DNA of 64,000 bases from Collinsella sp. An307 (GTDB lineage: Bacteria; Actinomycetota; Coriobacteriia; Coriobacteriales; Coriobacteriaceae): assembly GCF_002161805.1 (NCBI RefSeq), contig NZ_NFIP01000003.1:108341-172340 (forward strand), in the 5' to 3' direction. Position 1 is the first letter of the stretch. Every line of letters begins with the position of its first letter. The translations under genes were made by a program, and so were the position numbers. Shown here in pieces: positions 1 through 64,000 of the stretch. Under the pieces are notes generated by a model. That model did not search any database. It was not told the origin of the DNA and saw nothing but the letters and a program-made list of their open reading frames with translations.

Positions 1-1
1 C

Positions 2-394
2 GTGGCGCGCGCCGAGGTGGCCGGCGTGCTACATCCGGGCGACCACGGCTCGACATTCGGCGGAAGCGCGCTTGCCGTCGCTGCTGCCGAGGCAACGCTC
101 GCCGAGCTCGTGCGGGGCGATTTTGCTGCGCATGTTGTTGAAGTTGGTGCCTACCTGGCCGATCGCTTGGCAGAGCTCCCGCAGGTGGTAGACGTGCGTG
201 GTGCGGGTCTCATGCGCGGATGCGACCTCGTGGAGGAGGCGGGGGACGCCCATGACGTGGTCGCGCGCCTCCTCGAGGAGGGCGTTGTTGCAAACGCCAC
301 CGGCGCGCACACGCTGAGGTTCCTGCCGCCGCTCATCTGCGAGAAGGAGCACGTGGACGCCCTCATCGAGGCGCTCGCGCGCGTGCTGGGGTAG
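2..394 (+). CDS. argD: Acetylornithine/succinyldiaminopimelate aminotransferase, C-terminal part (5' end outside window)
   Basis: This is the last 130 residues or so of a fold-type I PLP aminotransferase of the ArgD family (acetylornithine delta-aminotransferase, arginine biosynthesis, cytoplasmic). The visible segment HGSTFGGSALAVAAAEATL follows the PLP-lysine region in this family, and the C-terminal small domain has the usual V-RG-GLM-G and LRFLPPLI-E-EHVD patterns. The reading frame is open to the first base of the window, so the gene starts upstream and this entry is partial. Sister families such as ornithine or GABA aminotransferase cannot be fully excluded from the C-terminus alone, but the short length and the LRFLPPL motif favour ArgD. 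Confidence 0.85.
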   Translation: MARAEVAGVLHPGDHGSTFGGSALAVAAAEATLAELVRGDFAAHVVEVGAYLADRLAELPQVVDVRGAGLMRGCDLVEEAGDAHDVVARLLEEGVVANATGAHTLRFLPPLICEKEHVDALIEALARVLG

Positions 395-443
395 GGTAGC
401 GCGCCATTTCCCCTTTGGCGCACTCGCTGAGACCGCTCCAGAC

Positions 444-503
444 GCCAAAACCGTGTTTACCAGCTCTCCCGGACTGTGGGCAGCTGGTAAACACGGTTTT
501 GGC
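444..503. repeat. Perfect 22-bp inverted repeat, copy 1 of a dispersed hairpin family
   Basis: Arms 444-465 and 482-503 are perfectly complementary over 22 bp with a 16-nt loop. The arm contains AAAACCGTGTTTACCAGCT, which recurs exactly at 20281-20299. The A-run at the left and T-run at the right would let it act as a bidirectional terminator about 50 bp after argD. The loop, read on the opposite strand, matches the loop of the second copy at about 12 of 16 positions, so the two copies are inverted relative to each other. Confidence 0.85.
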
Positions 504-642
504 AAAATGGCCTCCTTGCAAAACCAAGTTTGTCAGCGCAAAGAGCTGCGTTCGCAGCGCTCGCTGCTGTGGATGCAGTTGCGACGTCGCCACTATTGGA
601 TCAGAGCCGGTTGCGGACGGAGAAAGACGGAGCCAGCGGGCT

Positions 643-684
643 CCTCGAGGGAGGGCAGAACGACCTCGAGGGAGGGCAGAACGA
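643..684. repeat. Two perfect tandem copies of a 21-bp unit
   Basis: The 21-bp unit starting CCTCGAGGGAGGGCAGAA occurs at 643-663 and again at 664-684 without a mismatch. It lies just beyond the terminator of the tRNA-Thr gene. Nothing suggests that it is coding; a recent slippage duplication is the simplest reading. Confidence 0.8.
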
Positions 685-714
685 AAAAGGGCGCCGAGGT
701 GATCCCCGGCGCCC
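684..714 (-). terminator. Rho-independent terminator of tRNA-Thr
   Basis: Read on the minus strand, a GGGCGCC stem (708-714 pairing with 689-695), extended by inner G-C pairs, is followed by five U (684-688). It lies 13 nt past the tRNA 3' end. Confidence 0.85.
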
Positions 715-726
715 TTGACACATCAC

Positions 727-802
727 TGGAGCCAGCAATCGGACTCGAACCGATGACCCCCGCTTTACGAGAGCGGTGCTCTACCAACTGAGCTATGCTG
801 GC
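727..802 (-). tRNA. tRNA-Thr (anticodon CGU)
   Basis: On the minus strand the 76-nt cloverleaf has a 7-bp acceptor stem (GCCAGCA with TGCTGGC), a D arm GCTCAGTTGGTAGAGC, an anticodon stem CCGCT/AGCGG enclosing the loop CTCGTAA, a T arm with GGTTCGAGTCC, and an encoded CCA end. The anticodon at positions 34-36 is CGT, which reads ACG (threonine). Confidence 0.95.
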
Positions 803-836
803 ACCTGTTAGAGCATATGCGCTCCAACGGATGACT

Positions 837-865
837 ATATTACGTGGAAACGTTCTTGCACGCAA
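837..865 (-). promoter_or_regulatory. Promoter of tRNA-Thr
   Basis: On the minus strand TTGCGT (860-865) and TAATAT (837-842) are separated by exactly 17 bp, placing the start of transcription about 25 bp before the tRNA 5' end at 802. The remaining sequence from 866 to about 1250 has only short hairpins, such as GCTGACG/CGTCAGC at 1069-1085, and no gene that I can support. Confidence 0.7.
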
Positions 866-1252
866 GATGCAATGAGCAAAAACCGAGTTATGGGCGTTTT
901 GTCCCTGCGTAGGTAAACGCTTCTAAACCATGTTGCCCTCTGTTTTTAGCAAAGCGCTTGGGAACGATGCTTGTTCGGACAGCTTTACGCACCCAGAAAT
1001 ACAAGCGAGCGGGCGAGCGGGCGACCCTGCTGACGGGAAGAATGTTCCAGCTCGCACCGCAAAACCATGCTGACGAAGCGTCAGCGAAGGCAATACCAGT
1101 GGTCTAACAGTTGGGGTTGTTACAACCAGTTGAACAGCGGATAAACAGTTTGTCCTTAAGTGGTATCTTTTTGAAGTACCAAATTACCTGCGGAAACGCA
1201 ATTTACCGTTCACGGGTAAAACCATACCGCTCGTCTGTCTCTTCACATTTCT

Positions 1253-1281
1253 TCGACATTTGTACCGAAAGCGTGTATGAT
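1253..1281 (+). promoter_or_regulatory. Sigma-70-type promoter of the beta-galactosidase/PTS operon
   Basis: TCGACA (1253-1258, five of six consensus bases) and TATGAT (1276-1281) are separated by 17 bp. It lies about 70 bp upstream of the GH35 start codon. Upstream are two dyads that could bind regulators: GGTTGT-T-ACAACC (1115-1127), and TGGTA/TACCA arms 11 bp apart near 1160-1180. Confidence 0.6.
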
Positions 1282-1351
1282 GGCTATCAACGGGTCGGGC
1301 CGTATGCTCTCTCGTTGAGCCGCTCGACCGAAGCCGCAGGCAAGGAGGACC

Positions 1352-3160
1352 ATGCACACGTTTGAGATCCGTGAACGCTTTTTGCTCGATGGAAAGCCGT
1401 TCACGATTCTGTCCGGTGCGATCCACTACTTCCGCGTCCATCCATCTGATTGGCACCATTCCCTTTACAACCTGAAGGCCATGGGTTTCAACACGGTTGA
1501 GACCTATGTCCCTTGGAACCTCCATGAGGCAAAGCCCGGCGAGTTCGACTTCACCGGCGCCCTTGACCTTGCGCGCTTCCTCGACGAGGCTGCCGAGCTG
1601 GGTCTTTGGGCCATCGTGCGCCCGTCGCCGTTCATCTGCGCCGAGTGGGAGTGGGGCGGCCTGCCTGCCTGGCTTCTCGCCGACCGCGACATGCGTCCGC
1701 GTTCGCGCGACCCTCGTTTCCTCGAGCGCGTCGCCGCGTACTACGACGAGCTCATGCCCCATCTCGTTGACCGCCAGATCACGCACGGCGGCAACATCAT
1801 CATGATGCAGGTCGAGAACGAGTATGGTTCCTATGGCGAGGACAAGGAGTACCTCCGCGCCATTCGCGACCTCATGCTCGACCGCGGCGTGGATGTGCCG
1901 CTTTGCACCTCCGACGGCCCGTGGCGCGGCTGCCTGCGCGCCGGCACGCTCATCGACGATGATGTCTTTGTGACCGGTAACTTTGGTTCCCGCGCGGGCG
2001 AGAACTTTGCCCAGCTCAAGGCCTTCCATGAGGAGCACGGCAAGAACTGGCCCCTTATGTGCATGGAGTTCTGGGACGGCTGGTTCAACCGTTGGGGCGA
2101 GAACGTCATCCGCCGTGACGCGCAGGATCTGGCGGACTCCGTGCGCGAGCTCCTTGAGCTCGACGGAAGCCTCAGCCTCTACATGTTCCATGGTGGCACG
2201 AACTTTGGCTTCATGAACGGCTGCTCCGCGCGCCACACCCATGACTTGCACCAGGTCACGAGTTACGACTACGATGCGCCGCTCGACGAGGAGGGCAACC
2301 CCACCGAGAAGTGGTACAAGCTCCGTGACGTCGTGCGCGATCTCTTCCCCGACGCCTGGACGGCAGAGCCTCTCGTGAAGAAGGCTTGCGCCATCCCCGC
2401 CGAGGACATCACCTTCACCGGCCGCTGCGGCCTGTTCGAGAACCTCGACAATCTCTCCGAGCCCCAGCGCTCGCTCTACCCCCGCACGATGGAGGACATG
2501 GGCCAGAGCTACGGTTATACCCTCTATCGCACCGAGATTGAGCGCGACGTTGCCGAGGGCGCCGACGAGCGTATCCGCGTCATTGACGGCCGTGACCGCG
2601 CGCAGGTCTTTGTCGAGGGCGAGCTCGTTGCCACGCAGTACCAGGAGCACATTGGCGAGGACATCCGCTGCCCGCTTCCCGCGACGCACAACCGCCTCGA
2701 CATCCTCATGGAGAACATGGGCCGCGTGAATTACGGCCACAAGTTCCTGGCAGACACGCAGCGCAAGGGCATTCGCACGGGCGTCTGCGTTGACTTGCAC
2801 TTCATCCTCAACTGGGAGGCCTACACGCTTCCGCTCGAGGATATTTCCAAGCTGGATTACTCCGCCGGCTGGCGCGAGGGCACGCCCTCGTTCACCCGTT
2901 TTGAGTTCACGCTCGACGAGCCGGCCGATACCTTTATCGACACCACGGGCTTTGGCAAAGGTGTCGCGTTTGTCAACGGCACGAACGTCGGTCGTTATTG
3001 GGAGATCGGTCCCATCGCGACCCTCTATGTGCCGCACGGGCTTACGCGTGCCGGCGTCAACGAGCTCGTTTTGTTCGAGACCGAGGGGCACGTGCACGAC
3101 GCCATCTCCCTGCGCGCCGAACCCCTCATCCACACACTCGAGACCGAAGGAGTTGAGTGA
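1352..3160 (+). CDS. GH35 beta-galactosidase (BgaC/GnbG type), predicted cytoplasmic
   Basis: This 602-residue glycoside hydrolase family 35 enzyme would remove terminal galactose from beta-linked disaccharides or their phosphorylated forms. The N-terminal TIM barrel opens with GKPFTILSGAIHYFRV. The acid/base is Glu157 in QVENEYGSYG and the nucleophile Glu239 in MCMEFWDGWFNRWG. The jelly-roll domains follow in the C-terminal half, and the length is usual for bacterial BgaC. There is no signal peptide, so it should act inside the cell after uptake by the downstream PTS. That matches the arrangement known from streptococcal bgaC-PTS and Lactobacillus gnb operons. RBS AAGGAGG precedes the ATG. 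EIIB starts one base after the stop, implying co-transcription. Confidence 0.92.
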   Translation: MHTFEIRERFLLDGKPFTILSGAIHYFRVHPSDWHHSLYNLKAMGFNTVETYVPWNLHEAKPGEFDFTGALDLARFLDEAAELGLWAIVRPSPFICAEWEWGGLPAWLLADRDMRPRSRDPRFLERVAAYYDELMPHLVDRQITHGGNIIMMQVENEYGSYGEDKEYLRAIRDLMLDRGVDVPLCTSDGPWRGCLRAGTLIDDDVFVTGNFGSRAGENFAQLKAFHEEHGKNWPLMCMEFWDGWFNRWGENVIRRDAQDLADSVRELLELDGSLSLYMFHGGTNFGFMNGCSARHTHDLHQVTSYDYDAPLDEEGNPTEKWYKLRDVVRDLFPDAWTAEPLVKKACAIPAEDITFTGRCGLFENLDNLSEPQRSLYPRTMEDMGQSYGYTLYRTEIERDVAEGADERIRVIDGRDRAQVFVEGELVATQYQEHIGEDIRCPLPATHNRLDILMENMGRVNYGHKFLADTQRKGIRTGVCVDLHFILNWEAYTLPLEDISKLDYSAGWREGTPSFTRFEFTLDEPADTFIDTTGFGKGVAFVNGTNVGRYWEIGPIATLYVPHGLTRAGVNELVLFETEGHVHDAISLRAEPLIHTLETEGVE

Positions 3161-3161
3161 C

Positions 3162-3626
3162 ATGATCGTAGGTGCACGAGTTGACTTCCGCCTCATCCAT
3201 GGCCAGGTGGGCAACCTCTGGGCTAACGCTCGTCAGGTGAGCCGCTTTATGGTCGTCGACGATCAGATCGCCGAGGATGCCACCCAGAAGCAGGTTCTGC
3301 GCATGGCTACGCCCGCTACCTGCAAGCTTTCCGTCCTTCCCGTTGAGAAGGCCGCTGCCAACATCCTTGCTGGCAAGTACGACGCTCAGCGTCTGTTCAT
3401 CGTCGTCAAGAAGCCCGAGACCTATCTCAAGCTCGCCAAGGCCGGCGTCAAGTTTGATCAGATCATCCTCGGCAACATCACGTCGATGGATATCGTCAAG
3501 AGCTACAGCCGCAACATCAACTGTGGCCAGGACGACGTCGACGCGCTGACCGAGCTTCAGAGCATGGGCGTTCCGATGGTTATCCAGCTTACCCCGCAGG
3601 ACAACCCGCAGGACTTCAAGCTCTAA
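3162..3626 (+). CDS. PTS mannose/N-acetylgalactosamine-family EIIB component
   Basis: This 154-residue protein is the cytoplasmic phospho-carrier of a mannose-family PTS. It accepts phosphate from EIIA and passes it to the sugar entering through EIIC/EIID. The phospho-histidine is His13 in the signature RVDFRLIHGQVG, and the rest (VVDD, LPVEKA, ILGN) fits the family; length is normal. The start was chosen at the ATG at 3162, with a purine-rich RBS inside the end of the GH35 gene. Neighbours (GH35, AgaS, GalNAc-6-P deacetylase) point to GalNAc or galacto-N-biose as substrate, but the sequence itself does not prove the sugar. Confidence 0.92.
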   Translation: MIVGARVDFRLIHGQVGNLWANARQVSRFMVVDDQIAEDATQKQVLRMATPATCKLSVLPVEKAAANILAGKYDAQRLFIVVKKPETYLKLAKAGVKFDQIILGNITSMDIVKSYSRNINCGQDDVDALTELQSMGVPMVIQLTPQDNPQDFKL

Positions 3627-3725
3627 GTCATTTCATTTGGTGCTGAGCCGTGAGGGGAGATGCACGGCTTGACATAGCGTAAGAACTGTACGTTTACGTT
3701 CGAGATTGGAAGAAGGAGGAAAACC

Positions 3726-4613
3726 ATGATTGCTTGGTGGCAAATTCTTTTGCTCACCCTCTATGCAGGCTTCCAGATCATGGACGAGCTCCACTGGTAC
3801 TCCAGTGCTGGCTCCGCCGTGTTCTCCGGTTTCATCACCGGCCTGGTAATGGGCGATATGGCAACTGGTCTCTTCATCGGTGGTAGCATGCAGCTCACCA
3901 TCCTGGGCGTCGGCACCTTTGGTGGCGCGTCCCGCATCGACGCTAACTCCGGTACCCTCATCGCTACGGCCTTCGCCGTCAGCGCTGGCATGGACCCGGA
4001 GCAGGCGCTCGCCGCCCTCGGCGTGCCGGTGGCCGCGATCCTCGTCTACACCGATATCCTCGGTCGTATGGCCAACACCTTCTGGGGTCACGCCTGCGAT
4101 GCCGATATCGAGAAGATGAACTGGAACGCCTACAACGTCCACTACCTCATGGGCGCCGTTTCCTGGATGCTCAGCCGCATGGTCCCCGTGTTCCTGGCTC
4201 TGGCATTCGGTCAGCCGCTGGTCGAGGCCATCACCACCGCCCTCAACGGCGATCTTGCTTGGCTCGGCACCGGCCTCACGGTTGCCGGTGGCATGCTCCC
4301 CGCTGTGGGCTTCGCCATCCTGCTTCGTTACCTGCCCGTTAAGAAGCACGTTGCCTACCTGATCCTCGGCTTCGTGATCGCTGCCCTCCTCGGCACCGCC
4401 TTCACGAGCATCGCTGGCATCAGCGGCGATGTCGCCACCGTTGCCGGCGCTGCTGGTGCTGAGATCGCTGGCGGCGACTACAACTCGCTGTCCATGCTGA
4501 CGATCGCCCTCATCGGCTTCGCGCTCGCCTACATCTACTATCAGCAGCATCAGGCCGCTCCCGTTGCCGCCGTCGCTGCTGGTGCGGAGGGAGATGACGA
4601 CGATGAGCTCTAA
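3726..4613 (+). CDS. PTS mannose/N-acetylgalactosamine-family EIIC membrane component
   Basis: This 295-residue multi-pass membrane protein forms the sugar channel with EIID. The family motif GLVMGDMATGLFIGGSMQL lies at about residues 39-57, followed by LGVGTFGGA and several hydrophobic segments. The C-terminus is acidic (GDDDDEL). It starts 100 bp after the EIIB stop, behind a clear AGAAGGAGG. The 3627-3725 gap holds TTGACA (3669-3674) with no good -10, so an internal promoter is possible but unproven. The 3' end overlaps the EIID start by 11 bp, implying translational coupling. Confidence 0.92.
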   Translation: MIAWWQILLLTLYAGFQIMDELHWYSSAGSAVFSGFITGLVMGDMATGLFIGGSMQLTILGVGTFGGASRIDANSGTLIATAFAVSAGMDPEQALAALGVPVAAILVYTDILGRMANTFWGHACDADIEKMNWNAYNVHYLMGAVSWMLSRMVPVFLALAFGQPLVEAITTALNGDLAWLGTGLTVAGGMLPAVGFAILLRYLPVKKHVAYLILGFVIAALLGTAFTSIAGISGDVATVAGAAGAEIAGGDYNSLSMLTIALIGFALAYIYYQQHQAAPVAAVAAGAEGDDDDEL

Positions 4614-5424
4614 TACCACTGGCTACAAGCTCACTAAGGCTGACTTCCAGCAGATTAACCGTCGTAACCTTCTCGGCTTCCAGGCCGGTTGGAACTACGA
4701 GCGTATGCAGCACTCCGGTTACCTCTGGATCATCCTGCCCCAGCTCCGTAAAATCTACGGGGACAACACCGAGGCCCTGAAGACCGCTGCCCGCACCCAG
4801 TGCGCTCCGTTCTTCAACACCTCGAACTTCCTGAACACCATCATCACGGGTATCGACCTCGCCCTCGAGGAGACCGACGGTCTCGACAGCCTCGAGACGG
4901 TCGCCTCGCTGAAGACCGGCCTCATGGGCCCGCTCGCCTCCATCGGCGACTCCATCTTCGGCTCCCTGCTCCCGACCATCTTCGGCGCTCTTGCCGCTAA
5001 CATGGCCATGCAGGGCAACCCGCTCGGCATCTTCATCTGGATTGCCGTCAACATCGTGGTCGACTGGTTCCGCTGCAAGCAGACCTACATCGCCTACGAT
5101 CAGGGCATGAAGCTCGTCACCACGATGAGCGACCAGCTCAACGCCATCACCGACGCTGCCACCGTCATGGGTGTCTTCATGGTCGGTGCGCTGGTCTCCA
5201 CCAACGTCGGCATCGTCATCTCCGCCCCGATCGATCTGGGTGGCGTGACCGTCGACCTGCAGCACATCGCCAACGTCATCTGCCCCAAGCTCGTGCCTGC
5301 GGCGCTCGTTGGCTTCGTGTACTGGCTGCTCGGCAAGAAGGGCATGACCTCGACCAAGGCGATCTTCATCGTCCTGATCCTCGGCATCGTGCTCGGCGCT
5401 CTCGGCTGGGTTGCCAAGGGCTAA
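4603..5424 (+). CDS. PTS mannose/N-acetylgalactosamine-family EIID membrane component
   Basis: This 273-residue protein has family features: the N-terminal LTKADFQQINRRNLLG, then QAGWNYERMQHSGYLW, FFNTSNFLNTIITGI, and LMGPLASIGDSIFGSLLPTI before the C-terminal membrane segments. It is the partner of EIIC in the membrane. The ATG at 4603 was preferred over the ATG at 4594 because GGAGGG (4586-4591) is 11 nt from the former and only 2 nt from the latter. It ends the first PTS block and is followed by two large hairpins. Confidence 0.92.
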   Translation: MSSNTTGYKLTKADFQQINRRNLLGFQAGWNYERMQHSGYLWIILPQLRKIYGDNTEALKTAARTQCAPFFNTSNFLNTIITGIDLALEETDGLDSLETVASLKTGLMGPLASIGDSIFGSLLPTIFGALAANMAMQGNPLGIFIWIAVNIVVDWFRCKQTYIAYDQGMKLVTTMSDQLNAITDAATVMGVFMVGALVSTNVGIVISAPIDLGGVTVDLQHIANVICPKLVPAALVGFVYWLLGKKGMTSTKAIFIVLILGIVLGALGWVAKG

Positions 5425-5440
5425 GACTATCTTGTCGCCT

Positions 5441-5477
5441 GTGCGGCGCTCCGCGCCTGTCGCTTGGGGCGCCGCAC
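5441..5477. terminator. Hairpin 1 after EIID
   Basis: GTGCGGCGC (5441-5449) is perfectly complementary to GCGCCGCAC (5469-5477), with a 19-nt loop. No U-tract follows on the plus strand. Together with the next hairpin it separates the EIIB-EIIC-EIID genes from the TPR-like and EIIA genes. Confidence 0.5.
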
Positions 5478-5496
5478 CCCGTTGCAAAACGGAAAG

Positions 5497-5564
5497 GAGC
5501 GGGCGCGCATCTCACGGTTGGAACGTTTTGTTCCTTCCCATTCTCCCGAGGTGCGCGCCCGCTC
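5497..5564 (+). terminator. Hairpin 2 after EIID, long stem with nested hairpin
   Basis: Arms 5497-5513 and 5548-5564 pair over 17 bp with one G-U pair, and a small GGAAC/GTTCC hairpin sits in the loop. A short T-run follows (CTTTCG). It may be a leaky terminator or an mRNA-stabilising element between PTS genes. Confidence 0.55.
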
Positions 5565-5613
5565 TTTCGCAAGAAGGGGACGTTTTCAAACGACTCCGTA
5601 AGAAAGGTTTGAA

Positions 5614-6237
5614 GTGAGACCCGAAGTCATTGCCTTCATAGTGTTCCTCATCGTCTATTTCATAGGCACTGAGGGCGCCAAGCGTTACTACAGTGCGCGT
5701 ATCCAGGCGTTTCTGGCGACGGGGCTCTACGACGAGGCGCTCGACGAGCTTAACAAGTTCCTCCCGCGCATTCTGCTCACCACTTTCACGCAGCACCAGT
5801 ACCGCTTCCTTGCCCATGAGGGGCGCGGCGAGCGTGAGCTTGCCGAGCGCATGCTCGAACTTCTGGTGCGTATGCGCAATTCCGCCAAGCGTCAGGCGCA
5901 GGTCGACGCGATGGCTTTCAACTACTACACCCGCGCCGGCAACAAGAAGCGCGCTAAGGAGCTTCTTGCCGACCTCAAGCAGGTCAAAGGTGCGGACCGT
6001 GCTCTTATCGCCGACTGCCAGCTGACCTACGAGATCGTCTTTGGGCATCGGCACGACATGATCGACAAGATGGAGTCGATGCTTCCCGGTGCAGACGAGG
6101 CACTCACCGGCAAGCTGTATTTCCTGCTGGCAAAGCAGTATGCCAACGCCGGCAACAAGGAGCGCGCACGCAGTTATCGTGCTCGTTTTGACGAGCTGAT
6201 GGAGGCACAGCGCCCCGCCTCGCCCTCGCAGAGCTAA
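5614..6237 (+). CDS. Small membrane-anchored TPR-like protein of unknown function
   Basis: This 207-residue protein has one N-terminal transmembrane segment (about residues 5-18, VIAFIVFLIVYFIG) followed by a soluble all-helical part. That part carries repeated A/Y/G-rich helix pairs, such as GLYDEALDELNKFLPR, AGNKKRAKELLADLK and AGNKERARSYRARFDEL, resembling degenerate tetratricopeptide repeats. The start is GTG at 5614 behind AGAAAGG. I do not recognise a named family. Its place inside a PTS operon, between EIID and EIIA, makes a role in assembly or regulation of the transporter possible, but that is inference only. Confidence 0.75.
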   Translation: MRPEVIAFIVFLIVYFIGTEGAKRYYSARIQAFLATGLYDEALDELNKFLPRILLTTFTQHQYRFLAHEGRGERELAERMLELLVRMRNSAKRQAQVDAMAFNYYTRAGNKKRAKELLADLKQVKGADRALIADCQLTYEIVFGHRHDMIDKMESMLPGADEALTGKLYFLLAKQYANAGNKERARSYRARFDELMEAQRPASPSQS

Positions 6238-6355
6238 CGCGCCCACTTCGTGGCACCGCCGCGACCTTAGGTTGGATAACCCCGGGAGTTCAGTTCCCGC
6301 AGATATAGGCATATGCCCCAGGCAAGTTGGGGTGTGTATAAAGGAGGTACCTCTT

Positions 6356-6790
6356 ATGATTGGATTCATCCTTACGGGCCACGGTCACTTCTCGAACGGC
6401 CTCAAGAGCGCCATCGACATGGTCGCAGGCGAGCAGCCCGCTTTTGAGATCGTCCCCTTCGAGGGCGATAAGGCTGGCGAGTACGGTGACACCCTGCGCG
6501 CCGCGATCACCAAGATGCGCTCTGAGTGCGACGGCGTCCTCGTGTTCGTGGACCTGCTCGGCGGCACGCCCTTTAACCAGTCCATGCTCGTCTCTGCCGA
6601 CGTTGACAACATGGCCGTCGTTGCCGGCACCAACTTACCGATGCTCATCGAGCTCATCATGACCCGCTCCGACTCCTCCGAGCTCGGCGAGCTCGTCGAG
6701 AAGGCGGTCCAGGTGGGTAAGGACGGCGTTATCACCATGGCGCTGCCCACCGCTGGCGCGGACGATGACGACGAAGACGACGAGATGTAA
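6356..6790 (+). CDS. PTS mannose/N-acetylgalactosamine-family EIIA component
   Basis: This 144-residue EIIA receives phosphate from HPr on His9 in MIGFILTGHGHFSNG and passes it to EIIB. The family motifs GVLVFVDLLGGTPFNQ and AGTNLPMLIEL are present. The ATG at 6356 was chosen because a strong AAGGAGGT lies at 6341-6348; an in-frame upstream ATG at 6272 would add 28 residues before the conserved N-terminus. The C-terminus is very acidic (DDDDEDDE), as is that of EIIC. The leader (6238-6340) has small hairpins such as CGGGA/TCCCG. Confidence 0.92.
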   Translation: MIGFILTGHGHFSNGLKSAIDMVAGEQPAFEIVPFEGDKAGEYGDTLRAAITKMRSECDGVLVFVDLLGGTPFNQSMLVSADVDNMAVVAGTNLPMLIELIMTRSDSSELGELVEKAVQVGKDGVITMALPTAGADDDDEDDEM

Positions 6791-6859
6791 GAACTGACAC
6801 CTCGTGAGGGAGCGCCGCAAGCGCCCCACCGTGCGTGCCCGATCATTCGGGAGAGAGCT

Positions 6860-7591
6860 ATGGCCATGCGAGCCAAGCGGCAGCCGCTCTACGACCAGCT
6901 CGTGGACATTCTGTCGGAGAAAATCGAATACGAGTACCGGCCAGGCGACCTCATGCCCTCCGAGCGTGAGCTTTCCGAGCGCTACGGGCTTTCGCGCACC
7001 ACGGTGCGCCTGGCCTTGCAGGAGCTCGAGCGTCTGGGTCTCGTTGTACGCCAGCACGGGCGCGGGACGTTTGTTGCGGACCGCTCCGCCCGCACGACAA
7101 ACCTCTTGCAGGCCTATAGCTTTACCGACCAGATGATCGAGATGGGCCGCGTGCCCGAGACGACGATTCTCGAGTTCAGCGAGCACGAGGCCGATGCCAA
7201 GATGGCCGAGTGCATGCAGATTCGCCCGGGCGACCGCATCTTCAAGCTCAAGCGCCTGCGTTCTGCCGACGGCATGCCCATGATGGTCGAGCGCTCGTAC
7301 CTCCCGGTGCGAAAGTTCCTCTCCCTTAAGCGTCCACTCCTCGAGCGCAAGCCCCTCTACGACATTATTGAGAAGGACTTCCACGAAGAGATCAGCGTGG
7401 CGGAGGAGGAGTTCTACGCAAGCATCGCTCGTCCCGCCGACGCGCGTCTGCTTGGCATCGGCGAGAACGCTCCTGTGCTCGATCTGGTGCGCACCACCTA
7501 TAACGTCAGCAACGAGGTCGTCGAGTACACGCTCTCTGTGGCGCGCGGCGACCAGTTCAAATACAAGGTCTATCACCACCGCAGAGATTAG
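6860..7591 (+). CDS. GntR-family (HutC/UTRA) transcriptional regulator, likely of amino-sugar genes
   Basis: This 243-residue regulator has an N-terminal winged helix (about residues 8-72: LMPSERELSERYGLSRTTVR, then GRGTFV) and a C-terminal UTRA ligand-binding domain (about 90-235, LKRLRSADGMPMMVERSYLP). The HutC/UTRA type includes NagR/DasR and AgaR2/GnbR-like repressors, which respond to amino-sugar phosphates. It lies between EIIA and agaS, so self- and operon control by a GalNAc-6-P-type ligand is a reasonable inference. A DasR-like half-site AGTGGTCTA occurs near 1100, upstream of the operon promoter. Confidence 0.85.
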   Translation: MAMRAKRQPLYDQLVDILSEKIEYEYRPGDLMPSERELSERYGLSRTTVRLALQELERLGLVVRQHGRGTFVADRSARTTNLLQAYSFTDQMIEMGRVPETTILEFSEHEADAKMAECMQIRPGDRIFKLKRLRSADGMPMMVERSYLPVRKFLSLKRPLLERKPLYDIIEKDFHEEISVAEEEFYASIARPADARLLGIGENAPVLDLVRTTYNVSNEVVEYTLSVARGDQFKYKVYHHRRD

Positions 7592-7610
7592 CCAGAAAGG
7601 ACTAAGAGAC

Positions 7611-8774
7611 ATGTTCGAGAAGAGTGTGGACGAGCTCAAGGCACTCGGTGCCGACATCACCACCGCCGAGATCGCCCAGCAGCCCGACCTCTGGGAGGAT
7701 ACCTTCCAGATCTACGCCGACAACAAGGCTGCCATCGAGAAGTTCCTCGCCGAGGCAAACGCCATGGGCGAGGGCCGCACCGTTGTAGTCTTCACCGGTG
7801 CCGGTACGTCCGACTACGTGGGCGACACCTGCGCGAGCTACCTCCGTCGCGCCGGTGACACCGACACCTACGACTTCAAGCCCATCGCGACGACCGACAT
7901 CGTCTCCGCCCCGTATGACTGCCTGCGCGCCGACGACCCCACCATCGTGGTCTCCTTTGCGCGCTCGGGCAACAGCCCCGAGAGCCTTGCCGCCGTGCAG
8001 ATTGCCAAGCAGGTCGTGAAGAACGTCAAGTTCCTGAACATCACCTGCGCGCCCGAGGGCAAGCTCGCCGTCGAGAGCGCCGACGATCCGGATGCGCTCA
8101 CGCTCCTCATCCCGCGCGCCAACGACCGCGGCTTTGCCATGACGGGCAGCTTCAGCTGCATGACGCTGCTCTCGACTCTTATCTTCGACACCGCCTCCGA
8201 CGAGCAGAAGAAGGCTTGGGTCGATGAGATCGCCGCTATGGGCCGCGAGGTCATCGCGCGCGAGGACGAGGTCGCAGCGTTTTTGGCGGGCGACTTCAAC
8301 CGCGTGACCTACCTCGGCTCCGGTGCCTTCACCGGCCTTGCCCAGGAGGCCCAGCTGAAGATCCTCGAGCTCGCCCACGGTCTGGTGGCGACCTCTTGGG
8401 ACAGCTGCATGGGCTACCGTCACGGACCCAAGAGCTTCGTTGACGACAAGACCCTCGTCTTTGTCTTTGTCAACAACGACCCCTACACCCGTCAGTACGA
8501 CCTTGACATCCTGAACGAGATCGACGGCGACGGCATCGCCCAGAAGACCATCGCCATCCAGCAGGATGTGGCGCCCGCCTTTGAGCACGAGGCGTTCACC
8601 TTCTCTGGCCACGAGGCGCTGCCCGAGGGCTATCTTGCCCTGCCGTTCATCATGGTCGGCCAGACCGTGTCGCTTCTGAACTCGGTGCGCGTGGGCAACA
8701 CGCCCGACACGCCGAGCCCCACCGGCACGGTGAACCGCGTCGTCAAGGGCGTGACGATTCACCCGCTCGCCTAA
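7611..8774 (+). CDS. agaS: Galactosamine-6-phosphate deaminase/isomerase (AgaS), SIS family
   Basis: This 387-residue protein has two SIS sugar-phosphate isomerase domains. The first has GAGTSDYVGD (63-72) and SFARSGNSPES (115-125); the second has YLGSGAFTGLAQEAQLKILEL and MGYRHGPKSFV, typical of AgaS. It converts galactosamine-6-P to tagatose-6-P plus ammonia, feeding the kinase and aldolase at 15689-17648. Start at 7611 with AGAAAGGA upstream; length matches AgaS (about 385). The NagA-like deacetylase follows 13 bp later, so the two are co-transcribed. Confidence 0.88.
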   Translation: MFEKSVDELKALGADITTAEIAQQPDLWEDTFQIYADNKAAIEKFLAEANAMGEGRTVVVFTGAGTSDYVGDTCASYLRRAGDTDTYDFKPIATTDIVSAPYDCLRADDPTIVVSFARSGNSPESLAAVQIAKQVVKNVKFLNITCAPEGKLAVESADDPDALTLLIPRANDRGFAMTGSFSCMTLLSTLIFDTASDEQKKAWVDEIAAMGREVIAREDEVAAFLAGDFNRVTYLGSGAFTGLAQEAQLKILELAHGLVATSWDSCMGYRHGPKSFVDDKTLVFVFVNNDPYTRQYDLDILNEIDGDGIAQKTIAIQQDVAPAFEHEAFTFSGHEALPEGYLALPFIMVGQTVSLLNSVRVGNTPDTPSPTGTVNRVVKGVTIHPLA

Positions 8775-8787
8775 GGAGGCGCTCACC

Positions 8788-9957
8788 ATGGCAACATTTG
8801 CTATCAAGGCCGACCGCTTCGTTCTTCCCGGCGCGCTCATGCAGGGCGGTTACCTCACGATCGAGGACGGGGTCTTTGGCGCTTGGAGCGCCGATGCGCC
8901 CGCGTACGAGATTCGCGACTACACCGGCTGCACGGTGGCACCGGGTCTGGTGGACACGCACATCCACGGCTTCCACAACCACGCGACGACCGACTGTGAC
9001 CCCGACGCCATCGATGACTCGAGTATCGCGCTCGCCAAGGCGGGCACGACGGCATGGCTCCCCACCACCTTCACCGAGTCGGTGGAGGACATCGGCCGCG
9101 CCTGCGCCGCCATCGCCGAGGCGGACGAGCGCCGCAGCGCCGATTTCACCGGCGCGCACGTGGCAGGTATCTTCCTCGAGGGGCCGTTCTTCACCACGGC
9201 ACACGTGGGCGCGCAGAACCCGGTCTATCTGATCGAGCCCTCCGAGGAGGTCTTCGACGGCTGGCAGGAGCAGGCGGGTGGGCGCATCCGCAAGAGCGCG
9301 CTCGCGGCAGAGAAGGCCGGCGCGCTGCCCTACATCGCCGCGCTCGACAAGAAGGGCGTGGTGACCGCCATCGGCCACTCCGACGCCACCTATGACGAGA
9401 CGCTCGCCGCGGTGAACGCCGGTGCGAGCTGCTTTGTCCACACCTACAACGGCCAGCGCGGTCTGCATCACCGCGACCCGGGCGTGACGGGCTGCGCCAT
9501 GACCACGCCGGACACCTACGCCGAGGTCATCTGCGACGGCAAGCACGTGGTGCCCGCCGCCATCAAGGCGCTGGTGGACGCCAAGGGCTGGCAGCACACC
9601 GTGCTCATCACCGACTGCCTTATCTGCGGCGGCATGCCCGAGGGCGAGTACGTCTCGGGCGGCATGCCCGTCATCATGAAAGACGGCCTGTGCTATCTCA
9701 AGGGCGAGGACGGCGCGACGGGCAACATCGCCGGCTCGGTGCTCACGCTCGCCCATGGCGTCAAGAACGTGGTCGACTGGGGCATCGTGACGGCCGAGCA
9801 GGCCATCCGCATGGCCTCCGAGGTCGCCGCCAAGTCCGCCCGCGTGGATGACAAGGTGGGCTACATCAAGCCCGGGCGCAACGCCGACCTTACCATCTTC
9901 AATGCGGACATGACGCTGCGTGACACCTATGTGAACGGCATCTCCGTGAACGCGTAG
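8788..9957 (+). CDS. N-acetylgalactosamine-6-phosphate deacetylase (AgaA/NagA family)
   Basis: This 389-residue amidohydrolase makes galactosamine-6-P from GalNAc-6-P. Metal ligands are seen in GLVDTHIHG (His58, His60), Glu131 in FLEGPFF and the later GHSDATYDE region; the catalytic Asp lies in LITDCLICGG. A paralogue of similar length at 42581 sits with nagB, so this copy, next to agaS, is assigned to GalNAc rather than GlcNAc. The substrate assignment is by context. It ends the PTS operon, with a terminator hairpin 73 bp downstream. Confidence 0.85.
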   Translation: MATFAIKADRFVLPGALMQGGYLTIEDGVFGAWSADAPAYEIRDYTGCTVAPGLVDTHIHGFHNHATTDCDPDAIDDSSIALAKAGTTAWLPTTFTESVEDIGRACAAIAEADERRSADFTGAHVAGIFLEGPFFTTAHVGAQNPVYLIEPSEEVFDGWQEQAGGRIRKSALAAEKAGALPYIAALDKKGVVTAIGHSDATYDETLAAVNAGASCFVHTYNGQRGLHHRDPGVTGCAMTTPDTYAEVICDGKHVVPAAIKALVDAKGWQHTVLITDCLICGGMPEGEYVSGGMPVIMKDGLCYLKGEDGATGNIAGSVLTLAHGVKNVVDWGIVTAEQAIRMASEVAAKSARVDDKVGYIKPGRNADLTIFNADMTLRDTYVNGISVNA

Positions 9958-10029
9958 CCGCCGAGCACGCCATCGCGCCATTGCACGAGGGCTGACGATC
10001 GCCCGCGAAGCTGCTTCGCCTGACTAAAA

Positions 10030-10069
10030 CCTCCCGTCCGTTGCTCCATGAGGCCCAAAGGACGGGAGG
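10030..10069 (+). terminator. Terminator of the GalNAc operon
   Basis: CCTCCCGTCC (10030-10039) pairs perfectly with GGACGGGAGG (10060-10069), followed by TATTCTGTTT. An AAAA run before the left arm would give weak function on the minus strand as well. Confidence 0.75.
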
Positions 10070-10093
10070 TATTCTGTTTGCGAATGGCGATGT

Positions 10094-10255
10094 GGTCAAA
10101 TCACCCCGTGAGAGGGCATTTTCTACGGCGCTGAGTGCACGGGAAAGCGAAATACAGGGGTATTTGAACGTCAATGGACGCCATCACAGGATGGAAACGA
10201 TTCATCTGGTGGGTGCCGAGCTGTCAGGAATGCCCCCTCACGGGGTGATTTGACC
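10094..10255. repeat. 162-bp MITE-like element with 27-bp terminal inverted repeats
   Basis: Arms 10094-10120 and 10229-10255 are complementary at 26 of 27 positions and begin GGTCAAATCACCCCGTGAG. The 108-bp interior contains two more small hairpins (AAATAC/GTATTT and CCATC/GATGG) and no open frame that I can support. Just outside the right arm, TTTGACC (10249-10255) also pairs with GGTCAAA (10261-10267) across ATATG. No target-site duplication is visible. It lies between convergent operons. Confidence 0.75.
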
Positions 10256-10316
10256 ATATGGGTCAAACCGACCTGTTCCAAGCGGTCACGGTACGCCGCG
10301 TTGCCGATAGAAAGGG

Positions 10317-10351
10317 GCGGGCCGGGCATCCGATCTGAATGTCCGGCCCGC
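10317..10351 (-). terminator. Terminator of the galMKT operon
   Basis: GCGGGCCGGGCAT (10317-10329) pairs with ATGTCCGGCCCGC (10339-10351) over 13 bp with one G-U pair. On the minus strand it is followed by CCCCTTTCTATC. It lies 34 bp after the galT stop. Confidence 0.7.
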
Positions 10352-10384
10352 ACGGTCAGCGGTGTTGCAGATAATTCTATTGCC

Positions 10385-12001
10385 CTATAGCGCGTCGATG
10401 AAGCGCTGCTGGGCGGCGCGGCCCGCCTCGTCCCACTTGTAGACGCCGGCGTCCTCGAGCACGTGCCCAAAGACTGCGCCCACCTCCTCGCGCAGGATGG
10501 TGTCCACATCGCCCGAAGCGATCTCCTGGGCACGGCGCGCGTACACACCGCTTGCCCATGTGGCGTGCGAGGAGCACGCGGGGTCCGCCTCAAGCGCGGC
10601 AAGAATGTCGATGGCGGAGGAGCCGGCCTCTGCCGCAGCGCTTAGGTGCGCGCCCACAGCGGCAAGCTCGTCTTTCAGACGTGCCGGCAGAATCGCGAGG
10701 CCCATGACCTCGATGAGGCCGATATTCTCCTTCTTGATGTGGTGGTACTCCGCATGCGGGTGGAAGACACCCAGAGGGTTCTCGTCGCTTGTGATGTTGC
10801 AGCGAAGTGCGAGGTACGCCTCGTAGCGGTCGCCACCAACGTTGCCGGCGCCGTCCACGCGGCGGATGACCGGCGTGACCGTGTTGTGCGCAACGCCGTC
10901 GGGGGTGTGCGCGACAATCCCCACGGACTCGTCCGACCAGCTGCGCCACGTATCGATTACGTGCACGCATGCGTCAAGCAGGCGGGCACGGTCCGCGCCG
11001 CGCAGGCGGAGCACCGAGAGCGGCCAGGTGAGCACCGCGCCCTCGATGTCCTCAAAACCGGGCATGGTGAAGCTCGATGCGACCTCGGCATGCATCATGG
11101 GGAACTCGTGCGCGCCGCCCTGGAAATGGTCGTGCGAGAGAATCGATCCGCCCACGATGGGCAGGTCGGCATTAGAGCCGATGAAGTAGTGGGGGAGCGT
11201 GTCGACAAAGTCGAGCAGGCAGGTCAAGCTCGCGCGGTCGATGTGCATGGGCCGGTGGTGCGCGCTCATGGCAATGCAGTGCTCGTTAAAGTACGCATAG
11301 GGGCTGTACTGGAATCCCCAGCGCTCCCCGCCGAGCTCGATCGGCACGATACGGAGGTTTTGACGCGCGGGGTGGTCGCCCGAGGGGCTCGCGGCGCCAC
11401 GGCCGGAGTAGCCCTCGTTCTCGATGCAGAGCTGGCAGGCGGGATACTTCTCGCCGGTGTTCTTGGCGGCACCTGCCGCGGCGATGTCGCGCGGGTCCTT
11501 CTCGGGCTTGGAGAGGTTGATGGTGATCTCCAGGTCGCCCCAACGGGTGGGCGTGGTCCAAGCGATGTTGCGCGCAATGGCGCTACGGCGCACGTAGCCG
11601 GCGTCGCAGCACAGGCGGTAGAACCAGTCGGTTGCGGCCTTGGGGCCGCCTGCGGCTTCATGCTCGGTCCACGCTGCGGCAATGGCAGAGGGGCGGGGCA
11701 TGAGGGCGCCCATGACGCGCATAGCGGCGCGGTCGTGCCCGGTCGAGGTGTCCTCTACGCGTCCCTGTGCGGCCGCAACCTCGGCAAGCAGGGCAAGCGC
11801 GGCGTCGAGGTCAAAATCGTCGTCGTGCGCCGCGTCTGCGAGAACCCATTCCTCGGCGAGCGCGGAGCCCTCGGCGCCGATCGTGTCGAGCACGGTGTTG
11901 TAGGCCCAGATGCGGTCTGCGGCGTCGATCATGCCTGTGGTGCAGGCGTAGTCAACAAGCGAGCACACGCAGGTGCGCAGGTCGTTTTCGGTTACAGCCA
12001 T
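10385..12001 (-). CDS. galT: Galactose-1-phosphate uridylyltransferase, type 2
   Basis: This 538-residue enzyme exchanges UMP between UDP-glucose and galactose-1-P (Leloir pathway). It is the long Firmicutes-type GalT (type 2), not the 350-residue type. Motifs include YPACQLCIENEGYSGR, QYSPYAYFNEHCI, LPIVGGSILSHDHFQGG (nucleotidyl-histidine region) and GVFHPHAEYHHIKKENIGLIEVMG. The ATG at 12001 was chosen because it overlaps the galK stop by 10 bp; an upstream in-frame start would lie deep inside galK. It is the last gene of a galM-galK-galT operon. galE is not in the window. Confidence 0.93.
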   Translation of the reverse strand: MAVTENDLRTCVCSLVDYACTTGMIDAADRIWAYNTVLDTIGAEGSALAEEWVLADAAHDDDFDLDAALALLAEVAAAQGRVEDTSTGHDRAAMRVMGALMPRPSAIAAAWTEHEAAGGPKAATDWFYRLCCDAGYVRRSAIARNIAWTTPTRWGDLEITINLSKPEKDPRDIAAAGAAKNTGEKYPACQLCIENEGYSGRGAASPSGDHPARQNLRIVPIELGGERWGFQYSPYAYFNEHCIAMSAHHRPMHIDRASLTCLLDFVDTLPHYFIGSNADLPIVGGSILSHDHFQGGAHEFPMMHAEVASSFTMPGFEDIEGAVLTWPLSVLRLRGADRARLLDACVHVIDTWRSWSDESVGIVAHTPDGVAHNTVTPVIRRVDGAGNVGGDRYEAYLALRCNITSDENPLGVFHPHAEYHHIKKENIGLIEVMGLAILPARLKDELAAVGAHLSAAAEAGSSAIDILAALEADPACSSHATWASGVYARRAQEIASGDVDTILREEVGAVFGHVLEDAGVYKWDEAGRAAQQRFIDAL

Positions 12002-13197
12002 GCGGCGGTCGCCCCTTCCTCGGAGATGACGTAGTGGCGGCATGCGCCCTCGCCAAGCCAGGCGTTCATCTGGGCAATAAAGGCGTCGACCATGTCAACC
12101 GGCACGAAGCACTGGATCGAGCCGCCAAAGCCGCCGCCGTGGATGCGGATGGCACCGCGCCCGTCGAGCAGGCGCTCCGCCATGCCGAGGGCGAGCATCG
12201 CAGGCTGGTACGCACCGCCGGTGGAGACGTTTTGCAAGAACATGCCCGAGCTCGCGCCCGAGTCGCGGGTGAGCTTGAGGAACGCGTCGATATCGCCGGC
12301 GTTCAGGACCTCCCAGCGACGGTCGACGAGGTCGTTCTCGTACCAGTAATGAATGGCGCGCAAAAGGGCGCGGTCGCCGAGCTTCTCGCGCAGCGCCGGA
12401 AGCTCGCGGTCAAAGGCGGCCGGGTCGACCTCGCAGAGGCGCTCGGCGCCAAACTCGCGGGCAACCTGCTGCATCTCAACGGGAACGGTGGCGTAGTCGT
12501 CGGTAAAGGCGCTGTGGTCGCAGCCCACGTTCACAAGACAAAGCGCGTAGCCCGCGGCGTCAAAGTCAAAGTCGAGCTTAGCGGTCTTGGGCTCGGTCTC
12601 CTCAAAATCCATGTAGGCGAGGCCGCCCATGCACACGGCGAGCTGGTCCATCAAACCGCAGGGCTTGCCAAAGTAGCGGCGCTCGGCAATCTGGCTCATC
12701 TGGGCGAGCTCCACCGGCGTGATGGCGCGCCCGGGCCAGAGCGCCTCCATGGCGCGACCGTACGCCGCCTCGACCGCGGCTGAGCTGGAAAGACCGCCGC
12801 CAGAGGGAACGGTGCACACAAAGGCAAAGTCAAAGCCCTCGGGTGTGCGACCGGTCTCGGCAAGGGCGTGCGCCATGCCGCGCACGAGGCTTGCGGAGGA
12901 GACCTTCTCGTCCTCACGCGGCTCGAGCGAGTCTAGCGTGATCTCAAACGTGGGGAAGCCCTCGTCGGCCACACGGATCTTGTTGGTGCCGTTGGCGACG
13001 GCGATGCCAAAGACCGCCACGTTCACGGCGCCGGCGATAACGTGGCCGCCCTCGTGGTCGGTATGGTTGCCGGCAATCTCGGAGCGACCGGGGGCATAGA
13101 CGGCAAGCTGGCGGGCGTCTGCCGCCGGCGCGCCAAACTCCTCCTCAAAAAGTGCCCGGGCGCGGGCGAACTCGGGGGCTTGCGTGAAGTCGGACAT
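11992..13197 (-). CDS. galK: Galactokinase
   Basis: This 401-residue GHMP kinase phosphorylates galactose at C1 with ATP. The galactokinase signature is slightly divergent: GRSEIAGNHTDHEGG at about residues 37-51 (usually GR-NLIGEHTDYN-G). The GHMP motif VPSGGGLSSSAAVE and the C-terminal IRIHGGGFGGSIQCFVP are intact. CGLMDQLAV carries the catalytic Asp region. RBS GGAAGGAT precedes the ATG. It overlaps galT by 10 bp. Confidence 0.94.
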   Translation of the reverse strand: MSDFTQAPEFARARALFEEEFGAPAADARQLAVYAPGRSEIAGNHTDHEGGHVIAGAVNVAVFGIAVANGTNKIRVADEGFPTFEITLDSLEPREDEKVSSASLVRGMAHALAETGRTPEGFDFAFVCTVPSGGGLSSSAAVEAAYGRAMEALWPGRAITPVELAQMSQIAERRYFGKPCGLMDQLAVCMGGLAYMDFEETEPKTAKLDFDFDAAGYALCLVNVGCDHSAFTDDYATVPVEMQQVAREFGAERLCEVDPAAFDRELPALREKLGDRALLRAIHYWYENDLVDRRWEVLNAGDIDAFLKLTRDSGASSGMFLQNVSTGGAYQPAMLALGMAERLLDGRGAIRIHGGGFGGSIQCFVPVDMVDAFIAQMNAWLGEGACRHYVISEEGATAAWL

Positions 13198-13256
13198 GGG
13201 CGATCCTTCCTTTCGGGGCCCTGAGGGGCCGCTTGCGTGACAGATGGATGCGGCGC

Positions 13257-14321
13257 CTAGCAGGTGCCAAAACGGTAGACGATGGTCTCCTCATAGGGAT
13301 GGTTGGGCGTGCAGACGGGCTGCGGCCAGTCGGCGTGGTGCATGCCGTCTGGGTAGTACTCGGGCTCAAAGGCAAAGCCGGCTTGCGGGCTGTAGGTGGC
13401 GCCGCCCTTGGCAAGGTTAGCGCCGTCGTCGAGCCAGTTGCCCGTGTAGAGGTGCGCTCCCGGTTGAGTGATGGCGATGGCGAGGCTGCGGCCACTCGCC
13501 GGGTCGTGCACCTCGAGTGCGGGGCGCGGTGCGGCATCAAGTTCAAAGCCGTCGATGCAGAAGCAATGGTCGTAGCCGCGGCCGCGGGCGATCTGCACGT
13601 TGTTCTGGGCGTCGACGCCGGTGCCCAGCGCTGCGCCAGAGCGCAGGTCAAAGGGCGTGCCGAGGACGCTCTCGATAATCCCCTCGGACACGGAGTCCTC
13701 GCGCACGGGGAGGTAGCGGCTGGCGTGCACGGTCGCCTCCTGGGCGCGAACGTCGCCCGAGGCGTGGCCTGCGAGGTTGAAGTAGGTGTGGTTCGTCATG
13801 TTGACAAAGGTGGGCTGGTCGGTCTCGCAGCGGTAGGTGAGGGTGAGCGTGCCGTCCGATGCAAGCTCGTAGGTCGCCGTGAACGTGCGCTCGCCGGGGA
13901 GGCCGAGTTCGCCGTGCGTGAGATGGCACGTAAAGGTCACACGGCAGGCGCCCTCGTCCACGACGGCCGCCCACATGCGCTTATGGAGGCCATGCTCAAG
14001 GTCGCTATGCAGGTTGTTCTCGCCCTCGTTGGCGGCAAGGTGCCACGAGGTGCCCGCTATCGTCACCTCGGCGCCGCACGTGCGGTTGGCAACGGGTCCA
14101 ATGGTCGCGCCGTAGCAGGCGGCATTCGTGCCCGCGTAGCCGCCGATGCCGGCAAAGCCCAGCACAATGTCTGCATTGTTGCCGGCAGCGTCAGGGGCGT
14201 CGATACCAAGGATCGTCGCGCCAAAGTCAGACAGACGCACCGTGACGGGCCCGTTCGCAAGCGTGTAGACGTGCGCGGGCGTTCCGTCCGGAGCGGTACC
14301 GAACGAGTTGATGGTAATCAT
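13257..14321 (-). CDS. galM: Aldose 1-epimerase (galactose mutarotase)
   Basis: This 354-residue cupin-like beta-sandwich enzyme interconverts beta- and alpha-galactose so that galactokinase can use the product of beta-galactosidase. Key residues are seen in GPVANRTCGAEV (Arg), GENNLHSD (His), MTNHTYFNLAG (His) and AGFAFEPEYYPDG (Glu). RBS GGGAGG lies before the ATG. It is the first gene of the galMKT operon, divergent from the LacI gene at 14594, with candidate operators between them. Confidence 0.92.
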   Translation of the reverse strand: MITINSFGTAPDGTPAHVYTLANGPVTVRLSDFGATILGIDAPDAAGNNADIVLGFAGIGGYAGTNAACYGATIGPVANRTCGAEVTIAGTSWHLAANEGENNLHSDLEHGLHKRMWAAVVDEGACRVTFTCHLTHGELGLPGERTFTATYELASDGTLTLTYRCETDQPTFVNMTNHTYFNLAGHASGDVRAQEATVHASRYLPVREDSVSEGIIESVLGTPFDLRSGAALGTGVDAQNNVQIARGRGYDHCFCIDGFELDAAPRPALEVHDPASGRSLAIAITQPGAHLYTGNWLDDGANLAKGGATYSPQAGFAFEPEYYPDGMHHADWPQPVCTPNHPYEETIVYRFGTC

Positions 14322-14377
14322 CTAGGAGGCCTCCCAAGATGTGTTGGAGCGACAAAAGACTGCCATTGTGTTTATGA

Positions 14378-14386
14378 GTACGTTAA
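14378..14386. promoter_or_regulatory. Candidate LacI-type operator near the galM promoter
   Basis: TACGTTAAC at 14378-14386 is the reverse complement of GTTAACGTA at 14524-14532. The pair brackets the galM/lacI divergent region (14322-14593, 272 bp). LacI-family operators commonly centre on such A/T-rich CpG dyads. Confidence 0.4.
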
Positions 14387-14523
14387 CACTTTGCAGGTAA
14401 TCGGGTTATGAGGTGTTAGGGCGCATCCGCAGACGGTAGATTTGGACCGGCGAGCGGACGTCGGTACGCGTGCGATTGAGGCCATACCGGACAGGCGCCG
14501 GCTTCGCTATGATGGAATGTGTT

Positions 14524-14532
14524 GTTAACGTA
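14524..14532. promoter_or_regulatory. Second candidate LacI-type operator, upstream of the LacI gene
   Basis: GTTAACGTA lies 62 bp before the LacI start and repeats the 14378-14386 site in inverted orientation. Confidence 0.4.
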
Positions 14533-14593
14533 TGCGTAAGGGTGCGATTACGGCGTTTTGCAGATGAGCGAATAGACGGCAAGAGGGAGGAGC

Positions 14594-15622
14594 ATGCGAC
14601 CTCACGGCTCGCGGGCGGCAGATGCGCCCCATTCGGTTTCCATGGCGGACGTGGCGCGCGTCGCCGGTGTCTCCCAGCAGACGGTGTCGCGCGTGGTGAA
14701 CGATCAGGCAAACGTCAAGGCGGCAACGCGCGAGCGGGTGCTTGCCGCTATGGAGGAGCTGGGCTTTCGCCCCAACTACGCGGGCCGGTCGCTCCGCGGC
14801 GGCTCGTACCGGGCGGTGGGCCTCTTTATGCCCGACCTCATGTACGCCGGAAACCTTGCTACGCTCAACGGCCTCATGGCGGCTGCTGCCGAGCGCGGCT
14901 ACGCAGTGACGCTCGCCGACCAGCCGAATGCCGCCGAGCGTTCGCTTACACGCGAGTCACGTCAGATGGCGGCGCTTCCCGTGGACGGCATCGTCATCAA
15001 CATGAGTCAGAAGACCGCGGACTTCGACGAGTTCGTGCCGCTGCCCGGCCTCAAGACGGTCATCGTGGGTGCACTGCCGCATCCGCGCTGCACCACCGTT
15101 GACTCCGATCATTACGGGGCGGCCGTCATGGCGGTCGAACACCTCATCGTGCATGGGCACCGCCAGATTCGTCACATTGCAGGTCCGGTCGACTCGGTCC
15201 CGGCTGAGCAGCGCGAGCGCGCATGGCGCGATATGCTCGAGCGGCATGGTCTTCCCGTTGTGGACCCTTGTTGTGGGGATTGGTCGGCAGACGATGGGTA
15301 TGAGCTCGGGTGCCGCTTAGCCGAGGACCGCTCGGCGACGGCGCTGTTTGCCGCAAACGATCAGATGGCCTACGGCGCCATGCTCGCCCTGCGCGAACGG
15401 GGCGTGCGCGTGCCTGAGGACCTGAGCGTCATCGGTATCGATGACTCGCTCGAGGGCGTCGTGCCGCACAACATGCTCACGACGGTCCGCCTGAACCTCG
15501 AGGAGCGTGGCCGAGCCGTGTTCGAGCACGCGGTGGGTGTGCTCGCCCAGAGCACGGAGCCCGCAACGGTGCGTATTCCCGGAACGCTCGTCACGCGCGC
15601 GTCAGTGGCGGATTTGCGCTGA
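14594..15622 (+). CDS. LacI-family transcriptional regulator of galactose genes
   Basis: This 342-residue regulator has an N-terminal LacI helix-turn-helix with hinge (about residues 16-65: MADVARVAGVSQQTVSRVVN, RPNYAGRSLRGG) and a periplasmic-binding-protein-like effector domain (VGLFMPDLMYAGN, DGIVINMSQ, ALFAANDQMAYGAM, VIGIDDSLEG). RBS GAGGGAGGA precedes the ATG. Position between the divergent galMKT operon and the downstream kinase/aldolase genes suggests control of both, with galactose or a sugar phosphate as effector. That is inference. Confidence 0.88.
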   Translation: MRPHGSRAADAPHSVSMADVARVAGVSQQTVSRVVNDQANVKAATRERVLAAMEELGFRPNYAGRSLRGGSYRAVGLFMPDLMYAGNLATLNGLMAAAAERGYAVTLADQPNAAERSLTRESRQMAALPVDGIVINMSQKTADFDEFVPLPGLKTVIVGALPHPRCTTVDSDHYGAAVMAVEHLIVHGHRQIRHIAGPVDSVPAEQRERAWRDMLERHGLPVVDPCCGDWSADDGYELGCRLAEDRSATALFAANDQMAYGAMLALRERGVRVPEDLSVIGIDDSLEGVVPHNMLTTVRLNLEERGRAVFEHAVGVLAQSTEPATVRIPGTLVTRASVADLR

Positions 15623-15688
15623 TGCTGCCCTTGTCCGCATGGCGCGGTACAATTTGAGGAACGGAATTCGACCCATCGAGGAGCAGCC

Positions 15689-16624
15689 ATGATCCTGACC
15701 GTTACCATGAACCCGTCGATTGATACGGCGTATCAGCTCGACCACCTCATCATCGACGACGTGAACCGCGTTGTGCCCAAAAAGACCGCGGGCGGCAAGG
15801 GCCTAAACGTCAGCCGCGTGCTCGTCCAGCTGGGCGACGACGTGCTTGCGACGGGCCTCCTCGGTGGACACGCGGGCGCGTACCTCGGCAGCCTGATGGA
15901 CGCCGATAACATTTCGCACCGCTTTACTCCCATCGCGGGCGAGAGCCGCACCTGCGTCGCCATCCTCCATGACGGCAACCAGACCGAGCTGCTCGAGAGT
16001 GGCCCCGAGGTCTCGGCCGAGGAGCTCGAGGCGTTTCTCGCCAACTATGCCGAGCTGGTCGAGCAGGCCGACTGCGTGACCATCTCCGGCAGCCTGCCCA
16101 AGGGCGTCGCCGCAGACACGTACGCGGGCATGGTTGCCACGGCGGCCGCCGCTGGCCGTCCGGTGCTTCTGGACACCTCGGGCGCCGCACTCGACGCCGC
16201 GCTCAACGCCGAGGTCAAGCCCACCCTCATCAAGCCCAACCTCACCGAGATTAACGGGCTTTTGGGCACGAGCTTCACGCCCGACGACCTGCCGGCGCTC
16301 AAGACCGCGCTCGAGGCCGACACGCGCTTTGCGTCCATCCCCTGGGTCGTGGTGACCATGGGCGGCGCTGGCGCGGTTGCGTTCCATGAGGGCCGCGGCT
16401 ACCGCGTGATTATGCCCAACATCCCCGCCGTGAACGCTACCGGCTCGGGCGATTCCACCATCGCCGGCTTTGCCCACGCCATCGCGCGCAACGCCGACGA
16501 TGATACGGTGCTGCGCTGCGGCAACGCATGCGGCAAGCTCAATGCCATGGACCCCCAGACGGGCCACCTGGTAATCGACCGCTGGGACGAGGTGTACAAC
16601 GCTATTCAGGTCAACGAGCTCTAA
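15689..16624 (+). CDS. PfkB-family hexose kinase, probable tagatose-6-phosphate kinase
   Basis: This 311-residue ribokinase-fold enzyme is of the LacC/FruK subfamily. It has MNPSIDTAYQLDHL, the glycine-rich GGKGLNVSR (35-43), SGSLPKGV and the catalytic NATGSGDSTIAG with Asp255. The GSGDST form rather than GAGDS is typical of LacC. In context it would phosphorylate tagatose-6-P made by AgaS to tagatose-1,6-bisphosphate. 1-Phosphofructokinase is the alternative, but no fructose PTS lies nearby. RBS CGAGGAG is upstream. A TACAAT box at 15648 lacks a good -35. Confidence 0.82.
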   Translation: MILTVTMNPSIDTAYQLDHLIIDDVNRVVPKKTAGGKGLNVSRVLVQLGDDVLATGLLGGHAGAYLGSLMDADNISHRFTPIAGESRTCVAILHDGNQTELLESGPEVSAEELEAFLANYAELVEQADCVTISGSLPKGVAADTYAGMVATAAAAGRPVLLDTSGAALDAALNAEVKPTLIKPNLTEINGLLGTSFTPDDLPALKTALEADTRFASIPWVVVTMGGAGAVAFHEGRGYRVIMPNIPAVNATGSGDSTIAGFAHAIARNADDDTVLRCGNACGKLNAMDPQTGHLVIDRWDEVYNAIQVNEL

Positions 16625-16799
16625 GCGCACACACGGGCGGGGCGGCAGCGTCGTCAGCCGGCCCCTCGCCAAGACGTTTAGCAGCGTATCCAGCTGGTAC
16701 TACCAATTTGAGCCAGTTACACGGTGCTCTGTTGCCTAGAATAGAGGCAGGCGAATACCCGCGATCGTACACGCGGGGCGTTACGAAAGGATGGGCAAG

Positions 16800-17648
16800 A
16801 TGCTCGTTACCACCAAGGAGATGCTGCTCGACGCGCAGAAGAACCACTACGCTGTGGGTGCTTTCAACGTTGAGAACCTCGAGTTTGTTATGGCGGTCCT
16901 CGCTGCTGCCGAGGAGACCAAGTCCCCCGTCATCATGCAGACCACCTCGGGCACGATCAAGATGACCGGCCTCGATTACTTCTACGGCATGGTCAAGGCC
17001 GCCGCTGAGCGCACCTCGGTGCCCGTGGCGCTTCACCTCGACCACGGCGACGGTTACGACCGCTGCATGAAGGCCCTGCGCACCGGCTACACCTCCGTCA
17101 TGATCGACGGCTCCCACGAGACTTTTGAGGACAACATCGCCCTCACCAAGCTCGTTGCCGATGCCGGTGCCGCCATGGGCGTGCCCGTTGAGGCCGAGCT
17201 CGGCAAGGTCGGCGGCAAGGAGGACGACGTCGAGGTCGAGGGTGAGAGCCCCTACACCGACCCGGACGAGGCTCGCGAGTTTGTCGAGCGCACCGGCTGC
17301 ACCTCGCTCGCCATTGGCGTGGGCACCTCGCACGGCGTCTACACCGCCGAGCCGCACATCGAGCAGAACGTCGTGAAGGCAATTCGCGCCGCGGTGGACG
17401 TGCCGCTCGTTCTGCACGGCACCTCCGGTGTGCCCGATGAGCAGGTCGCCGAGGCCGTCAAGAACGGCATCTGCAAGGTCAATTACGCCACCGAGCTCCG
17501 CCAGGCCTTTACGAAGGGCTTCATGGCCTACATGGCCGAGAACCCCACCTGCTTCGACCCCAAGAAGCCGGGCCAGGCGGGCATGGCCGAGATTACCAAG
17601 ATCGTGAAGATCCGCATGGAGAACCTCGGTTCGGTGGGTCGCGCGTAA
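16800..17648 (+). CDS. Class II ketose-bisphosphate aldolase, probable tagatose-1,6-bisphosphate aldolase
   Basis: This 282-residue zinc aldolase cleaves tagatose-1,6-bisphosphate (or fructose-1,6-bisphosphate) to DHAP and glyceraldehyde-3-P. Zinc and catalytic residues are in VALHLDHGDG (Asp81, His82), VEAELGKVGGKEDD, GTSHGVY and LVLHGTSGV. The short GatY/KbaY-like length differs from the 384-residue aldolase at 48936. The ATG at 16800 was preferred over 16791 because GAAAGG abuts 16791 with no spacer. An 11-bp palindrome TGGTACTACCA precedes it at 16696-16706. It follows the tagatose kinase by 175 bp. Confidence 0.85.
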   Translation: MLVTTKEMLLDAQKNHYAVGAFNVENLEFVMAVLAAAEETKSPVIMQTTSGTIKMTGLDYFYGMVKAAAERTSVPVALHLDHGDGYDRCMKALRTGYTSVMIDGSHETFEDNIALTKLVADAGAAMGVPVEAELGKVGGKEDDVEVEGESPYTDPDEAREFVERTGCTSLAIGVGTSHGVYTAEPHIEQNVVKAIRAAVDVPLVLHGTSGVPDEQVAEAVKNGICKVNYATELRQAFTKGFMAYMAENPTCFDPKKPGQAGMAEITKIVKIRMENLGSVGRA

Positions 17649-17755
17649 CACTGCGTGTCTCCGAGGGCGTTGTACCCATGAGCGCCGGTGGGTCCATTGA
17701 GGTGCCCGAAACGGCGAGGGGGACGGCCCTGTGCATATTCCTGGCACCAAAAGGC

Positions 17756-17799
17756 GGCCGGGCAAAACCATGCTGTTGCCGGTGTGGTTTTGCCCGGCC
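17756..17799 (+). terminator. Terminator after the aldolase gene
   Basis: GGCCGGGCAAAACCA (17756-17770) pairs perfectly over 15 bp with 17785-17799, followed by TTTCTTGTTTG. The region from 17800 to about 18520 has no open frame resembling a known protein. Confidence 0.85.
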
Positions 17800-18043
17800 T
17801 TTCTTGTTTGCCGCCCACCGGTTCCGCATACTGATTGCGCAGGTTGTGCACATAGCAGCTCATGGACGGTGCCGTCGAATGCTCGCACGAACCGGCTGTC
17901 CTCGAACGAGCTGGCGGAACGCATGGTGGTCGCGCTCGGCCACGCAGGCGAGGCTTCAAGGGTAGCTGGAGCAGAGCGGGCTTGTAGGACCGCGTTGGTG
18001 CACACGGAACGGGTTCGCTCCCTCTGCCGGTGCTGGGGAGAGG

Positions 18044-18181
18044 TTCAAGCCAGTTCTGTGCATCAAATTCTGGAAACGTGGCGTAGAGGTCGTAGGAAGA
18101 CGGTGATCAACAGGGGATTTGCTGTGTTTGAAGCTTAGCTACTCGGCTTGTTTGTTATTTGATGCACAGACGAGGCTTGAA
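18044..18181. repeat. 138-bp element with 25-bp imperfect terminal inverted repeats
   Basis: Arms 18044-18068 and 18157-18181 are complementary at 22 of 25 positions, with the three mismatches clustered in the middle. The arm begins TTCAAGCC and ends CTGTGCATCAAAT. The 88-bp interior has no supported gene. It is MITE-like in size but shares no sequence with the 10094-10255 element. It lies in the 950-bp stretch between the aldolase and pyk (17649-18601). Confidence 0.65.
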
Positions 18182-18527
18182 CTTGTGCCGGTTCTTGAAA
18201 GTTGCGCGAGGATGTCCCTTCGCGCGCGGTTATACGGTGAAAACGGCGAGGGATGAGGGCTATATTCCAGATCGCGGCGTATCACGAAGAGCATTGCCGG
18301 AAATCTCGCAACGAGAAGCCTGGGGCTCAGTTTTATGTTCGCTTTGGTGAGAAGGGCGGATGTATGCACCGCCTGTCCCTTTGAGCGCGCGTCGCGCTGA
18401 TGGGCAGGTTTTGGCAGTGCCGCGATCGGGGAGAAATGATGGCGAAATCAAGCATATTATTGCTTCGTGCGTGTAAGCGCAGCGTATCACCGATGTAAAC
18501 CCTTGTGCTGAAGCTCAAATTGTAAAA

Positions 18528-18553
18528 GTTGACGCCCCGCGAGGGGCGTTAAC
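18528..18553. promoter_or_regulatory. 26-bp palindrome upstream of pyk
   Basis: GTTGACGCCCC (18528-18538) pairs with GGGGCGTTAAC (18543-18553) across GCGA with a single G-T pair. As RNA this is an 11-bp hairpin with a GNRA tetraloop; as DNA it is a near-perfect operator-like dyad. A possible promoter overlaps it: TTAACT (18549-18554), 18 bp, TATGAC (18573-18578). Confidence 0.5.
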
Positions 18554-18601
18554 TCGGTACACTGGTATAAGGTATGACACTCCGTTTGATTGGGAGGATG
18601 C

Positions 18602-20062
18602 ATGAACAAGCGCACCAAGATCGTATGCACCATGGGTCCGGCATGCGATGACGAGAACATTTTGCGCGAGATGATCAAGGCGGGCATGAATGTCGCCCGC
18701 TTTAATTTTAGCCATGGCAGCCACGAGGAGCATCACGAGCGCATGGAGCGCGTCAAGCGCATCTCCCGCGAGCTCGGCATCCCCGTCGGCATCCTACTCG
18801 ACACCAAGGGCCCCGAGATCCGCACCGGCTTCTTGAAGGACCACGCCAAGGTCACCCTCGCCGAGGGCTCGCAGGTCACGGTTACCGCCGCTGAGACCTC
18901 CGAGGAGCTTGAGGGCACTGCCGAGCACTTCTACCTCGATCACCTCGAGCTGCCGCGCGAGGTCGGCGTGGGCGGCACCATCCTCATTGACGACGGCCTC
19001 ATCGGCCTCACCGTCGACTCGATCGACGGTCAGGATATCCGCTGCACCGTGCAGAACGGTGGCGAGCTGGGCGAGAAGAAGGGCGTCAACGTCCCCAACG
19101 CCAAGCTGTCGCTTCCCACCATCACCGAGCAGGACCGTGCCGACATCCTCTTCGGCCTCTCCGAGGGCATCGACTTCATCGCCGCTTCGTTTGTGCGCGA
19201 TGCCGAGGGCGTCAAGGAGATCCGCCACCTCTGCGACGAGAACGGCGGCGAGCACGTGAGCATCATTCCCAAGATTGAGTGCGCGCTCGCGGTCTATCAC
19301 TTCGATGACATCCTCAAGGTCTCCGACGGCATCATGGTCGCCCGCGGCGACTTGGGTGTCGAGGTTGCGCCTGAGGTCTGCCCGGTCATCCAGAAGGAGA
19401 TCATCTCCAAGTGCAACGCCGCGTGCAAGCCGGTCATCACCGCCACGCAGATGCTCGACTCCATGATCCGCAACCCGCGCCCGACGCGCGCCGAGGTCAC
19501 CGACGTCGCCAACGCGATTAGCGACGGCACCGACGCCACGATGCTCTCCGGCGAGACCGCGGCCGGCAAGTACCCGGTCGAGGCCGTGAAGATGATGGCC
19601 AACGTCGCGCTCATCGCCGAGGCCACCATGCCCGAGCATAAGCCGCTCGACTTTGAGGCGCTCGAGCCCGGCCGCAACAAGGTCAACGCCGCCGTGGGCC
19701 TCTCTGCAGTGACCACCGCCTTCAACGTGGGTGCCAAGGCCATCCTCACGCCCACCAACTCCGGTCGCTCGGCACGTCTGGTCTCCAACTTCCGCCCGGT
19801 GCTTCCCATCCAGGCCGTGACGCCCAACGAGTGGGCTGTCCGCAAGATGACGATCTATTGGGGCGTCGAGCCCATCCTCTCCGGCCGCTCGGTGGGCAGC
19901 ATCGCCTACGTGGTGGACAACGCTGTGGTCGAGGCCAAGATGACGGGCATCGTCAAGCAGGACGACCTCGTGGTGGTTACCGCCGGCGACCCGGCCATTC
20001 CCGTGAAGCTGCGCGACAGCGAGGTCTCCACCAACGTGGTCTACGTCTCGCAGGTCATGTAG
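18602..20062 (+). CDS. pyk: Pyruvate kinase
   Basis: This 486-residue glycolytic enzyme makes pyruvate and ATP from PEP and ADP. The barrel starts RTKIVCTMGPACDDENILREMI. Active-site and metal motifs are NFSHGSHEEH, DTKGPEIRTG, IIPKIECALA (with the catalytic Lys/metal Glu region), GIMVARGDLGVE and SGETAAGKYPVEAV. The C-terminal allosteric domain is complete. The ATG at 18602 sits 4 nt after GGGAGG. It appears monocistronic: a strong terminator follows at 20118. Confidence 0.96.
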   Translation: MNKRTKIVCTMGPACDDENILREMIKAGMNVARFNFSHGSHEEHHERMERVKRISRELGIPVGILLDTKGPEIRTGFLKDHAKVTLAEGSQVTVTAAETSEELEGTAEHFYLDHLELPREVGVGGTILIDDGLIGLTVDSIDGQDIRCTVQNGGELGEKKGVNVPNAKLSLPTITEQDRADILFGLSEGIDFIAASFVRDAEGVKEIRHLCDENGGEHVSIIPKIECALAVYHFDDILKVSDGIMVARGDLGVEVAPEVCPVIQKEIISKCNAACKPVITATQMLDSMIRNPRPTRAEVTDVANAISDGTDATMLSGETAAGKYPVEAVKMMANVALIAEATMPEHKPLDFEALEPGRNKVNAAVGLSAVTTAFNVGAKAILTPTNSGRSARLVSNFRPVLPIQAVTPNEWAVRKMTIYWGVEPILSGRSVGSIAYVVDNAVVEAKMTGIVKQDDLVVVTAGDPAIPVKLRDSEVSTNVVYVSQVM

Positions 20063-20117
20063 CGTGTAACACCCTCGCAGCTCTAGATAACGAGCCGCCG
20101 GCACTATGCCGGCTGAA

Positions 20118-20150
20118 GCGGCGCCGCCTCAACAACCAGGGCGGCGCCGC
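20118..20150 (+). terminator. Terminator of pyk
   Basis: GCGGCGCCGCC (20118-20128) pairs perfectly with GGCGGCGCCGC (20140-20150), followed by TTTTT. Confidence 0.92.
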
Positions 20151-20280
20151 TTTTTGCTGCGTGTCGCGAGACGCTACTTTTGTGGTGAGCTTGGGCTACG
20201 TTTTGCCGGGCAGGCGTCGTGGTTCGAATTACGGACGATTTGAGCTGGTTAACGTGGCTGCGTGAGGGGGCTAATTCATC

Positions 20281-20334
20281 AAAACCGTGTTTACCAGCTG
20301 CCCAGAGCTCTGGAGAGCTGGTAAACACGGTTTT
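20281..20334. repeat. Perfect 19-bp inverted repeat, copy 2 of the dispersed hairpin family
   Basis: Arms 20281-20299 (AAAACCGTGTTTACCAGCT) and 20316-20334 are perfectly complementary with a 16-nt loop, and are identical in sequence to the arms of 444-503. The loop matches copy 1 only when one copy is reversed. It sits between convergent pyk and threonine aldolase, where it could terminate both. Nothing else is visible in 20151-20441. Confidence 0.85.
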
Positions 20335-20441
20335 GGTGAAAACAGGTGAAGGGGGCGGCTGGGCGAGAGTTCCGGTTCGTCTAAGCGGGCGGCAAGACAA
20401 GTCGGGTTTGCCCCGGCAGGATTGCCCCGGCGGGCTTAGCG

Positions 20442-21524
20442 CTAGGCCCGCAGCGTGCGAGCGAACGCGACGGCCTCGTCCACGTCGGCCTCTTCGGTGG
20501 CCCAACTCGTCACAAAGCGAGCGACAACGCGTCCCGCTCCCGCGGGGTCGGGCTGCACCTGCAGCTCGGCTCCAAGGGCTTCGGACAAGCGCGCGCCCTC
20601 CTCGGGGGTAACCCAGAAGAACTGCTGGTTGCCCGTAGTTGAAAGAACGGGTTCATACCCGGCATCGACAAGCCCCGTGGCAAGTCGGCAAGCGAGCGTG
20701 TTGGCGTGCGCGGCGAGCTGCCAGTAAAGAACCCTGCCGGTATCATCTGCGCCGGCCGGATCGAAGGCCGCCTCGTACATCACGCCCATGACGCGGCCCT
20801 TGGCGGAGAGCTGGCCGGCGCGTTTGGTGAGGTAGGGGAGGCGCTCGATGGCGCGGCGGCCGCGTGCGGTGCGCGGGCTCACCACAAGAGCCTCGCCAAA
20901 GAGCATGCCATTCTTGGTGCCGCCCAGTGTGAAGATGTCCGCGCGCTCGGCAATGTGCTGGATGGTAAGGTCGCCGCCTGCTGCCATGATGCCGCTCGCC
21001 ATGCGGGCGCCGTCGACGTAGACAGCAAAGTCGCGCTCCTCTGCCCAATCGCAAAGGGCGTCGAACTCAGCGCGCGTGTAGACGTAGCCGAGCTCGCTCG
21101 TGTGCGAGAAATAGAGCATCCCCGGGCGCGTCGTTGCCGCCCCGTTTGCGACGGCCGCCTCCCAGAGCGGGTTCATGCCCTCGGGCGTCAGGCGTCCCAG
21201 GGGATCATGCGTGGCAAGAAGCCGGCGGCCGTGGGCCTCGATGGCGCCCGTCTCGTGGATGGTGGGGTGCGCATCGGCCGCGCAGAGCGGCCCCTCAAAC
21301 TCCTCGGTAAGCGCAGTGATGGCGAGGATATTTGCCGAGGTGCCGCCGGGGACAAAGGACACGTGGGCGTCCGGTTGCCCAACCTCGGCGCGGATGAGCT
21401 CCGCCGCGCGGGCGCAGTGGGCGTCCTCGCCGTATCCCGGGCATTGCTCGGCGTTGGTGCGAACAAGAGCGTCGAGAATCGCGGGCGCGGCTCCCTCGCT
21501 GTAGTCGTTGCGGAACTGGTGCAT
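20442..21524 (-). CDS. Low-specificity L-threonine aldolase (beta-eliminating lyase family)
   Basis: This 360-residue fold-type I PLP enzyme cleaves threonine or allo-threonine to glycine and acetaldehyde. Seen: MHQFRNDYSEGAAP at the N-terminus, CPGYGEDAHC, FVPGGTSANILAI, HPTIHETGAIEAHGRRL, VYVDGARMAS (Asp pairing with PLP) and the PLP lysine in FTLGGTKNGMLFGEA. The start at 21524 is where homology begins; longer in-frame starts reach into the hisS promoter. It is transcribed divergently from hisS. Confidence 0.85.
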   Translation of the reverse strand: MHQFRNDYSEGAAPAILDALVRTNAEQCPGYGEDAHCARAAELIRAEVGQPDAHVSFVPGGTSANILAITALTEEFEGPLCAADAHPTIHETGAIEAHGRRLLATHDPLGRLTPEGMNPLWEAAVANGAATTRPGMLYFSHTSELGYVYTRAEFDALCDWAEERDFAVYVDGARMASGIMAAGGDLTIQHIAERADIFTLGGTKNGMLFGEALVVSPRTARGRRAIERLPYLTKRAGQLSAKGRVMGVMYEAAFDPAGADDTGRVLYWQLAAHANTLACRLATGLVDAGYEPVLSTTGNQQFFWVTPEEGARLSEALGAELQVQPDPAGAGRVVARFVTSWATEEADVDEAVAFARTLRA

Positions 21525-21623
21525 AGTGGCCTCCAAAATGTGCCCGCGCACCTGCGCGCGGCGTGTTGCGAGCATTGTTTGCGAGCCTATTGTCGCACTT
21601 CTGCGCACGGGCGGGGCTTCTCG

Positions 21624-21629
21624 TATAAT
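21624..21629 (+). promoter_or_regulatory. -10 box upstream of hisS
   Basis: A perfect TATAAT lies 106 bp before the hisS start. No convincing -35 is seen at the right distance. Confidence 0.4.
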
Positions 21630-21734
21630 GGTGGGCCGAATACGGGCGAGAACGACCGCGCCGCGCATGCTGAGCGCCCGCGGTTGTCAGGGCAGATGCA
21701 GCGGCACCGTTGCCGCGGCGATACGGAGGAAACC

Positions 21735-23048
21735 ATGCAGGCACAAAAAGCCGAGGGCACGAGGGACCTGATCGGGCGCGAGATGCGCGCGTGGCAAAAG
21801 ATGCAGCAGGTGGCGGGCGAGGTGTTTGGCCCGTATGGGTTCTCGGCAATCGAGACGCCGGCCATCGAGCAGCTCGACGTGTTTGTGCACGGTATCGGCC
21901 AGTCCACCGACGTTGTGCGCAAGGAGATGTTCCGCGTGTTCTCCGGCGCGAACTTTGCGCGCGTGCTCGAGGAGGGCACCGACGCTAAGCTCAAGGCCAA
22001 GCAGCGCCTGGCGCTTCGTCCCGAGGGTACGGCCGGCGTGGTTCGCGCTGTTGTAGAGAACAACCTGGTTCCGCAGGGCGGCACGCCGTTCAAGGGCTGG
22101 TATGCCGAGGCGATGTTCCGCGGCGAGCGTCCGCAGAAGGGCCGCCTGCGCCAGTTCCATCAGGTGGGTATCGAGTGGCTGGGCGCGGCAGATCCCGCAG
22201 CGGACGCCGAGTGCATCATCATGCTGATGGAGTTCTACAAGCGCCTTGGCTTTGACCTCTCTAAGCTGCGCCTGCTTATTAACTCCATGGGCGACCCCGC
22301 GTGCCGCCCCGCCTATCGCGAGCAGGTGCGCAGCTTCATTCTGGACCATGCGGACGAGATGTGCGACGAGTGCCGTGAGCGCGCCGAGCTGAATCCCCTG
22401 CGCGCCTTCGACTGCAAGAACGACCATTGCCGCGAGATCATGCAGGCCGCCCCACTCATGCGCGACTGCCTGTGCGACGAATGTCGTGAGCACTACGCCC
22501 AGGTGAAGCGCTACCTCGACGAGGCGGGCATCGCCTACGTAGAGGACCCGACGCTCGTGCGCGGCCTCGATTACTACACGCGCACCGTCTTTGAGGTGGA
22601 GGCGCCGGGCGCCGGCGTGGGCTCCATCGGTGGCGGCGGGCGCTACGACGGCCTCGTGGAGCTCGAGGGCGGAAAGCCCACCCCCGGTGTAGGCTTTGCC
22701 GTTGGTTTTGAGCGTATCATGCTTGCGCTCGAAGCCCAAGGTGTCGAACTCGGTCAGGATGAGGAGACGTGCGTGTACGTTGCCAACGCCGGTGACGAGA
22801 TGCGTGCCGCCGCGTTCACGGTTTGCTGCACTCTGCGCGCCGCGGGCATCGTTACCGAGGCCAACTACCAGGGACGCTCGCTCAAGAGCCAGTTCAAGCA
22901 GGCCGACAAACTGGGTGCCGCGCTCATCGTTGTGGTGGGTGGAGACGAGCTTGCCGAGGGTCGTGTGCGCCTGCGCGATATGCGCTCGCACGAGGAGGAG
23001 CTCGTCGAGCTCGACGCGCTTGCCGAGGCCGTGCGCACCCGCCTGTAA
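21735..23048 (+). CDS. hisS: Histidyl-tRNA synthetase
   Basis: This 437-residue class II synthetase starts QAQKAEGTRDLIGREMRAW. Motif 2 region (FRGERPQKGRLRQFHQVGIE), RPEGTAGVVRAV, the histidine-binding LVRGLDYYTRTVFE (about 274-287), GGGGRYDGL (about 300-308) and GVGFAVGFERIML are all present, with a C-terminal anticodon-binding domain. A Cys-rich insert (MCDECRERAELNPLRAFDC, then CLCDECREH) in the middle looks like a possible zinc site; related bacterial HisRS share this region. The ATG at 21735 follows CGGAGGA. An open frame extends far upstream, antisense to threonine aldolase, and is not real. Confidence 0.95.
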   Translation: MQAQKAEGTRDLIGREMRAWQKMQQVAGEVFGPYGFSAIETPAIEQLDVFVHGIGQSTDVVRKEMFRVFSGANFARVLEEGTDAKLKAKQRLALRPEGTAGVVRAVVENNLVPQGGTPFKGWYAEAMFRGERPQKGRLRQFHQVGIEWLGAADPAADAECIIMLMEFYKRLGFDLSKLRLLINSMGDPACRPAYREQVRSFILDHADEMCDECRERAELNPLRAFDCKNDHCREIMQAAPLMRDCLCDECREHYAQVKRYLDEAGIAYVEDPTLVRGLDYYTRTVFEVEAPGAGVGSIGGGGRYDGLVELEGGKPTPGVGFAVGFERIMLALEAQGVELGQDEETCVYVANAGDEMRAAAFTVCCTLRAAGIVTEANYQGRSLKSQFKQADKLGAALIVVVGGDELAEGRVRLRDMRSHEEELVELDALAEAVRTRL

Positions 23049-23125
23049 CAGCAACGCCCGCCTGTAGCGGCAACGCCCACGAGGAGTACCCTCGCCACCC
23101 ACAACATCCAGCTGTCCACGTACCC

Positions 23126-23172
23126 ATGCGGACGGACCGTCGACCGATGCAGACGGCCCGTCCGCATAGTTT
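23126..23172 (+). terminator. Terminator of hisS
   Basis: ATGCGGACGG (23126-23135) pairs perfectly with CCGTCCGCAT (23158-23167), followed by AGTTTTTC. Confidence 0.75.
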
Positions 23173-23230
23173 TTCTTGCGAAGATAGGCTTGCTTTGGTA
23201 ACGCGTTCGTTACACACGAGACGGCGTGCC

Positions 23231-23236
23231 TATAAT
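23231..23236 (+). promoter_or_regulatory. -10 box of ppc
   Basis: A perfect TATAAT lies 34 bp before the GTG start. A weak -35 (TTACAC, 15 bp away) precedes it. Confidence 0.45.
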
Positions 23237-23269
23237 GAAGTCCGTTGACTGCACACGTAGGGAGGCAAC

Positions 23270-26077
23270 GTGACCGCATCATCCGCCATGACGAGCAGCC
23301 CGAGGCAGGCGTGGGCGAGCGCCCACCAGCTCGGTGCCATCGACACCGATTCCGCCATCGAGGCCTATACCGAGATCGACATCCCGCAGAGCCTGCGCGA
23401 CAACCTGGCACTGTTTTTGCGCCTCGAGCGCCGCGTGCTCCAGGAGTACGACCCCGCTATCTGCGAGCTTTTCGACAAGCTGCTTAACAGCGTAATCCAC
23501 GCAAACGAGGGGAACCCCGGTACCGACGCCGCCGACGAGCCGGTCGATGACGAGGGCGTGCCTACCTCCGATGCGCCCGGTGCGGCGGCGTTCCGTCACG
23601 CGGTCGAGCTCATCGACGAGCTCCCGCACGACCAGGCGCAGGTGGTGATCCGCGCCTTCACGACGTTTTTCCACCTCGCGAACCTCACCGAGGAGAACTA
23701 CCGCGTGAGCAAGCTGCGCGAGCGCGAGCAGGCGGTCGACATCAACTCGGTCATCGACCCCTCCAACGAGCTCACGGTTGCCTACCACCAGCTGCTTGAG
23801 GAGGTCGGCCCCGAGCAGGCAAACGCCCTTCTGCGCAAGCTCGAGTTCCATCCCGTGTTCACCGCGCATCCCACCGAGGCGCGCCGCAAGGCCGTCGAGG
23901 GCAAGATCCGCCGTATCGCGGAGCTTCTTGACGAGCATCCGCGTCTGGGCGGCTCGGCGCTCATCGAGAACGAGCGCCACATGCTGCAGGAGATCGACGC
24001 GCTGGTGCGCACGAGCCCCACGGCGCAGAAGAAGCCCACGCCCGTTGAGGAAGCCGACACCATCATCGACATCTTCGACCACACGCTTTTTGACATTGTG
24101 CCGCTCGTCTACCGTCGTTTTGACGACTGGGTCATGGGCGACCTTGCCGGCAGCGTAGAGCCTGTGTGCCCGGCGTTTTTCCACCCCGGCAGCTGGATCG
24201 GCTCGGACCGCGACGGCAACCCCAATGTCACCGCCAAGGTCTCGCGCGAGGTGGCTGCCAAGTTCTCGACCCATATGGTCAAGAAGCTCGCCGACAAGTG
24301 CCGCCGCGTGGGACGCAACCTCACGCTCGAGGCGGCCTACACCAAGCCCTCCGAGGAGCTGCTCAACCTCTGGAATCACCAGGTAGAGATGAGCGAGGTG
24401 CTCACGAGCCGCGCGCGCGAGATCTCGGAGTCCGAGCCGCACCGCGCCGTGATGCTCGTCATGGCGTCGCGCCTCGACGCGACGGTGCGCCGCAACGCGG
24501 ACACCATGTACCGCTCGGCCGAGGATTTCCTCGCCGACCTGCGCGTGGTGCAGCGCTCACTTGTCGCCGCGGGCGCCACGCGCGCCGCGTACGGCCCCGT
24601 GCAGACGCTCATCTGGCAGGTGGAGAGCTTTGGCTTCCACATGGTGGAGATGGAGTTCCGTCAGCACTCCGTCGTGCACACCCGCGCGCTTGCCGATATC
24701 CGCGAGCACGGCCTGCACGGCGAGCACGGCCAGCTCGACCCCATGACGCGCGAGGTGCTCGACACCTTCCGCGCCATCGGCTCGATCCAGCGCCGCTACG
24801 GCCAGAAGATGGCGCGCCGCTACATCATCTCGTTCACCAAGTGCGCCCAGAACGTGGCCGATGTGTACGAGCTCGCCAACCTCGCGTTCGCGCATGCCGA
24901 GGACGTGCCCGAGCTCGACGTGATCCCGCTCTTTGAGCAGCTGGAGGACCTCGAGGGCTGTATCGACGTGCTGGACGAGATGATCGCCCTGCCGCCCGTG
25001 CAGAAGCGCCTGGAGAAGACTGGCCGCAAGCTCGAGGTCATGCTCGGCTACTCCGACTCCTCCAAGGACGCCGGCCCCACCACCGCGACGCTCGCCCTGC
25101 ACTCCGCGCAGCAGCGCCTCGCCGCGTGGGCGGACGCGCACGACATCGACCTCGTGCTCATGCACGGCCGTGGCGGCGCCGTGGGTCGCGGCGGCGGTCC
25201 CGCCAACAAGGCGGTGCTCGCGCAGCCCGCGGGCTCGGTCAATTGCTTCTTCAAGGTAACCGAGCAGGGCGAGGTCATCTTCGCCCGTTACGGCAACCAG
25301 GCGCTCGCCATGCGCCATATCGAGAGCGTTGCTGCGGCGACCCTGCTCAATTCGGCGCCTTCGGTGGAGCGTCGCAACACCGAGGCAACGGAGCGCTATG
25401 CCGATATGGCGGCTCGTCTCTCGGACGCGTCTCACGAGGCATTCCTGAGCTTGCTCCATACCCCCGACTTCGCACCGTGGTTCTCGACCGTGACGCCGCT
25501 TACCGAGGTGGGCTTGCTACCCATCGGCAGCCGTCCGGCCAAGCGCGGCCTCGGCGCGCAGTCGCTCGACGACCTGCGCACGATTCCCTGGGTCTTCTCA
25601 TGGAGCCAGGCGCGCATCAACCTTGCCGCGTGGTACGGCTTAGGGTCCGCCTGCGAGGCCCTGGGCGATATCGACCTTCTGCGCCGCGCCTATGCCGAGT
25701 GGCCGCTTTTTGCGACGTTTATCGACAACATCGAGATGTCGATCGCCAAGACCGACGGCCGCATCGCCAAGATGTACCTCGCCCTCGGCGACCGGCGCGA
25801 TCTGGCCGAGACCGTCTACCGCGAGATGCAGCTCACCCGTTCGTGGGTCTTGAAGATCGTAGGTGACGAGTGGCCGCTCGAGCACCGTCGCGTGCTCGGC
25901 CGCGCCGTCCGCGTGCGCAACCCCTACGTGGACGCGCTCTCGCTTGCGCAGGTGCGGGCGCTCCGCGTGGTCCGCGAGAACCAAGAAGAGCTCTCTGCCG
26001 AGGCCAAGGCCGAGTACCTGGCGCTCATCCTCTCGACCGTGACCGGCGTCTCCGCGGGTCTTCAGAACACGGGGTAA
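23270..26077 (+). CDS. ppc: Phosphoenolpyruvate carboxylase
   Basis: This 935-residue enzyme carboxylates PEP to oxaloacetate, the anaplerotic entry to C4 acids. Catalytic motifs: VFTAHPTEARR (about 197-207), GSWIGSDRDGNPNVT (about 306-320), GYSDSSKDAGP (about 593-603) and MHGRGGAVGRGGGP (about 630-643). The C-terminus ends in the invariant QNTG. The GTG start has GGGAGG 5 nt away. The segment before the first motif (about residues 85-115) contains an acidic low-complexity insert. It is monocistronic. Confidence 0.95.
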   Translation: MTASSAMTSSPRQAWASAHQLGAIDTDSAIEAYTEIDIPQSLRDNLALFLRLERRVLQEYDPAICELFDKLLNSVIHANEGNPGTDAADEPVDDEGVPTSDAPGAAAFRHAVELIDELPHDQAQVVIRAFTTFFHLANLTEENYRVSKLREREQAVDINSVIDPSNELTVAYHQLLEEVGPEQANALLRKLEFHPVFTAHPTEARRKAVEGKIRRIAELLDEHPRLGGSALIENERHMLQEIDALVRTSPTAQKKPTPVEEADTIIDIFDHTLFDIVPLVYRRFDDWVMGDLAGSVEPVCPAFFHPGSWIGSDRDGNPNVTAKVSREVAAKFSTHMVKKLADKCRRVGRNLTLEAAYTKPSEELLNLWNHQVEMSEVLTSRAREISESEPHRAVMLVMASRLDATVRRNADTMYRSAEDFLADLRVVQRSLVAAGATRAAYGPVQTLIWQVESFGFHMVEMEFRQHSVVHTRALADIREHGLHGEHGQLDPMTREVLDTFRAIGSIQRRYGQKMARRYIISFTKCAQNVADVYELANLAFAHAEDVPELDVIPLFEQLEDLEGCIDVLDEMIALPPVQKRLEKTGRKLEVMLGYSDSSKDAGPTTATLALHSAQQRLAAWADAHDIDLVLMHGRGGAVGRGGGPANKAVLAQPAGSVNCFFKVTEQGEVIFARYGNQALAMRHIESVAAATLLNSAPSVERRNTEATERYADMAARLSDASHEAFLSLLHTPDFAPWFSTVTPLTEVGLLPIGSRPAKRGLGAQSLDDLRTIPWVFSWSQARINLAAWYGLGSACEALGDIDLLRRAYAEWPLFATFIDNIEMSIAKTDGRIAKMYLALGDRRDLAETVYREMQLTRSWVLKIVGDEWPLEHRRVLGRAVRVRNPYVDALSLAQVRALRVVRENQEELSAEAKAEYLALILSTVTGVSAGLQNTG

Positions 26078-26112
26078 GGCACACCCGTAAACTCCCACCG
26101 GATGCCCCGGAA

Positions 26113-26176
26113 CGGAAGGCCCTGTCCCCAGCGCTCATGCACTGCGTGAAATCGCGCTGAGCACAGGGGCCTTCCG
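26113..26176 (+). terminator. Long hairpin after ppc
   Basis: CGGAAGGCCCTGT (26113-26125) pairs with 26163-26176 (one bulged G), and CAGCGC (26129-26134) pairs with GCGCTG (26154-26159) inside it. There is no U-tract, so it may be a Rho-independent-like end or only an mRNA 3' stabiliser. The rest of 26078-26389 is the leader of the next gene. Confidence 0.6.
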
Positions 26177-26389
26177 CTTCGGGACATCCTGCGTTTACAG
26201 CTGTGCGCAAGGCGGTTGAGGAGATGCGCATTAGCTTATCGCTGCAGGTAGACGGCGTGTAAAGAACTCTTGACGGTTGATTTGGGCGGCGCGGGCGCGT
26301 TTGTCGGGACCCTTTGATGGTACGATGCGATGCGACGTGGCATGGTCGTGGCCGTAAGGATCGCACTGAAGGCCGAAGGGAGGCAGAAA

Positions 26390-27019
26390 ATGGAAATCGG
26401 GACACGTATACGCGAGCTCCGTGCGGGGCGTGCGATGTCGCAGGACGACCTCGCGGCGCGCGTGTACGTGAGCCGCCAGACGATCAGCTCGTGGGAGAAC
26501 GGCAAGACCTACCCCGACGTCCAGAGCCTGCTTCTGCTCTCCGAGATCTTCGATGTGACTGTGGACTCCCTCATCAAAGGAGACGTGGACACCATGACCG
26601 AGACTATCGACCGCGACGTTCAAACCATGAAGCGCCTGAGCTACGTGATGACTGTCTTCATATTGCTTATGGTAGCGGCGCTCATTTGGCTTTCCGTGCA
26701 GCTCAGCGTTTGGGACTGGTCGCTTGAGCAGACCGTGCCCACGGCGGTGCTCGCCCTCGTGCTCTGGGGCGTCGCCATGTTCGCCGCGACGTGGGTGGAC
26801 CGCATCAAGCGCGACCACGACCTCGTCACCTACGACGAGATTCTTGCCTATTGGCACGGCGAGCCGGTGGATCGCGATACCGAGAAGGGCCGTCGCGAGC
26901 GTCTCATTCCGCGCTGGATGAAGGTCGTTCGCGCCATCGGCCTCGGGCTTCTCGCCGCCGCCGTCGGCGCCTTTGTGGGCTATTGGGGCGCCAGCATCGC
27001 CAACGCGCTTTTGGGCTGA
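26390..27019 (+). CDS. XRE-family helix-turn-helix protein with C-terminal membrane segments
   Basis: This 209-residue protein has an N-terminal Cro/CI-type HTH (about residues 1-60: IGTRIRELRAGRAMSQDDLA, YVSRQTISSWENGKTYPD) followed by hydrophobic segments near 84-105, 115-138 and 185-208. Such membrane-tethered XRE proteins are common in Firmicutes and Actinobacteria; their targets are generally unknown. The ATG at 26390 follows AAGGGAGG. The HAD phosphatase starts 65 bp downstream. No function can be given beyond probable transcriptional regulation linked to the membrane. Confidence 0.8.
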   Translation: MEIGTRIRELRAGRAMSQDDLAARVYVSRQTISSWENGKTYPDVQSLLLLSEIFDVTVDSLIKGDVDTMTETIDRDVQTMKRLSYVMTVFILLMVAALIWLSVQLSVWDWSLEQTVPTAVLALVLWGVAMFAATWVDRIKRDHDLVTYDEILAYWHGEPVDRDTEKGRRERLIPRWMKVVRAIGLGLLAAAVGAFVGYWGASIANALLG

Positions 27020-27084
27020 TAGCCCATAGCGGGCGCGGCCCTCGGCTATACTTGGCTCAACTTCACTCAGCCGAGGAGGCCGCT

Positions 27085-27903
27085 ATGCCGCGTATCAAGC
27101 TCATCCTCTCCGATATCGACAGCACCATCATGCCGCGTGGCGCCGCGCGCGTGTCCGACCGCACGCTTGCTGCCTTCCACGCCGCGCTTGAGGCGGGGCT
27201 GGTCATCGGTCCCGCGAGCGGCCGCGGCTTTGCCCAGATTGCTCCGTTTTTTGCAGGTGACACGGCGTGCTTTGCAACGTGCATCGCCACCAACGGGCTC
27301 GAGGTCTACCATGGCGGCGAGCGCATTTGCGCGCAGTATCTTCCGCGTGAGGCGCTCGAGCAGACGCTTGCCGCCCTGCGCGATATTCCGCGCGCGGGCC
27401 TGATCTGTTTCGACGGGGCGCACCCTCTGCTCGTGGCGGGTGAGCGCGCGGACCTTGCCGAGCGCATGCCCGGCTACGCGGAGGCTTGCGACGTGGTGGG
27501 CGCCTTGCCCGACCAGCCCATCATCAAGGCGAATGCCTTTATGGCGAGCGATGCCCTCACAACCGAGGAGTTCTGCGCGCAGCTGAACCGCGCGGCTCCC
27601 GCTCTCGACTTTGATATTCCGTTGCCCGGTTACCTCAACATCATGCCCGCGGGTTGGAACAAGGGCTCAGCGGTCAAGCACCTGTGCGACCATTTGGGCA
27701 TCGGCCTTAATGAGGTGGTGGTCTTTGGTGACGCGGGCAATGACCTCACCATGTTCGATGTGGTGGAGAATGCGGTTGCCGTTGCCAACGCCTCGCCCGA
27801 GGCTGCCGCGGCGGCGCGCTGGCACATCGGCGCCTGCGCGGACGACGCGGTGGCGACTGCCATTGAGCAGCTGGCGGCAGACGAGTGGCCGTTTGTGCGG
27901 TAG
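27085..27903 (+). CDS. HAD-superfamily Cof-type sugar-phosphate phosphatase
   Basis: This 272-residue HAD hydrolase is of the Cof/SupH type (subfamily IIB). Motif I LILSDIDSTIMP has the catalytic Asp pair (Asp9, Asp11), motif II is IGPASGRG, the Lys of motif III lies in WNKGSAVKHL, and motif IV is VVFGDAGNDLTMF. The IIB cap spans about residues 85-190. Likely substrates are sugar phosphates or flavin/pyridoxal phosphates, and cannot be chosen from sequence. RBS GAGGAGG precedes the ATG, and a strong terminator follows. Confidence 0.85.
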   Translation: MPRIKLILSDIDSTIMPRGAARVSDRTLAAFHAALEAGLVIGPASGRGFAQIAPFFAGDTACFATCIATNGLEVYHGGERICAQYLPREALEQTLAALRDIPRAGLICFDGAHPLLVAGERADLAERMPGYAEACDVVGALPDQPIIKANAFMASDALTTEEFCAQLNRAAPALDFDIPLPGYLNIMPAGWNKGSAVKHLCDHLGIGLNEVVVFGDAGNDLTMFDVVENAVAVANASPEAAAAARWHIGACADDAVATAIEQLAADEWPFVR

Positions 27904-27920
27904 CGGCTCATAGTTCTACC

Positions 27921-27957
27921 AAGGACGGCACTCCACCAAGTGCCGTCCTTTTTGTTT
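27921..27957 (+). terminator. Terminator after the HAD phosphatase
   Basis: AAGGACGGCACT (27921-27932) pairs perfectly with 27939-27950 across CCACCA, with a T-rich tail TTTTTGTTT. Confidence 0.93.
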
Positions 27958-28113
27958 CCAAAGCGGTCAGATTGCGGTCCGAGCGGTCCCGTCGGGCCGG
28001 TAGATGGTAGTATCTTGCTTCGCGTGCTGGGACGCGCTGTCTACGCGCTCCGGCACATCTGTACGCAGCCGCCCGTACCGGCACGGGGCGGCACAGATCA
28101 TAAGGAGGAAACC

Positions 28114-29928
28114 GTGGCAGATAACCACGTTGCCGGCTGCCAAGCCGATACCAATCCCGCAGACATCCACTCGCTGCACACCCGCACCGCTGGCGAGCTT
28201 CGCGCCGAGAACATCGGCGAGGAGGTCACGCTTACCGGTTGGGTGTGGCGTCGCCGTGACCACGGCGGCCTCATCTTCTGCGATCTGCGCGACCGCACGG
28301 GCATGACGCAGTGCACCTTCGACCCCGAGCACGCTGCGGGCGAGGCTTTCCACACGGCCGAGACTATGCGTCCCGAGTGGCCAATTCTCGTGCACGGCAC
28401 GGTCATCGCGCGCGACGCCGAGACGGTGAACCCCAAGCTCCCCACCGGTGAGATTGAGGTACTGGCCGACCGCGTCGAGGTCCTTGGCCGCTCCAAGACC
28501 CCGCCCTTCCAGATCGAGGACGGCATCGAGACCGCTGAGGACACGCGCCTGCGCTACCGCTATCTGGATCTCCGTCGCCCTGAGATGATGGCGCGCATGC
28601 AGCTCCGAAGCGACTTCACCTTTGCCATCCGCAGCGCCCTCCACGACCGTGCCTTCATGGAGGTCGAGACGCCTGCGCTCTTCAAGTCCACGCCCGAGGG
28701 TGCGCGCGACTTCATCGTGCCTTCGCGCCTGCAGCCGGGCAGCTTCTACGCGCTGCCGCAGTCGCCGCAGCTTCTGAAGCAGCTCCTCATGGTGGGTGGC
28801 GTCGAGCGCTACTACCAGGTTGCCAAGTGCTTCCGCGACGAGGACTTGCGCGCCGACCGTCAGCCCGAATTCACCCAGGTCGATATCGAGATGTCCTTCG
28901 TCGACCAGGACGATGTCATGGGCGAGCTTGAGGACGTGCTCAAGAGCGCCTTCGCCAAGGTGGGCGTCGATATGCCTACGCCGCTGCGCCGCATGAGCTA
29001 CTGGGACGCCATGGATACCTACGGCACCGACAAGCCCGATACGCGCTACGGTATGCACCTCGTGGACCTCACCGACGTGTTCAAGAACTCCGCCTTCAAG
29101 GTTTTCTCCGGCGCTGCCAACACGGAGGGCCACGTGGTCAAGGCGCTCAACGCCAAGGGCGCCGGCACGTGGGCACGCGCCAAGATCGACAAGCTCGCCA
29201 AGGTTGCCGAGACCTTTGGCGCCAAAGGTTTGGCGTGGATCGCCTTCCGTGAGGACGGCTCGATGAACAGCCCCATCGTCAAGTTCTTCTCCGACGAGGA
29301 GATGGCCGAGCTCCGTCGCCGTTGCGATGTGGAGCCGGGTGACCTCGTCATGTTTGCTGCAGGCCCGCGCCTTGCCTCCGACGAGATCTTGGGCGGCATG
29401 CGCTCGCACATGGCCGACGCCCTCGAGGTTCCGCGCGAGGGCCACGACTTCCTGTGGGTCGTGGACTTCCCGCTTTTCCACTGGGACGACGACGCCAAGC
29501 GCTACGAGGCCGAGCACCAGCCCTTTACCCTGCCGCATGTGGACGAGCTCGACCTGCTCGAGACCAACCCGCTCGCGATGGGCAGCTGCACCTACGACTT
29601 TGTCATGGACGGCTTCGAGGCTGGCGGCGGCGGCATGCGTATCCACGACTCGGCGCTGCAGCTCAAGATGCTCGAGTTCATGGGCTTTACCGAGGAACGC
29701 GCCCGCGCCCAGTTCGGTTTCCTCATGGACGCCCTCGAGTTCGGTGCACCCCCGATGGGCGGTTTCGCGCTTGGCCTCGACCGCGTGTGCATGCTGCTTG
29801 CGGGCTGCGATTCCATCCGCGACGTCATGGCGTTCCCCAAGACGAGCTCTGGCTCCGATCTTATGAGTGCCGCCCCCAGCGAGGTTTCCATGGCGCAGCT
29901 CAAGGAGGTCGACCTGCGCCTGATGTAG
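28114..29928 (+). CDS. aspS: Aspartyl-tRNA synthetase (bacterial type)
   Basis: This 604-residue class IIb synthetase has an N-terminal OB-fold anticodon domain (LTGWVWRRRDHGGLIFCDLRD), motif 1 region, LPQSPQLLKQLLMV, motif 2 FRDEDLRADRQPEFTQVD (about 240-257), the bacterial GAD insertion (about 290-420) and motif 3 GGFALGLDRVCML (about 549-561). Whether it also charges tRNA-Asn cannot be told here. The GTG at 28114 was chosen for its strong TAAGGAGG; about 12 residues precede the conserved region. Confidence 0.94.
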   Translation: MADNHVAGCQADTNPADIHSLHTRTAGELRAENIGEEVTLTGWVWRRRDHGGLIFCDLRDRTGMTQCTFDPEHAAGEAFHTAETMRPEWPILVHGTVIARDAETVNPKLPTGEIEVLADRVEVLGRSKTPPFQIEDGIETAEDTRLRYRYLDLRRPEMMARMQLRSDFTFAIRSALHDRAFMEVETPALFKSTPEGARDFIVPSRLQPGSFYALPQSPQLLKQLLMVGGVERYYQVAKCFRDEDLRADRQPEFTQVDIEMSFVDQDDVMGELEDVLKSAFAKVGVDMPTPLRRMSYWDAMDTYGTDKPDTRYGMHLVDLTDVFKNSAFKVFSGAANTEGHVVKALNAKGAGTWARAKIDKLAKVAETFGAKGLAWIAFREDGSMNSPIVKFFSDEEMAELRRRCDVEPGDLVMFAAGPRLASDEILGGMRSHMADALEVPREGHDFLWVVDFPLFHWDDDAKRYEAEHQPFTLPHVDELDLLETNPLAMGSCTYDFVMDGFEAGGGGMRIHDSALQLKMLEFMGFTEERARAQFGFLMDALEFGAPPMGGFALGLDRVCMLLAGCDSIRDVMAFPKTSSGSDLMSAAPSEVSMAQLKEVDLRLM

Positions 29929-29961
29929 GCGTGACGCCCTCCGAGACATACTGAAACCAAT

Positions 29962-30005
29962 AGGGCAGGGTCCGTGTATGCGAATGCGGGTTCTGCCCTT
30001 ATTTT
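29962..30005 (+). terminator. Terminator of aspS
   Basis: A 13-bp stem with three wobble pairs (29962-29974 with 29988-30000; outer AGGGCAG/CTGCCCT) is followed by ATTTTG. Confidence 0.8.
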
Positions 30006-30033
30006 GTCGCTTTGAGTGAGTGGTTCTGAACTG

Positions 30034-30054
30034 ATATTCATAGAACTTGAATAT
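30034..30054. promoter_or_regulatory. AT-rich operator-like dyad upstream of the amino-acid ABC operon
   Basis: ATATTCA (30034-30040) and TGAATAT (30048-30054) form a perfect 7-bp dyad with a 7-bp spacer. It resembles ArgR boxes, which are built from TGAAT/ATTCA halves. A second dyad CATAGT/ACTATG lies at 30329-30348. The 29929-30439 stretch is distinctly AT-rich and otherwise has no gene. Confidence 0.35.
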
Positions 30055-30355
30055 AGCGCTAGGAATATGCACATCCTGTAGAGCTATTGGGCAAATAGCA
30101 TGTCCTCTTCAGTTCAATCGCGTATTCATTATTTTGATTCCTGTGCTTTTATATGCCTCTTTAGAGAGCAGCGAAGAAAAACAGGTCACGAAACGATTTT
30201 TTGCGCAGCCCTAGCTACCAGCGTAAATGCTTAGAAGTTGCAGGTAGGAGACATGGTCTCGCATGCGCAAAAAAGCTTTTCCTGACCTACTTTTCCTGTT
30301 CAGGAGCCTTGTGTTTCGGGCATATCGACATAGTATTTCATAACTATGAATAAAC

Positions 30356-30384
30356 TTGTAAAAAGATACGAATAGGTGCATACT
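30356..30384 (+). promoter_or_regulatory. Candidate promoter of the amino-acid ABC operon
   Basis: TTGTAA (30356-30361), a 17-bp spacer and CATACT (30379-30384) lie 56 bp before the first gene. The CATAGT/ACTATG dyad at 30329-30348 is immediately upstream, where a repressor or activator could act. Confidence 0.45.
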
Positions 30385-30439
30385 AAGCCGCGAGAAGAAA
30401 ACCGACGTCTGATTTGACGCTTTAGGGAAGGAAGTCATC

Positions 30440-31279
30440 ATGAAAAACATCAAGACCATGCTAAAAGCGCCCGTTGCGCTTGCCGCCACCTGCGCCCTCG
30501 CGCTCGGTCTCGCTGCCTGCGGCGGAGCCCCGGCAGCGGACGGTTCCGGCGCGGGTTCGGCTCCCGCTGCGGCAGACTCCGGCAGCATGACGCTCGAGGA
30601 GGGCACCATCACCTTTGCCACCTCGCCGGATTACCCGCCGTTCGAGAACCTCGTTGACGGCGAGTATGTCGGTCTCGACATGGATCTTGGCCGCGCCATC
30701 GCCGAGGAGCTCGGTCTCGAGTGCGAGTACACCAACATCGACTTCGACGGTATCGTCCCGGCTATCGTTGCGGGCGGTCAGGCGGATGCCGGTCTCTCCG
30801 GCATCTCGGTCACCCCGGAGCGCGAGGAGGAAGTCGACTTCTCCACGCCGTACTACATCGATAACCAGGCCGTTGCGGTTATGAACAGCAACACCGAGCT
30901 TACCGAGGAGAACGCCGCCGAGGCGCTCAACTCCGACACGGTCACCATCGCCGTTCAGAGCGGCTCCACCGGTGCCGACTTTGCGGGCGAGAACTTCCCC
31001 AACGCCAAGATCGTGACCTTCCCCAACTTCACCGACGCCTTTGCCGCCGTTCAGGCCGGGCAGGCAGATGCGGTTTGCGGCAACCTCGCGGTCGTCCAGC
31101 AGATGCTCTCTGGCGCATACACCGACCAGCACACCATTCTGACCTCCGCCACGGGCGAGGAGTATGCCATCGCGGTTTCCAAGGATAACCCCGAGCTGCT
31201 CGAGGCCATCAACGGTGCCATCGAGACGCTTCAGGAGGACGGCACCCTCGATTCGCTCATCGCGGCCAACATGGGCTAG
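30440..31279 (+). CDS. Polar amino-acid ABC transporter, substrate-binding lipoprotein
   Basis: This 279-residue family 3 solute-binding protein has a lipoprotein signal peptide with lipobox LAAC (acylated Cys27) and a Gly/Ala/Ser linker. The mature domain has FATSPDYPPFENLVDGEYVGLDMDLGRAIAEEL, the hallmark of polar amino-acid receptors, and SGISVTPEREEEVDFSTPYY. It is anchored on the outer face of the membrane and delivers ligand to the permease at 31358. The identity of the amino acid is unknown. RBS GGAAGG precedes the ATG. Confidence 0.9.
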   Translation: MKNIKTMLKAPVALAATCALALGLAACGGAPAADGSGAGSAPAAADSGSMTLEEGTITFATSPDYPPFENLVDGEYVGLDMDLGRAIAEELGLECEYTNIDFDGIVPAIVAGGQADAGLSGISVTPEREEEVDFSTPYYIDNQAVAVMNSNTELTEENAAEALNSDTVTIAVQSGSTGADFAGENFPNAKIVTFPNFTDAFAAVQAGQADAVCGNLAVVQQMLSGAYTDQHTILTSATGEEYAIAVSKDNPELLEAINGAIETLQEDGTLDSLIAANMG

Positions 31280-31311
31280 GCGCTGAGCAACAGCAAGCTC
31301 GATCATCGCGT

Positions 31312-31335
31312 GGCCCCTCTCGTGCGGGAGGGGCC
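31312..31335 (+). promoter_or_regulatory. Intercistronic hairpin between receptor and permease genes
   Basis: GGCCCCTC (31312-31319) pairs perfectly with GAGGGGCC (31328-31335) with no U-tract. Such hairpins downstream of binding-protein genes usually protect the upstream mRNA and raise receptor over permease levels. Confidence 0.6.
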
Positions 31336-31357
31336 GCCATCGTATCTAAGCGAGGTC

Positions 31358-32722
31358 ATGGTGAGAAATCCCATCACATCACAGGTTCGGATGCGGTCGC
31401 ACGCTCATCCGGTAGCTCCGCGCCGCAGGGTGCGCGTGGCACTGAGGGTTATGCTCGCGTGCCTGGTCGGTTCGCTTCTAGCGCTCGCGGCACCCGCCGC
31501 GCCGGCGCAGGCGATGGAGATCGTCAAATGTACGGGCCGCCCCAACTCCGATAAGGACCAGACGACCATCCAGGGCGGCACGCAGTCGCGTATCACGATC
31601 GAGCTCGCGCTCGAAGCCGGCGAGGACGTCTCCCAAGTGCAGATTCACATCCCCGAGGGGACGCAGTACGAGACCGATGACCTCGCCGCCACGCTGCTCA
31701 CGGGCGATGACCTTATGACGCGCAACGAGCTTACCTTCGACCTGCTCGCCGACGAGGATTCGCTTACCCTGCACTTCGACCCGGCGCTTTCTGAGGCGGG
31801 GCACCTGAACATCATCATCTACGGCGTCTACTTCCCCATGAGCGGCGGCGACATGCAGGTAGGTATCAGCTACCAGACAAAGGGATCGGACTTCAAGACC
31901 GTTTCCGATGTGCCCGTCATCTCCGTCGAGGGTATCTCCGGCCCCGAGGCGCTCTCGCAGTGGCTCGAGGAGCAGGCCTGGGTGCAGGCGTGGAACGAGA
32001 ACCGCTTCCTGCATCTGTTCTTTGACCCCACCATCTTGGTGACGAGCTTCCCGGTGGTGCTGACGGGCTTCTTCATGTCGCTCGGCGTGGTGGCGGTTGC
32101 CTTCCCGCTGGCGATTCCGCTCGGTCTTCTGCTCGCGCTCATGCGCCTGTCCAAGATCGCCGTCGTGCGCGGCATCGCGACCACCTACGTGAACCTGGTG
32201 CGCGGCACGCCGCTCTTCCTCCAGATTTACGTGGCGTTCTTTGGTCTGCCGCTCGCGGGCATTGACATCCCCAACTTCCCGCTTGGCGTGACCGTCATGT
32301 GCATGAACTCGGGCGCGTATATGTGCGAGATTTACCGTGCAGGCATCCTCTCCATCAGCAAGGGCCAGACCGAGGCGGCGCGTTCGCTCGGCATGACGAG
32401 CCTGCAGACCACCCTGTACGTGGTGCTGCCGCAGATGTTCCGCCTCGTGATTCCCAACCTTACCAGCGAGTTCATCGTTCTGTACAAGGATACGTCGCTG
32501 CTCGCGGCCGTGGGCGTCATGGAGCTCGTGATGTACGCGCGCACCATCGTTGCCTCGACGGGTTCGATCACGCCCTACATCGTGGCCGCTGTGTTCTATC
32601 TCATCATTACGCTGCCGCTTTCCAAGGTGACGCGTCATCTGGAGGACCGCGTGCACGGCGGGCGTCGCCGTCGTCGCGCCGTAGCGGACGCCGCCGAGAA
32701 GGGGGAGGTCGCCCATGCCTAA
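31358..32722 (+). CDS. Polar amino-acid ABC transporter permease with an unusual extracytoplasmic N-terminal domain
   Basis: This 454-residue protein begins with a signal-like hydrophobic segment ([26 protein letters not shown]). A soluble beta-rich region of about 170 residues of unknown family follows. The rest is a HisM/GlnP-type permease with [19 protein letters not shown], the EAA loop [20 protein letters not shown] and further membrane helices. Usual permeases of this family have only the last 220 residues or so. The ATG at 31358 (or GTG at 31361) follows a weak AGCGAGG; the ATG at 31391 is a credible alternative. It overlaps the ATPase gene by 8 bp. Confidence 0.85.
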
Positions 32723-33488
32723 CGCAACTCAGGACGCTTGCACCGCGCCCGCAGACGACGTCATCATCTCCATCCGCGACCTCAAGAAGAGTTTTGGCGA
32801 TGTCGAGGTCCTGAAGGACATCTCGCTCGATATTCACAAGGGCGAGGTCGTGGTGGTGCTCGGCCCCTCCGGTTCCGGCAAGTCGACCCTTCTGCGCTGC
32901 CTGAATCTGCTTGAGGAGCCCACTGCCGGCCAGATTATCTTCGAGGGTCAGGACATAACCGGCTCTAAGGTCAACATCAACAAGGTGCGCGAGCACATGG
33001 GGATGGTTTTTCAGCAGTTCAACCTGTTCCCGCACAAAGACGCCCTGCACAATGTCATGCTCGCCCAAATGAAGGTTCTCGGGCGCTCCAAGGCAGACGC
33101 GGAGCGCATCGCGCGCGAGCAACTCGACCGCGTGGGCTTGGCCGACCGCGCCGACCATTACCCCTCCGAGCTCTCGGGAGGTCAGCAGCAGCGCGTCGCC
33201 ATCGCGCGAGCGCTCGCGATGGAGCCGCACGTGATGCTCTTTGACGAGGCGACCTCCGCGCTCGACCCGGAGCTTGTGCGCGGCGTGCTCGACGTCATGC
33301 GGGAGCTCGCGCAGGGCGGCATGACCATGGTCGTCGTCACGCACGAGATGGGTTTTGCGCGCGACGTGGCCGACCGCGTTATCTTCATGGAAGGCGGTGT
33401 GATTGTGGAGGAGGGGACGCCCGAGCAGGTCTTTGAGCATCCCCAAAACGAGCGCACGCGCGCCTTTATTGGCGAGGTGACCGCGTAG
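32715..33488 (+). CDS. Polar amino-acid ABC transporter ATP-binding protein (GlnQ type)
   Basis: This 257-residue ATPase energises the permease at 31358 from the cytoplasm. Walker A is GPSGSGKST, followed by Q-loop [10 protein letters not shown], the signature [15 protein letters not shown], Walker [13 protein letters not shown] and H-loop VVTHEMGFA. The strings [13 protein letters not shown] and [20 protein letters not shown] are typical of polar amino-acid importers. It is translationally coupled to the permease (8-bp overlap) and is the last gene of this three-gene operon. Confidence 0.94.
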
Positions 33489-33582
33489 CGGGCCGCTCGT
33501 GCGTGCAGCTGCCAGGCTGCCTGCGTAGCGCACCGTCGCGACGGGCGGCTGTGTTAGCAGATGGTTGCAAGAGCTGCCCTTG

Positions 33583-33611
33583 TTGAGGCAAGCGCTTTAG
33601 CATGATAAAGT
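33583..33611 (+). promoter_or_regulatory. Candidate promoter of the his operon
   Basis: TTGAGG (33583-33588), a 17-bp spacer and TAAAGT (33606-33611), about 100 bp before hisD. Confidence 0.5.
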
Positions 33612-33624
33612 AAACACTCCGCAT

Positions 33625-33663
33625 ACGGGGTGCGCGGCACTTCAGCTGGGTCGCGCGCCCCGT
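33625..33663 (+). promoter_or_regulatory. Hairpin in the his operon leader (or ABC-operon terminator)
   Basis: ACGGGGTGCGCG (33625-33636) pairs with CGCGCGCCCCGT (33652-33663) over 12 bp with one G-U pair. It would lie at the very 5' end of a transcript from the promoter above. The following GTTTGCAAATT is only weakly T-rich. I see no leader peptide with a run of His codons. Confidence 0.55.
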
Positions 33664-33714
33664 GTTTGCAAATTACGGATGACATGGCGGCCCTGGGGGC
33701 GGCGAGGAGGAGTT

Positions 33715-35151
33715 ATGAGGACGGTAACGTTGGCGGCGGGCGAGCGCCTTAAGGCCGCTCAGCTCACGCGCAAGGGCGTGTTGCCGGCAGAGATCGTCGA
33801 GGCGGCCCGTGGCATCGTGGCGCGCGTTCGTGCCGAGGGCGACACTGCCCTGCGCGACTTTGCGCGCACCTTTGACGGGGTGGAGATTGAGAACCTTCGG
33901 CTTCCGGACGAGGCACTCGACCGGGCGCTTGATAACGTCGACCCCACGTTTCGTGCTGCGCTTGAGCGCGCTGCGACGCAAATCCGCGCGTTTCACGAGC
34001 GCGAGCTCACCCAGAGCTGGTTCACAACACGCGCTGACGGCACCCTGCTCGGCGTCCAGGTGACGCCGGTTGCTGCGGCGGGCATCTACGTGCCGGGAGG
34101 TCGCGCGCAGTATCCCTCGACCGTTCTCATGAACGCCATCCCGGCCAAGGTGGCCGGCGTGGAGCGCGTGGTCATGGTGACGCCGCCGCAGCGCGACGCC
34201 GCCCCGGGCGCGCCCGCCATTTCCCCCTATACGCTTGCTGCGGCAAAGGTCGGCGGTGTAGACGAGGTCTACCTCGTGGGCGGCGCGCAGGCAGTCGCGG
34301 CACTCGCCTACGGTACCGAGACGGTTCCTGCGGTCGATGTCATCACCGGCCCCGGCAACGCCTATGTGGCCGCGGCAAAGCAGCTCGTCTCGGGTGATGT
34401 GGGCATCGATATGGTCGCCGGCCCCTCGGAGGTTTGCGTGCTGGCGGATGCCTCTGCCGCCCCTGCCGTGGTGGCAGCAGACCTCATGGCGCAGGCCGAG
34501 CACGACCCGCTTGCCGCCTGCTACCTCGTCACCTGCGACGCCGCCTTTGCGCGGGCGGTCGAGCGTGCGATCGATGCGCTGGTAGCGCAGAGCCCGCGTG
34601 CCGAGATTACGCGCGCCTCGCTCGACGCCGAGGGCATGATCATCGTCGCGGCCGACCTCGAGGCGGCCGTCGCCGCGGTGAACACCATCGCGCCGGAGCA
34701 TCTCGAGCTCCACTGCGCGGATGCCATGGCGCTCCTCGGCAAGATCCGCAACGCCGGCGCGATCTTTGTGGGCGCTTGGAGCTCCGAACCCTTGGGCGAT
34801 TATGTCGCCGGTCCCAACCACACGCTTCCCACGGGCGGAACGGCCCGCTTCTCGAGCCCGCTTTCGGTCGAGGACTTCCAAAAGAAGTCGTCGGTTATCT
34901 GCTACACGCCCGAGGGCCTGCTTGCCGATGCGCCGGCAACACAGCGTCTGGCCGAGGCCGAGGGCCTGTGGGCACACGCGCTTTCGGCGGGTTTGCGCCG
35001 CCGCGTGCTCGAGTGCGGCGCCGACGCCGTCGCGCCCGAGGCGCTCGAGGGCGCCGACCTCACGGCAATCGCTTGGCCGGGCGACGACACCCCGGTGGTC
35101 GCGGACGGCGCGTGCGGCAGCGCCCGTAACGCCCAGGTGGGGGAGGAGTAG
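33715..35151 (+). CDS. hisD: Histidinol dehydrogenase
   Basis: This 478-residue zinc enzyme catalyses the last two steps of histidine synthesis (histidinol to histidine, NAD-dependent). Seen: AAAGIYVPGGRAQYPSTVLMNAIPA, ITGPGNAYVAAAKQL, VAGPSEVCVLAD (Cys/Asp region), LMAQAEHDP and GPNHTLPTGGTARFSSPLS. It is longer than usual (about 430) through a C-terminal tail of about 40 residues. The ATG at 33715 follows GAGGAGG. hisC starts 3 bp after its stop. Confidence 0.95.
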   Translation: MRTVTLAAGERLKAAQLTRKGVLPAEIVEAARGIVARVRAEGDTALRDFARTFDGVEIENLRLPDEALDRALDNVDPTFRAALERAATQIRAFHERELTQSWFTTRADGTLLGVQVTPVAAAGIYVPGGRAQYPSTVLMNAIPAKVAGVERVVMVTPPQRDAAPGAPAISPYTLAAAKVGGVDEVYLVGGAQAVAALAYGTETVPAVDVITGPGNAYVAAAKQLVSGDVGIDMVAGPSEVCVLADASAAPAVVAADLMAQAEHDPLAACYLVTCDAAFARAVERAIDALVAQSPRAEITRASLDAEGMIIVAADLEAAVAAVNTIAPEHLELHCADAMALLGKIRNAGAIFVGAWSSEPLGDYVAGPNHTLPTGGTARFSSPLSVEDFQKKSSVICYTPEGLLADAPATQRLAEAEGLWAHALSAGLRRRVLECGADAVAPEALEGADLTAIAWPGDDTPVVADGACGSARNAQVGEE

Positions 35152-35154
35152 GCC

Positions 35155-36249
35155 ATGGCCCAGCTCTCCGAGCGCATGCGCGCTCTCGTCCAGCCGCATC
35201 TGGCCGACATCGAGCCCTACGACCCGGCGTTCTCGCCGTGCAAGATCAACCTCTCGGCCAACGAGAACACCTATCCCTTGCCCGCGGGCGTGCGCGAGGC
35301 CATCGACGCCGCGCTTGCCGCCACGCCGCTCAACCGCTACCCCGACCCCATGGCAAACGAGCTGCGCGACGAGCTTGCAAGCCGCCACGGCCTCGCGCGT
35401 GAGAACGTCTGTGTGGGCAACGGCGGTGACGAGCTCCTCTTCAACTTCCTGCTCGCCTTTGGCGGGCCCGGGCGCACGCTTGTGACCTGCCCGCCTGACT
35501 TCAGCGAGTACGGGTTTTTCGCCTCGCTTGTCCAAACCGAGTGCGTGCGCGTCTTTCGCGATGCGGAGACCTTCGCCCTCGACGAGCAAGCCCTGCTCGC
35601 CGCTGCGCGGGACGCGGCGATGGTGATTCTGACCTCGCCCAACAACCCCACGGGCGACCTTGTGCCGCTCGAGCTTATCGAGCGCGTCTGCGCCGCGTGC
35701 CCCGGTATCGTTATGGTAGACGAGGCGTACGGTGAGTTCGCGCCTGCTGGCTCCTCTGCGGAGGTGCTGCTTGCGCGCTGCTCCAACCTTGTGGTGCTGC
35801 ACACGCTCTCAAAGGCCTTTGGCGAGGCGGGCATCCGCTTGGGCTACGTGCTCGCCGCGCCGGACATCATCGATGTGTTTGCCGCGGTGCGCCAGATCTA
35901 CTCGGTAAACGTGCTCACCCAGGCAGCGGCACTCGCTGCGGTGCGTACGCGCGACGCCTACCGGCCCTGTGTTGCGACCATCTGCGCCGAGCGCGAGCGC
36001 CTGGCACGTGCCCTCGGCGCGCTCGACGGCGTGCGCGTGTGGCCGAGTGCGGCGAACTTTCTGCTCGTGCGCGTTGCGCATGCGGCCGAGGTGCGCCGGC
36101 GCCTGCGCGACGACTACTCGATACTCGTCCGCGACTTCAGCTCTGCACCGGGGCTCGCGGAGTGCCTGCGCCTCACGGTGGGTACGCCAGAAGAAAACGA
36201 TGCGCTCGTCTGTGCCCTCAGCGAGCTCACGGGTAAGGAGGGACGATGA
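35155..36249 (+). CDS. hisC: Histidinol-phosphate aminotransferase
   Basis: This 364-residue fold-type I aminotransferase makes histidinol-P from imidazole acetol-P using glutamate. Seen: KINLSANENTYPLPAGV, PLNRYPDPMANELRDELA, GNGGDELLFNF, TSPNNPTGDLVP, VDEAYGEFA and the PLP lysine in HTLSKAFGEAGIRLGY. It is coupled to hisB by a 4-bp ATGA overlap. Confidence 0.94.
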   Translation: MAQLSERMRALVQPHLADIEPYDPAFSPCKINLSANENTYPLPAGVREAIDAALAATPLNRYPDPMANELRDELASRHGLARENVCVGNGGDELLFNFLLAFGGPGRTLVTCPPDFSEYGFFASLVQTECVRVFRDAETFALDEQALLAAARDAAMVILTSPNNPTGDLVPLELIERVCAACPGIVMVDEAYGEFAPAGSSAEVLLARCSNLVVLHTLSKAFGEAGIRLGYVLAAPDIIDVFAAVRQIYSVNVLTQAAALAAVRTRDAYRPCVATICAERERLARALGALDGVRVWPSAANFLLVRVAHAAEVRRRLRDDYSILVRDFSSAPGLAECLRLTVGTPEENDALVCALSELTGKEGR

Positions 36250-36959
36250 CCGTTTACCGCAAACAGCCCAAGACCTTGGCCGAGACCTCGGCGGCGACCG
36301 TGTCTGAGGTGGACGCGCGCCAGAGCTCGGGGTTGACCTCGCTTTTCAAGGGGTCGAATCTGCCGGCTGACGCGCCTCGCGCCGCGAGTGTCGCGCGCCG
36401 AACGTCGGAGACCGACATCACCATCACGCTCGGGCTCGACGGCTCGGGTATCTGCGACATCGACACGGGTGTGCCGTTTTTTGACCACATGCTCAACGCC
36501 TTTGGCCGCCACGGTCTCTTTGACCTCAAGGTCAAGGTGGTGGGCGATACCGATATCGACGCTCACCACACTGTCGAGGACACGGGTATCGTGCTCGGCC
36601 AGGCCTTTGCCGAGGCGTTGGGAGACAAGGCGGGCATCGCGCGCTTTGCCGACTGTACGGTCCCGCTCGACGAGGCGCTCGTGCAGACGGTGGTCGATAT
36701 CTCCGGTCGCGGCCAGGCGTATTGCACGCTGCCGCTGCCGACCGAGCGCGTGGGCGCGTTCGATGCTGAGCTTGCGGTCGAGTTCTTTTACGCTTTCGCC
36801 CGCGATGCACGCTTGACGCTGCACGTGCGCGAGCTCGCCGGCGCCAACACGCATCACATCGTCGAGGCGGCGTTTAAATCTGCAGGCCGCGCGATGCGCG
36901 CTGCCTGCGCGCTCGACCCGCGCGTGACGGGCGTGCCCTCCACCAAGGGCGCCCTCTAG
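36246..36959 (+). CDS. hisB: Imidazoleglycerol-phosphate dehydratase
   Basis: This 237-residue manganese enzyme makes imidazole acetol-P. Canonical motifs: SETDITITLGLDGSG, VPFFDHMLNAFGRHGLFDL, DTDIDAHHTVEDTGIVLGQA and HVRELAGANTHHIVEAAFKSAGRAMR. The core is normal, but it carries an extra 45 to 50 N-terminal residues before the conserved RRTSETDI, with no recognisable motif. The start is fixed by the ATGA overlap with hisC. Only the dehydratase domain is present; the phosphatase is separate (40140). Confidence 0.94.
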   Translation: MTVYRKQPKTLAETSAATVSEVDARQSSGLTSLFKGSNLPADAPRAASVARRTSETDITITLGLDGSGICDIDTGVPFFDHMLNAFGRHGLFDLKVKVVGDTDIDAHHTVEDTGIVLGQAFAEALGDKAGIARFADCTVPLDEALVQTVVDISGRGQAYCTLPLPTERVGAFDAELAVEFFYAFARDARLTLHVRELAGANTHHIVEAAFKSAGRAMRAACALDPRVTGVPSTKGAL

Positions 36960-36973
36960 GCTCATTTGGGCTC

Positions 36974-37034
36974 ATTTGGGGACGGGTTCGTTTCGTGCAC
37001 TCTGCCAATTTGGGGACGGGATCGTTTTGTGCGC
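36974..37034. repeat. REP-like array 1: two copies of the TTTGGGGACGGG motif
   Basis: Copies 36974-37000 and 37008-37034 share ATTTGGGGACGGG followed by TCGTTT-GTGC. They lie in the 120-bp gap between hisB and hisH, the only sizeable gap inside the his operon up to hisF. A related array lies at 41089-41160. Confidence 0.7.
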
Positions 37035-37079
37035 TCGGCTCCGCTGGCGTGCGTTTGACCAAAAAAGGGGTGACGGAAA

Positions 37080-37820
37080 GTGGGGGCTAGCCCGCGTATC
37101 GTCGTTGTCGACTACCACAAGGGAAACCTCTCGAGCGTGGTGCGCGGTCTCTCGCGCGCCGGCGCGCAGGCGGTGGCAACCGACGATCCAGACAAGATCC
37201 GCCAGGCGGACGGCATCGTCCTGCCCGGCGTGGGCTCGTTTTTTGACGCCATCAGCTTCATGCGGGCATCGGGGCAAGACGCTGCCATAACCGAGGCCAT
37301 CGCCGGCGGCGCGGGCACGCCTTTTTTGGGCATCTGTCTGGGGCAGCAGCTTCTGTTTGACTGTGGCGACGAGGGCGTGCCTGCCGAGGCGCCGCTTGCG
37401 GAGGTCGCAGCGCCCCGCGGAGGGGGGCTTGCGCCGGGCACGGTCTTTGCCGAGGGCGGCACGCGCTGGGTGCGCGGCCTCGGCGTACTCAAGGGCTCCT
37501 GCACGCTTCTGCCCGCGCGCCGCCTCAAGATTCCGCACGTGGGGTGGGACCAGGTGCATCTGACCGAGCAGGGCCGCGCCTGCCCGCTTCTCGCCGGTTT
37601 TGACGAGGGCGCAAACGTCTACTTCACCCATTCGTATGCGGTGGCCGAGGATGCCGACGCGCAAGACGTCGCCGCGCACACGTTCTACGCGCGCGCCATC
37701 CCCTCGGTCATCTGGCACGGCAACATTTTTGGCTGCCAGTTCCACCCCGAGAAGTCCTCCGCCCACGGCGCGGGCATCTTGCGAAACTTCACGAGTATCT
37801 GCCAGGGGGCGATCGCATGA
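37080..37820 (+). CDS. hisH: Imidazole glycerol phosphate synthase, glutamine amidotransferase subunit
   Basis: This 246-residue class I glutaminase supplies ammonia to HisF. Seen: VVVDYHKGNLSSV, VLPGVGSFFDA, the nucleophile Cys in FLGICLGQQLLFD (about residue 86), VPHVGWD-like PHVGWDQV, YFTHSYAV and the catalytic His/Glu in GCQFHPEKSSAHG (about residue 220). The GTG start is inferred from the frame. It overlaps hisA by 4 bp. It is somewhat long because of a Gly/Ala-rich insert near 105-125. Confidence 0.93.
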   Translation: MGASPRIVVVDYHKGNLSSVVRGLSRAGAQAVATDDPDKIRQADGIVLPGVGSFFDAISFMRASGQDAAITEAIAGGAGTPFLGICLGQQLLFDCGDEGVPAEAPLAEVAAPRGGGLAPGTVFAEGGTRWVRGLGVLKGSCTLLPARRLKIPHVGWDQVHLTEQGRACPLLAGFDEGANVYFTHSYAVAEDADAQDVAAHTFYARAIPSVIWHGNIFGCQFHPEKSSAHGAGILRNFTSICQGAIA

Positions 37821-38638
37821 TTCTCTTTCCGGCAATCGATTTGGTAGCGGGCCGCGTGGTCCGTCTCGAGCGCGGCGACCGCTCGCGCTGCAAGGTCTAT
37901 GCGGACGACCCGGTCGCGCAGGCGCGTGCGTTTGCCGAGGCGGGTGCGGAGTGGGTGCACGTGGTGGACCTTTCTGCCGCCCTTGAGGAGGACGAGGACG
38001 CGCGAGCCGCCAACACCGCGGCCATCAAGGCAATTTGCGAGGTCGAGGGCCTCTCGGTCGATGTGGGCGGCGGCGTGCGCTCGCTCGCGCGCATCGACGA
38101 GCTCGTAGGGTTTGGGTGCGCGCGCATCGCGCTTGGTACGGTGCTTGTGACCGAGCCGGGTTTTGCCGAGGTGGCGGCCCGCGCTTTTGGCGACGTGCTG
38201 GTGGCCGATGTGGCGGCGCGGGACGGCCAGGTCAGGGTGAACGGCTGGCGCGAGGACGTGTCGCGCACACTCGACGACGTGGTCTCCGAACTCGCGAGTT
38301 TGGGCTTTCGTCATCTTGTCTATACCGATATCGCGCGCGACGGCATGCAGACCGGTATCGACGTGGATGCATATCGCCGCGTCGCCGCCCTCGCGGGCTT
38401 TCCCGTGGTTGCCTCGGGCGGCATATCGTCGCTCGCAGACATCCGTGCGCTCGCCCAGGCGGGTCCCGATGTGATCGAGGGCGCTATCACGGGCCGCGCG
38501 CTGTACGAGGGCGCGTTCACACTCGAGGCGGCCCTCGCCGCCGCAGGGCCCGCTGGCGCCCTCGCGCGCGACGCCGCGGACGCCCCTGCCGCTACGGGCG
38601 CCCCCGCCACCGCCAAGCAGGAGGTCCGCCTATGCTAA
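37817..38638 (+). CDS. hisA: Phosphoribosylformimino-5-aminoimidazole carboxamide ribotide isomerase
   Basis: This 273-residue TIM-barrel isomerase is of the ProFAR type. Seen: [14 protein letters not shown] with catalytic Asp8, [29 protein letters not shown] (second catalytic Asp) and [10 protein letters not shown]-terminal Ala/Pro-rich tail of about 25 residues is not part of the usual fold. Actinobacterial PriA can also act in tryptophan synthesis; this cannot be decided here. It overlaps hisF by 7 bp. Confidence 0.93.
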
Positions 38639-39414
38639 CAAAGCGCGTCATACCCTGCCTCGACGTCAAGGCCGGTCGCGTGGTCAAGGGCGTGAACTTC
38701 GTCGATCTGCGCGACGCGGGCGACCCCGTGGAACTCGCGCGCGCCTACGACCGTGAGGGCGCAGACGAGGTAATCTTTCTCGATATCACCGCCACGAGCG
38801 ACAACCGTGCCACCACAATCGACATGGCCGCGCACGCGGCGGAGGAGCTCGCCATTCCCTACACGGTGGGCGGCGGCTTCCGCGACCTCGCCGGCATGCG
38901 CCAGATGGTCGCTGCGGGCGCGGACAAAGTCTCGATCAACTCGGCCGCGGTGCGCCGCCCCGAGCTCATATCCGAGGCGGCGGCAGCTTTTGGCAGCCAG
39001 GCCGTCGTCGTGGCCATCGATGCCAAACGCGTAGGCGAGCCGGGCGCGCCCGGGGCGGATCGCTGGGAGGTCTACCTTGCAGGCGGTCGCACGCCCACGG
39101 GCATCGACGCGGTTGCGTGGGCAGAGGAGGCCGCACGTCGCGGAGCGGGCGAGATTCTGCTCACCAGCATGGACCGCGACGGTACCAAGGAGGGCTTCGA
39201 CCTTGCGCTCACCCGCGCGGTGGCGCGCGCCGTGTCCATTCCGGTGATCGCGTCTGGCGGCGTGGGCACACTCGAGCATTTTGCCGAGGGCATCATCGAG
39301 GGCGAGGCCGACGCGGTGCTCGCGGCGAGCGTCTTTCACTTTGGGACCTTTAGCATCCGCGAGGTGAAAGAGTACATGGCCTCTCAGGGCATTCCCACAA
39401 GGCTCGACTTCTAG
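38632..39414 (+). CDS. hisF: Imidazole glycerol phosphate synthase, cyclase subunit
   Basis: This 260-residue TIM barrel uses ammonia from HisH to close the imidazole ring, giving IGP and AICAR. Seen: [20 protein letters not shown] with Asp11, [40 protein letters not shown] (catalytic Asp) and [13 protein letters not shown]. Near residues 135-140 there is a short Gly/Ala/Pro insertion ([10 protein letters not shown]). The ATG at 38632 has GGAGG upstream and overlaps hisA by 7 bp. Confidence 0.95.
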
Positions 39415-39429
39415 GCGAGGAGCTGGCAG

Positions 39430-39756
39430 ATGACAACAGACGAGCTCAAATTCGATGCGCAGGGGCTCATCCCCTGCGTGGTGCAGCAGTACGACACCGG
39501 CGAGGTGCTCATGGTTGCGTGGATGAACGCCGAGTCGCTTGCGCTCACGCAACAGACGGGCACAACGTGGTTTTGGAGCCGGAGCCGCCAGGAGTTCTGG
39601 AACAAGGGCGCCACGAGTGGCAACATGCAGCAGGTGCGCGAGCTTTGGGCGGACTGCGACGGCGATACGCTGCTCGTAAAGGTGGACTCGCCGGGCCCCG
39701 CGTGCCATACGGGCGCCCGCAGCTGCTTTTTCAACGAGCTTGGCGTCGAGGCGTAA
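39430..39756 (+). CDS. hisI: Phosphoribosyl-AMP cyclohydrolase
   Basis: This 108-residue zinc hydrolase opens the adenine ring of PR-AMP. Seen: [34 protein letters not shown] and the metal-binding [10 protein letters not shown] and [10 protein letters not shown]. It is a stand-alone HisI, with HisE encoded separately 42 bp downstream. RBS GAGGAG precedes the ATG. Confidence 0.94.
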
Positions 39757-39798
39757 GGCAAACAGCGCGCACGGCACGCGTGAGATAAGGAGTCTGAT

Positions 39799-40116
39799 AT
39801 GGGGGAGCGCACAGCCAACGTGCAGGCGGGCGATATCGGTGAGACCATCAGCGGCCTCGCCGCAACCATACATGGCAGGCGCGACGCCTCGCCCGAGCAG
39901 AGCTACACGGCGCGTCTTCTCACCGGCCGTGAGGACAGCCTGCTCAAGAAGCTTACCGAGGAGGCGACGGAGGTCGTCATGGCGGCAAAGGACCGCGACC
40001 ACGACCACATCCGCTATGAGGCGGCGGACCTCGTCTACCACCTGCTTGTGACGCTCGAGCGCTACGGGGTCACTATCGACGAGCTCGCCGGCGAGCTCAA
40101 TGCGCGCATGAGGTAA
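39799..40116 (+). CDS. hisE: Phosphoribosyl-ATP pyrophosphatase
   Basis: This 105-residue alpha-helical MazG-like pyrophosphatase catalyses the second step of histidine synthesis. Seen: SYTARLLTGREDSLLKKLTEEATEVVMAAKD and HIRYEAADLVYHLLVTL, with the Glu/Asp metal residues in EEATE and EAAD. It is the last plus-strand gene of the his operon. hisG, whose product makes its substrate, is not in the window. Confidence 0.93.
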   Translation: MGERTANVQAGDIGETISGLAATIHGRRDASPEQSYTARLLTGREDSLLKKLTEEATEVVMAAKDRDHDHIRYEAADLVYHLLVTLERYGVTIDELAGELNARMR

Positions 40117-40139
40117 CGCAGCTTCATCTGCTCACAGCG

Positions 40140-41069
40140 TCAGGCAAGCGGCACGGTTTCCCACGAGCCGTCTGCGTGCGGCACGTCAAAGCTCCGGTAC
40201 CCAATCGCAAAGGCGTGGCCCATGGCGTCGGCAATGCCCGAGCAGATGTCGCGCGCCACGTGCGCATCGGAGCTAAAGGTGATGGGTACACCCGCGCGGC
40301 AGAAGCGTTCAAGGAGCGCGCGGTTGGGGTAGTAGTCGCCCACGCCCTTGCGGAGACCCGCGGTCGAGATCTCAATGCGTCTGCCCGTGTCGTGGGCACA
40401 GACGGCCATCTCGTCCATAAGCGGACGAAGGTCGCAGGTGGCGGCAAGACCCTCTTGGCAAAAGCGCTGGGCGAGGTCCGGATGGGCCATCACGTCAAAG
40501 GCGAGCGGGCTCTCGCAGGCGCGGCACCAAGTGCGCGCGTAGCGTCGCCACACCTCATCGGGCTCGAGTTCCAACCAAAGGTGAAGGTCGTCGCCGTCGT
40601 CGATCCAGCCCGCGCCCGACCCGGGCGTTCCTGCGGCGGCCACGCGTGCAGCAGGGTCGTCTGTATCCCCGGGGTGCGCGGCGCCGGCAGATATGTCGCC
40701 GGGGTCGCCTAACCAGTGAACGCTGCCCAGGCGCACCACCGCGCCTGCGCTCCATCGCTCTACGTACGGCTCGCAGCCCTCGTACCAGTCGCATTCAAAC
40801 CCGTAGATGTACTCGAGCTCGGGCGCCAGCTCGGCGGCCATCGCACGCGCCTCGTCAAAGGTGGCACGGTGATGGGCGAGCTCGCCCTCGGCAACGGATA
40901 CCGCACAGGTGGGGTCCATACTCGCCGGTAGGGTGAGGTGGTCGGTCGAGACCATAACGCGGCAGCCCGCGCCCGCCGCGGCGCGCACGTTCTCCGCGAA
41001 CGTTGCCGCACCGTCCGAGAAGAGGGTGTGGGTATGGCAATCTACGAGAGTGCGTGCAGGTAGGCCCAT
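40140..41069 (-). CDS. PHP-domain histidinol-phosphatase (HisK type)
   Basis: This 309-residue polymerase-and-histidinol-phosphatase domain protein would remove phosphate from histidinol-P, the step missing from the plus-strand operon. Metal ligands are seen in VDCHTHTLFSDG (His/His), VSTDHLTLP, EYIYGFECDWYEG, FDVMAHPDLAQRF and the C-terminal FSSDAHVARDI. The ATG at 41069 was chosen for AAGGAG and the start of homology. It converges on hisE with only 23 bp between the stops. An insert of 25 or so Gly/Ala/Asp-rich residues lies near 140-165. Confidence 0.85.
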   Translation of the reverse strand: MGLPARTLVDCHTHTLFSDGAATFAENVRAAAGAGCRVMVSTDHLTLPASMDPTCAVSVAEGELAHHRATFDEARAMAAELAPELEYIYGFECDWYEGCEPYVERWSAGAVVRLGSVHWLGDPGDISAGAAHPGDTDDPAARVAAAGTPGSGAGWIDDGDDLHLWLELEPDEVWRRYARTWCRACESPLAFDVMAHPDLAQRFCQEGLAATCDLRPLMDEMAVCAHDTGRRIEISTAGLRKGVGDYYPNRALLERFCRAGVPITFSSDAHVARDICSGIADAMGHAFAIGYRSFDVPHADGSWETVPLA

Positions 41070-41088
41070 GTGAAACTCCTTACTGGCA

Positions 41089-41160
41089 CATTTGGGGCAT
41101 GTTTGGGGACGGGGTCGAAATGACCATTTGAGGTGGCCATTTGGGGACGGGGTCGAAATG
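41089..41160. repeat. REP-like array 2: TTTGGGGACGGGGTC repeats
   Basis: Two near-identical copies of TTTGGGGACGGGGTCGAAATG occur at 41102-41122 and 41140-41160, with a degenerate partial copy at 41089-41101. CATTT/AAATG ends give each unit a small dyad. The array occupies the divergent promoter region of the PHP phosphatase and the Spx-like gene. It shares TTTGGGGACGGG with 36974-37034. Confidence 0.7.
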
Positions 41161-41234
41161 CCCCATGTGACGCTTCGTCGCACGACGGGGTACCATGGTA
41201 GGGTGTATTCATGATACGACACAAGGAGGCCCAG

Positions 41235-41606
41235 ATGCCGTCTGCCGCAACCATTCTCTTTATCGAGTACCCCAAGTGCTCAACCTGCAAGAAGGCCAAG
41301 AAATGGCTCGACGAGCATGGCGTAGCCTATACCGATCGCCACATTGTGGAGGACAATCCCACCGCCGCCGAGATCGCCGACTGGCAGGCGCGCGCCAATC
41401 TTCCCGTGAGGCGTTTTTTCAACACGAGCGGCATGAAGTATCGCGAGCTCGGCATCAAGGCTCAGCTCGACGCCGGCATGACCGATGAGCAGGCGCGCGA
41501 GCTCCTGGCGACCGACGGCATGCTCGTCAAACGTCCCATCGTGGTTGCGGGCGACACGGTGCTTGTGGGCTTCCGTGAGGCCGCATGGGCAGAGGCCCTG
41601 CTGTAA
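41235..41606 (+). CDS. Spx/ArsC-family thioredoxin-fold protein
   Basis: This 123-residue protein is of the ArsC/Spx/YffB superfamily. It has FIEYPKCSTCKKAKKWLDEHG with a CxxC pair (Cys15, Cys18), then LPVRRFFNTSGMKYRELG and DGMLVKRPIVV containing the cis-Pro region. Members include Spx-like regulators and glutathione- or thioredoxin-linked reductases; which applies is unclear. It is not a clear arsenate reductase. The ATG at 41235 follows AAGGAGG; a more upstream ATG (41211) lies within the leader. LarB starts 46 bp after its stop. Confidence 0.8.
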   Translation: MPSAATILFIEYPKCSTCKKAKKWLDEHGVAYTDRHIVEDNPTAAEIADWQARANLPVRRFFNTSGMKYRELGIKAQLDAGMTDEQARELLATDGMLVKRPIVVAGDTVLVGFREAAWAEALL

Positions 41607-41651
41607 GGGGGACATGAAGCGCGCCGTGCGATGCGGCGGGAGAGGATGCGC

Positions 41652-42434
41652 ATGGACGCATACGATTTGGAGAGACTGGCACGCAGGGTCGCTGCGGGCG
41701 AGATGGCGCCGCACGAGCTCGTGGAGCGCGTGCACCTCGACGCGGTGAGCGACCTTGGCTACGCTCAGGTCGACACCGCGCGTGGGGCGCGCACGGGTGT
41801 CTCTGAGGTCATCTACGGTGCCGGCAAGACGCCCGAGCAAATTGCGGGCATTGTGGGCGCCATGCGCGCTGCGGGTCAGCGGCGCATCCTCATCACCCGC
41901 GTCGATGCGCAGAAAAACGAGGAGCTCCTCGCGCTCGAGGCCTTTGCCCCGGCGCTCGGCTCCTATACCTATCACGACGACGCTCACGCGGGCGTGGTGG
42001 GGGAGCTCCCCGAGCCGTCCGGTAACGGCGAGATTCTCGTTATCACCGCAGGTACGAGCGATATTCCGGTGGCGGCCGAGGCGGCGCTCACGGCCCGTTT
42101 TCTCGGCAACCAGGTGAACGTGGTAAACGATGCGGGTGTTGCCGGTATCCACCGCCTGCTGCGCCATGCAGATGACATCGCCCGCGCGCAGGTGATTATC
42201 GCCATCGCGGGTATGGAGGGGGCGCTGCCGAGCGTGGTGGGCGGTCTGGCGTCGTGCCCGGTTATCGCCGTGCCCACGAGCGTGGGCTACGGGGCCAACC
42301 TCGGCGGTGTGACCGCGCTTCTTGCCATGATCAACAGCTGTGCGAGCGGTATCTCGGTCGTAAATATCGACAACGGCTTTGGCGCGGCGTACCAGGCCTC
42401 GCTTATCAACCATCTGCCCGGCCCGCGGGAATAG
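41652..42434 (+). CDS. larB: LarB: pyridinium-3,5-biscarboxylic acid mononucleotide synthase
   Basis: This 260-residue protein has a C-terminal PurE-like domain. LarB carboxylates and hydrolyses nicotinic acid adenine dinucleotide, the first step towards the nickel-pincer nucleotide cofactor of LarA. Seen: VIYGAGKTPEQIAGIV, ITAGTSDIPVAAEAA, GVAGIHRLL, AIAGMEGALPSVVGGLASCPVIAVPTSVGYGANLGG and LLAMINSCASGISVVNIDNGFGA, all typical. The ATG at 41652 was preferred since GGGAGAGG abuts 41646. Partners in this window are the LarA-like protein (52170) and LarC (55694). Confidence 0.92.
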   Translation: MDAYDLERLARRVAAGEMAPHELVERVHLDAVSDLGYAQVDTARGARTGVSEVIYGAGKTPEQIAGIVGAMRAAGQRRILITRVDAQKNEELLALEAFAPALGSYTYHDDAHAGVVGELPEPSGNGEILVITAGTSDIPVAAEAALTARFLGNQVNVVNDAGVAGIHRLLRHADDIARAQVIIAIAGMEGALPSVVGGLASCPVIAVPTSVGYGANLGGVTALLAMINSCASGISVVNIDNGFGAAYQASLINHLPGPRE

Positions 42435-42444
42435 CCTGGGAGTT

Positions 42445-42477
42445 GCCGCGGTGCCGTCTCTTGAGGGGCGCCGCGGC
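42445..42477 (+). terminator. Hairpin terminator after larB
   Basis: GCCGCGGTGCC (42445-42455) pairs with GGCGCCGCGGC (42467-42477) over 11 bp with one G-U pair; the tail is ATATCC. Confidence 0.55.
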
Positions 42478-42490
42478 ATATCCGAGGCAT

Positions 42491-42536
42491 AACAAAGGGG
42501 CGCCACCACCGCATCGATGAGCGGTGGCGGCGCCCC
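42491..42536 (-). terminator. Terminator of nagBA
   Basis: GGGGCGCCACCACCGC (42497-42512) pairs with 42521-42536 at 15 of 16 positions. On the minus strand it is followed by TTTGTT. It can also stop larB transcription from the other side. Confidence 0.8.
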
Positions 42537-42580
42537 TGCATGTGGGTCAGGCTGCTCGCCACGACCCTAAGTCGAGCGCG

Positions 42581-43750
42581 TTAACGCGTGTAGACCGTGC
42601 GGCCGCCCACGATGGTGCGCACGACCTCGAGGTCGGCGTCCACGATGGTGAGGTCGGCGTCGCAGCCACGCGCGATGTTGCCCTTGGTGGGCAGGCCGAT
42701 GAGGCGCGCGGGGTTGGCGGTCATAAGGTGCGCGGCGTGAGCCACGTCCGTGTCGGCGAACTTCACGATGTTGCGAAGCGCCTGGGCGAGCGTGAGCGTG
42801 GAGCCGGCGCGCACGCCGGTGTCGGCGAGTTTGGCGTCGCCGTCCTCAACAACCACGTCGCTCACACCGAGCTTGTAGTTGCCGTCGGGCAGGCCGGCGG
42901 CCATGATGGAGTCGGTAATGGCGACCACGCGGTCCCAACCCTTGTCCTTGAGGTAGAGGCGCACGCTGCCGGGGTGCAGGTGACGGCCGTCGCAGATGGC
43001 CTCGACGTAGAGGTCGCTCTCAAGCGCAACGCCCCAGATGGCGGGGTTGTGCTGGTGGAAGAGGCGCATGGCGTTGCCCAGATGGGTCGCACTCGCGGCG
43101 CCCGCCGCCACACATGCCATGGACTCGTCGTAGCCCGCGCCGCTGTGGCCGATGGCGCAGACGATGCCCATCGCGTTGAGCTCGGGGATGATCTTCTCCA
43201 CACCGGGAACCTCGGGGGCGAGGGTGGTGTAGCGGACGTTGCCGCCGGACGCCTCCTGATAGCGGCCAAAGAGCTCCGAGGTCGCCTCATGCATGAGCAG
43301 GTGCTCGGGCATGGCGCCCTTGTACTCGCTGGAGAGGCACGGACCCTCGAGGTGGATGCCAAGGAGCGCGGCGCCGTCGTAGGGGCCGCCCTCGATGACC
43401 TTGCGGGCCTGCTCCATGCACCAGAGCGTCTGCTCGGGCGTGTCGGTGAGTACCGAGCAGAGCCAGCCGGTGACACCCTGGCTCGCAAAGAAACGGCCGA
43501 TGGTGCGCAGACCTTCCTCGTCAGCGGCGTTCACGTCAACGTTGGCAGCGCCGTGCGTGTGGATGTCGATAAAGCCGGGGAGCACGGTCATGCCGGTGGC
43601 ATCGAGCTCGGGCAGACCCTCGATGTTGGCGGTGTCACGGGGGAGACCGGCGATCTTGCCGTCTTTGACAACAACATCCGTGCGCGTCATGCCCTCGGGA
43701 AGAAGGACGGTGGCGCCTTTGAGGTAGAACGAGTTCTCAGATGAAGCCAT
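42581..43750 (-). CDS. nagA: N-acetylglucosamine-6-phosphate deacetylase
   Basis: This 389-residue amidohydrolase converts GlcNAc-6-P to glucosamine-6-P. Seen: LPGFIDIHTHGAANVDVN (His64, His66), GIHLEGPCLSSEYKGA, AIGHSGAGYDE, THLGNAMRLFHQHNP, EAICDGRHLHP and catalytic Asp in AITDSIMAAGLPDG. It lies 12 bp after nagB on the minus strand. The paralogue at 8788 is assigned to GalNAc. Confidence 0.93.
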   Translation of the reverse strand: MASSENSFYLKGATVLLPEGMTRTDVVVKDGKIAGLPRDTANIEGLPELDATGMTVLPGFIDIHTHGAANVDVNAADEEGLRTIGRFFASQGVTGWLCSVLTDTPEQTLWCMEQARKVIEGGPYDGAALLGIHLEGPCLSSEYKGAMPEHLLMHEATSELFGRYQEASGGNVRYTTLAPEVPGVEKIIPELNAMGIVCAIGHSGAGYDESMACVAAGAASATHLGNAMRLFHQHNPAIWGVALESDLYVEAICDGRHLHPGSVRLYLKDKGWDRVVAITDSIMAAGLPDGNYKLGVSDVVVEDGDAKLADTGVRAGSTLTLAQALRNIVKFADTDVAHAAHLMTANPARLIGLPTKGNIARGCDADLTIVDADLEVVRTIVGGRTVYTR

Positions 43751-43762
43751 AACGGGGCCTCC

Positions 43763-44584
43763 TTAGTAGGCCTGACCGGCTGCGACGTTGTTGACGAAGA
43801 TCTTCGCGTCGGGGTGGTTCTGCAGAAGGGTCGCCGGGAAGGCAGCGGTGATGTCGCCGTAAGCGGCGCGGCGCACCACGGCGCGGTGCCAGTCGCGGAA
43901 GACGCCCAGGCGCACCTTGCGAGCGCCGAGAATCTCCTTCATGCCGATGGTCACGCAGCGATGGGGCATGTCCTCAAGGGCGCCGCCGAGGTCGCCCACG
44001 CAGTTGGTGGCGCGGGTCTCGGGGTGGATGGAGAGGACGCGCGTGTCGAGTGCGGCGAACTCGTCAACCGGCATATCGGGCTCGGGCTCGTTGAAGGCGA
44101 GGTGACCGGTGATGCCGATGCCGCCGAAGGCGATGTCAACGCCGCCGAGCTCGTCGATCACGCGGCCGACGTTGGCGGGGTCCTTGGGGTCGGGGAAGAT
44201 GCGCTGCGCCTCGGGGACAACGAGCTCCGGGTCGATCTTGCTGTAGACGGTGCGCTCCATGAAGCCGCGGAAGGAGAGGGCGTCCTCGGCGTCGATCCAC
44301 TCGTCGTCATCGGTGAGGTACTCGTCCATGTTGATGAACCAGCAGTTCTTGAGGGAGACGCGGCGCTCGTTCACGAGACGCACGAAGATGGGGTACTGGC
44401 CGACCGGGCCAACCGGGCAGATGAAGACGGTCTTCTCGCCGCGGGCGTTGTGGGCCTCGATCTCCTCGACCATGGTGAGGGCGATCTCGTAGAAGATCTC
44501 GCCGGAGTCACCGAGGACCTCCAGCGGAATCTTGGCGCCCTCGCCCAGCTTGTCAGCGGGGATGTGATAGTAGTCATGCTTCAT
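43763..44584 (-). CDS. nagB: Glucosamine-6-phosphate deaminase
   Basis: This 273-residue Rossmann-like isomerase/deaminase makes fructose-6-P and ammonia from glucosamine-6-P. Seen: FICPVGPVGQYP (normally PTGSTP), NMDEYL with Asp87/Glu88 as active-site acids, GGVDIAFGGIGITGHLAFNEP, and PHRCVTIGMKEIL. The phosphate-binding PVGPVGQ instead of P-TG-TP and the N-terminal LGEGAKIPLEVL are unusual, so it is a divergent NagB. First gene of nagBA; RBS GAGAGAGGAAG. Confidence 0.87.
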   Translation of the reverse strand: MKHDYYHIPADKLGEGAKIPLEVLGDSGEIFYEIALTMVEEIEAHNARGEKTVFICPVGPVGQYPIFVRLVNERRVSLKNCWFINMDEYLTDDDEWIDAEDALSFRGFMERTVYSKIDPELVVPEAQRIFPDPKDPANVGRVIDELGGVDIAFGGIGITGHLAFNEPEPDMPVDEFAALDTRVLSIHPETRATNCVGDLGGALEDMPHRCVTIGMKEILGARKVRLGVFRDWHRAVVRRAAYGDITAAFPATLLQNHPDAKIFVNNVAAGQAY

Positions 44585-44620
44585 GGTGATGCTTCCTCTC
44601 TCTTGGGGCGCAATGCCCAG

Positions 44621-44664
44621 AAAAACGACAGCCGGACACTCGCATGTGCAAGGCCCGGCTGTCG
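44621..44664 (-). terminator. Terminator of the sulfonate/nitrate-type ABC operon
   Basis: CGACAGCCGG (44626-44635) pairs perfectly with CCGGCTGTCG (44655-44664). On the minus strand TTTTT follows. It lies between the binding-protein gene and nagB, so nagBA has its own promoter. Confidence 0.88.
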
Positions 44665-44701
44665 ACTAGATGCTACACAGGCTTCGCCTGGTCAGCAAAA
44701 G

Positions 44702-45763
44702 CTACTTGATCTCCTCGTAGATCTTGTACGCCTCGTCCATGATGTCGGTCTTGACGTAGTTCTCCACGGGGACCTCCTCGGTGACTTGGCCACCGTCGAG
44801 GAAGACCTTCTGCTGAGCCTCGTAGTAACCGAGGATGACGTCGTCATTGCCGAGCGCCTCGACCGTACCGTCCCAGTCGCCCTCGCCCGTAGCCTGCTGC
44901 ATGGTCTCCTCGGGAACCTCGAGCTCGGTGGCGAGCAGCGTCGCGACCTTGTCGATGTTCTCGGCACGATAGACCTGAGCCTTGGCGATGGCAGCGCCGA
45001 AGCGAGCGAGAATCTCAGCGTTCTCCTCAGCGTACTCGGGCAGGCACACGAAGCTGGACGGGAAGGCGACCTCGTCGGAGTAGTCGGTGTTGGTGCCGAG
45101 GACGAGGTAGTTGTCGCCGAGCTCGTTAGCGATGGTCACGGTGTTGGGCGACCAAGTGGCGGCGGCGTCGATCTGACCGGAGAGAAGAGCGGTGGTCATA
45201 CCAGCGACCTGCATCTCCTGGACCTCGATGTCGTCACGGGTGAGGCCGGCGTCACGGAGCACGTAGTCGAGGATGATCTCGGAGGAAGTGCCGGACTGGA
45301 GGCCGACCTTCTTGCCCTTGAGGTCAGCGGCGGAAGCAATCTTGGTCTTGTCGCAGACCACAGCGTCAGCCTGGGAGAGCTGGTCGAAGGCGAAGACGAC
45401 GGCGTCGCCGTTGATGCAGAGGCTGTGAGCACCGTGACCGATCTGGGAGATGTCGATGCTGCCGGACTGCATAGCGGTGATCTCGGCGGGGCCGGCCTCG
45501 AACTTGGTGGCCTCGATGGTGATGCCGACCTCGTCGAAGTAACCCTGATCCATGGCGGAGAAGAGGGAGGAAGCCGAACCGAGGTTAGGCATGTAGGCAA
45601 CGCGCAGGGTCACGGGCTCGTACTCAGAGCTGGCGGCGGGGGTGCTGCCGGCAGGAGTCTCGCCGTTGCTGCAGCCGGCGAGGCCGGCCATGGCAAGACC
45701 GAGGCCACCGAGGCCAGCAAGCATGCTGCGACGGCTGAGCATGAAGTCGTTCAGGTTGGACAT
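44702..45763 (-). CDS. ABC transporter substrate-binding lipoprotein, SsuA/TauA/NMT1-like, with Tat-type signal
   Basis: This 353-residue receptor has a twin-arginine signal (SRRSML, Arg11-Arg12) combined with a lipobox ending at Cys31 (GLAGC), so it may be exported folded and then lipidated. The mature protein has LRVAYMPNLGSASSLFSAMDQGYFDEVGI, GSIDISQIGHGAHS and LKGKKVGLQSGTSSEIILDYVL, typical of nitrate/sulfonate/taurine/pyrimidine receptors. The ligand is not predictable. It is last in a permease-ATPase-receptor operon and is separated from the ATPase by three hairpins. Confidence 0.87.
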   Translation of the reverse strand: MSNLNDFMLSRRSMLAGLGGLGLAMAGLAGCSNGETPAGSTPAASSEYEPVTLRVAYMPNLGSASSLFSAMDQGYFDEVGITIEATKFEAGPAEITAMQSGSIDISQIGHGAHSLCINGDAVVFAFDQLSQADAVVCDKTKIASAADLKGKKVGLQSGTSSEIILDYVLRDAGLTRDDIEVQEMQVAGMTTALLSGQIDAAATWSPNTVTIANELGDNYLVLGTNTDYSDEVAFPSSFVCLPEYAEENAEILARFGAAIAKAQVYRAENIDKVATLLATELEVPEETMQQATGEGDWDGTVEALGNDDVILGYYEAQQKVFLDGGQVTEEVPVENYVKTDIMDEAYKIYEEIK

Positions 45764-45790
45764 GGTGTTCTCCTTCTCTTGTACAACCTC

Positions 45791-45865
45791 GCACCCTTAA
45801 GGGTGCTGTTTCCAATAGACCCGGGTGCTAGACCCGGAAAACGCGGCGCGCGAGAAGCGCGCCGC
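45791..45865 (-). promoter_or_regulatory. Three consecutive hairpins between ATPase and receptor genes
   Basis: In minus-strand order: GCGGCGCGC/GCGCGCCGC (45865-45843), followed by a GTTTT tail and so terminator-like; CCGGGT/ACCCGG (45837-45821); and the 16-bp palindrome GCACCCTTAAGGGTGC (45806-45791). They fill the 110-bp gap between the coding regions. Confidence 0.75.
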
Positions 45866-45873
45866 GGTCGTGC

Positions 45874-46665
45874 CTACTTGCGGACGGAGAGGTACTCCTG
45901 GTACACCTGGCTCCAGATCTCGTTCTTGAGCTCAAGGAAGCGCGGGCTCATCTTGGTGGCCTGGTCACGCGGATAGGGGATATCGATGTCGATGATGTCC
46001 TTCACGCGGCCGGGACGTGCGCTCATGATCACGCAGCGGTTGCCAAGGATGATTGCCTCCTCGACGTCGTGGGTGATGAAGAAGCAGGTCTTGCGCTCCT
46101 TCTCCCACGTCTCGATGAGCTCCTGCTGGAGCTGAGTGCGGGTCTGCGCGTCGAGAGCACCGAAGGGCTCGTCCATGAGCAGGACCTGCGGGTTGGTGGC
46201 ATAGGCGCGGGCGATGGCGACGCGCTGCTTCATGCCGCCGGAGAGCTCTTTGGGATAGTGGTTGGCGAAGTCCTCGAGCTCGACCATCTTGAGGTACTTA
46301 TGGGCGATCTCCTCGGCCTCCTCCTTGGATTTGCCCTGGAGCTTCAGACCGAACATAACGTTCTTGATGACCGTGAGCCACGGGAAGAGCGCGTACTGCT
46401 GGAAGACGATGCCGCGCTCGGGGCTCGGGCCCTCAACAGGCTTGCCATCAACGAGGACCTGGCCATCGGTGGGCTTCTCAAGGCCGCCGATGATGTTCAG
46501 GAGCGTCGACTTACCGCAGCCGGACGGGCCGACGACCGTGATGAACTCGTTCTCGTGGATATCGAGGTCGACGCCGTTGAGTGCAGTCATCTCACCTTTG
46601 CGCGTCTGGAACTTCTTCACCACATGGTCAATCTTGACCTTTACTGCTGCACTGTTTCCTGCCAT
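45874..46665 (-). CDS. ABC transporter ATP-binding protein, SsuB/TauB/NrtD type
   Basis: This 263-residue ATPase has Walker A GPSGCGKST, Q-loop VFQQYALFPWLTV, the signature [19 protein letters not shown], Walker B VLLMDEPFGALDAQTR and H-loop FITHDVEEAI. LFPWLTVIKNV and the C-terminal SARPGRVKDIIDIDIPYPR are typical of the nitrate/sulfonate/taurine class. It overlaps the permease gene by 25 bp, so the two are coupled. Confidence 0.92.
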   Translation of the reverse strand: MAGNSAAVKVKIDHVVKKFQTRKGEMTALNGVDLDIHENEFITVVGPSGCGKSTLLNIIGGLEKPTDGQVLVDGKPVEGPSPERGIVFQQYALFPWLTVIKNVMFGLKLQGKSKEEAEEIAHKYLKMVELEDFANHYPKELSGGMKQRVAIARAYATNPQVLLMDEPFGALDAQTRTQLQQELIETWEKERKTCFFITHDVEEAIILGNRCVIMSARPGRVKDIIDIDIPYPRDQATKMSPRFLELKNEIWSQVYQEYLSVRK

Positions 46666-47423
46666 CCGGTGAACCTCCTTTCAAGGAAGCGAACAATCTT
46701 CTCGAAGGCGATGCCGATGATACCGAGCATGATGATGCCCAGCAGCACGACGTCCATCTGATAGTAGCCACTGGCCTGCTGAATCATCATGCCGAGGCCG
46801 CGGTCGCCACCGACGATCTCGGAGGCCATGAGGGTCGTGAGCGACGTGGAGAGGCCCAGGCGCGCAGCGACGAGGATGAACGGGGTGGAGGCGGGGATGA
46901 TGACCTTGAAGAAGATGTCAGACTCCTTGGCGCCGAGCACGCGCGCCGCCTTGATGAGGGTAGTGTCGACACCCTTGACGCCCTGATAGATGGTAACAAC
47001 CTGGACCAGGAACGCGGCGATGAAGATAACCGTGATCTTGGAGACGTTGCCGATGCCGAGAGCGGCGATGATCAGGAAGACGTAGGCGAGCGGCGGAATG
47101 TTACGGATGAACTGGATCCACGGCTCGACGATGTGGCGGAACGGGTCGTACCACGCCATGAGGAATGCCACGGGGATGGACGTGACAAAAGCGATTCCGA
47201 AGCCCGTAAGGACGCGGGAGAGCGACGCCCAGGTGTGCTCCCAGAGCGTGCCGGAAACAGCTCGGGTTACCGCGGCGTCCCAGACCTCGATCGGCGATGC
47301 GAAGACCGCCGGCCAGGCGCTGTTGGCGAAGAACCAGAGTGCACCGGCGCAAGCCACCGATATAAGCACCCACACCCAGTTGGGTATCTTCGCCCAGATG
47401 GGCACTTTCTTTTCATTCTGCAT
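46641..47423 (-). CDS. ABC transporter permease, SsuC/TauC/NrtB type
   Basis: This 260-residue inner-membrane protein has about six helices and the EAA loop KAARVLGAKESDIFFKVIIP. Others: WASLSRVLTGFGIAFVTSIP and IRNIPPLAYVFLIIAALGIGN, typical of this class. The ATG at 47423 was chosen for GAAAGGAG; an upstream open frame of 48 codons runs into the regulatory region and lacks membrane-protein character. First gene of the operon, divergent from the LacI gene. Confidence 0.9.
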   Translation of the reverse strand: MQNEKKVPIWAKIPNWVWVLISVACAGALWFFANSAWPAVFASPIEVWDAAVTRAVSGTLWEHTWASLSRVLTGFGIAFVTSIPVAFLMAWYDPFRHIVEPWIQFIRNIPPLAYVFLIIAALGIGNVSKITVIFIAAFLVQVVTIYQGVKGVDTTLIKAARVLGAKESDIFFKVIIPASTPFILVAARLGLSTSLTTLMASEIVGGDRGLGMMIQQASGYYQMDVVLLGIIMLGIIGIAFEKIVRFLERRFTGWQETVQQ

Positions 47424-47476
47424 CGCGACAAGCTCCTTTCTCCGTGAGGATCGATGCCGGAGTCGCTCGATTTGGT

Positions 47477-47494
47477 TACTTAAACGTATAAGTA
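47477..47494. promoter_or_regulatory. LacI-type operator O1 (ABC operon side)
   Basis: TACTTAAACGTATAAGTA has perfect 6-bp arms TACTTA/TAAGTA. It lies 54 bp upstream of the permease start. The pattern ACTTAAACGT-TAAGT is repeated at 47734-47751. Confidence 0.75.
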
Positions 47495-47733
47495 GCCGGA
47501 CGAACATTCTCATCAAGCATAGTAGCCGCCTTTTCGCCGAATTGATAGGGGGAAGCTTGGCCTTCAATCGTCGGATTACCGTGTTTCAAGGGCATTAAAA
47601 GCGCAGGTAAACATGCGAATAAACGATTTATCTTTGAGCGTGCCCCTTTTCTCCAAACGGTAGTTTTAGAGCGCCCAACGGTCTATTTCGATTTGTTTAC
47701 AAGAAGTCGAGAATATCTTTGCAGCTTCGTGGT

Positions 47734-47751
47734 AACTTAAACGTGTAAGTT
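47734..47751. promoter_or_regulatory. LacI-type operator O2 (regulator side)
   Basis: AACTTAAACGTGTAAGTT has perfect 6-bp arms and lies 66 bp upstream of the LacI start. It matches O1 at 15 of 18 positions. A CpG centre and A/T flanks are usual for LacI-family operators. The rest of 47424-47816 is AT-rich and without genes. Confidence 0.75.
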
Positions 47752-47816
47752 CGGCAGCGGACTCATTCTGCCTATCCGAGGTGGGTCTGCCGAGGATTTG
47801 GAGCCGAGGAGGCGAC

Positions 47817-48887
47817 ATGGCAAAGCGCGTGACATTAAAAGACATCGCTCAGGCTGCCAATGTCACCGCTGCGACGGTCTCCTATGTAATAAATGACACG
47901 CCCGGCCAATCCATCGCGCCCGAGACGCGCGAGCGCGTGCTGCGCGCTGCGCGCGAGCTCAACTACGTGCCCAACAGCGCCGCCCGGACGCTTCGCCGCC
48001 GCCGGTCGCTGTGCGTGGGCGTCGTTGCGAAGAAAAACGTCGCCGTGCCCCGCTTCTCCCAGACGATCCGCGGTATCCAGAGCCGTCTGGAGGATTTGGG
48101 TTACAACCTTCTTCTTTGTACTAATAAAGTAAAGACGGCCGGTTTGAGCGATTACTTGATCGCGTATCTCGAGGGTCGCGTCGACGGCGTCATCTTCCTG
48201 GGCAAAGACAACGTTGGACCGAGTGCCGCGAGCCTCGCCGTTATCAAGCGCGACCATATTCCGCTCGTGGCCTTTGACTGCACGGGCAACTCTAACGTGT
48301 ATAGCACTATCGATTTCGATTACCGGGGCGGCGCGCGCGCCCTTGCTGAGCGTGTGCTTACCGAGGGGCCCGCACGCGTGCTCTACGTCAAGCCGGATAT
48401 CGACACCCCGCAGGAGCGCGACCGCGAGCGCGGTCTTTCAGACGCGCTCGAGGCGCACCCCGAGACTGAGCTCATTACCGTGACGACCCCCGTCACGCTC
48501 GAGAACCTCGACGTCTGGGACCTTCGCTACTCGGTCGGCACCACGCCCGAGGGTGATCGCTTGACGGCTGCGTTTTCCGAGATTCTGCGTCGTGCGGTCG
48601 ATGACCTCGACCGCGGAGATGCTGTTATTGCGAGCTGGTCGGGCTGGACCGAATCCATCCGCTACCGCTGCCGCGAGCGCGGCATCATCACCGCAGAGCT
48701 CGCCAACAACGCTGAGAGCAACTTCTACCCCGATTTCTACTTACGCCTACCCAACTTCGACGCGGGCGTCGCCTGCGCCGACGAGATGCTTTCGCTTATA
48801 GACGGCAAACCCTCGAGCGCACGTATCCTGCACCTCACCAACGTGTGCGACGGAAGGCGCGGCGTCTATGGGCGGGAACCAAGGTAA
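47817..48887 (+). CDS. LacI-family transcriptional regulator, divergent from the ABC operon
   Basis: This 356-residue regulator has an N-terminal HTH and hinge (KRVTLKDIAQAANVTAATVS, LNYVPNSAARTLRRRRS) and a ligand domain (VGVVAKKNVAVPRFSQTIRG, DGVIFLGKD, IPLVAFDCTG). The C-terminal part is less typical: DAVIASWSGWTESIRYRCRERG replaces the usual NDxxA segment. The ATG at 47817 follows GAGGAGG. Twin palindromes O1 and O2 on either side of the intergenic region make auto-control and control of the ABC operon likely. The aldolase follows 48 bp downstream and may be co-transcribed. Confidence 0.87.
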   Translation: MAKRVTLKDIAQAANVTAATVSYVINDTPGQSIAPETRERVLRAARELNYVPNSAARTLRRRRSLCVGVVAKKNVAVPRFSQTIRGIQSRLEDLGYNLLLCTNKVKTAGLSDYLIAYLEGRVDGVIFLGKDNVGPSAASLAVIKRDHIPLVAFDCTGNSNVYSTIDFDYRGGARALAERVLTEGPARVLYVKPDIDTPQERDRERGLSDALEAHPETELITVTTPVTLENLDVWDLRYSVGTTPEGDRLTAAFSEILRRAVDDLDRGDAVIASWSGWTESIRYRCRERGIITAELANNAESNFYPDFYLRLPNFDAGVACADEMLSLIDGKPSSARILHLTNVCDGRRGVYGREPR

Positions 48888-48935
48888 TACCGGCGCCGGA
48901 CCGAATCCGGCACTAGCAAAGGAGCTGTGATCGCT

Positions 48936-50090
48936 ATGCCACTCGTCCCCCTGAAGCCCGTGCTCGATGCCGCTAAGGCTAACGGCTATGCACAGGGTGC
49001 GTTCAACGTGAACGCGGTCTGCCAGGCCAAGGCCGCCATCGAGGTGCATGAGATGTTCCGCAGCCCGGTCATCCTGCAGGGTGCCGACCTCGCCAACGCC
49101 TTCATGGGCGGTCGCGCCGACTTTGCCAACGGCACCGTTGAGGACAAGATTCGCGGCGCCAAGAACATCGGCGACGCTGTTAAGAAGTATGGCGAGAACT
49201 CCCCGGTGCCGGTGGTGCTCCACCTCGACCACGGCCGTGACATGGAGTCCGTCAAGGCAGCTATCGCCGGCGGCTACACCTCGGTCATGATCGACGGCTC
49301 GTCGCTGCCCTTTGAGGAGAACAAGGAGCTCACCCGCGAGGTCGTTAAGTACGCCCACGAGCGCGGCGTCTCCGTCGAGGGCGAGCTCGGCGTGCTCGCC
49401 GGCGTGGAGGACCACGTCTTCGCGGCTTCCTCGACTTACACCAACCCGCTTTCCGCCGTTGAGTTCGTGCGCGACACCGGCTGCGACGCGCTCGCCATTT
49501 CCTACGGCACCATGCACGGTGCCTCCAAGGGCAAAAACGTCAAGCTCCGCCGCGAGATCCCCATCGCCATCCGCGAGTGCCTGGCGCACGAGAACCTCGA
49601 CTGCGCGCTCGTGAGCCACGGCTCCTCGACCGTCCCGCAGTACATCGTGCGCGAGATCAACGAGCTCGGCGGCACGATCGGCGAGGCCCACGGCATTCCG
49701 GTGGCCGAGCTCATCGACGCCATCCCCGCGGGCATCAACAAGATCAACGTCGATACCGACATCCGCCTTGCCGTGACGCGCAACATGCGTGAGCTCTTCG
49801 AGCGCGAGCCCGAGCTCAAGGAGAGCTCGCTCTCCGGTGTCTGGCAGCTTCTCGACGAGAAGCGCGACCAGTTTGACCCGCGCGCCTTCCTGCCGCCGGT
49901 CTATGACCTCGTTATGTACGGCACCGTGGCAGACGACGCCCAGGCAAAGCTCGTTGCCGCCATCGAGGCGGGCGTCAAGGAGGCGGTGGGCACGCTCATC
50001 GTCCAGTTTGGTAGCTACGGCAAGGCGCCGCTCGTTGAGGTCGCCACGCTCGACGAGATGGCTGAGCGCTACGCGAAGGCAGGGAAGTAA
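48936..50090 (+). CDS. Class II ketose-bisphosphate aldolase (long form)
   Basis: This 384-residue zinc aldolase has VVLHLDHGRDMESV (Asp/His), GEAHGIPV and INVDTDIRLAVTRNMREL; the zinc/phosphate segments VEGELGVLAGVEDHVF and LVSHGSSTVP are recognisable. It is about 100 residues longer than the aldolase at 16800, mainly at the C-terminus. Fructose-1,6-bisphosphate is the default substrate, but a related ketose bisphosphate is possible given the odd operon. The ATG at 48936 was preferred over GTG 48927 because AAAGGAG is 11 nt and 2 nt away, respectively. Confidence 0.85.
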   Translation: MPLVPLKPVLDAAKANGYAQGAFNVNAVCQAKAAIEVHEMFRSPVILQGADLANAFMGGRADFANGTVEDKIRGAKNIGDAVKKYGENSPVPVVLHLDHGRDMESVKAAIAGGYTSVMIDGSSLPFEENKELTREVVKYAHERGVSVEGELGVLAGVEDHVFAASSTYTNPLSAVEFVRDTGCDALAISYGTMHGASKGKNVKLRREIPIAIRECLAHENLDCALVSHGSSTVPQYIVREINELGGTIGEAHGIPVAELIDAIPAGINKINVDTDIRLAVTRNMRELFEREPELKESSLSGVWQLLDEKRDQFDPRAFLPPVYDLVMYGTVADDAQAKLVAAIEAGVKEAVGTLIVQFGSYGKAPLVEVATLDEMAERYAKAGK

Positions 50091-50092
50091 TC

Positions 50093-51253
50093 ATGGCAGG
50101 TAAGAACATCCTCGTGATGCACGGCGGCGGCCCGACGGCTGTCATCAACGCATCGCTTTACGGCATCGTCGCCGAGGGCAAGGCCCATTCCGAGATCGCG
50201 CACGTCTACGGCGCGCACGGCGGCCCCTCCGGTCTTATGAACGGCACCCTCATCGACCTCAGCTCGATGGATGACTCCGAGCTCGTGCGCCTGCGCGACG
50301 CGCCGGGTTCCGCCATCGGCACGGGTCGCGACGCGCTCGCCGGTCATTACCCGGCTATGGTCGAGCTGCTCGTCAAGAACAAGATCGACATCGTGATGCC
50401 CACCGGCGGCAACGGCACGATGAACACCTGCGCTCTTCTGCAGGAGGCCATAAACGAGGCCGGTGTGGACATCCAGGTCATCGGCGTGCCCAAGACCATG
50501 GACAACGACATCGCCGAGATCGACCATGCGCCGGGCTACGGCAGCGCCGCGCGTTACGCCGCCCAGAGCGTGGGCGAGGTGTGCTGCGACGTGCACAGTA
50601 TGCCCATCCACATCGTGGTCGTCGAGGTCATGGGTCGTGCCGCCGGCTGGGTTGCGGCGGCGACCGCGCTCGCCGAGACCTGCGGTCAGGGCGGCCCCGA
50701 CCTCATCTATATGCCCGAGCGCGCCTTTGACCAGGATGCCTTCCTCGCTGACTGCCAGCGCATCATCGACACCAAGGGCGGCGGCGTGGTCGTGGCGAGC
50801 GAGGGTTTGCACTATGCGGACGGCACCCCCATCGTCGAGCCGGTTATGGAGGTCGAGCGCGCTACCTACTACGGTGACGTCTCCTCGCACCTGTCGAACC
50901 TCATCATCAAGCACCTCGGCTACAAGGCCCGCTCCGAGAAGCCCGGTCTGCTCGGCCGCGCCTCTACGGCGCTCCGGAGTGAGTCGGACGTGCGCGAGGC
51001 CGAAGAGGTCGGACGCGCCGCGGTGCGCGCCGCTCTCGCGGGCGAGACCGGCAAGATGGTCGGCATCCAGCGCATCCCGGGCGACGTGTACGGCATCGAG
51101 ACGAATCTCATCGATGTCGAGCGCGTTCGCATGATCGAGCGTCTGCTGCCCGATACGTTCATCAACGAGGCGGGCAATGGCGTTACGCCCGAGTTCAAGA
51201 CCTGGGCTGCACCCCTTGTGGGCGAGCTGCCGCGCTTCGTGAGCTTCCTGTAA
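50093..51253 (+). CDS. 6-Phosphofructokinase (PfkA superfamily, G/K type)
   Basis: This 386-residue kinase phosphorylates fructose-6-P or a related ketose-6-P. Seen: VMHGGGPTAVINASL, PTGGNGTMNT (equivalent of GGDGS), GVPKTMDNDI (equivalent of PGTIDND), GSAARYAA, VVEVMGRAAGWVAAA and GIQRIPGDVYG. The residue after GGN is Gly, as in ATP enzymes, but PKT carries Lys, as in PPi enzymes. This G/K pair is known from long ATP-type families as well, so the phosphoryl donor is uncertain. It starts 3 bp after the aldolase stop. Confidence 0.85.
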   Translation: MAGKNILVMHGGGPTAVINASLYGIVAEGKAHSEIAHVYGAHGGPSGLMNGTLIDLSSMDDSELVRLRDAPGSAIGTGRDALAGHYPAMVELLVKNKIDIVMPTGGNGTMNTCALLQEAINEAGVDIQVIGVPKTMDNDIAEIDHAPGYGSAARYAAQSVGEVCCDVHSMPIHIVVVEVMGRAAGWVAAATALAETCGQGGPDLIYMPERAFDQDAFLADCQRIIDTKGGGVVVASEGLHYADGTPIVEPVMEVERATYYGDVSSHLSNLIIKHLGYKARSEKPGLLGRASTALRSESDVREAEEVGRAAVRAALAGETGKMVGIQRIPGDVYGIETNLIDVERVRMIERLLPDTFINEAGNGVTPEFKTWAAPLVGELPRFVSFL

Positions 51254-51278
51254 GAGCGGAACCGAAGGAGACCGGCGT

Positions 51279-52115
51279 ATGAAACATATCTTTCTGAACC
51301 TCAAACGCTTTGATATCAAGCCCGAGCTGGGCGGCGTGAATCGCTTGGCCGAGCCCGAGCGCTGGGGCGAGGCCGTGACCTCGTCTATCAAGGAGGTTGC
51401 GAGCCGCTATGCGGACGCGGAGTTTGCCGCGTTTCTGCCCGAGGCGCATCTTACGAGCGCCGTTGCGGGCGCTGAGGGCTCGCCTCTGGGCGTGGGCTGC
51501 CAGGGCGTGCACACCGCCGACACCGCCCCGGGCGGCAACTTTGGCGCGTTCACGACGCTGCGCACCGGCAACGCCGTGGCCCAGCTCGGCTGCACCTGGG
51601 CGCTTATCGGCCACTGCGAGGAGCGCATGAACCTGCGCGCCATCATGGGTGAGGCCGGCGCGGACCCGGAGGCCGTTGAGGCCGCGGTCAACCGCATCCT
51701 CGCCCGCGAGGTCGCCGCGGCTCAGGCTGCGGGTCTCAAGGTGCTCTTCTGCATGGGCGAGCGCGAGGAAGAGGTCGACCGTTGGGACGAGGTGCTCGCC
51801 ACGCAGGTGCGCGAGGGTCTCGCCGAGGCGGACCTCGCCGGCGTGCGCGTTGCCTACGAGCCCGTGTGGAGCATCGGTCCGGGCAAGACCCCCGCAGACG
51901 CTCCGTACATCCAGAAGGTCGCCCGTCTCATCAAAGAGACGGTACCGGGAGTCGACGTGGTATACGGCGGTGGCCTCAAGGCCGATAACGCCGAGATGCT
52001 CGCCGGTATCCCCGAGATCGACGGCGGCCTCATCGCCCTCACGCGCTTCACCGGCGAGATTGGCTTCTATCCGGAGGAGTACGCCGAGATCGTTGACCTG
52101 TACATGAACGCGTAG
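51279..52115 (+). CDS. Divergent triose-phosphate isomerase family protein
   Basis: This 278-residue TIM barrel has TPI catalytic features in changed form. The Asn/Lys loop is FLNLKRFD (Asn7, Lys9) instead of GNWKM. The electrophilic His is His112 in ALIGHCEER (usually GHSERR), and the base is Glu194 in YEPVWSIGPGKTP, followed by VVYGGGLKADN. It may be the housekeeping TPI or a paralogue for a modified triose. It is 25 bp after the phosphofructokinase, in the same operon. Confidence 0.82.
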   Translation: MKHIFLNLKRFDIKPELGGVNRLAEPERWGEAVTSSIKEVASRYADAEFAAFLPEAHLTSAVAGAEGSPLGVGCQGVHTADTAPGGNFGAFTTLRTGNAVAQLGCTWALIGHCEERMNLRAIMGEAGADPEAVEAAVNRILAREVAAAQAAGLKVLFCMGEREEEVDRWDEVLATQVREGLAEADLAGVRVAYEPVWSIGPGKTPADAPYIQKVARLIKETVPGVDVVYGGGLKADNAEMLAGIPEIDGGLIALTRFTGEIGFYPEEYAEIVDLYMNA

Positions 52116-52169
52116 ACACGCATACCAACCATTGGCAACCAGCGGGTTTTACGACAGAAAGGAACCGCT

Positions 52170-53666
52170 ATGCATCTTGATTTCGAGTGGGGCACCGGCA
52201 TGATGGGAGCCGAGCTCCCCGATAACACCGATGTCTTTGTCACCGGCGAGACCGTAAAGGACCCCGAGTGCCTGCCGCAGGACTGGGATAGCCTGTACGC
52301 CGCCACCCTCGAGAGCATCCGCAACCCCATCGGCATGGATCCGCTCGCCTCCTATGCCGGCCCGGGCAAAAAGGTCGTCATCGTCATTCCCGACATCGTG
52401 AAGGGCGGCACCCAGCCTACCGCGCACCGCAAGGTCGCCATCCGTGCCTGCCTGGACGAGCTCTTCGCCCACGGCGTCAAGCACGATGACGTGCTTCTGC
52501 TCTTCTCCAACGGCCTGCATCCGCGCACCTCGACCGCCGAGGCCAAGCAGATTCTCGGTCTTGACCTCTACAACGAGTTCGAGGGCACGGGCCAGATCAC
52601 GAGCCACGACTCCGAGGACTACGATCACCTCGTCGACCTCGGCTTCACGCCGCAGGGCGACCACGTGATCATGAACAAGTACGTCTACGACGCCGACATC
52701 GCCATCCTCATCGGCCACACGCAGGGCAACCCCTACGGCGGCTACTCGGGCGGCTATAAGCACTGCGCTACCGGCATCACCCACTGGAAGAGCATCTCCG
52801 CTCATCACGTTCCGCGCGTCATGAGCCGTCCCGACTTTGTGCCCGTTTCCACCTCTTCCCTCATGCGCGACAAGTTCGACCAGCAGGGCATGTTCATGGA
52901 AGAGAAGATGGGCAAGAAGTTCTTCTGCGTGGACGCGGTGCTCGACACCTGGAGCCGCCAGATCGCCATCTTCTCGGGTTACGCCGCCGAGATGCAGCCC
53001 ATCGCCTGGGAGCTCGCCGACAAGCGCACCTACGTGCACTGGGCCGAGAAGAAGTACGACATCGTGGTCATGGGCATGCCCACGAACTTCCACTACGGCG
53101 ACGGCATGGGCACCAACCCCATCCAGATGATGCAGGCCGTCTCTGCCCAGGTCATCCGCCACAAGCGCATCCTCTCCGACCATTGCGTCTTTGTGATTGC
53201 GAGCTACTGCAACGGCTGGTTCCATGACGAGCGCTGGCCGTACCTGCGCGAGCAGTGGGAGCTGTGGCAGTCCGACAAGATGAACACGCTCGACGAGATG
53301 ATCAAGTACGGCGAGTACTTCGCTACCAACCAGGAGTACATCCGCAAGTACCGCTTCGCGAACGCGTTCCATCCGTTCCATGGCTTCAGCATGATGACCT
53401 GCGGCAACCTCGCCGAGAAGTACCTCGCTGCCACCTACATCGTGGGCGCGCAGAAGCCGGGCATCGCCCGCACCATGGGCCTCAAGACCCGCCCGACCTT
53501 CGAGGAGGCCATCGCCGACGCCACGCGCAAGTACACCGACGGCAACCCCAACATCCTGGCGCTGCCGCACGCGTACAACCGCGCCGTGCCGCACCTGTGC
53601 ATGAAGGACCCCTCGCAGAACAGCCACTTCATGGATGACGCTCCGGCGCATCCCTGCGGCTGCTAG
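52170..53666 (+). CDS. LarA-family nickel-pincer-dependent racemase/epimerase-like protein
   Basis: This 498-residue protein is a DUF2088/LarA homologue. Compared from memory with Lactobacillus plantarum LarA, the pincer-binding lysine is Lys197 in GGYSGGYK, the nickel-ligand His is His213 in SAHHVP, and the first catalytic His is His117 in NGLHPRTS. The second catalytic His (His174 in LarA) aligns with Asn188, although His183 is nearby. The C-terminus ends HPCGC. LarA itself racemises lactate; relatives act on malate and sugar acids. Its operon partners suggest a sugar-derived hydroxyacid. RBS AAAGGA. Confidence 0.82.
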   Translation: MHLDFEWGTGMMGAELPDNTDVFVTGETVKDPECLPQDWDSLYAATLESIRNPIGMDPLASYAGPGKKVVIVIPDIVKGGTQPTAHRKVAIRACLDELFAHGVKHDDVLLLFSNGLHPRTSTAEAKQILGLDLYNEFEGTGQITSHDSEDYDHLVDLGFTPQGDHVIMNKYVYDADIAILIGHTQGNPYGGYSGGYKHCATGITHWKSISAHHVPRVMSRPDFVPVSTSSLMRDKFDQQGMFMEEKMGKKFFCVDAVLDTWSRQIAIFSGYAAEMQPIAWELADKRTYVHWAEKKYDIVVMGMPTNFHYGDGMGTNPIQMMQAVSAQVIRHKRILSDHCVFVIASYCNGWFHDERWPYLREQWELWQSDKMNTLDEMIKYGEYFATNQEYIRKYRFANAFHPFHGFSMMTCGNLAEKYLAATYIVGAQKPGIARTMGLKTRPTFEEAIADATRKYTDGNPNILALPHAYNRAVPHLCMKDPSQNSHFMDDAPAHPCGC

Positions 53667-53678
53667 TAACGCTTTGGA

Positions 53679-53716
53679 GCTGTCTGGGCCGGGCATATGC
53701 CCCGTGCTCAGACAGC
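53679..53716. promoter_or_regulatory. Alternative stem overlapping element A
   Basis: GCTGTCTG (53679-53686) pairs perfectly with CAGACAGC (53709-53716). This cannot form together with the outer stem of element A, so the region has two mutually exclusive folds. Confidence 0.5.
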
Positions 53717-53757
53717 TTCGCTTTGCGAAGAACTGCGCGCGGAGCATATGCCCGGCC
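53687..53757 (+). repeat. Structured intergenic element A (plus orientation)
   Basis: The outer stem GGCCGGGCATATGC (53687-53700) pairs perfectly with 53744-53757. Inside are CCGTGC/GCGCGG and CTTCGC-TTT-GCGAAG, separated by an asymmetric internal loop TCAGACAG/AACT. The core shares CCGTGCTCA-ACAGCTTC and GCGAAGAACTGCGCGCGG with element B. It lies 21 bp after the LarA-like stop. No U-tract follows. Confidence 0.8.
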
Positions 53758-53857
53758 AGCCAGCCTGCACGGTTGCTTGAGCAGGACTGATTCCGTCGAC
53801 GTGATTGTTCGCCCGCACGTTTACGCCTTCCTGGAATAGGACCTAAACGTTGCTGAG

Positions 53858-53934
53858 AGTTCGGACGTGTCCGCCGCGCGCAGTTCTTCGCGCGCAGCGA
53901 GAAGCTGTTTGAGCACGGTGGACACGTCCGAACT
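53858..53934 (-). repeat. Structured intergenic element B (minus orientation)
   Basis: The outer stem AGTTCGGACGTGTCC (53858-53872) pairs perfectly with 53920-53934. Read on the minus strand, its 47-nt core matches that of element A, with the same CCGTGC/GCGCGG stem and TCAAACAG/AACT internal loop. The outer arms of A and B differ at about 6 of 14 aligned positions, with compensating changes on the other arm. It ends 25 bp before the gpi start. Between A and B, half-sites CACGTTTA (53816) and TAAACGTT (53844) recall the LacI operators O1/O2. Confidence 0.8.
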
Positions 53935-53959
53935 CCTCCGATACGAATTGGAGCTTCAC

Positions 53960-55222
53960 ATGCTCGATCTGAACATCAAGTTCGCTGAGAAGTTCGTTTC
54001 AACCGACGAGCTGGATGCCTACGCCGCTGCGCACGCTGACGTGCTCGCGCGCTGTCAAGCGGGCGAGGAGCGCTACGCTGACTCCCAGGGCTGGCTTGAC
54101 GTGGACGAGTGGGCGGGGCCCGAGATTCTCGACCGTACCGAGAAGCTCGCCGCGCACATCCGTGAGATTGCCGACACCTTCGTGATCATCGGCGTCGGCG
54201 GTTCCAACAACTCCGCCCGCGCCGTGGTGGAGGCCACGCACCCGAGCGGTGCGCGCATCGTCTACGCGGGCAACACGCTTTCCGCCTATGAGCTCAACCG
54301 GGTTATCGAGGAGCTCGAGGGGCATGAAGTGGTCATCGACTGCATCGCCAAGAACTTCGAGACGCTCGAGCCCGGTTCCTCGTTCCGCCTGCTCCGTCAG
54401 TACCTTGTTAAGCGCTATGGACGTGAGGAGGCCGCCCGCCGCATCGTCTGCTGCGGCACCATTGGCTCGCCGCTCGAAGACCTCTGCCATGCGGAGGGCT
54501 ACACCTTCGTGCCGTTTGCGACCAACGTAGGCGGCCGCTACACCGCGCTCACCGAGGTCCATCTGCTGCCGCTTGCCGTTGCCGGGGCAGACATCCGCGC
54601 CCTTGCCGCCGGTGCCAAGAAGATGCAGGAGCTCTGCCGCTGCTCCGACAGTGTCTCCAACTCCGCATGGCGCTATGCCTGCGCGCGCAACATCCTGTGG
54701 GACCGCGGCTACCGCGTCGAGCTTCTTGGTTTCTTTGAGCCGCGTTTCCGCTGGTTCTCCAAGTGGTGGGAGCAGCTCTTTGCCGAGAGCGAGGGTAAGG
54801 ACGGCAAGGGCATTTTCCCCTCGTCGCTCGAATGCTCTGAGGAGATGCACTCGCTCGGCCAGTACGCTCAGGACGGCACCCATCAGCTCTTTGAGACCTT
54901 CATCGACCTCACGACGCCCGGCGAGGGCGATAGCCTGGTCTTAGGTGGCACGGATGTTGCCGATGCCTTTGGGTATCTCGACGGCAAGGATTTTTGGGAC
55001 ATCAACAAGGCGAGCTTTACCGCCACGCGTGCGGCGCATGCCGAGGTCCTGCCCGTCTTCACGCTCGAGATCGACCGCATCGATGAGGAGCACTTCGGTA
55101 TGCTGTTCTACTGGTTTGCCTTTGCATGCTATGCTTCTGGTAGTCTGCTGGGTGTGAATCCATTCGATCAGCCCGGCGTAGAAGCCTATAAGCGCCTTAT
55201 GTTCGAGGCGCTGGGGAAATAG
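53960..55222 (+). CDS. Glucose-6-phosphate isomerase (short class) or related sugar-phosphate isomerase
   Basis: This 420-residue SIS-fold protein is of the PGI family. Seen: TFVIIGVGGSNNSARAVVEA (phosphate site, about 73-92), CCGTIGSPLEDLC, the acidic/His region SLGQYAQDGTHQLFET, and the C-terminal lysine in NPFDQPGVEAYKRLMFEAL. It interconverts glucose-6-P and fructose-6-P, or analogues. The family's usual SIGGS is GVGGS here, and the Arg-rich loop is changed, so it is divergent. The ATG at 53960 has TTGGAG upstream; longer frames would run through element B. Confidence 0.83.
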   Translation: MLDLNIKFAEKFVSTDELDAYAAAHADVLARCQAGEERYADSQGWLDVDEWAGPEILDRTEKLAAHIREIADTFVIIGVGGSNNSARAVVEATHPSGARIVYAGNTLSAYELNRVIEELEGHEVVIDCIAKNFETLEPGSSFRLLRQYLVKRYGREEAARRIVCCGTIGSPLEDLCHAEGYTFVPFATNVGGRYTALTEVHLLPLAVAGADIRALAAGAKKMQELCRCSDSVSNSAWRYACARNILWDRGYRVELLGFFEPRFRWFSKWWEQLFAESEGKDGKGIFPSSLECSEEMHSLGQYAQDGTHQLFETFIDLTTPGEGDSLVLGGTDVADAFGYLDGKDFWDINKASFTATRAAHAEVLPVFTLEIDRIDEEHFGMLFYWFAFACYASGSLLGVNPFDQPGVEAYKRLMFEALGK

Positions 55223-55238
55223 AGAAAGGATTTCTTTC

Positions 55239-55538
55239 ATGAAGGACGTTAAGCTGCTGTGCGCTGCTGGCACCTCCACCCAGGTGCTCGCCAAGAAGGT
55301 TCAGGAGACCGCCGACAACCTCGGTCTCGAGATGCACGTGACCGCTGGCCCTGTCACCGGTGACGACGAGGTCGCTACTGCCGACCTTCTGCTCCTCACC
55401 CCGCAGGTTGAGTTCAAGCTCGACCTTGTCAAGGTCACGTATCCCGAGAAGAAGATCGCCGTCATCGACCCGGAGGCCTTCGCCTCCGCTGATGCCCAGG
55501 CCATCATCGCTCAGATCAACAAGGAGCTCGGCGCCTAA
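55239..55538 (+). CDS. PTS lactose/cellobiose-family EIIB, orphan
   Basis: This 99-residue protein is a cytoplasmic phospho-carrier of the Lac/Chb type. The phospho-cysteine is Cys8 in VKLLCAAGTSTQVLAKKVQ, followed by DLLLLTPQVEFKLD. No EIIA or EIIC of this family is present in the window, so it is either an orphan working with a distant transporter or a regulatory carrier. It follows gpi by 16 bp and is probably co-transcribed. RBS AGAAAGGA. Confidence 0.85.
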   Translation: MKDVKLLCAAGTSTQVLAKKVQETADNLGLEMHVTAGPVTGDDEVATADLLLLTPQVEFKLDLVKVTYPEKKIAVIDPEAFASADAQAIIAQINKELGA

Positions 55539-55560
55539 GTCCGGCTGAATCTTGCCAAGC

Positions 55561-55613
55561 CTTTTGGTATCCGCCCCGCACGCGATGGGGTAGATACGTT
55601 GCGGACCAAAAAG
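55561..55613. promoter_or_regulatory. Hairpin preceding the terminator between EIIB and larC
   Basis: TTTTGG-TA-TCCGC (55562-55574) pairs with GCGGACCAAAA (55601-55611) with a small bulge. Its right arm contains TTGCGGAC (55599-55606), the same string as in the left arm of the next hairpin (55618-55625), so alternative pairing is possible. Confidence 0.5.
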
Positions 55614-55614
55614 T

Positions 55615-55656
55615 GATTGCGGACGGAATACATCTGCGTTCCGTCCGCAATCTTGT
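55615..55656 (+). terminator. Terminator between EIIB and larC
   Basis: GATTGCGGACGGAA (55615-55628) pairs perfectly over 14 bp with 55639-55652, followed by TTGTTG. It lies 42 bp before larC. Confidence 0.82.
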
Positions 55657-55693
55657 TGTGGGCGCTGTTGTGGTGCGCTGAAACGGGGAGATC

Positions 55694-57136
55694 ATGGGAA
55701 AGACGCTCTATCTTGATTGCACAAACGGCATCAGCGGCGATATGACCGTCGCTGCCCTGCTTGACTTGGGTGCCAACGAGGCGCGTCTGCGTGACGCGCT
55801 GGCGAGCCTGCCCGTTTCGGGATATGAGGTGCGCATCAGTCGCGTAAAGAAAGCCGGAATCGACTGCTGCGATTTTGACGTCGTGCTCGATGCGGCGCAC
55901 GAGAACCATGACCACGACATGGCCTATCTGCACGGTGAGAGCGGTGAGCACCATCATTCCCGTGACCATGTGTGCTGCCACGAGCATACCCACAATCATG
56001 TCCACTCCCATGAGCTGGGAAAAGATTACGATCACCATTGCGACCACGAGCATGATCACGGACATAGTCACGGGAACCACGGCCATGAGCACGCCCATCA
56101 CCATCATCACGAGCATCGTGGCCCCGCTGACATAGATGCGATCATCGATGCTGGCCAGCTTGCGCCGCGTGCCCGTGACCTTGCGCACCGCATGGTCGAC
56201 GTAATTGCCCATGCGGAGGCCAAGGCCCACGCCGTCCCCCTCTCTGAGGTGCACTTCCACGAGGTGGGGGCCATCGACTCTATCGTTGATATCGTGTCGG
56301 TGGCGGTGCTTCTTGACGACCTGGATATCGACCGCGTTATCGTTCCGCGCTTGGTGGACGGACACGGCACCATCCGCTGCCAGCACGGCGTCATCCCCGT
56401 TCCGGTTCCTGCGACCCTCAATATCGTCGAGGCCCACGGCCTGCCGCTTTCGGTCTCTGATGTCGAAGGCGAGCTGGTGACGCCCACCGGTGCCGCTATC
56501 GTTGCCGCCACGAGGGCCGAGCATGTGCTTCCTGAGCCGTTTAGGGTGGTCAAGACGGGTCTTGGTGCGGGCAAGCGCACCTATGAGTGCCCGAGCATCC
56601 TGCGCGCGATGCTGATCGAGGAGCTTCCTGGTGAGGGCGATCCTGCGCCTGCGACGAGCGCTTCGTTTACGGGCAATCCGCTTGCGGCGCCTACCATTGG
56701 GGCCGACGCGCCTACGCAGGTCGTCCGTTTGGAATGCGATATCGACGACGCGACGGGGGAGGAGCTCGCGTACGCCGCGGAGCGCATCCGTGAGGCAGGC
56801 GCGCGCGAGGTCCACTGGGCGCCGATCTTCACCAAGAAGGAGCGCCCTGCGTGGCAGCTTCAGGTTGTCGCCGCTGCCGGCGACGTTGCCGCTGTGGAGC
56901 ATGTCATCTTTGCCGAGACAACTACCATCGGCGTTCGTCGTTGGGTGTGTGAGCGCACGGTGCTTGCGCGCGAAGAACTTACGGTCGAGACGCCCTGGGG
57001 CGAGGTTCGCGCTAAGCGAGCGACGCTTCCCAACGGCTCTGCGCGCGTGAAGCCCGAGTATGCGGACTGCGCGCGTATTGCGCGGGCCGAGGGCGTGCCG
57101 CTGCGCGCGGTTATCGACGCCGCGACGCGCGCATAG
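55694..57136 (+). CDS. larC: LarC: nickel insertion enzyme for the pincer cofactor, uninterrupted, with His-rich insert
   Basis: This 480-residue protein inserts nickel into the pincer nucleotide (CTP-dependent cyclometallase in the characterised LarC). Seen: LYLDCTNGISGDMTVAALLDLG, EVHFHEVGAIDSIVDIV, GTIRCQHGVIPVPVPATL, LVTPTGAAIVAA, and the C-terminal LECDIDDATGEELAYA. Residues 69-141 hold about 30 histidines, a likely nickel store or ligand. In L. plantarum larC needs a programmed frameshift; here both parts are one frame. RBS GGGGAG. Confidence 0.92.
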   Translation: MGKTLYLDCTNGISGDMTVAALLDLGANEARLRDALASLPVSGYEVRISRVKKAGIDCCDFDVVLDAAHENHDHDMAYLHGESGEHHHSRDHVCCHEHTHNHVHSHELGKDYDHHCDHEHDHGHSHGNHGHEHAHHHHHEHRGPADIDAIIDAGQLAPRARDLAHRMVDVIAHAEAKAHAVPLSEVHFHEVGAIDSIVDIVSVAVLLDDLDIDRVIVPRLVDGHGTIRCQHGVIPVPVPATLNIVEAHGLPLSVSDVEGELVTPTGAAIVAATRAEHVLPEPFRVVKTGLGAGKRTYECPSILRAMLIEELPGEGDPAPATSASFTGNPLAAPTIGADAPTQVVRLECDIDDATGEELAYAAERIREAGAREVHWAPIFTKKERPAWQLQVVAAAGDVAAVEHVIFAETTTIGVRRWVCERTVLAREELTVETPWGEVRAKRATLPNGSARVKPEYADCARIARAEGVPLRAVIDAATRA

Positions 57137-57298
57137 GGATTGCGCTTATCGCCTACGCCCACCGGCTGCGATCGCCGTTTGCAGAAGACGGGTACATCCG
57201 GCGCCTCACCAAGGACACACGGGGTATAACCTTTCCAAGCCACGAAGCGTCCTGGCCGCCTGCGAGCGAGCGGGCGAGTGCGAGGGAAGGAGTCCGGT

Positions 57299-57676
57299 AT
57301 GTCTCAGAACCAGAAGATGCTCAAGGTCGCGAGCTTCATTACGCTTCTCGCTGCGTTTGGCATGGCAGCGGACTCGGTCATGACGCTTGCGTTTGCCAAC
57401 ACCGGTCCCGGTCTTTTGCTCGCCATCTGCGTAATCGTGCAGTGCCTGCTCGATGCGGTCATGGGCGTGTGGGGCATCGCCGCCGCCAACAAGCCTACGC
57501 GCAGCGTCGAGACGCCGTTTGTGGGCCTCAACTGGCTAGCTCTTGTGCTAAACGTGGTGGCGGTGGTGGTGACCGTGCTCATCGGTGGTTTCCCGTGGGC
57601 GCCGATCCTTAACGCCATCGTGGTCTTCTTCTACTTCTTCTACGCACGCAACGTCCGGGAGGAGGCGCTCGACTGA
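57299..57676 (+). CDS. Small four-helix membrane protein, function unknown
   Basis: This 125-residue protein has about four hydrophobic segments (near 10-33, 40-62, 76-98 and 102-115) and a charged C-terminus (RNVREEALD). I recognise no named family. The ATG at 57299 follows GGAAGGAG. It stands alone: larC ends 162 bp upstream and a strong terminator follows 42 bp downstream. Confidence 0.75.
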   Translation: MSQNQKMLKVASFITLLAAFGMAADSVMTLAFANTGPGLLLAICVIVQCLLDAVMGVWGIAAANKPTRSVETPFVGLNWLALVLNVVAVVVTVLIGGFPWAPILNAIVVFFYFFYARNVREEALD

Positions 57677-57717
57677 TCGGGACGCCTGCGCCGGCACATA
57701 TCATATGGGTACAATGG

Positions 57718-57750
57718 GGGTGCCGCCTTCGGGCGGCGCCCTTTGTTTTG
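57718..57750 (+). terminator. Terminator with UUCG tetraloop
   Basis: GGGTGCCGCC (57718-57727), loop TTCG, GGCGGCGCCC (57732-57741), then TTTGTTTTG. A TACAAT box at 57710-57715 sits directly before the stem. Confidence 0.92.
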
Positions 57751-57798
57751 GTCAAGTCGCAGCGCCTGCGCCGCGCCGCTTCGTGAGAAAGGTCTCCC

Positions 57799-58368
57799 AT
57801 GAAGGTCCTTATTGCATCCGATATTCACGGCTCCGCCTACTGGGCGGAGCGCCTGGCTGAGGCCATCGAGGCCGAGCAACCCGACCGCATCGTCCTTCTG
57901 GGCGACCTTCTCTACCACGGGCCGCGTAACGACCTGCCGCGCGATTATGCGCCCAAGCGTGTGATTCCGATCCTGAACCGCCTAGCTGAGCAGGGCAACC
58001 TCATCGCCGTACGCGGCAACTGCGACGCCGAGGTAGACCAGATGGTGCTCGACTTCCCCTGCATGGCAGACTATGCCGAGCTCATCGACGAGGATGGCCG
58101 CGCGCTCTTCCTCACGCACGGCCACGTCTTTGGGGCGGGGTTCCACAACAGCGTAGACAACCTGCCCGCGCTCGCCGCAGGGTCCGCCATCGTCTACGGC
58201 CACACGCATGTGAAGGTGAACGAGCAGGTGCCCGGGCATCCGGCCATCTGGGCGTTCAACCCCGGCAGCGTCTCAATTCCCAAGGACGGCAGCCACAGCT
58301 ATGGCATCTACGTGAGCGGCTGGCCGGCGGATGAGGCGTTTCGTCACGTCGTGCTTGAGGAGGCGTAA
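57799..58368 (+). CDS. YfcE-type metallophosphodiesterase
   Basis: This 189-residue calcineurin-like phosphoesterase has the five metal motifs: ASDIHGS, LLGDLLYHGPRN, VRGNCDAEVD, LTHGHVFGAG and VYGHTHVKVNE. The HGPRN insert after GDLLY is typical of YfcE, which hydrolyses phosphodiesters in vitro; the physiological substrate is unknown. RBS GAAAGG. MazG starts 4 bp after its stop, so the two form an operon. Confidence 0.9.
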   Translation: MKVLIASDIHGSAYWAERLAEAIEAEQPDRIVLLGDLLYHGPRNDLPRDYAPKRVIPILNRLAEQGNLIAVRGNCDAEVDQMVLDFPCMADYAELIDEDGRALFLTHGHVFGAGFHNSVDNLPALAAGSAIVYGHTHVKVNEQVPGHPAIWAFNPGSVSIPKDGSHSYGIYVSGWPADEAFRHVVLEEA

Positions 58369-58372
58369 GGAC

Positions 58373-59266
58373 ATGCTCGATCGCTTTGGAGGGACGATGC
58401 GCAGGCCCGAGCGCGACCAGAGCACGCGCGCGGATGCACAGGCGGAGTTCGACCGCCTGACCGAGATTATCTGGCGTCTGCGTCAGCCTGACGGGTGTCC
58501 CTGGGACCGCGAGCAGACGCACGAGAGCATTGCCCAGAACATGATTGAGGAGGCCTACGAGGCCGTCGAATGCATCGAGGCGGGCGACACGGCACATTTG
58601 CGCGAGGAGCTTGGTGACGTCCTCATGCAGGTCATGCTGCATGCGCAGATTGCCGCTGACGCGCATGAGTTCACCATCGCCGATGTGGTGCGCGAGCTTT
58701 CCGACAAGCTCGTGCGGCGCCATCCCCACGTGTTTGGCAAGCGTGCCGCGGGGAATGCGGACGAGGTGCTCGACATCTGGGACCAGGTGAAAAGCGACGA
58801 GCGAGCCCAAACGGGGGAGGGCGCCGAGCGGCCCCAGGGGCTTCTCGACAGCGTGCCCAAGGCGTTTCCTGCCCTTATGCAGGCGCAGAAGGTGTCAAAG
58901 CGCGCCGCCAAGGTGGGCTTTGAGTGGAAAACCGTCGATGACGTGTGGGACGAGGTTGACGCCGAGCGCGCGGAGTTTTTGGCGGAGGCGCCGGGCAGCA
59001 CCGAGCGCGAGCTCGAGTTTGGCGACATGCTCTTTGCGCTCGTGAACGTGGCGCGCCGTGAGGGCATCGATGCCGAGCGCGCCCTGCGTGCGAGCACCGA
59101 GAAGTTCCGCCGGCGCTGGGCGGCCATCGAGGAGGCTGCGTTTTACGCTGGCATCCCGGTTGAGAATCTCTCGACCGAGCAGCTGAATGCCATGTGGGAT
59201 GCGATCAAAGCTGCGGAGCGTGAGGAGCGCGCAAAACAATCGGGAATCGACGATTCTGCTGCCTAA
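58373..59266 (+). CDS. mazG: Nucleoside triphosphate pyrophosphohydrolase MazG
   Basis: This 297-residue protein has two tandem MazG domains. In the first, LRQPDGCPWDREQTHESI, NMIEEAYEAVECIEAGD and EELGDVLMQVMLHAQIA carry the EExxE and ExxD metal residues. The second, near 150-250, has FEWKTVDDVWDEVDAERAEF and ELEFGDMLFALVNVAR. MazG hydrolyses (d)NTPs to NMPs and can affect ppGpp levels. The ATG at 58373 uses GGAGG inside the previous gene; the ATG at 58397 is an alternative. Confidence 0.92.
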   Translation: MLDRFGGTMRRPERDQSTRADAQAEFDRLTEIIWRLRQPDGCPWDREQTHESIAQNMIEEAYEAVECIEAGDTAHLREELGDVLMQVMLHAQIAADAHEFTIADVVRELSDKLVRRHPHVFGKRAAGNADEVLDIWDQVKSDERAQTGEGAERPQGLLDSVPKAFPALMQAQKVSKRAAKVGFEWKTVDDVWDEVDAERAEFLAEAPGSTERELEFGDMLFALVNVARREGIDAERALRASTEKFRRRWAAIEEAAFYAGIPVENLSTEQLNAMWDAIKAAEREERAKQSGIDDSAA

Positions 59267-59296
59267 AACTCGGGACAACGGGCATACTGACAAAAG

Positions 59297-59315
59297 TTTA
59301 GTCAGGCTAACCTTT
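59297..59315. promoter_or_regulatory. DtxR/IdeR-like 19-bp motif upstream of eno
   Basis: TTTAGTCAGGCTAACCTTT matches the classical DtxR box TTAGGTTAGCCTAACCTAA at about 13 of 19 positions, best in the right half (GGCTAACCT). It overlaps a small dyad GGCTAA/TTAGCC. It lies 36 bp before the eno start. Confidence 0.3.
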
Positions 59316-59317
59316 AG

Positions 59318-60640
<1,323 letters not shown>

Positions 60641-60680
60641 CGGCCACGCTGCGCATCTGAGTGCCAAAGCCGCACGTAGC

Positions 60681-60720
60681 GGGCGGATGGGGAGGCGCGA
60701 GCCACAAGCCCCATCCGCCC
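60681..60720 (+). terminator. Hairpin after eno
   Basis: GGGCGGATGGGG (60681-60692) pairs perfectly with CCCCATCCGCCC (60709-60720); no U-tract follows. Confidence 0.6.
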
Positions 60721-60791
60721 ATCACATGTGCGGCGCGCCCTTGTGGTATAACAATCTCGCGCATACACACCACAATCGCAGCAAGGCGCTC

Positions 60792-61826
60792 ATGAACGAT
60801 TTCCGCAATAACGCATCTCGCGCGGCCTCGACGCGCTCCGGTGTCCCCTCGGACGCTGGCGCTACCGGCAACCTCGCCGAAGCCGCTCGCCGTGCGAACG
60901 GCCGCCCAACGCGCCGGCGCGCCGCAGATGCGCGCGGCGGCACGAAGGCTGCCGCCGGAGGGCGCCGTCGCTTTGGCGGCAGAGACACCGCGGCGTCTTC
61001 TGCCCAGTCCGCGCCGCGCGCAGCCCGCCGCAAGGCCGATGCCGCGCGGCCCTCGGCCGCCCAGGGAAGCGCGCGCACCCGCGCCGCCGCCGGTCGCGGC
61101 TCTGCTGCTTCCGCTCGCGCTGCCCGCACCGAGGCCCGCCGTGGTGCGCTCATGCGCTATGCGAGCGATAACCGCGTCGTTCGCGCTATCTATACCATCA
61201 CAACGGGTCCGTATCGCCTGTTCTTCTACCTCGGCGTCATCCTCGTGGTGGGGCTCAGCCTCTACTTCCCGCTGCGCGACCTCTACACCGCCCACCGCAC
61301 GGGCGAGATTTTGCGCCAGCAGCAGGAGATCCGCGACGCGTACAACGAGAAGCTCCAGGGCGAGGTGAACAAGCTCCTCTCCACCGAGGGCATCGAGGAC
61401 ACCGCGCGCGAGAACCTCGGTCTGGTTAAACCCGGCGAGACGGCAATCGATATCGTCGGGCTCGACGATGAGGAGCCCGAGCCAGCTGAGGATGCTGAGG
61501 GCGCCGACGCCGCTGCGGACGCTGATACGCCCGATGCGGCCGATACCACAGCCGATGCGGACAATCCCGATGCAACCAACACCGACGCCGCAGCAGATGC
61601 CGCGGAGCAGGGGGACGCCGCCGGGGCAGATGCCGCGGGGGAGCCGGATGCCGCCGCACCCGAGCCCGAGACACCCGCCGAGCCCACAACAAGCGCCGAG
61701 GCGGAGGCCGCCGAGCGCGCGGTTGTCGAGGATGCACCGTGGTACATCCAGCTGCTCGATGCCATCTTCTTCTACCAAGGGACCTCCGGTCAGAAGGTCA
61801 CCTCGACGGGGTCTTCGTCCTCATAG
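60792..61826 (+). CDS. FtsB/DivIC-like septum formation initiator with long flanking low-complexity regions
   Basis: This 344-residue bitopic membrane protein has a basic Ala/Arg-rich cytoplasmic N-terminus (1-120), one membrane helix (about 142-160), a coiled coil (about 165-198) and the FtsB/DivIC end motif ARENLGLVKPGE (205-216). After this comes an acidic Asp/Ala/Pro/Thr tail of about 90 residues (224-316) outside the membrane, then a short hydrophobic end. Usual FtsB proteins are 100-200 residues. A TATAAC box at 60747 precedes it. Ppx/GppA follows 39 bp downstream. Confidence 0.85.
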   Translation: MNDFRNNASRAASTRSGVPSDAGATGNLAEAARRANGRPTRRRAADARGGTKAAAGGRRRFGGRDTAASSAQSAPRAARRKADAARPSAAQGSARTRAAAGRGSAASARAARTEARRGALMRYASDNRVVRAIYTITTGPYRLFFYLGVILVVGLSLYFPLRDLYTAHRTGEILRQQQEIRDAYNEKLQGEVNKLLSTEGIEDTARENLGLVKPGETAIDIVGLDDEEPEPAEDAEGADAAADADTPDAADTTADADNPDATNTDAAADAAEQGDAAGADAAGEPDAAAPEPETPAEPTTSAEAEAAERAVVEDAPWYIQLLDAIFFYQGTSGQKVTSTGSSSS

Positions 61827-61865
61827 GTCACCCGGCGCCAAAGCTCATACAAGGAGGTTCTCACG

Positions 61866-62864
61866 ATGGAGAATGCGCCCACTATGCACCGCGTAGCCGC
61901 GATTGATTTGGGTACGGTCTCGTCGCGCCTGTCGCTTGCCGAGGTGGCGGGCGGCACGGTGCTCTCTGCACGCAAGCACACCGAGATCACGGACCTCGGA
62001 CAGGGGGTCGACGCCACAGGGCGCTTTGACGAGGCCGCCGTCGAGCGCGTTGCCACGGCTTGCGCCACCTTTGTGGAGGAGGCCCGCGCGTTTGGGGCAG
62101 AGGCAATATCGACGACGCTCACGAGCGCGGCGCGCGATGCTCAAAACGCCGAGGAGCTTCTCGGGCGCCTGCGCGACCTTGGCCTCATCCCTCAGATCAT
62201 CCCCGGCGAGGTGGAAGCGCGCCTCACGTTTTATGGCGTTGCACACGACTTCCCGGGCGAGCGCATAGCCGTTGCGGACTCCGGCGGCGGTTCGACCGAG
62301 ATCGTGGTGGGAAGCTACCTGCCGGAGCAGGGCTCGCTTGAGCTCGAGCGCGTGCAGTCGCTCGACATCGGCTGCCGCCGCGTGACCGACCGCTTCCTGC
62401 CGGGTGACCCGCCCTTGGGGGCGGACATTCTTGCCGCGGGCCGTTGGGCACGCGAGCAGTTCGAGGCTTATTGGGCAACCGCCCCGCAGCGCCCTGATCG
62501 CTTGGTTGCTGTGGGTGGAACCGTCACCACGCTGGTGGCGCTCACGCACGAGCTGGTGCCCTACGATGCATCCTTTGTGCACCTGCATGCGCTGACGGCG
62601 CTCGAGGTGGAGCGCGCCATCGACCGCATGCGCAAGCTCCCGGCGTCGGAGATCGCTCAGCTTCCGGGTATCCAGCCCAAGCGCGCCCCTGTTATGCTGG
62701 CGGGCGCGGTCGTCATCCGCGAGCTCATGCGCGCCGGCGGCTACGACGAGCTCACCGTAAGCGAGAACAGCCTGCTTGCGGGTGCGGCCTCCACTATCGG
62801 CGAGGCGCTTGCCGGTGAGCGTCCCGTTGTGGGCTGGACGCCGGAGCTCTCGCACGAGCGGTAG
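61866..62864 (+). CDS. Exopolyphosphatase / ppGpp-pppGpp phosphohydrolase (Ppx/GppA family, short form)
   Basis: This 332-residue ASKHA-fold phosphatase has VAAIDLGTVSSRLSLAEV, ATSAxRDA-like LTSAARDAQNAEE, PGEVEARLTFYG, the catalytic/phosphate loop VADSGGGSTEIVVG, LDIGCRRVTDRF and AVGGTVTTLVAL. It is the two-domain short form common in actinobacteria; polyphosphate or pppGpp may be the substrate. The FtsB-like gene before it is a frequent neighbour in actinobacteria (often with eno and mazG), supporting the order seen here. RBS AAGGAGG. Confidence 0.9.
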   Translation: MENAPTMHRVAAIDLGTVSSRLSLAEVAGGTVLSARKHTEITDLGQGVDATGRFDEAAVERVATACATFVEEARAFGAEAISTTLTSAARDAQNAEELLGRLRDLGLIPQIIPGEVEARLTFYGVAHDFPGERIAVADSGGGSTEIVVGSYLPEQGSLELERVQSLDIGCRRVTDRFLPGDPPLGADILAAGRWAREQFEAYWATAPQRPDRLVAVGGTVTTLVALTHELVPYDASFVHLHALTALEVERAIDRMRKLPASEIAQLPGIQPKRAPVMLAGAVVIRELMRAGGYDELTVSENSLLAGAASTIGEALAGERPVVGWTPELSHER

Positions 62865-62884
62865 CGCGGCGGGCGGGTTTTCGC

Positions 62885-62890
62885 TATACT
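62885..62890 (+). promoter_or_regulatory. -10 box of tRNA-Val
   Basis: TATACT lies 10 bp before the tRNA 5' end; the -35 region overlaps the ppx stop and is weak. Confidence 0.4.
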
Positions 62891-62899
62891 TCCCCCTAC

Positions 62900-62975
62900 G
62901 GGCGATTGGCGCAACGGTTAGCGCAGGTGCTTTACACGCACAAGGCTGGGGGTTCGAATCCCTCATCGCCCACCA
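62900..62975 (+). tRNA. tRNA-Val (anticodon UAC)
   Basis: This 76-nt cloverleaf has acceptor GGGCGAT/ATCGCCC, D arm GGCGCAACGGTTAGCGC, anticodon loop TTTACAC enclosed by GTGC/GCAC, T arm GGGGGTTCGAATCCCTC and encoded CCA (62973-62975). The anticodon TAC reads GTA and other valine codons. A terminator follows at once. Confidence 0.94.
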
Positions 62976-62986
62976 GCAAACGATAA

Positions 62987-63014
62987 GGCCCCCGACCAGC
63001 TCGGGGGCCTTTTT
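62987..63014 (+). terminator. Terminator of tRNA-Val
   Basis: GGCCCCCGA (62987-62995) pairs perfectly with TCGGGGGCC (63001-63009), followed by TTTTT. Confidence 0.94.
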
Positions 63015-63045
63015 GCTACCGTGCTGGCGTTGTCGTTTGCAGCCG

Positions 63046-63444
63046 CTAGAACGTGACCGTGTGCGGCTCGGCGGTAAACGACGAGAACGTGGCGGTGGCG
63101 TTCTCGAGCGCGAACACCTCGCAGTTGCCGTCATCGGCGGCGTACATACCGGCGAGCTCGGGGTGCTCGTCAAGCACTGCCTGACGTGCCTCGACGCGGT
63201 CATCGACCACCGCATCGGCCTCGATGCGCAGCCACGACCCGTCGTCGCCCATGGCGCAGATCGCCACGCGCGGATGGGCGAGCATCTGGTCCGAGACCGG
63301 CTTTACCTTGCCGGTTTGGATGTAGAGGCGCCCCTCGAACTTGGCGATGGTGCCAAAGGGGCGGACCTGCGGGTTGCCCGCGGCGTCCACCGTGGCGAGG
63401 AAATAGGTCTTGTTCTTCTTGAGGTAGGCCAGAACCTCATCCAT
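63046..63444 (-). CDS. Pyridoxamine 5'-phosphate oxidase-family flavin-binding protein
   Basis: This 132-residue split-barrel protein has YLKKNKTYFLATVDAAGNPQVRPFGTIAKFEGRLYIQTGKVKPVSDQM, typical of small FMN-binding PPOX relatives of the general-stress type rather than true PdxH. The VRPFG and TGK-KPV segments are where FMN phosphate binds in relatives. It may bind FMN, F420 or haem; the substrate is unknown. The ATG at 63444 follows GAAAGGAG on the minus strand. The TrmL-like gene upstream on the same strand ends 100 bp away. Confidence 0.8.
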   Translation of the reverse strand: MDEVLAYLKKNKTYFLATVDAAGNPQVRPFGTIAKFEGRLYIQTGKVKPVSDQMLAHPRVAICAMGDDGSWLRIEADAVVDDRVEARQAVLDEHPELAGMYAADDGNCEVFALENATATFSSFTAEPHTVTF

Positions 63445-63544
63445 GCGCTGCTCCTTTCCGACGCGTACCAACACATCCCTTATACCCGGGATACGCGGCA
63501 GCCGTGATGAGGAGCTACGCACCGGAGAGGCTGGCCGCGTCCGG

Positions 63545-64000
63545 TTAGCCCTCGATGCCCGCAAATTCCGTCTGACGGAGCGCCTCATAAAGCACGATGG
63601 CTGCGGCGTTGGAGAGGTTGAGGGCGCTGATGCGCCAGTCGTTGGGGTCGACAAAGTTGCCGCAAATGTCCTGCTGGCGCAGCGCGGCGTGGTCGAGGTC
63701 CTCGTCGGCGGGGTGCTTCCAGCTCTCGGCATTGGCAAGCGATGCGCCGTCCGGCAGCATTGGGATGCGCTCGCAGCGCTCGGCGTACGCGGCGAGCAAC
63801 TCCTCGGAAAGACCGGCGCTCTCCTTGCCAAGCACGAGATAGTCGCCGTCACGGTAGGTGGCGTCGCTGTAGATGCGCCGCGCCTTTTTGGTAAGAAAGT
63901 GGAGCCGCTTTGCGCCAGCGGGCGTGTCGAGCCCCTCGCCGCGGAGGAACTCCTCCCACGAACCCCAAACGTGCACGTCGAGGTTCTCCCAGTAACCCAG
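63545..64000 (-). CDS. SPOUT tRNA 2'-O-methyltransferase, probable TrmL, N-terminus outside window
   Basis: The visible 151 residues are the C-terminal part of a SpoU-family trefoil-knot methyltransferase, which uses S-adenosylmethionine to methylate tRNA. Seen: LGYWENLDV at the window edge, YLVLGKESAGLSEELL (motif 2), RIPML and ISALNLSNAAAIVLYEALRQ (motif 3, knot). The short single-domain form and the DYW-like start resemble TrmL, which modifies the wobble position of tRNA-Leu. The frame stays open to base 64000, so the start lies beyond. Confidence 0.82.
   Translation of the reverse strand: MGYWENLDVHVWGSWEEFLRGEGLDTPAGAKRLHFLTKKARRIYSDATYRDGDYLVLGKESAGLSEELLAAYAERCERIPMLPDGASLANAESWKHPADEDLDHAALRQQDICGNFVDPNDWRISALNLSNAAAIVLYEALRQTEFAGIEG

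Follow-up and report, generated by a model that had tools for sequence, protein, structure and literature searches.

Two near-palindromic sites, O1 and O2, flank the divergent promoter region between an ABC permease gene and a lacI-type gene in the window (the whole stretch of DNA analysed, 64,000 nucleotides of Collinsella sp. An307), and their sequence and conservation make it very probable that they are operators of the LacI-family regulator encoded by the adjacent gene. The surrounding cassette contains importer genes, altered paralogues of glycolytic enzymes and a LarA homologue of the single-histidine type (Table 1), and its make-up suggests an EMP-like route of breakdown, the substrate of which would be an anionic sugar, unphosphorylated at C6 and perhaps sulfonated.

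Table 1. Position of the cassette genes and of the predicted regulatory elements in the window.
Feature	Coordinates	Strand	Remarks
larB	41631..42434	+	NPN cofactor synthesis; AIR-carboxylase domain
NagA-like deacetylase	42581..43750	-	NCBIfam nagA, above cut-off
NagB-like deaminase/isomerase	43763..44584	-	Without TGGT phosphate loop and K208
Substrate-binding lipoprotein (SBP)	44702..45763	-	SsuA/TauA (NMT1) family; closest solved relative E. coli SsuA
ABC ATPase	45874..46665	-	SaoA/TauB/NrtCD type
ABC permease	46641..47423	-	TauC/SsuC/SaoP type
Predicted operator O1, TACTTAAACGTATAAGTA	47477..47494	.	Permease side; centre 62 bp from permease ATG; conserved in 10/10
TACTAT	47519..47524	-	Candidate -10 hexamer of permease promoter, just upstream of O1
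GCAGGTAAAC	47603..47612	+	Third conserved element; intact in 9/10 genomes
Direct repeat RACGGT	47655..47682	+	AAACGGT...AACGGT, exact 21-bp period; upstream of lacI operon
Predicted operator O2, AACTTAAACGTGTAAGTT	47734..47751	.	lacI side; centre 74 bp from lacI ATG; conserved in 10/10
LacI-family regulator	47817..48887	+	356 aa; Pfam LacI HTH PF00356; recognition helix VTAATVSYV
Class II aldolase	48936..50090	+	384 aa; paralogue of housekeeping aldolase
PPi-type phosphofructokinase	50093..51253	+	Paralogue; R162->H, H249->L
TPI-like isomerase	51279..52115	+	Catalytic residues retained, phosphate ligands lost
LarAH	52170..53666	+	Single-histidine LarA type; H117 kept, N187 at second-histidine position
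GPI-like isomerase	53960..55222	+	AKNFETLEP replacing SKSGTTTEP
larC	55694..57136	+	Nickel insertion

The Two Sites and Their Conservation

Both palindromes are present exactly where, and with the sequences that, the original prediction had given, with their centres 257 bp apart. Their reading as LacI-type operators on either side of a divergent promoter region is supported, the sites being CG-centred and both adjoining and co-inherited with a LacI-family gene. The description of their arms as perfect was slightly overstated, since each site pairs at 8 of 9 positions, with one A/A or A/G mismatch flanking the ACGT core, and they are better called near-perfect; this asymmetry beside the core is retained in most relatives. 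The motif ACTTAAACGTNTAAGT has two exact copies in the window, against 0.11 chance matches expected even at ≤3 mismatches, and elsewhere in the 2.2-Mb genome one match differs from it at two positions and all others at three.

The conservation analysis covered 67 genomes of the family, of which 10 have the gene cassette and 57 lack it. Full-length orthologues of the regulator, 53-99% identical, are encoded in eight genomes besides the window's own, and in G057 the lacI gene is broken up in the assembly, with its N-terminal part intact. In this last genome (L069:7871-11337) pieces of pfk and tpi interrupt lacI and nagA is duplicated, either as an assembly artefact or as a real rearrangement. 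The comparison of related genomes that had been proposed as a check found the palindromes upstream of the orthologous genes in all ten cassette genomes, each with exactly one site before the permease gene (51-62 bp from its start) and one before lacI (58-105 bp), which makes 20/20 sites. Elsewhere in the 67 genomes a single site with 0-1 mismatches was identified, beside a lacI paralogue of G059; the 57 cassette-free genomes have no such site, and some of them contain one to three matches with two mismatches, near the control level. The DNA between the operators has diverged strongly, with ungapped identities of 51% (G000-G002) and 27% (G060-G059) and no net length change, so the operators, conserved at 14-16 of 16 positions while their intergenic surroundings are 27-51% identical or unalignable, are under strong selection. 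Their spacing takes values of 254, 257, 285, 286 and 299 bp among lineages (257 in five genomes, 254 in two) and is fixed within lineages despite the sequence divergence, and its helical phases scatter among lineages. DNA looping between O1 and O2 is possible.

Other elements of the intergenic region are also conserved to some extent. Just upstream of O1, 6/10 genomes retain a TAnnAT hexamer, and a sigma-70 scan of the region found no promoter. The RACGGT repeat keeps its 21-bp period in nine of the ten genomes, the other (G052) having an AGCGGC-AGCGGC form, and it is likely bound by a different regulator ahead of the lacI operon; in a 464-kb sample of the genome itself it gives five matches at period 21 vs 1-3 at neighbouring periods, a signal too weak to define a regulon. 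On the permease side, G059 has another RACGGT pair in mirrored orientation. The GCAGGTAAAC element is inverted in G037 and G057 and, together with the repeat, suggests a minimum of one additional regulator, which may be an activator.

A wider regulon had also been proposed, based on half-sites at 53816 and 53844 before gpi. These are present as TAAACGT/ACGTTTA words, shared only with the near-identical genome G007 and absent upstream of gpi in G001, G002, G003, G060, G059 and G037; as they are not conserved, and the genome has no other good site, this part of the prediction is not supported. Two inverted hairpin elements stand before gpi (53687-53757 and 53857-53937) and have a common core, GTGCTCARACAGCTTC...GAAGAACTGCGCGCGG, with perfectly paired outer stems of 14-16 bp that are completely different from each other; no further copy of the element was found in 464 kb of the same genome.

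The Regulator and Its Recognition Helix

The regulator contains an N-terminal LacI-type HTH domain (PF00356, 62.4 bits vs a cut-off of 27) and scores 34.8 bits against PF13407, the model for a periplasmic-binding-protein-like effector domain (cut-off 35.1). Its residues 3-225 match the RbsR, PurR and CcpA models, at scores below the equivalog cut-offs (CcpA 81 vs 442, RbsR 101.6 vs 382, PurR 83 vs 501 bits). All ten orthologues, without exception, have the recognition helix T[AT]ATVSYV. The paralogue of G059, 38-39% identical overall, has the same TAATVSYV helix and carries directly upstream the sequence ACTTAAACGATTAAGT, one mismatch from the motif; when the promoters of other LacI paralogues were searched for the operator, the only near-match was the one at this gene.

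LacI proteins with the usual ...TVSRV helix are encoded in Lachnospiraceae divergently from pfk-tpi-larAH or from the importer, with GCAAACGTTTGC-type sites. A search for ACGCAAACGTTTGCGT-like sites in Lachnospiraceae, where only 7% of the bases searched are intergenic, gave 20 matches at ≤3 mismatches, 16 of them intergenic, vs 0-3 in shuffles. Such palindromes in the LarAH clusters (L110-L138, e.g., L124:5856, L120:7138 and L122:12971) precede pfk, permease, lacI or TauE genes and represent another operator type, predicted to serve another LacI regulator. The LacI9 protein of Lachnospiraceae was rejected as an orthologue of the regulator, its best matches in the window being to another LacI gene (14633-15631). 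In this comparison an Arg to Tyr change at helix position 22 (lac repressor numbering) accompanies a G to T change at the sixth base of the half-site, a pairing of helix and site that is a covariation and not proof of binding.

Local autoregulators of the lac and gal type in the LacI/GalR family have paired operators. The arrangement described here resembles them in its CG-centred palindromic sites, its LacI HTH domain and the presence of two sites in one regulatory region, and differs from them in its outer half-site (ACTTA instead of TG.AA), in the Tyr that goes with this half-site where the helix otherwise has Arg (position 22), and in the symmetrical placing of the sites before two divergent operons, with looping only as a possibility.

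Three other explanations of the sites were considered. Chance palindromes, or passive common ancestry of a recently acquired block, would be favoured by the patchy distribution of the cassette (10/67 genomes) and by the close relationship of several of these genomes; such an origin is refuted by the conservation of the operators amid diverged DNA and, with so few matches expected by chance, it keeps practically no probability. It is very unlikely that a LacI-family protein other than the adjacent regulator, such as a global one of the CcpA kind, uses O1 and O2: the sites are CG-centred and generally LacI/CcpA-like, and the genome does contain LacI paralogues, but they are confined to genomes with the adjacent lacI gene and to that gene, lack the TG...CA arms of cre sites and covary with the recognition helix. 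The third explanation, that O1 and O2 act only through a DNA loop bridged by a tetramer and not as independent operators, could account for a spacing that is constant within lineages, whereas it is hard to combine with a variation of up to 45 bp between lineages, with an inconstant helical phase and with the position of each operator near its own start codon, where it could act alone, so this explanation seems rather improbable.

As operators of the adjacent regulator, O1 and O2 would most likely serve to repress both divergent units until an intermediate of the pathway binds the regulator. The importer-nagB-nagA arm would be one repressed unit and the lacI-fba-pfk-tpi-larAH(-gpi) arm the other, with negative autoregulation of lacI, and each operator would lie between the promoter region and the gene or overlap the promoter, so that this catabolic cassette, patchy in its distribution, would have a single switch of its own. 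Because the promoters are not confidently assigned, repression as against activation is read from the position of the operators; we infer the inducer, the pathway and the substrate, like the binding and the repression.

Organization of the Cassette

Across the family the genes keep one order: larB, nagA, nagB, the SBP gene and the genes for the ATPase and the permease, then lacI, fba, pfk, tpi, larAH, gpi and larC, with the exceptions of G059, without the aldolase gene in place, and G052, without gpi in place and with larB on the other side. The permease most likely starts at the ATG at 47423 and not at the TTG of the longest ORF. Further copies of PFK, TPI and FBA are encoded elsewhere in the genome, the cassette versions being paralogues. 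The nearest solved relatives of the SBP are E. coli SsuA and then taurine or nitrate binders; its score lies below the SsuA_fam cut-off (TIGR01728, 148 vs 163.5 bits), and SsuA-family SBPs bind many ligands. The pairing of a sugar-type regulator with a sulfonate/nitrate-type importer, which the original prediction called odd, is not odd, because the importer belongs to the same sugar-catabolic cassette, and the genes for the importer, NagA, NagB, PFK, FBA, TPI and LarAH are found clustered again in Lachnospiraceae.

Altered Phosphate Pockets

Four enzyme families of the cassette keep catalytic residues and have lost ligands of the terminal phosphate. In an alignment with the other, canonical TPI that the genome encodes, every cassette TPI (33/33) retains N11, K13, H95, E97 and E167 and has lost phosphate ligands (S211->G, G232->A, G233->L), with T172->P in loop 6. 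The cassette PFKs (27 copies) retain D127, D129, R243 and R252, with R162->H in 26 and H249->L/I/V in all 27. Part of the TGGT phosphate loop is lost in the cassette NagBs and K208 is changed to H (20/20), D72, H143 and E148 being retained, as is R172 in 19/20. The SKSGTTTEP of the Bacillus-type GPI is replaced by AKNFETLEP in all GPI copies examined, one of them with Q for E. Ordinary glycolysis can hardly account for four enzyme families that have all lost ligands of one and the same sugar terminus, and these losses suggest a substrate without a C6 phosphate.

LarAH and the Lachnospiraceae Clusters

The LarAH of the window is about 64% identical to the solved single-histidine LarA proteins (PDB 9q3j and 9q2u; phmmer scores of 769 and 746 bits), and its Asn at the position of the second catalytic His of LarA is also found in 30/30 other cassette LarAH ORFs, so by its sequence it is a member of the single-histidine LarA subfamily. 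For this subfamily, glycolytic gene neighbours, an unknown substrate and a lack of lactate racemase activity have been reported (PMC12611868). Like LarAH, LarA_Bw of Blautia wexlerae and LarA_Sp of Streptococcus plurextorum have Asn for one catalytic His, and their genes neighbour those of GPI, PFK, TPI, FBA and GlcN6P isomerase (PMC12611868); to that account the present analysis adds the regulator and its predicted sites, an importer of the SsuA type, NagA and the phosphate ligands missing from the neighbouring enzymes.

Among 397 Lachnospiraceae-type genomes (the family of the genome holding L022, Drancourtella), 29 encode a LarAH at E below 1e-120, and TPI, PFK, NagA, NagB, FBA and the importer are encoded beside it in about half to most of the 29. 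Genes for TauE/SafE exporters are present in 11/29 of these clusters and also behind gpi in G057. Chemoreceptor genes lie just downstream of larAH in two loci (L118:10985-12913 and L119:10617-12731), the L118 protein carrying an NMT1/THI5-type binding domain, and chemotaxis towards the pathway substrate is possible. A histidine kinase and a LuxR-type response regulator are linked to the importer at L122:736-2947, and similarly in 6-7 other loci. DUF4838 proteins of about 620 aa, possibly glycan-acting enzymes, are encoded inside LarAH clusters (L111:4550-6409 and L123:12932-14809).

Proposed Pathway and Substrate

Most likely the importer takes up an anionic amino sugar, which the cassette enzymes then break down along an EMP-like route; in it the sugar would be deacetylated, deaminated/isomerised, phosphorylated at C1 and cleaved by the aldolase. 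The far end of the sugar would bear a non-phosphate group, most plausibly a sulfonate, which is favoured because of the SsuA/taurine-type relatives of the SBP, the TauE/SafE exporters and the NMT1-type chemoreceptor domain in L118; this reading of the substrate is tentative and falls somewhat short of an even chance. Like the sulfo-EMP pathways of E. coli (yih) and Arthrobacter (PMC8873060), the cassette follows an isomerase, sugar kinase and aldolase logic under a local regulator, with an ABC importer and, in some clusters, a TauE/TSUP permease. Unlike them, it uses EMP paralogues (GPI, PPi-PFK, class II FBA and TPI) with NagA, NagB and LarAH, no SLA reductase or dehydrogenase was found among the annotated cassette genes of the window, and the sulfonate substrate is putative.

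The substrate could instead be a sugar with a C6 carboxylate, such as an N-acetylhexosaminuronic acid, which NagA and NagB would convert to fructuronate and PFK and FBA to DHAP and tartronate semialdehyde; the TPI-like enzyme would interconvert the latter with hydroxypyruvate, and LarAH would epimerise the carbon beside the carboxylate. LarA enzymes act on 2-hydroxy acids (PMC11770544), and for this chemistry a C6-carboxylate sugar would be no worse a fit than a sulfonate; the missing phosphate ligands are just as compatible with a carboxylate. However, the SBP is nearest to binders of aliphatic sulfonates and taurine, exporters of the TauE/SafE type accompany the Lachnospiraceae clusters in the proportion given above, and the reported inactivity of single-histidine LarA as a lactate racemase (PMC12611868) also speaks against the carboxylate, which we regard as unlikely.

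The broader proposal, of a previously undescribed EMP-like pathway in gut Coriobacteria and Lachnospiraceae, is held with limited confidence, clearly below an even chance. It would act on an amino sugar with a C6 sulfonate or another non-phosphate anion, with GPI, PFK, NagB and TPI paralogues each lacking the ligands for a terminal phosphate and with a nickel-pincer, single-histidine LarAH performing a non-racemase step, for example an isomerisation or an elimination. A search for nickel-pincer enzymes together with sulfosugars found no match in the literature collection that it covered.

Significance

As a switch, the operator pair is of an ordinary type, whereas the pathway that it would control looks like a new variant. 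The pair delimits a functional unit, in which all genes under the regulator would belong to one pathway, and the single-histidine LarA enzymes thereby gain a testable neighbourhood, composed of an importer with its SBP, a regulator and four enzymes whose phosphate pockets are changed. With a sulfonated or carboxylated amino sugar as substrate, the cassette would represent a new way of breaking down glycans from host or diet in the gut.
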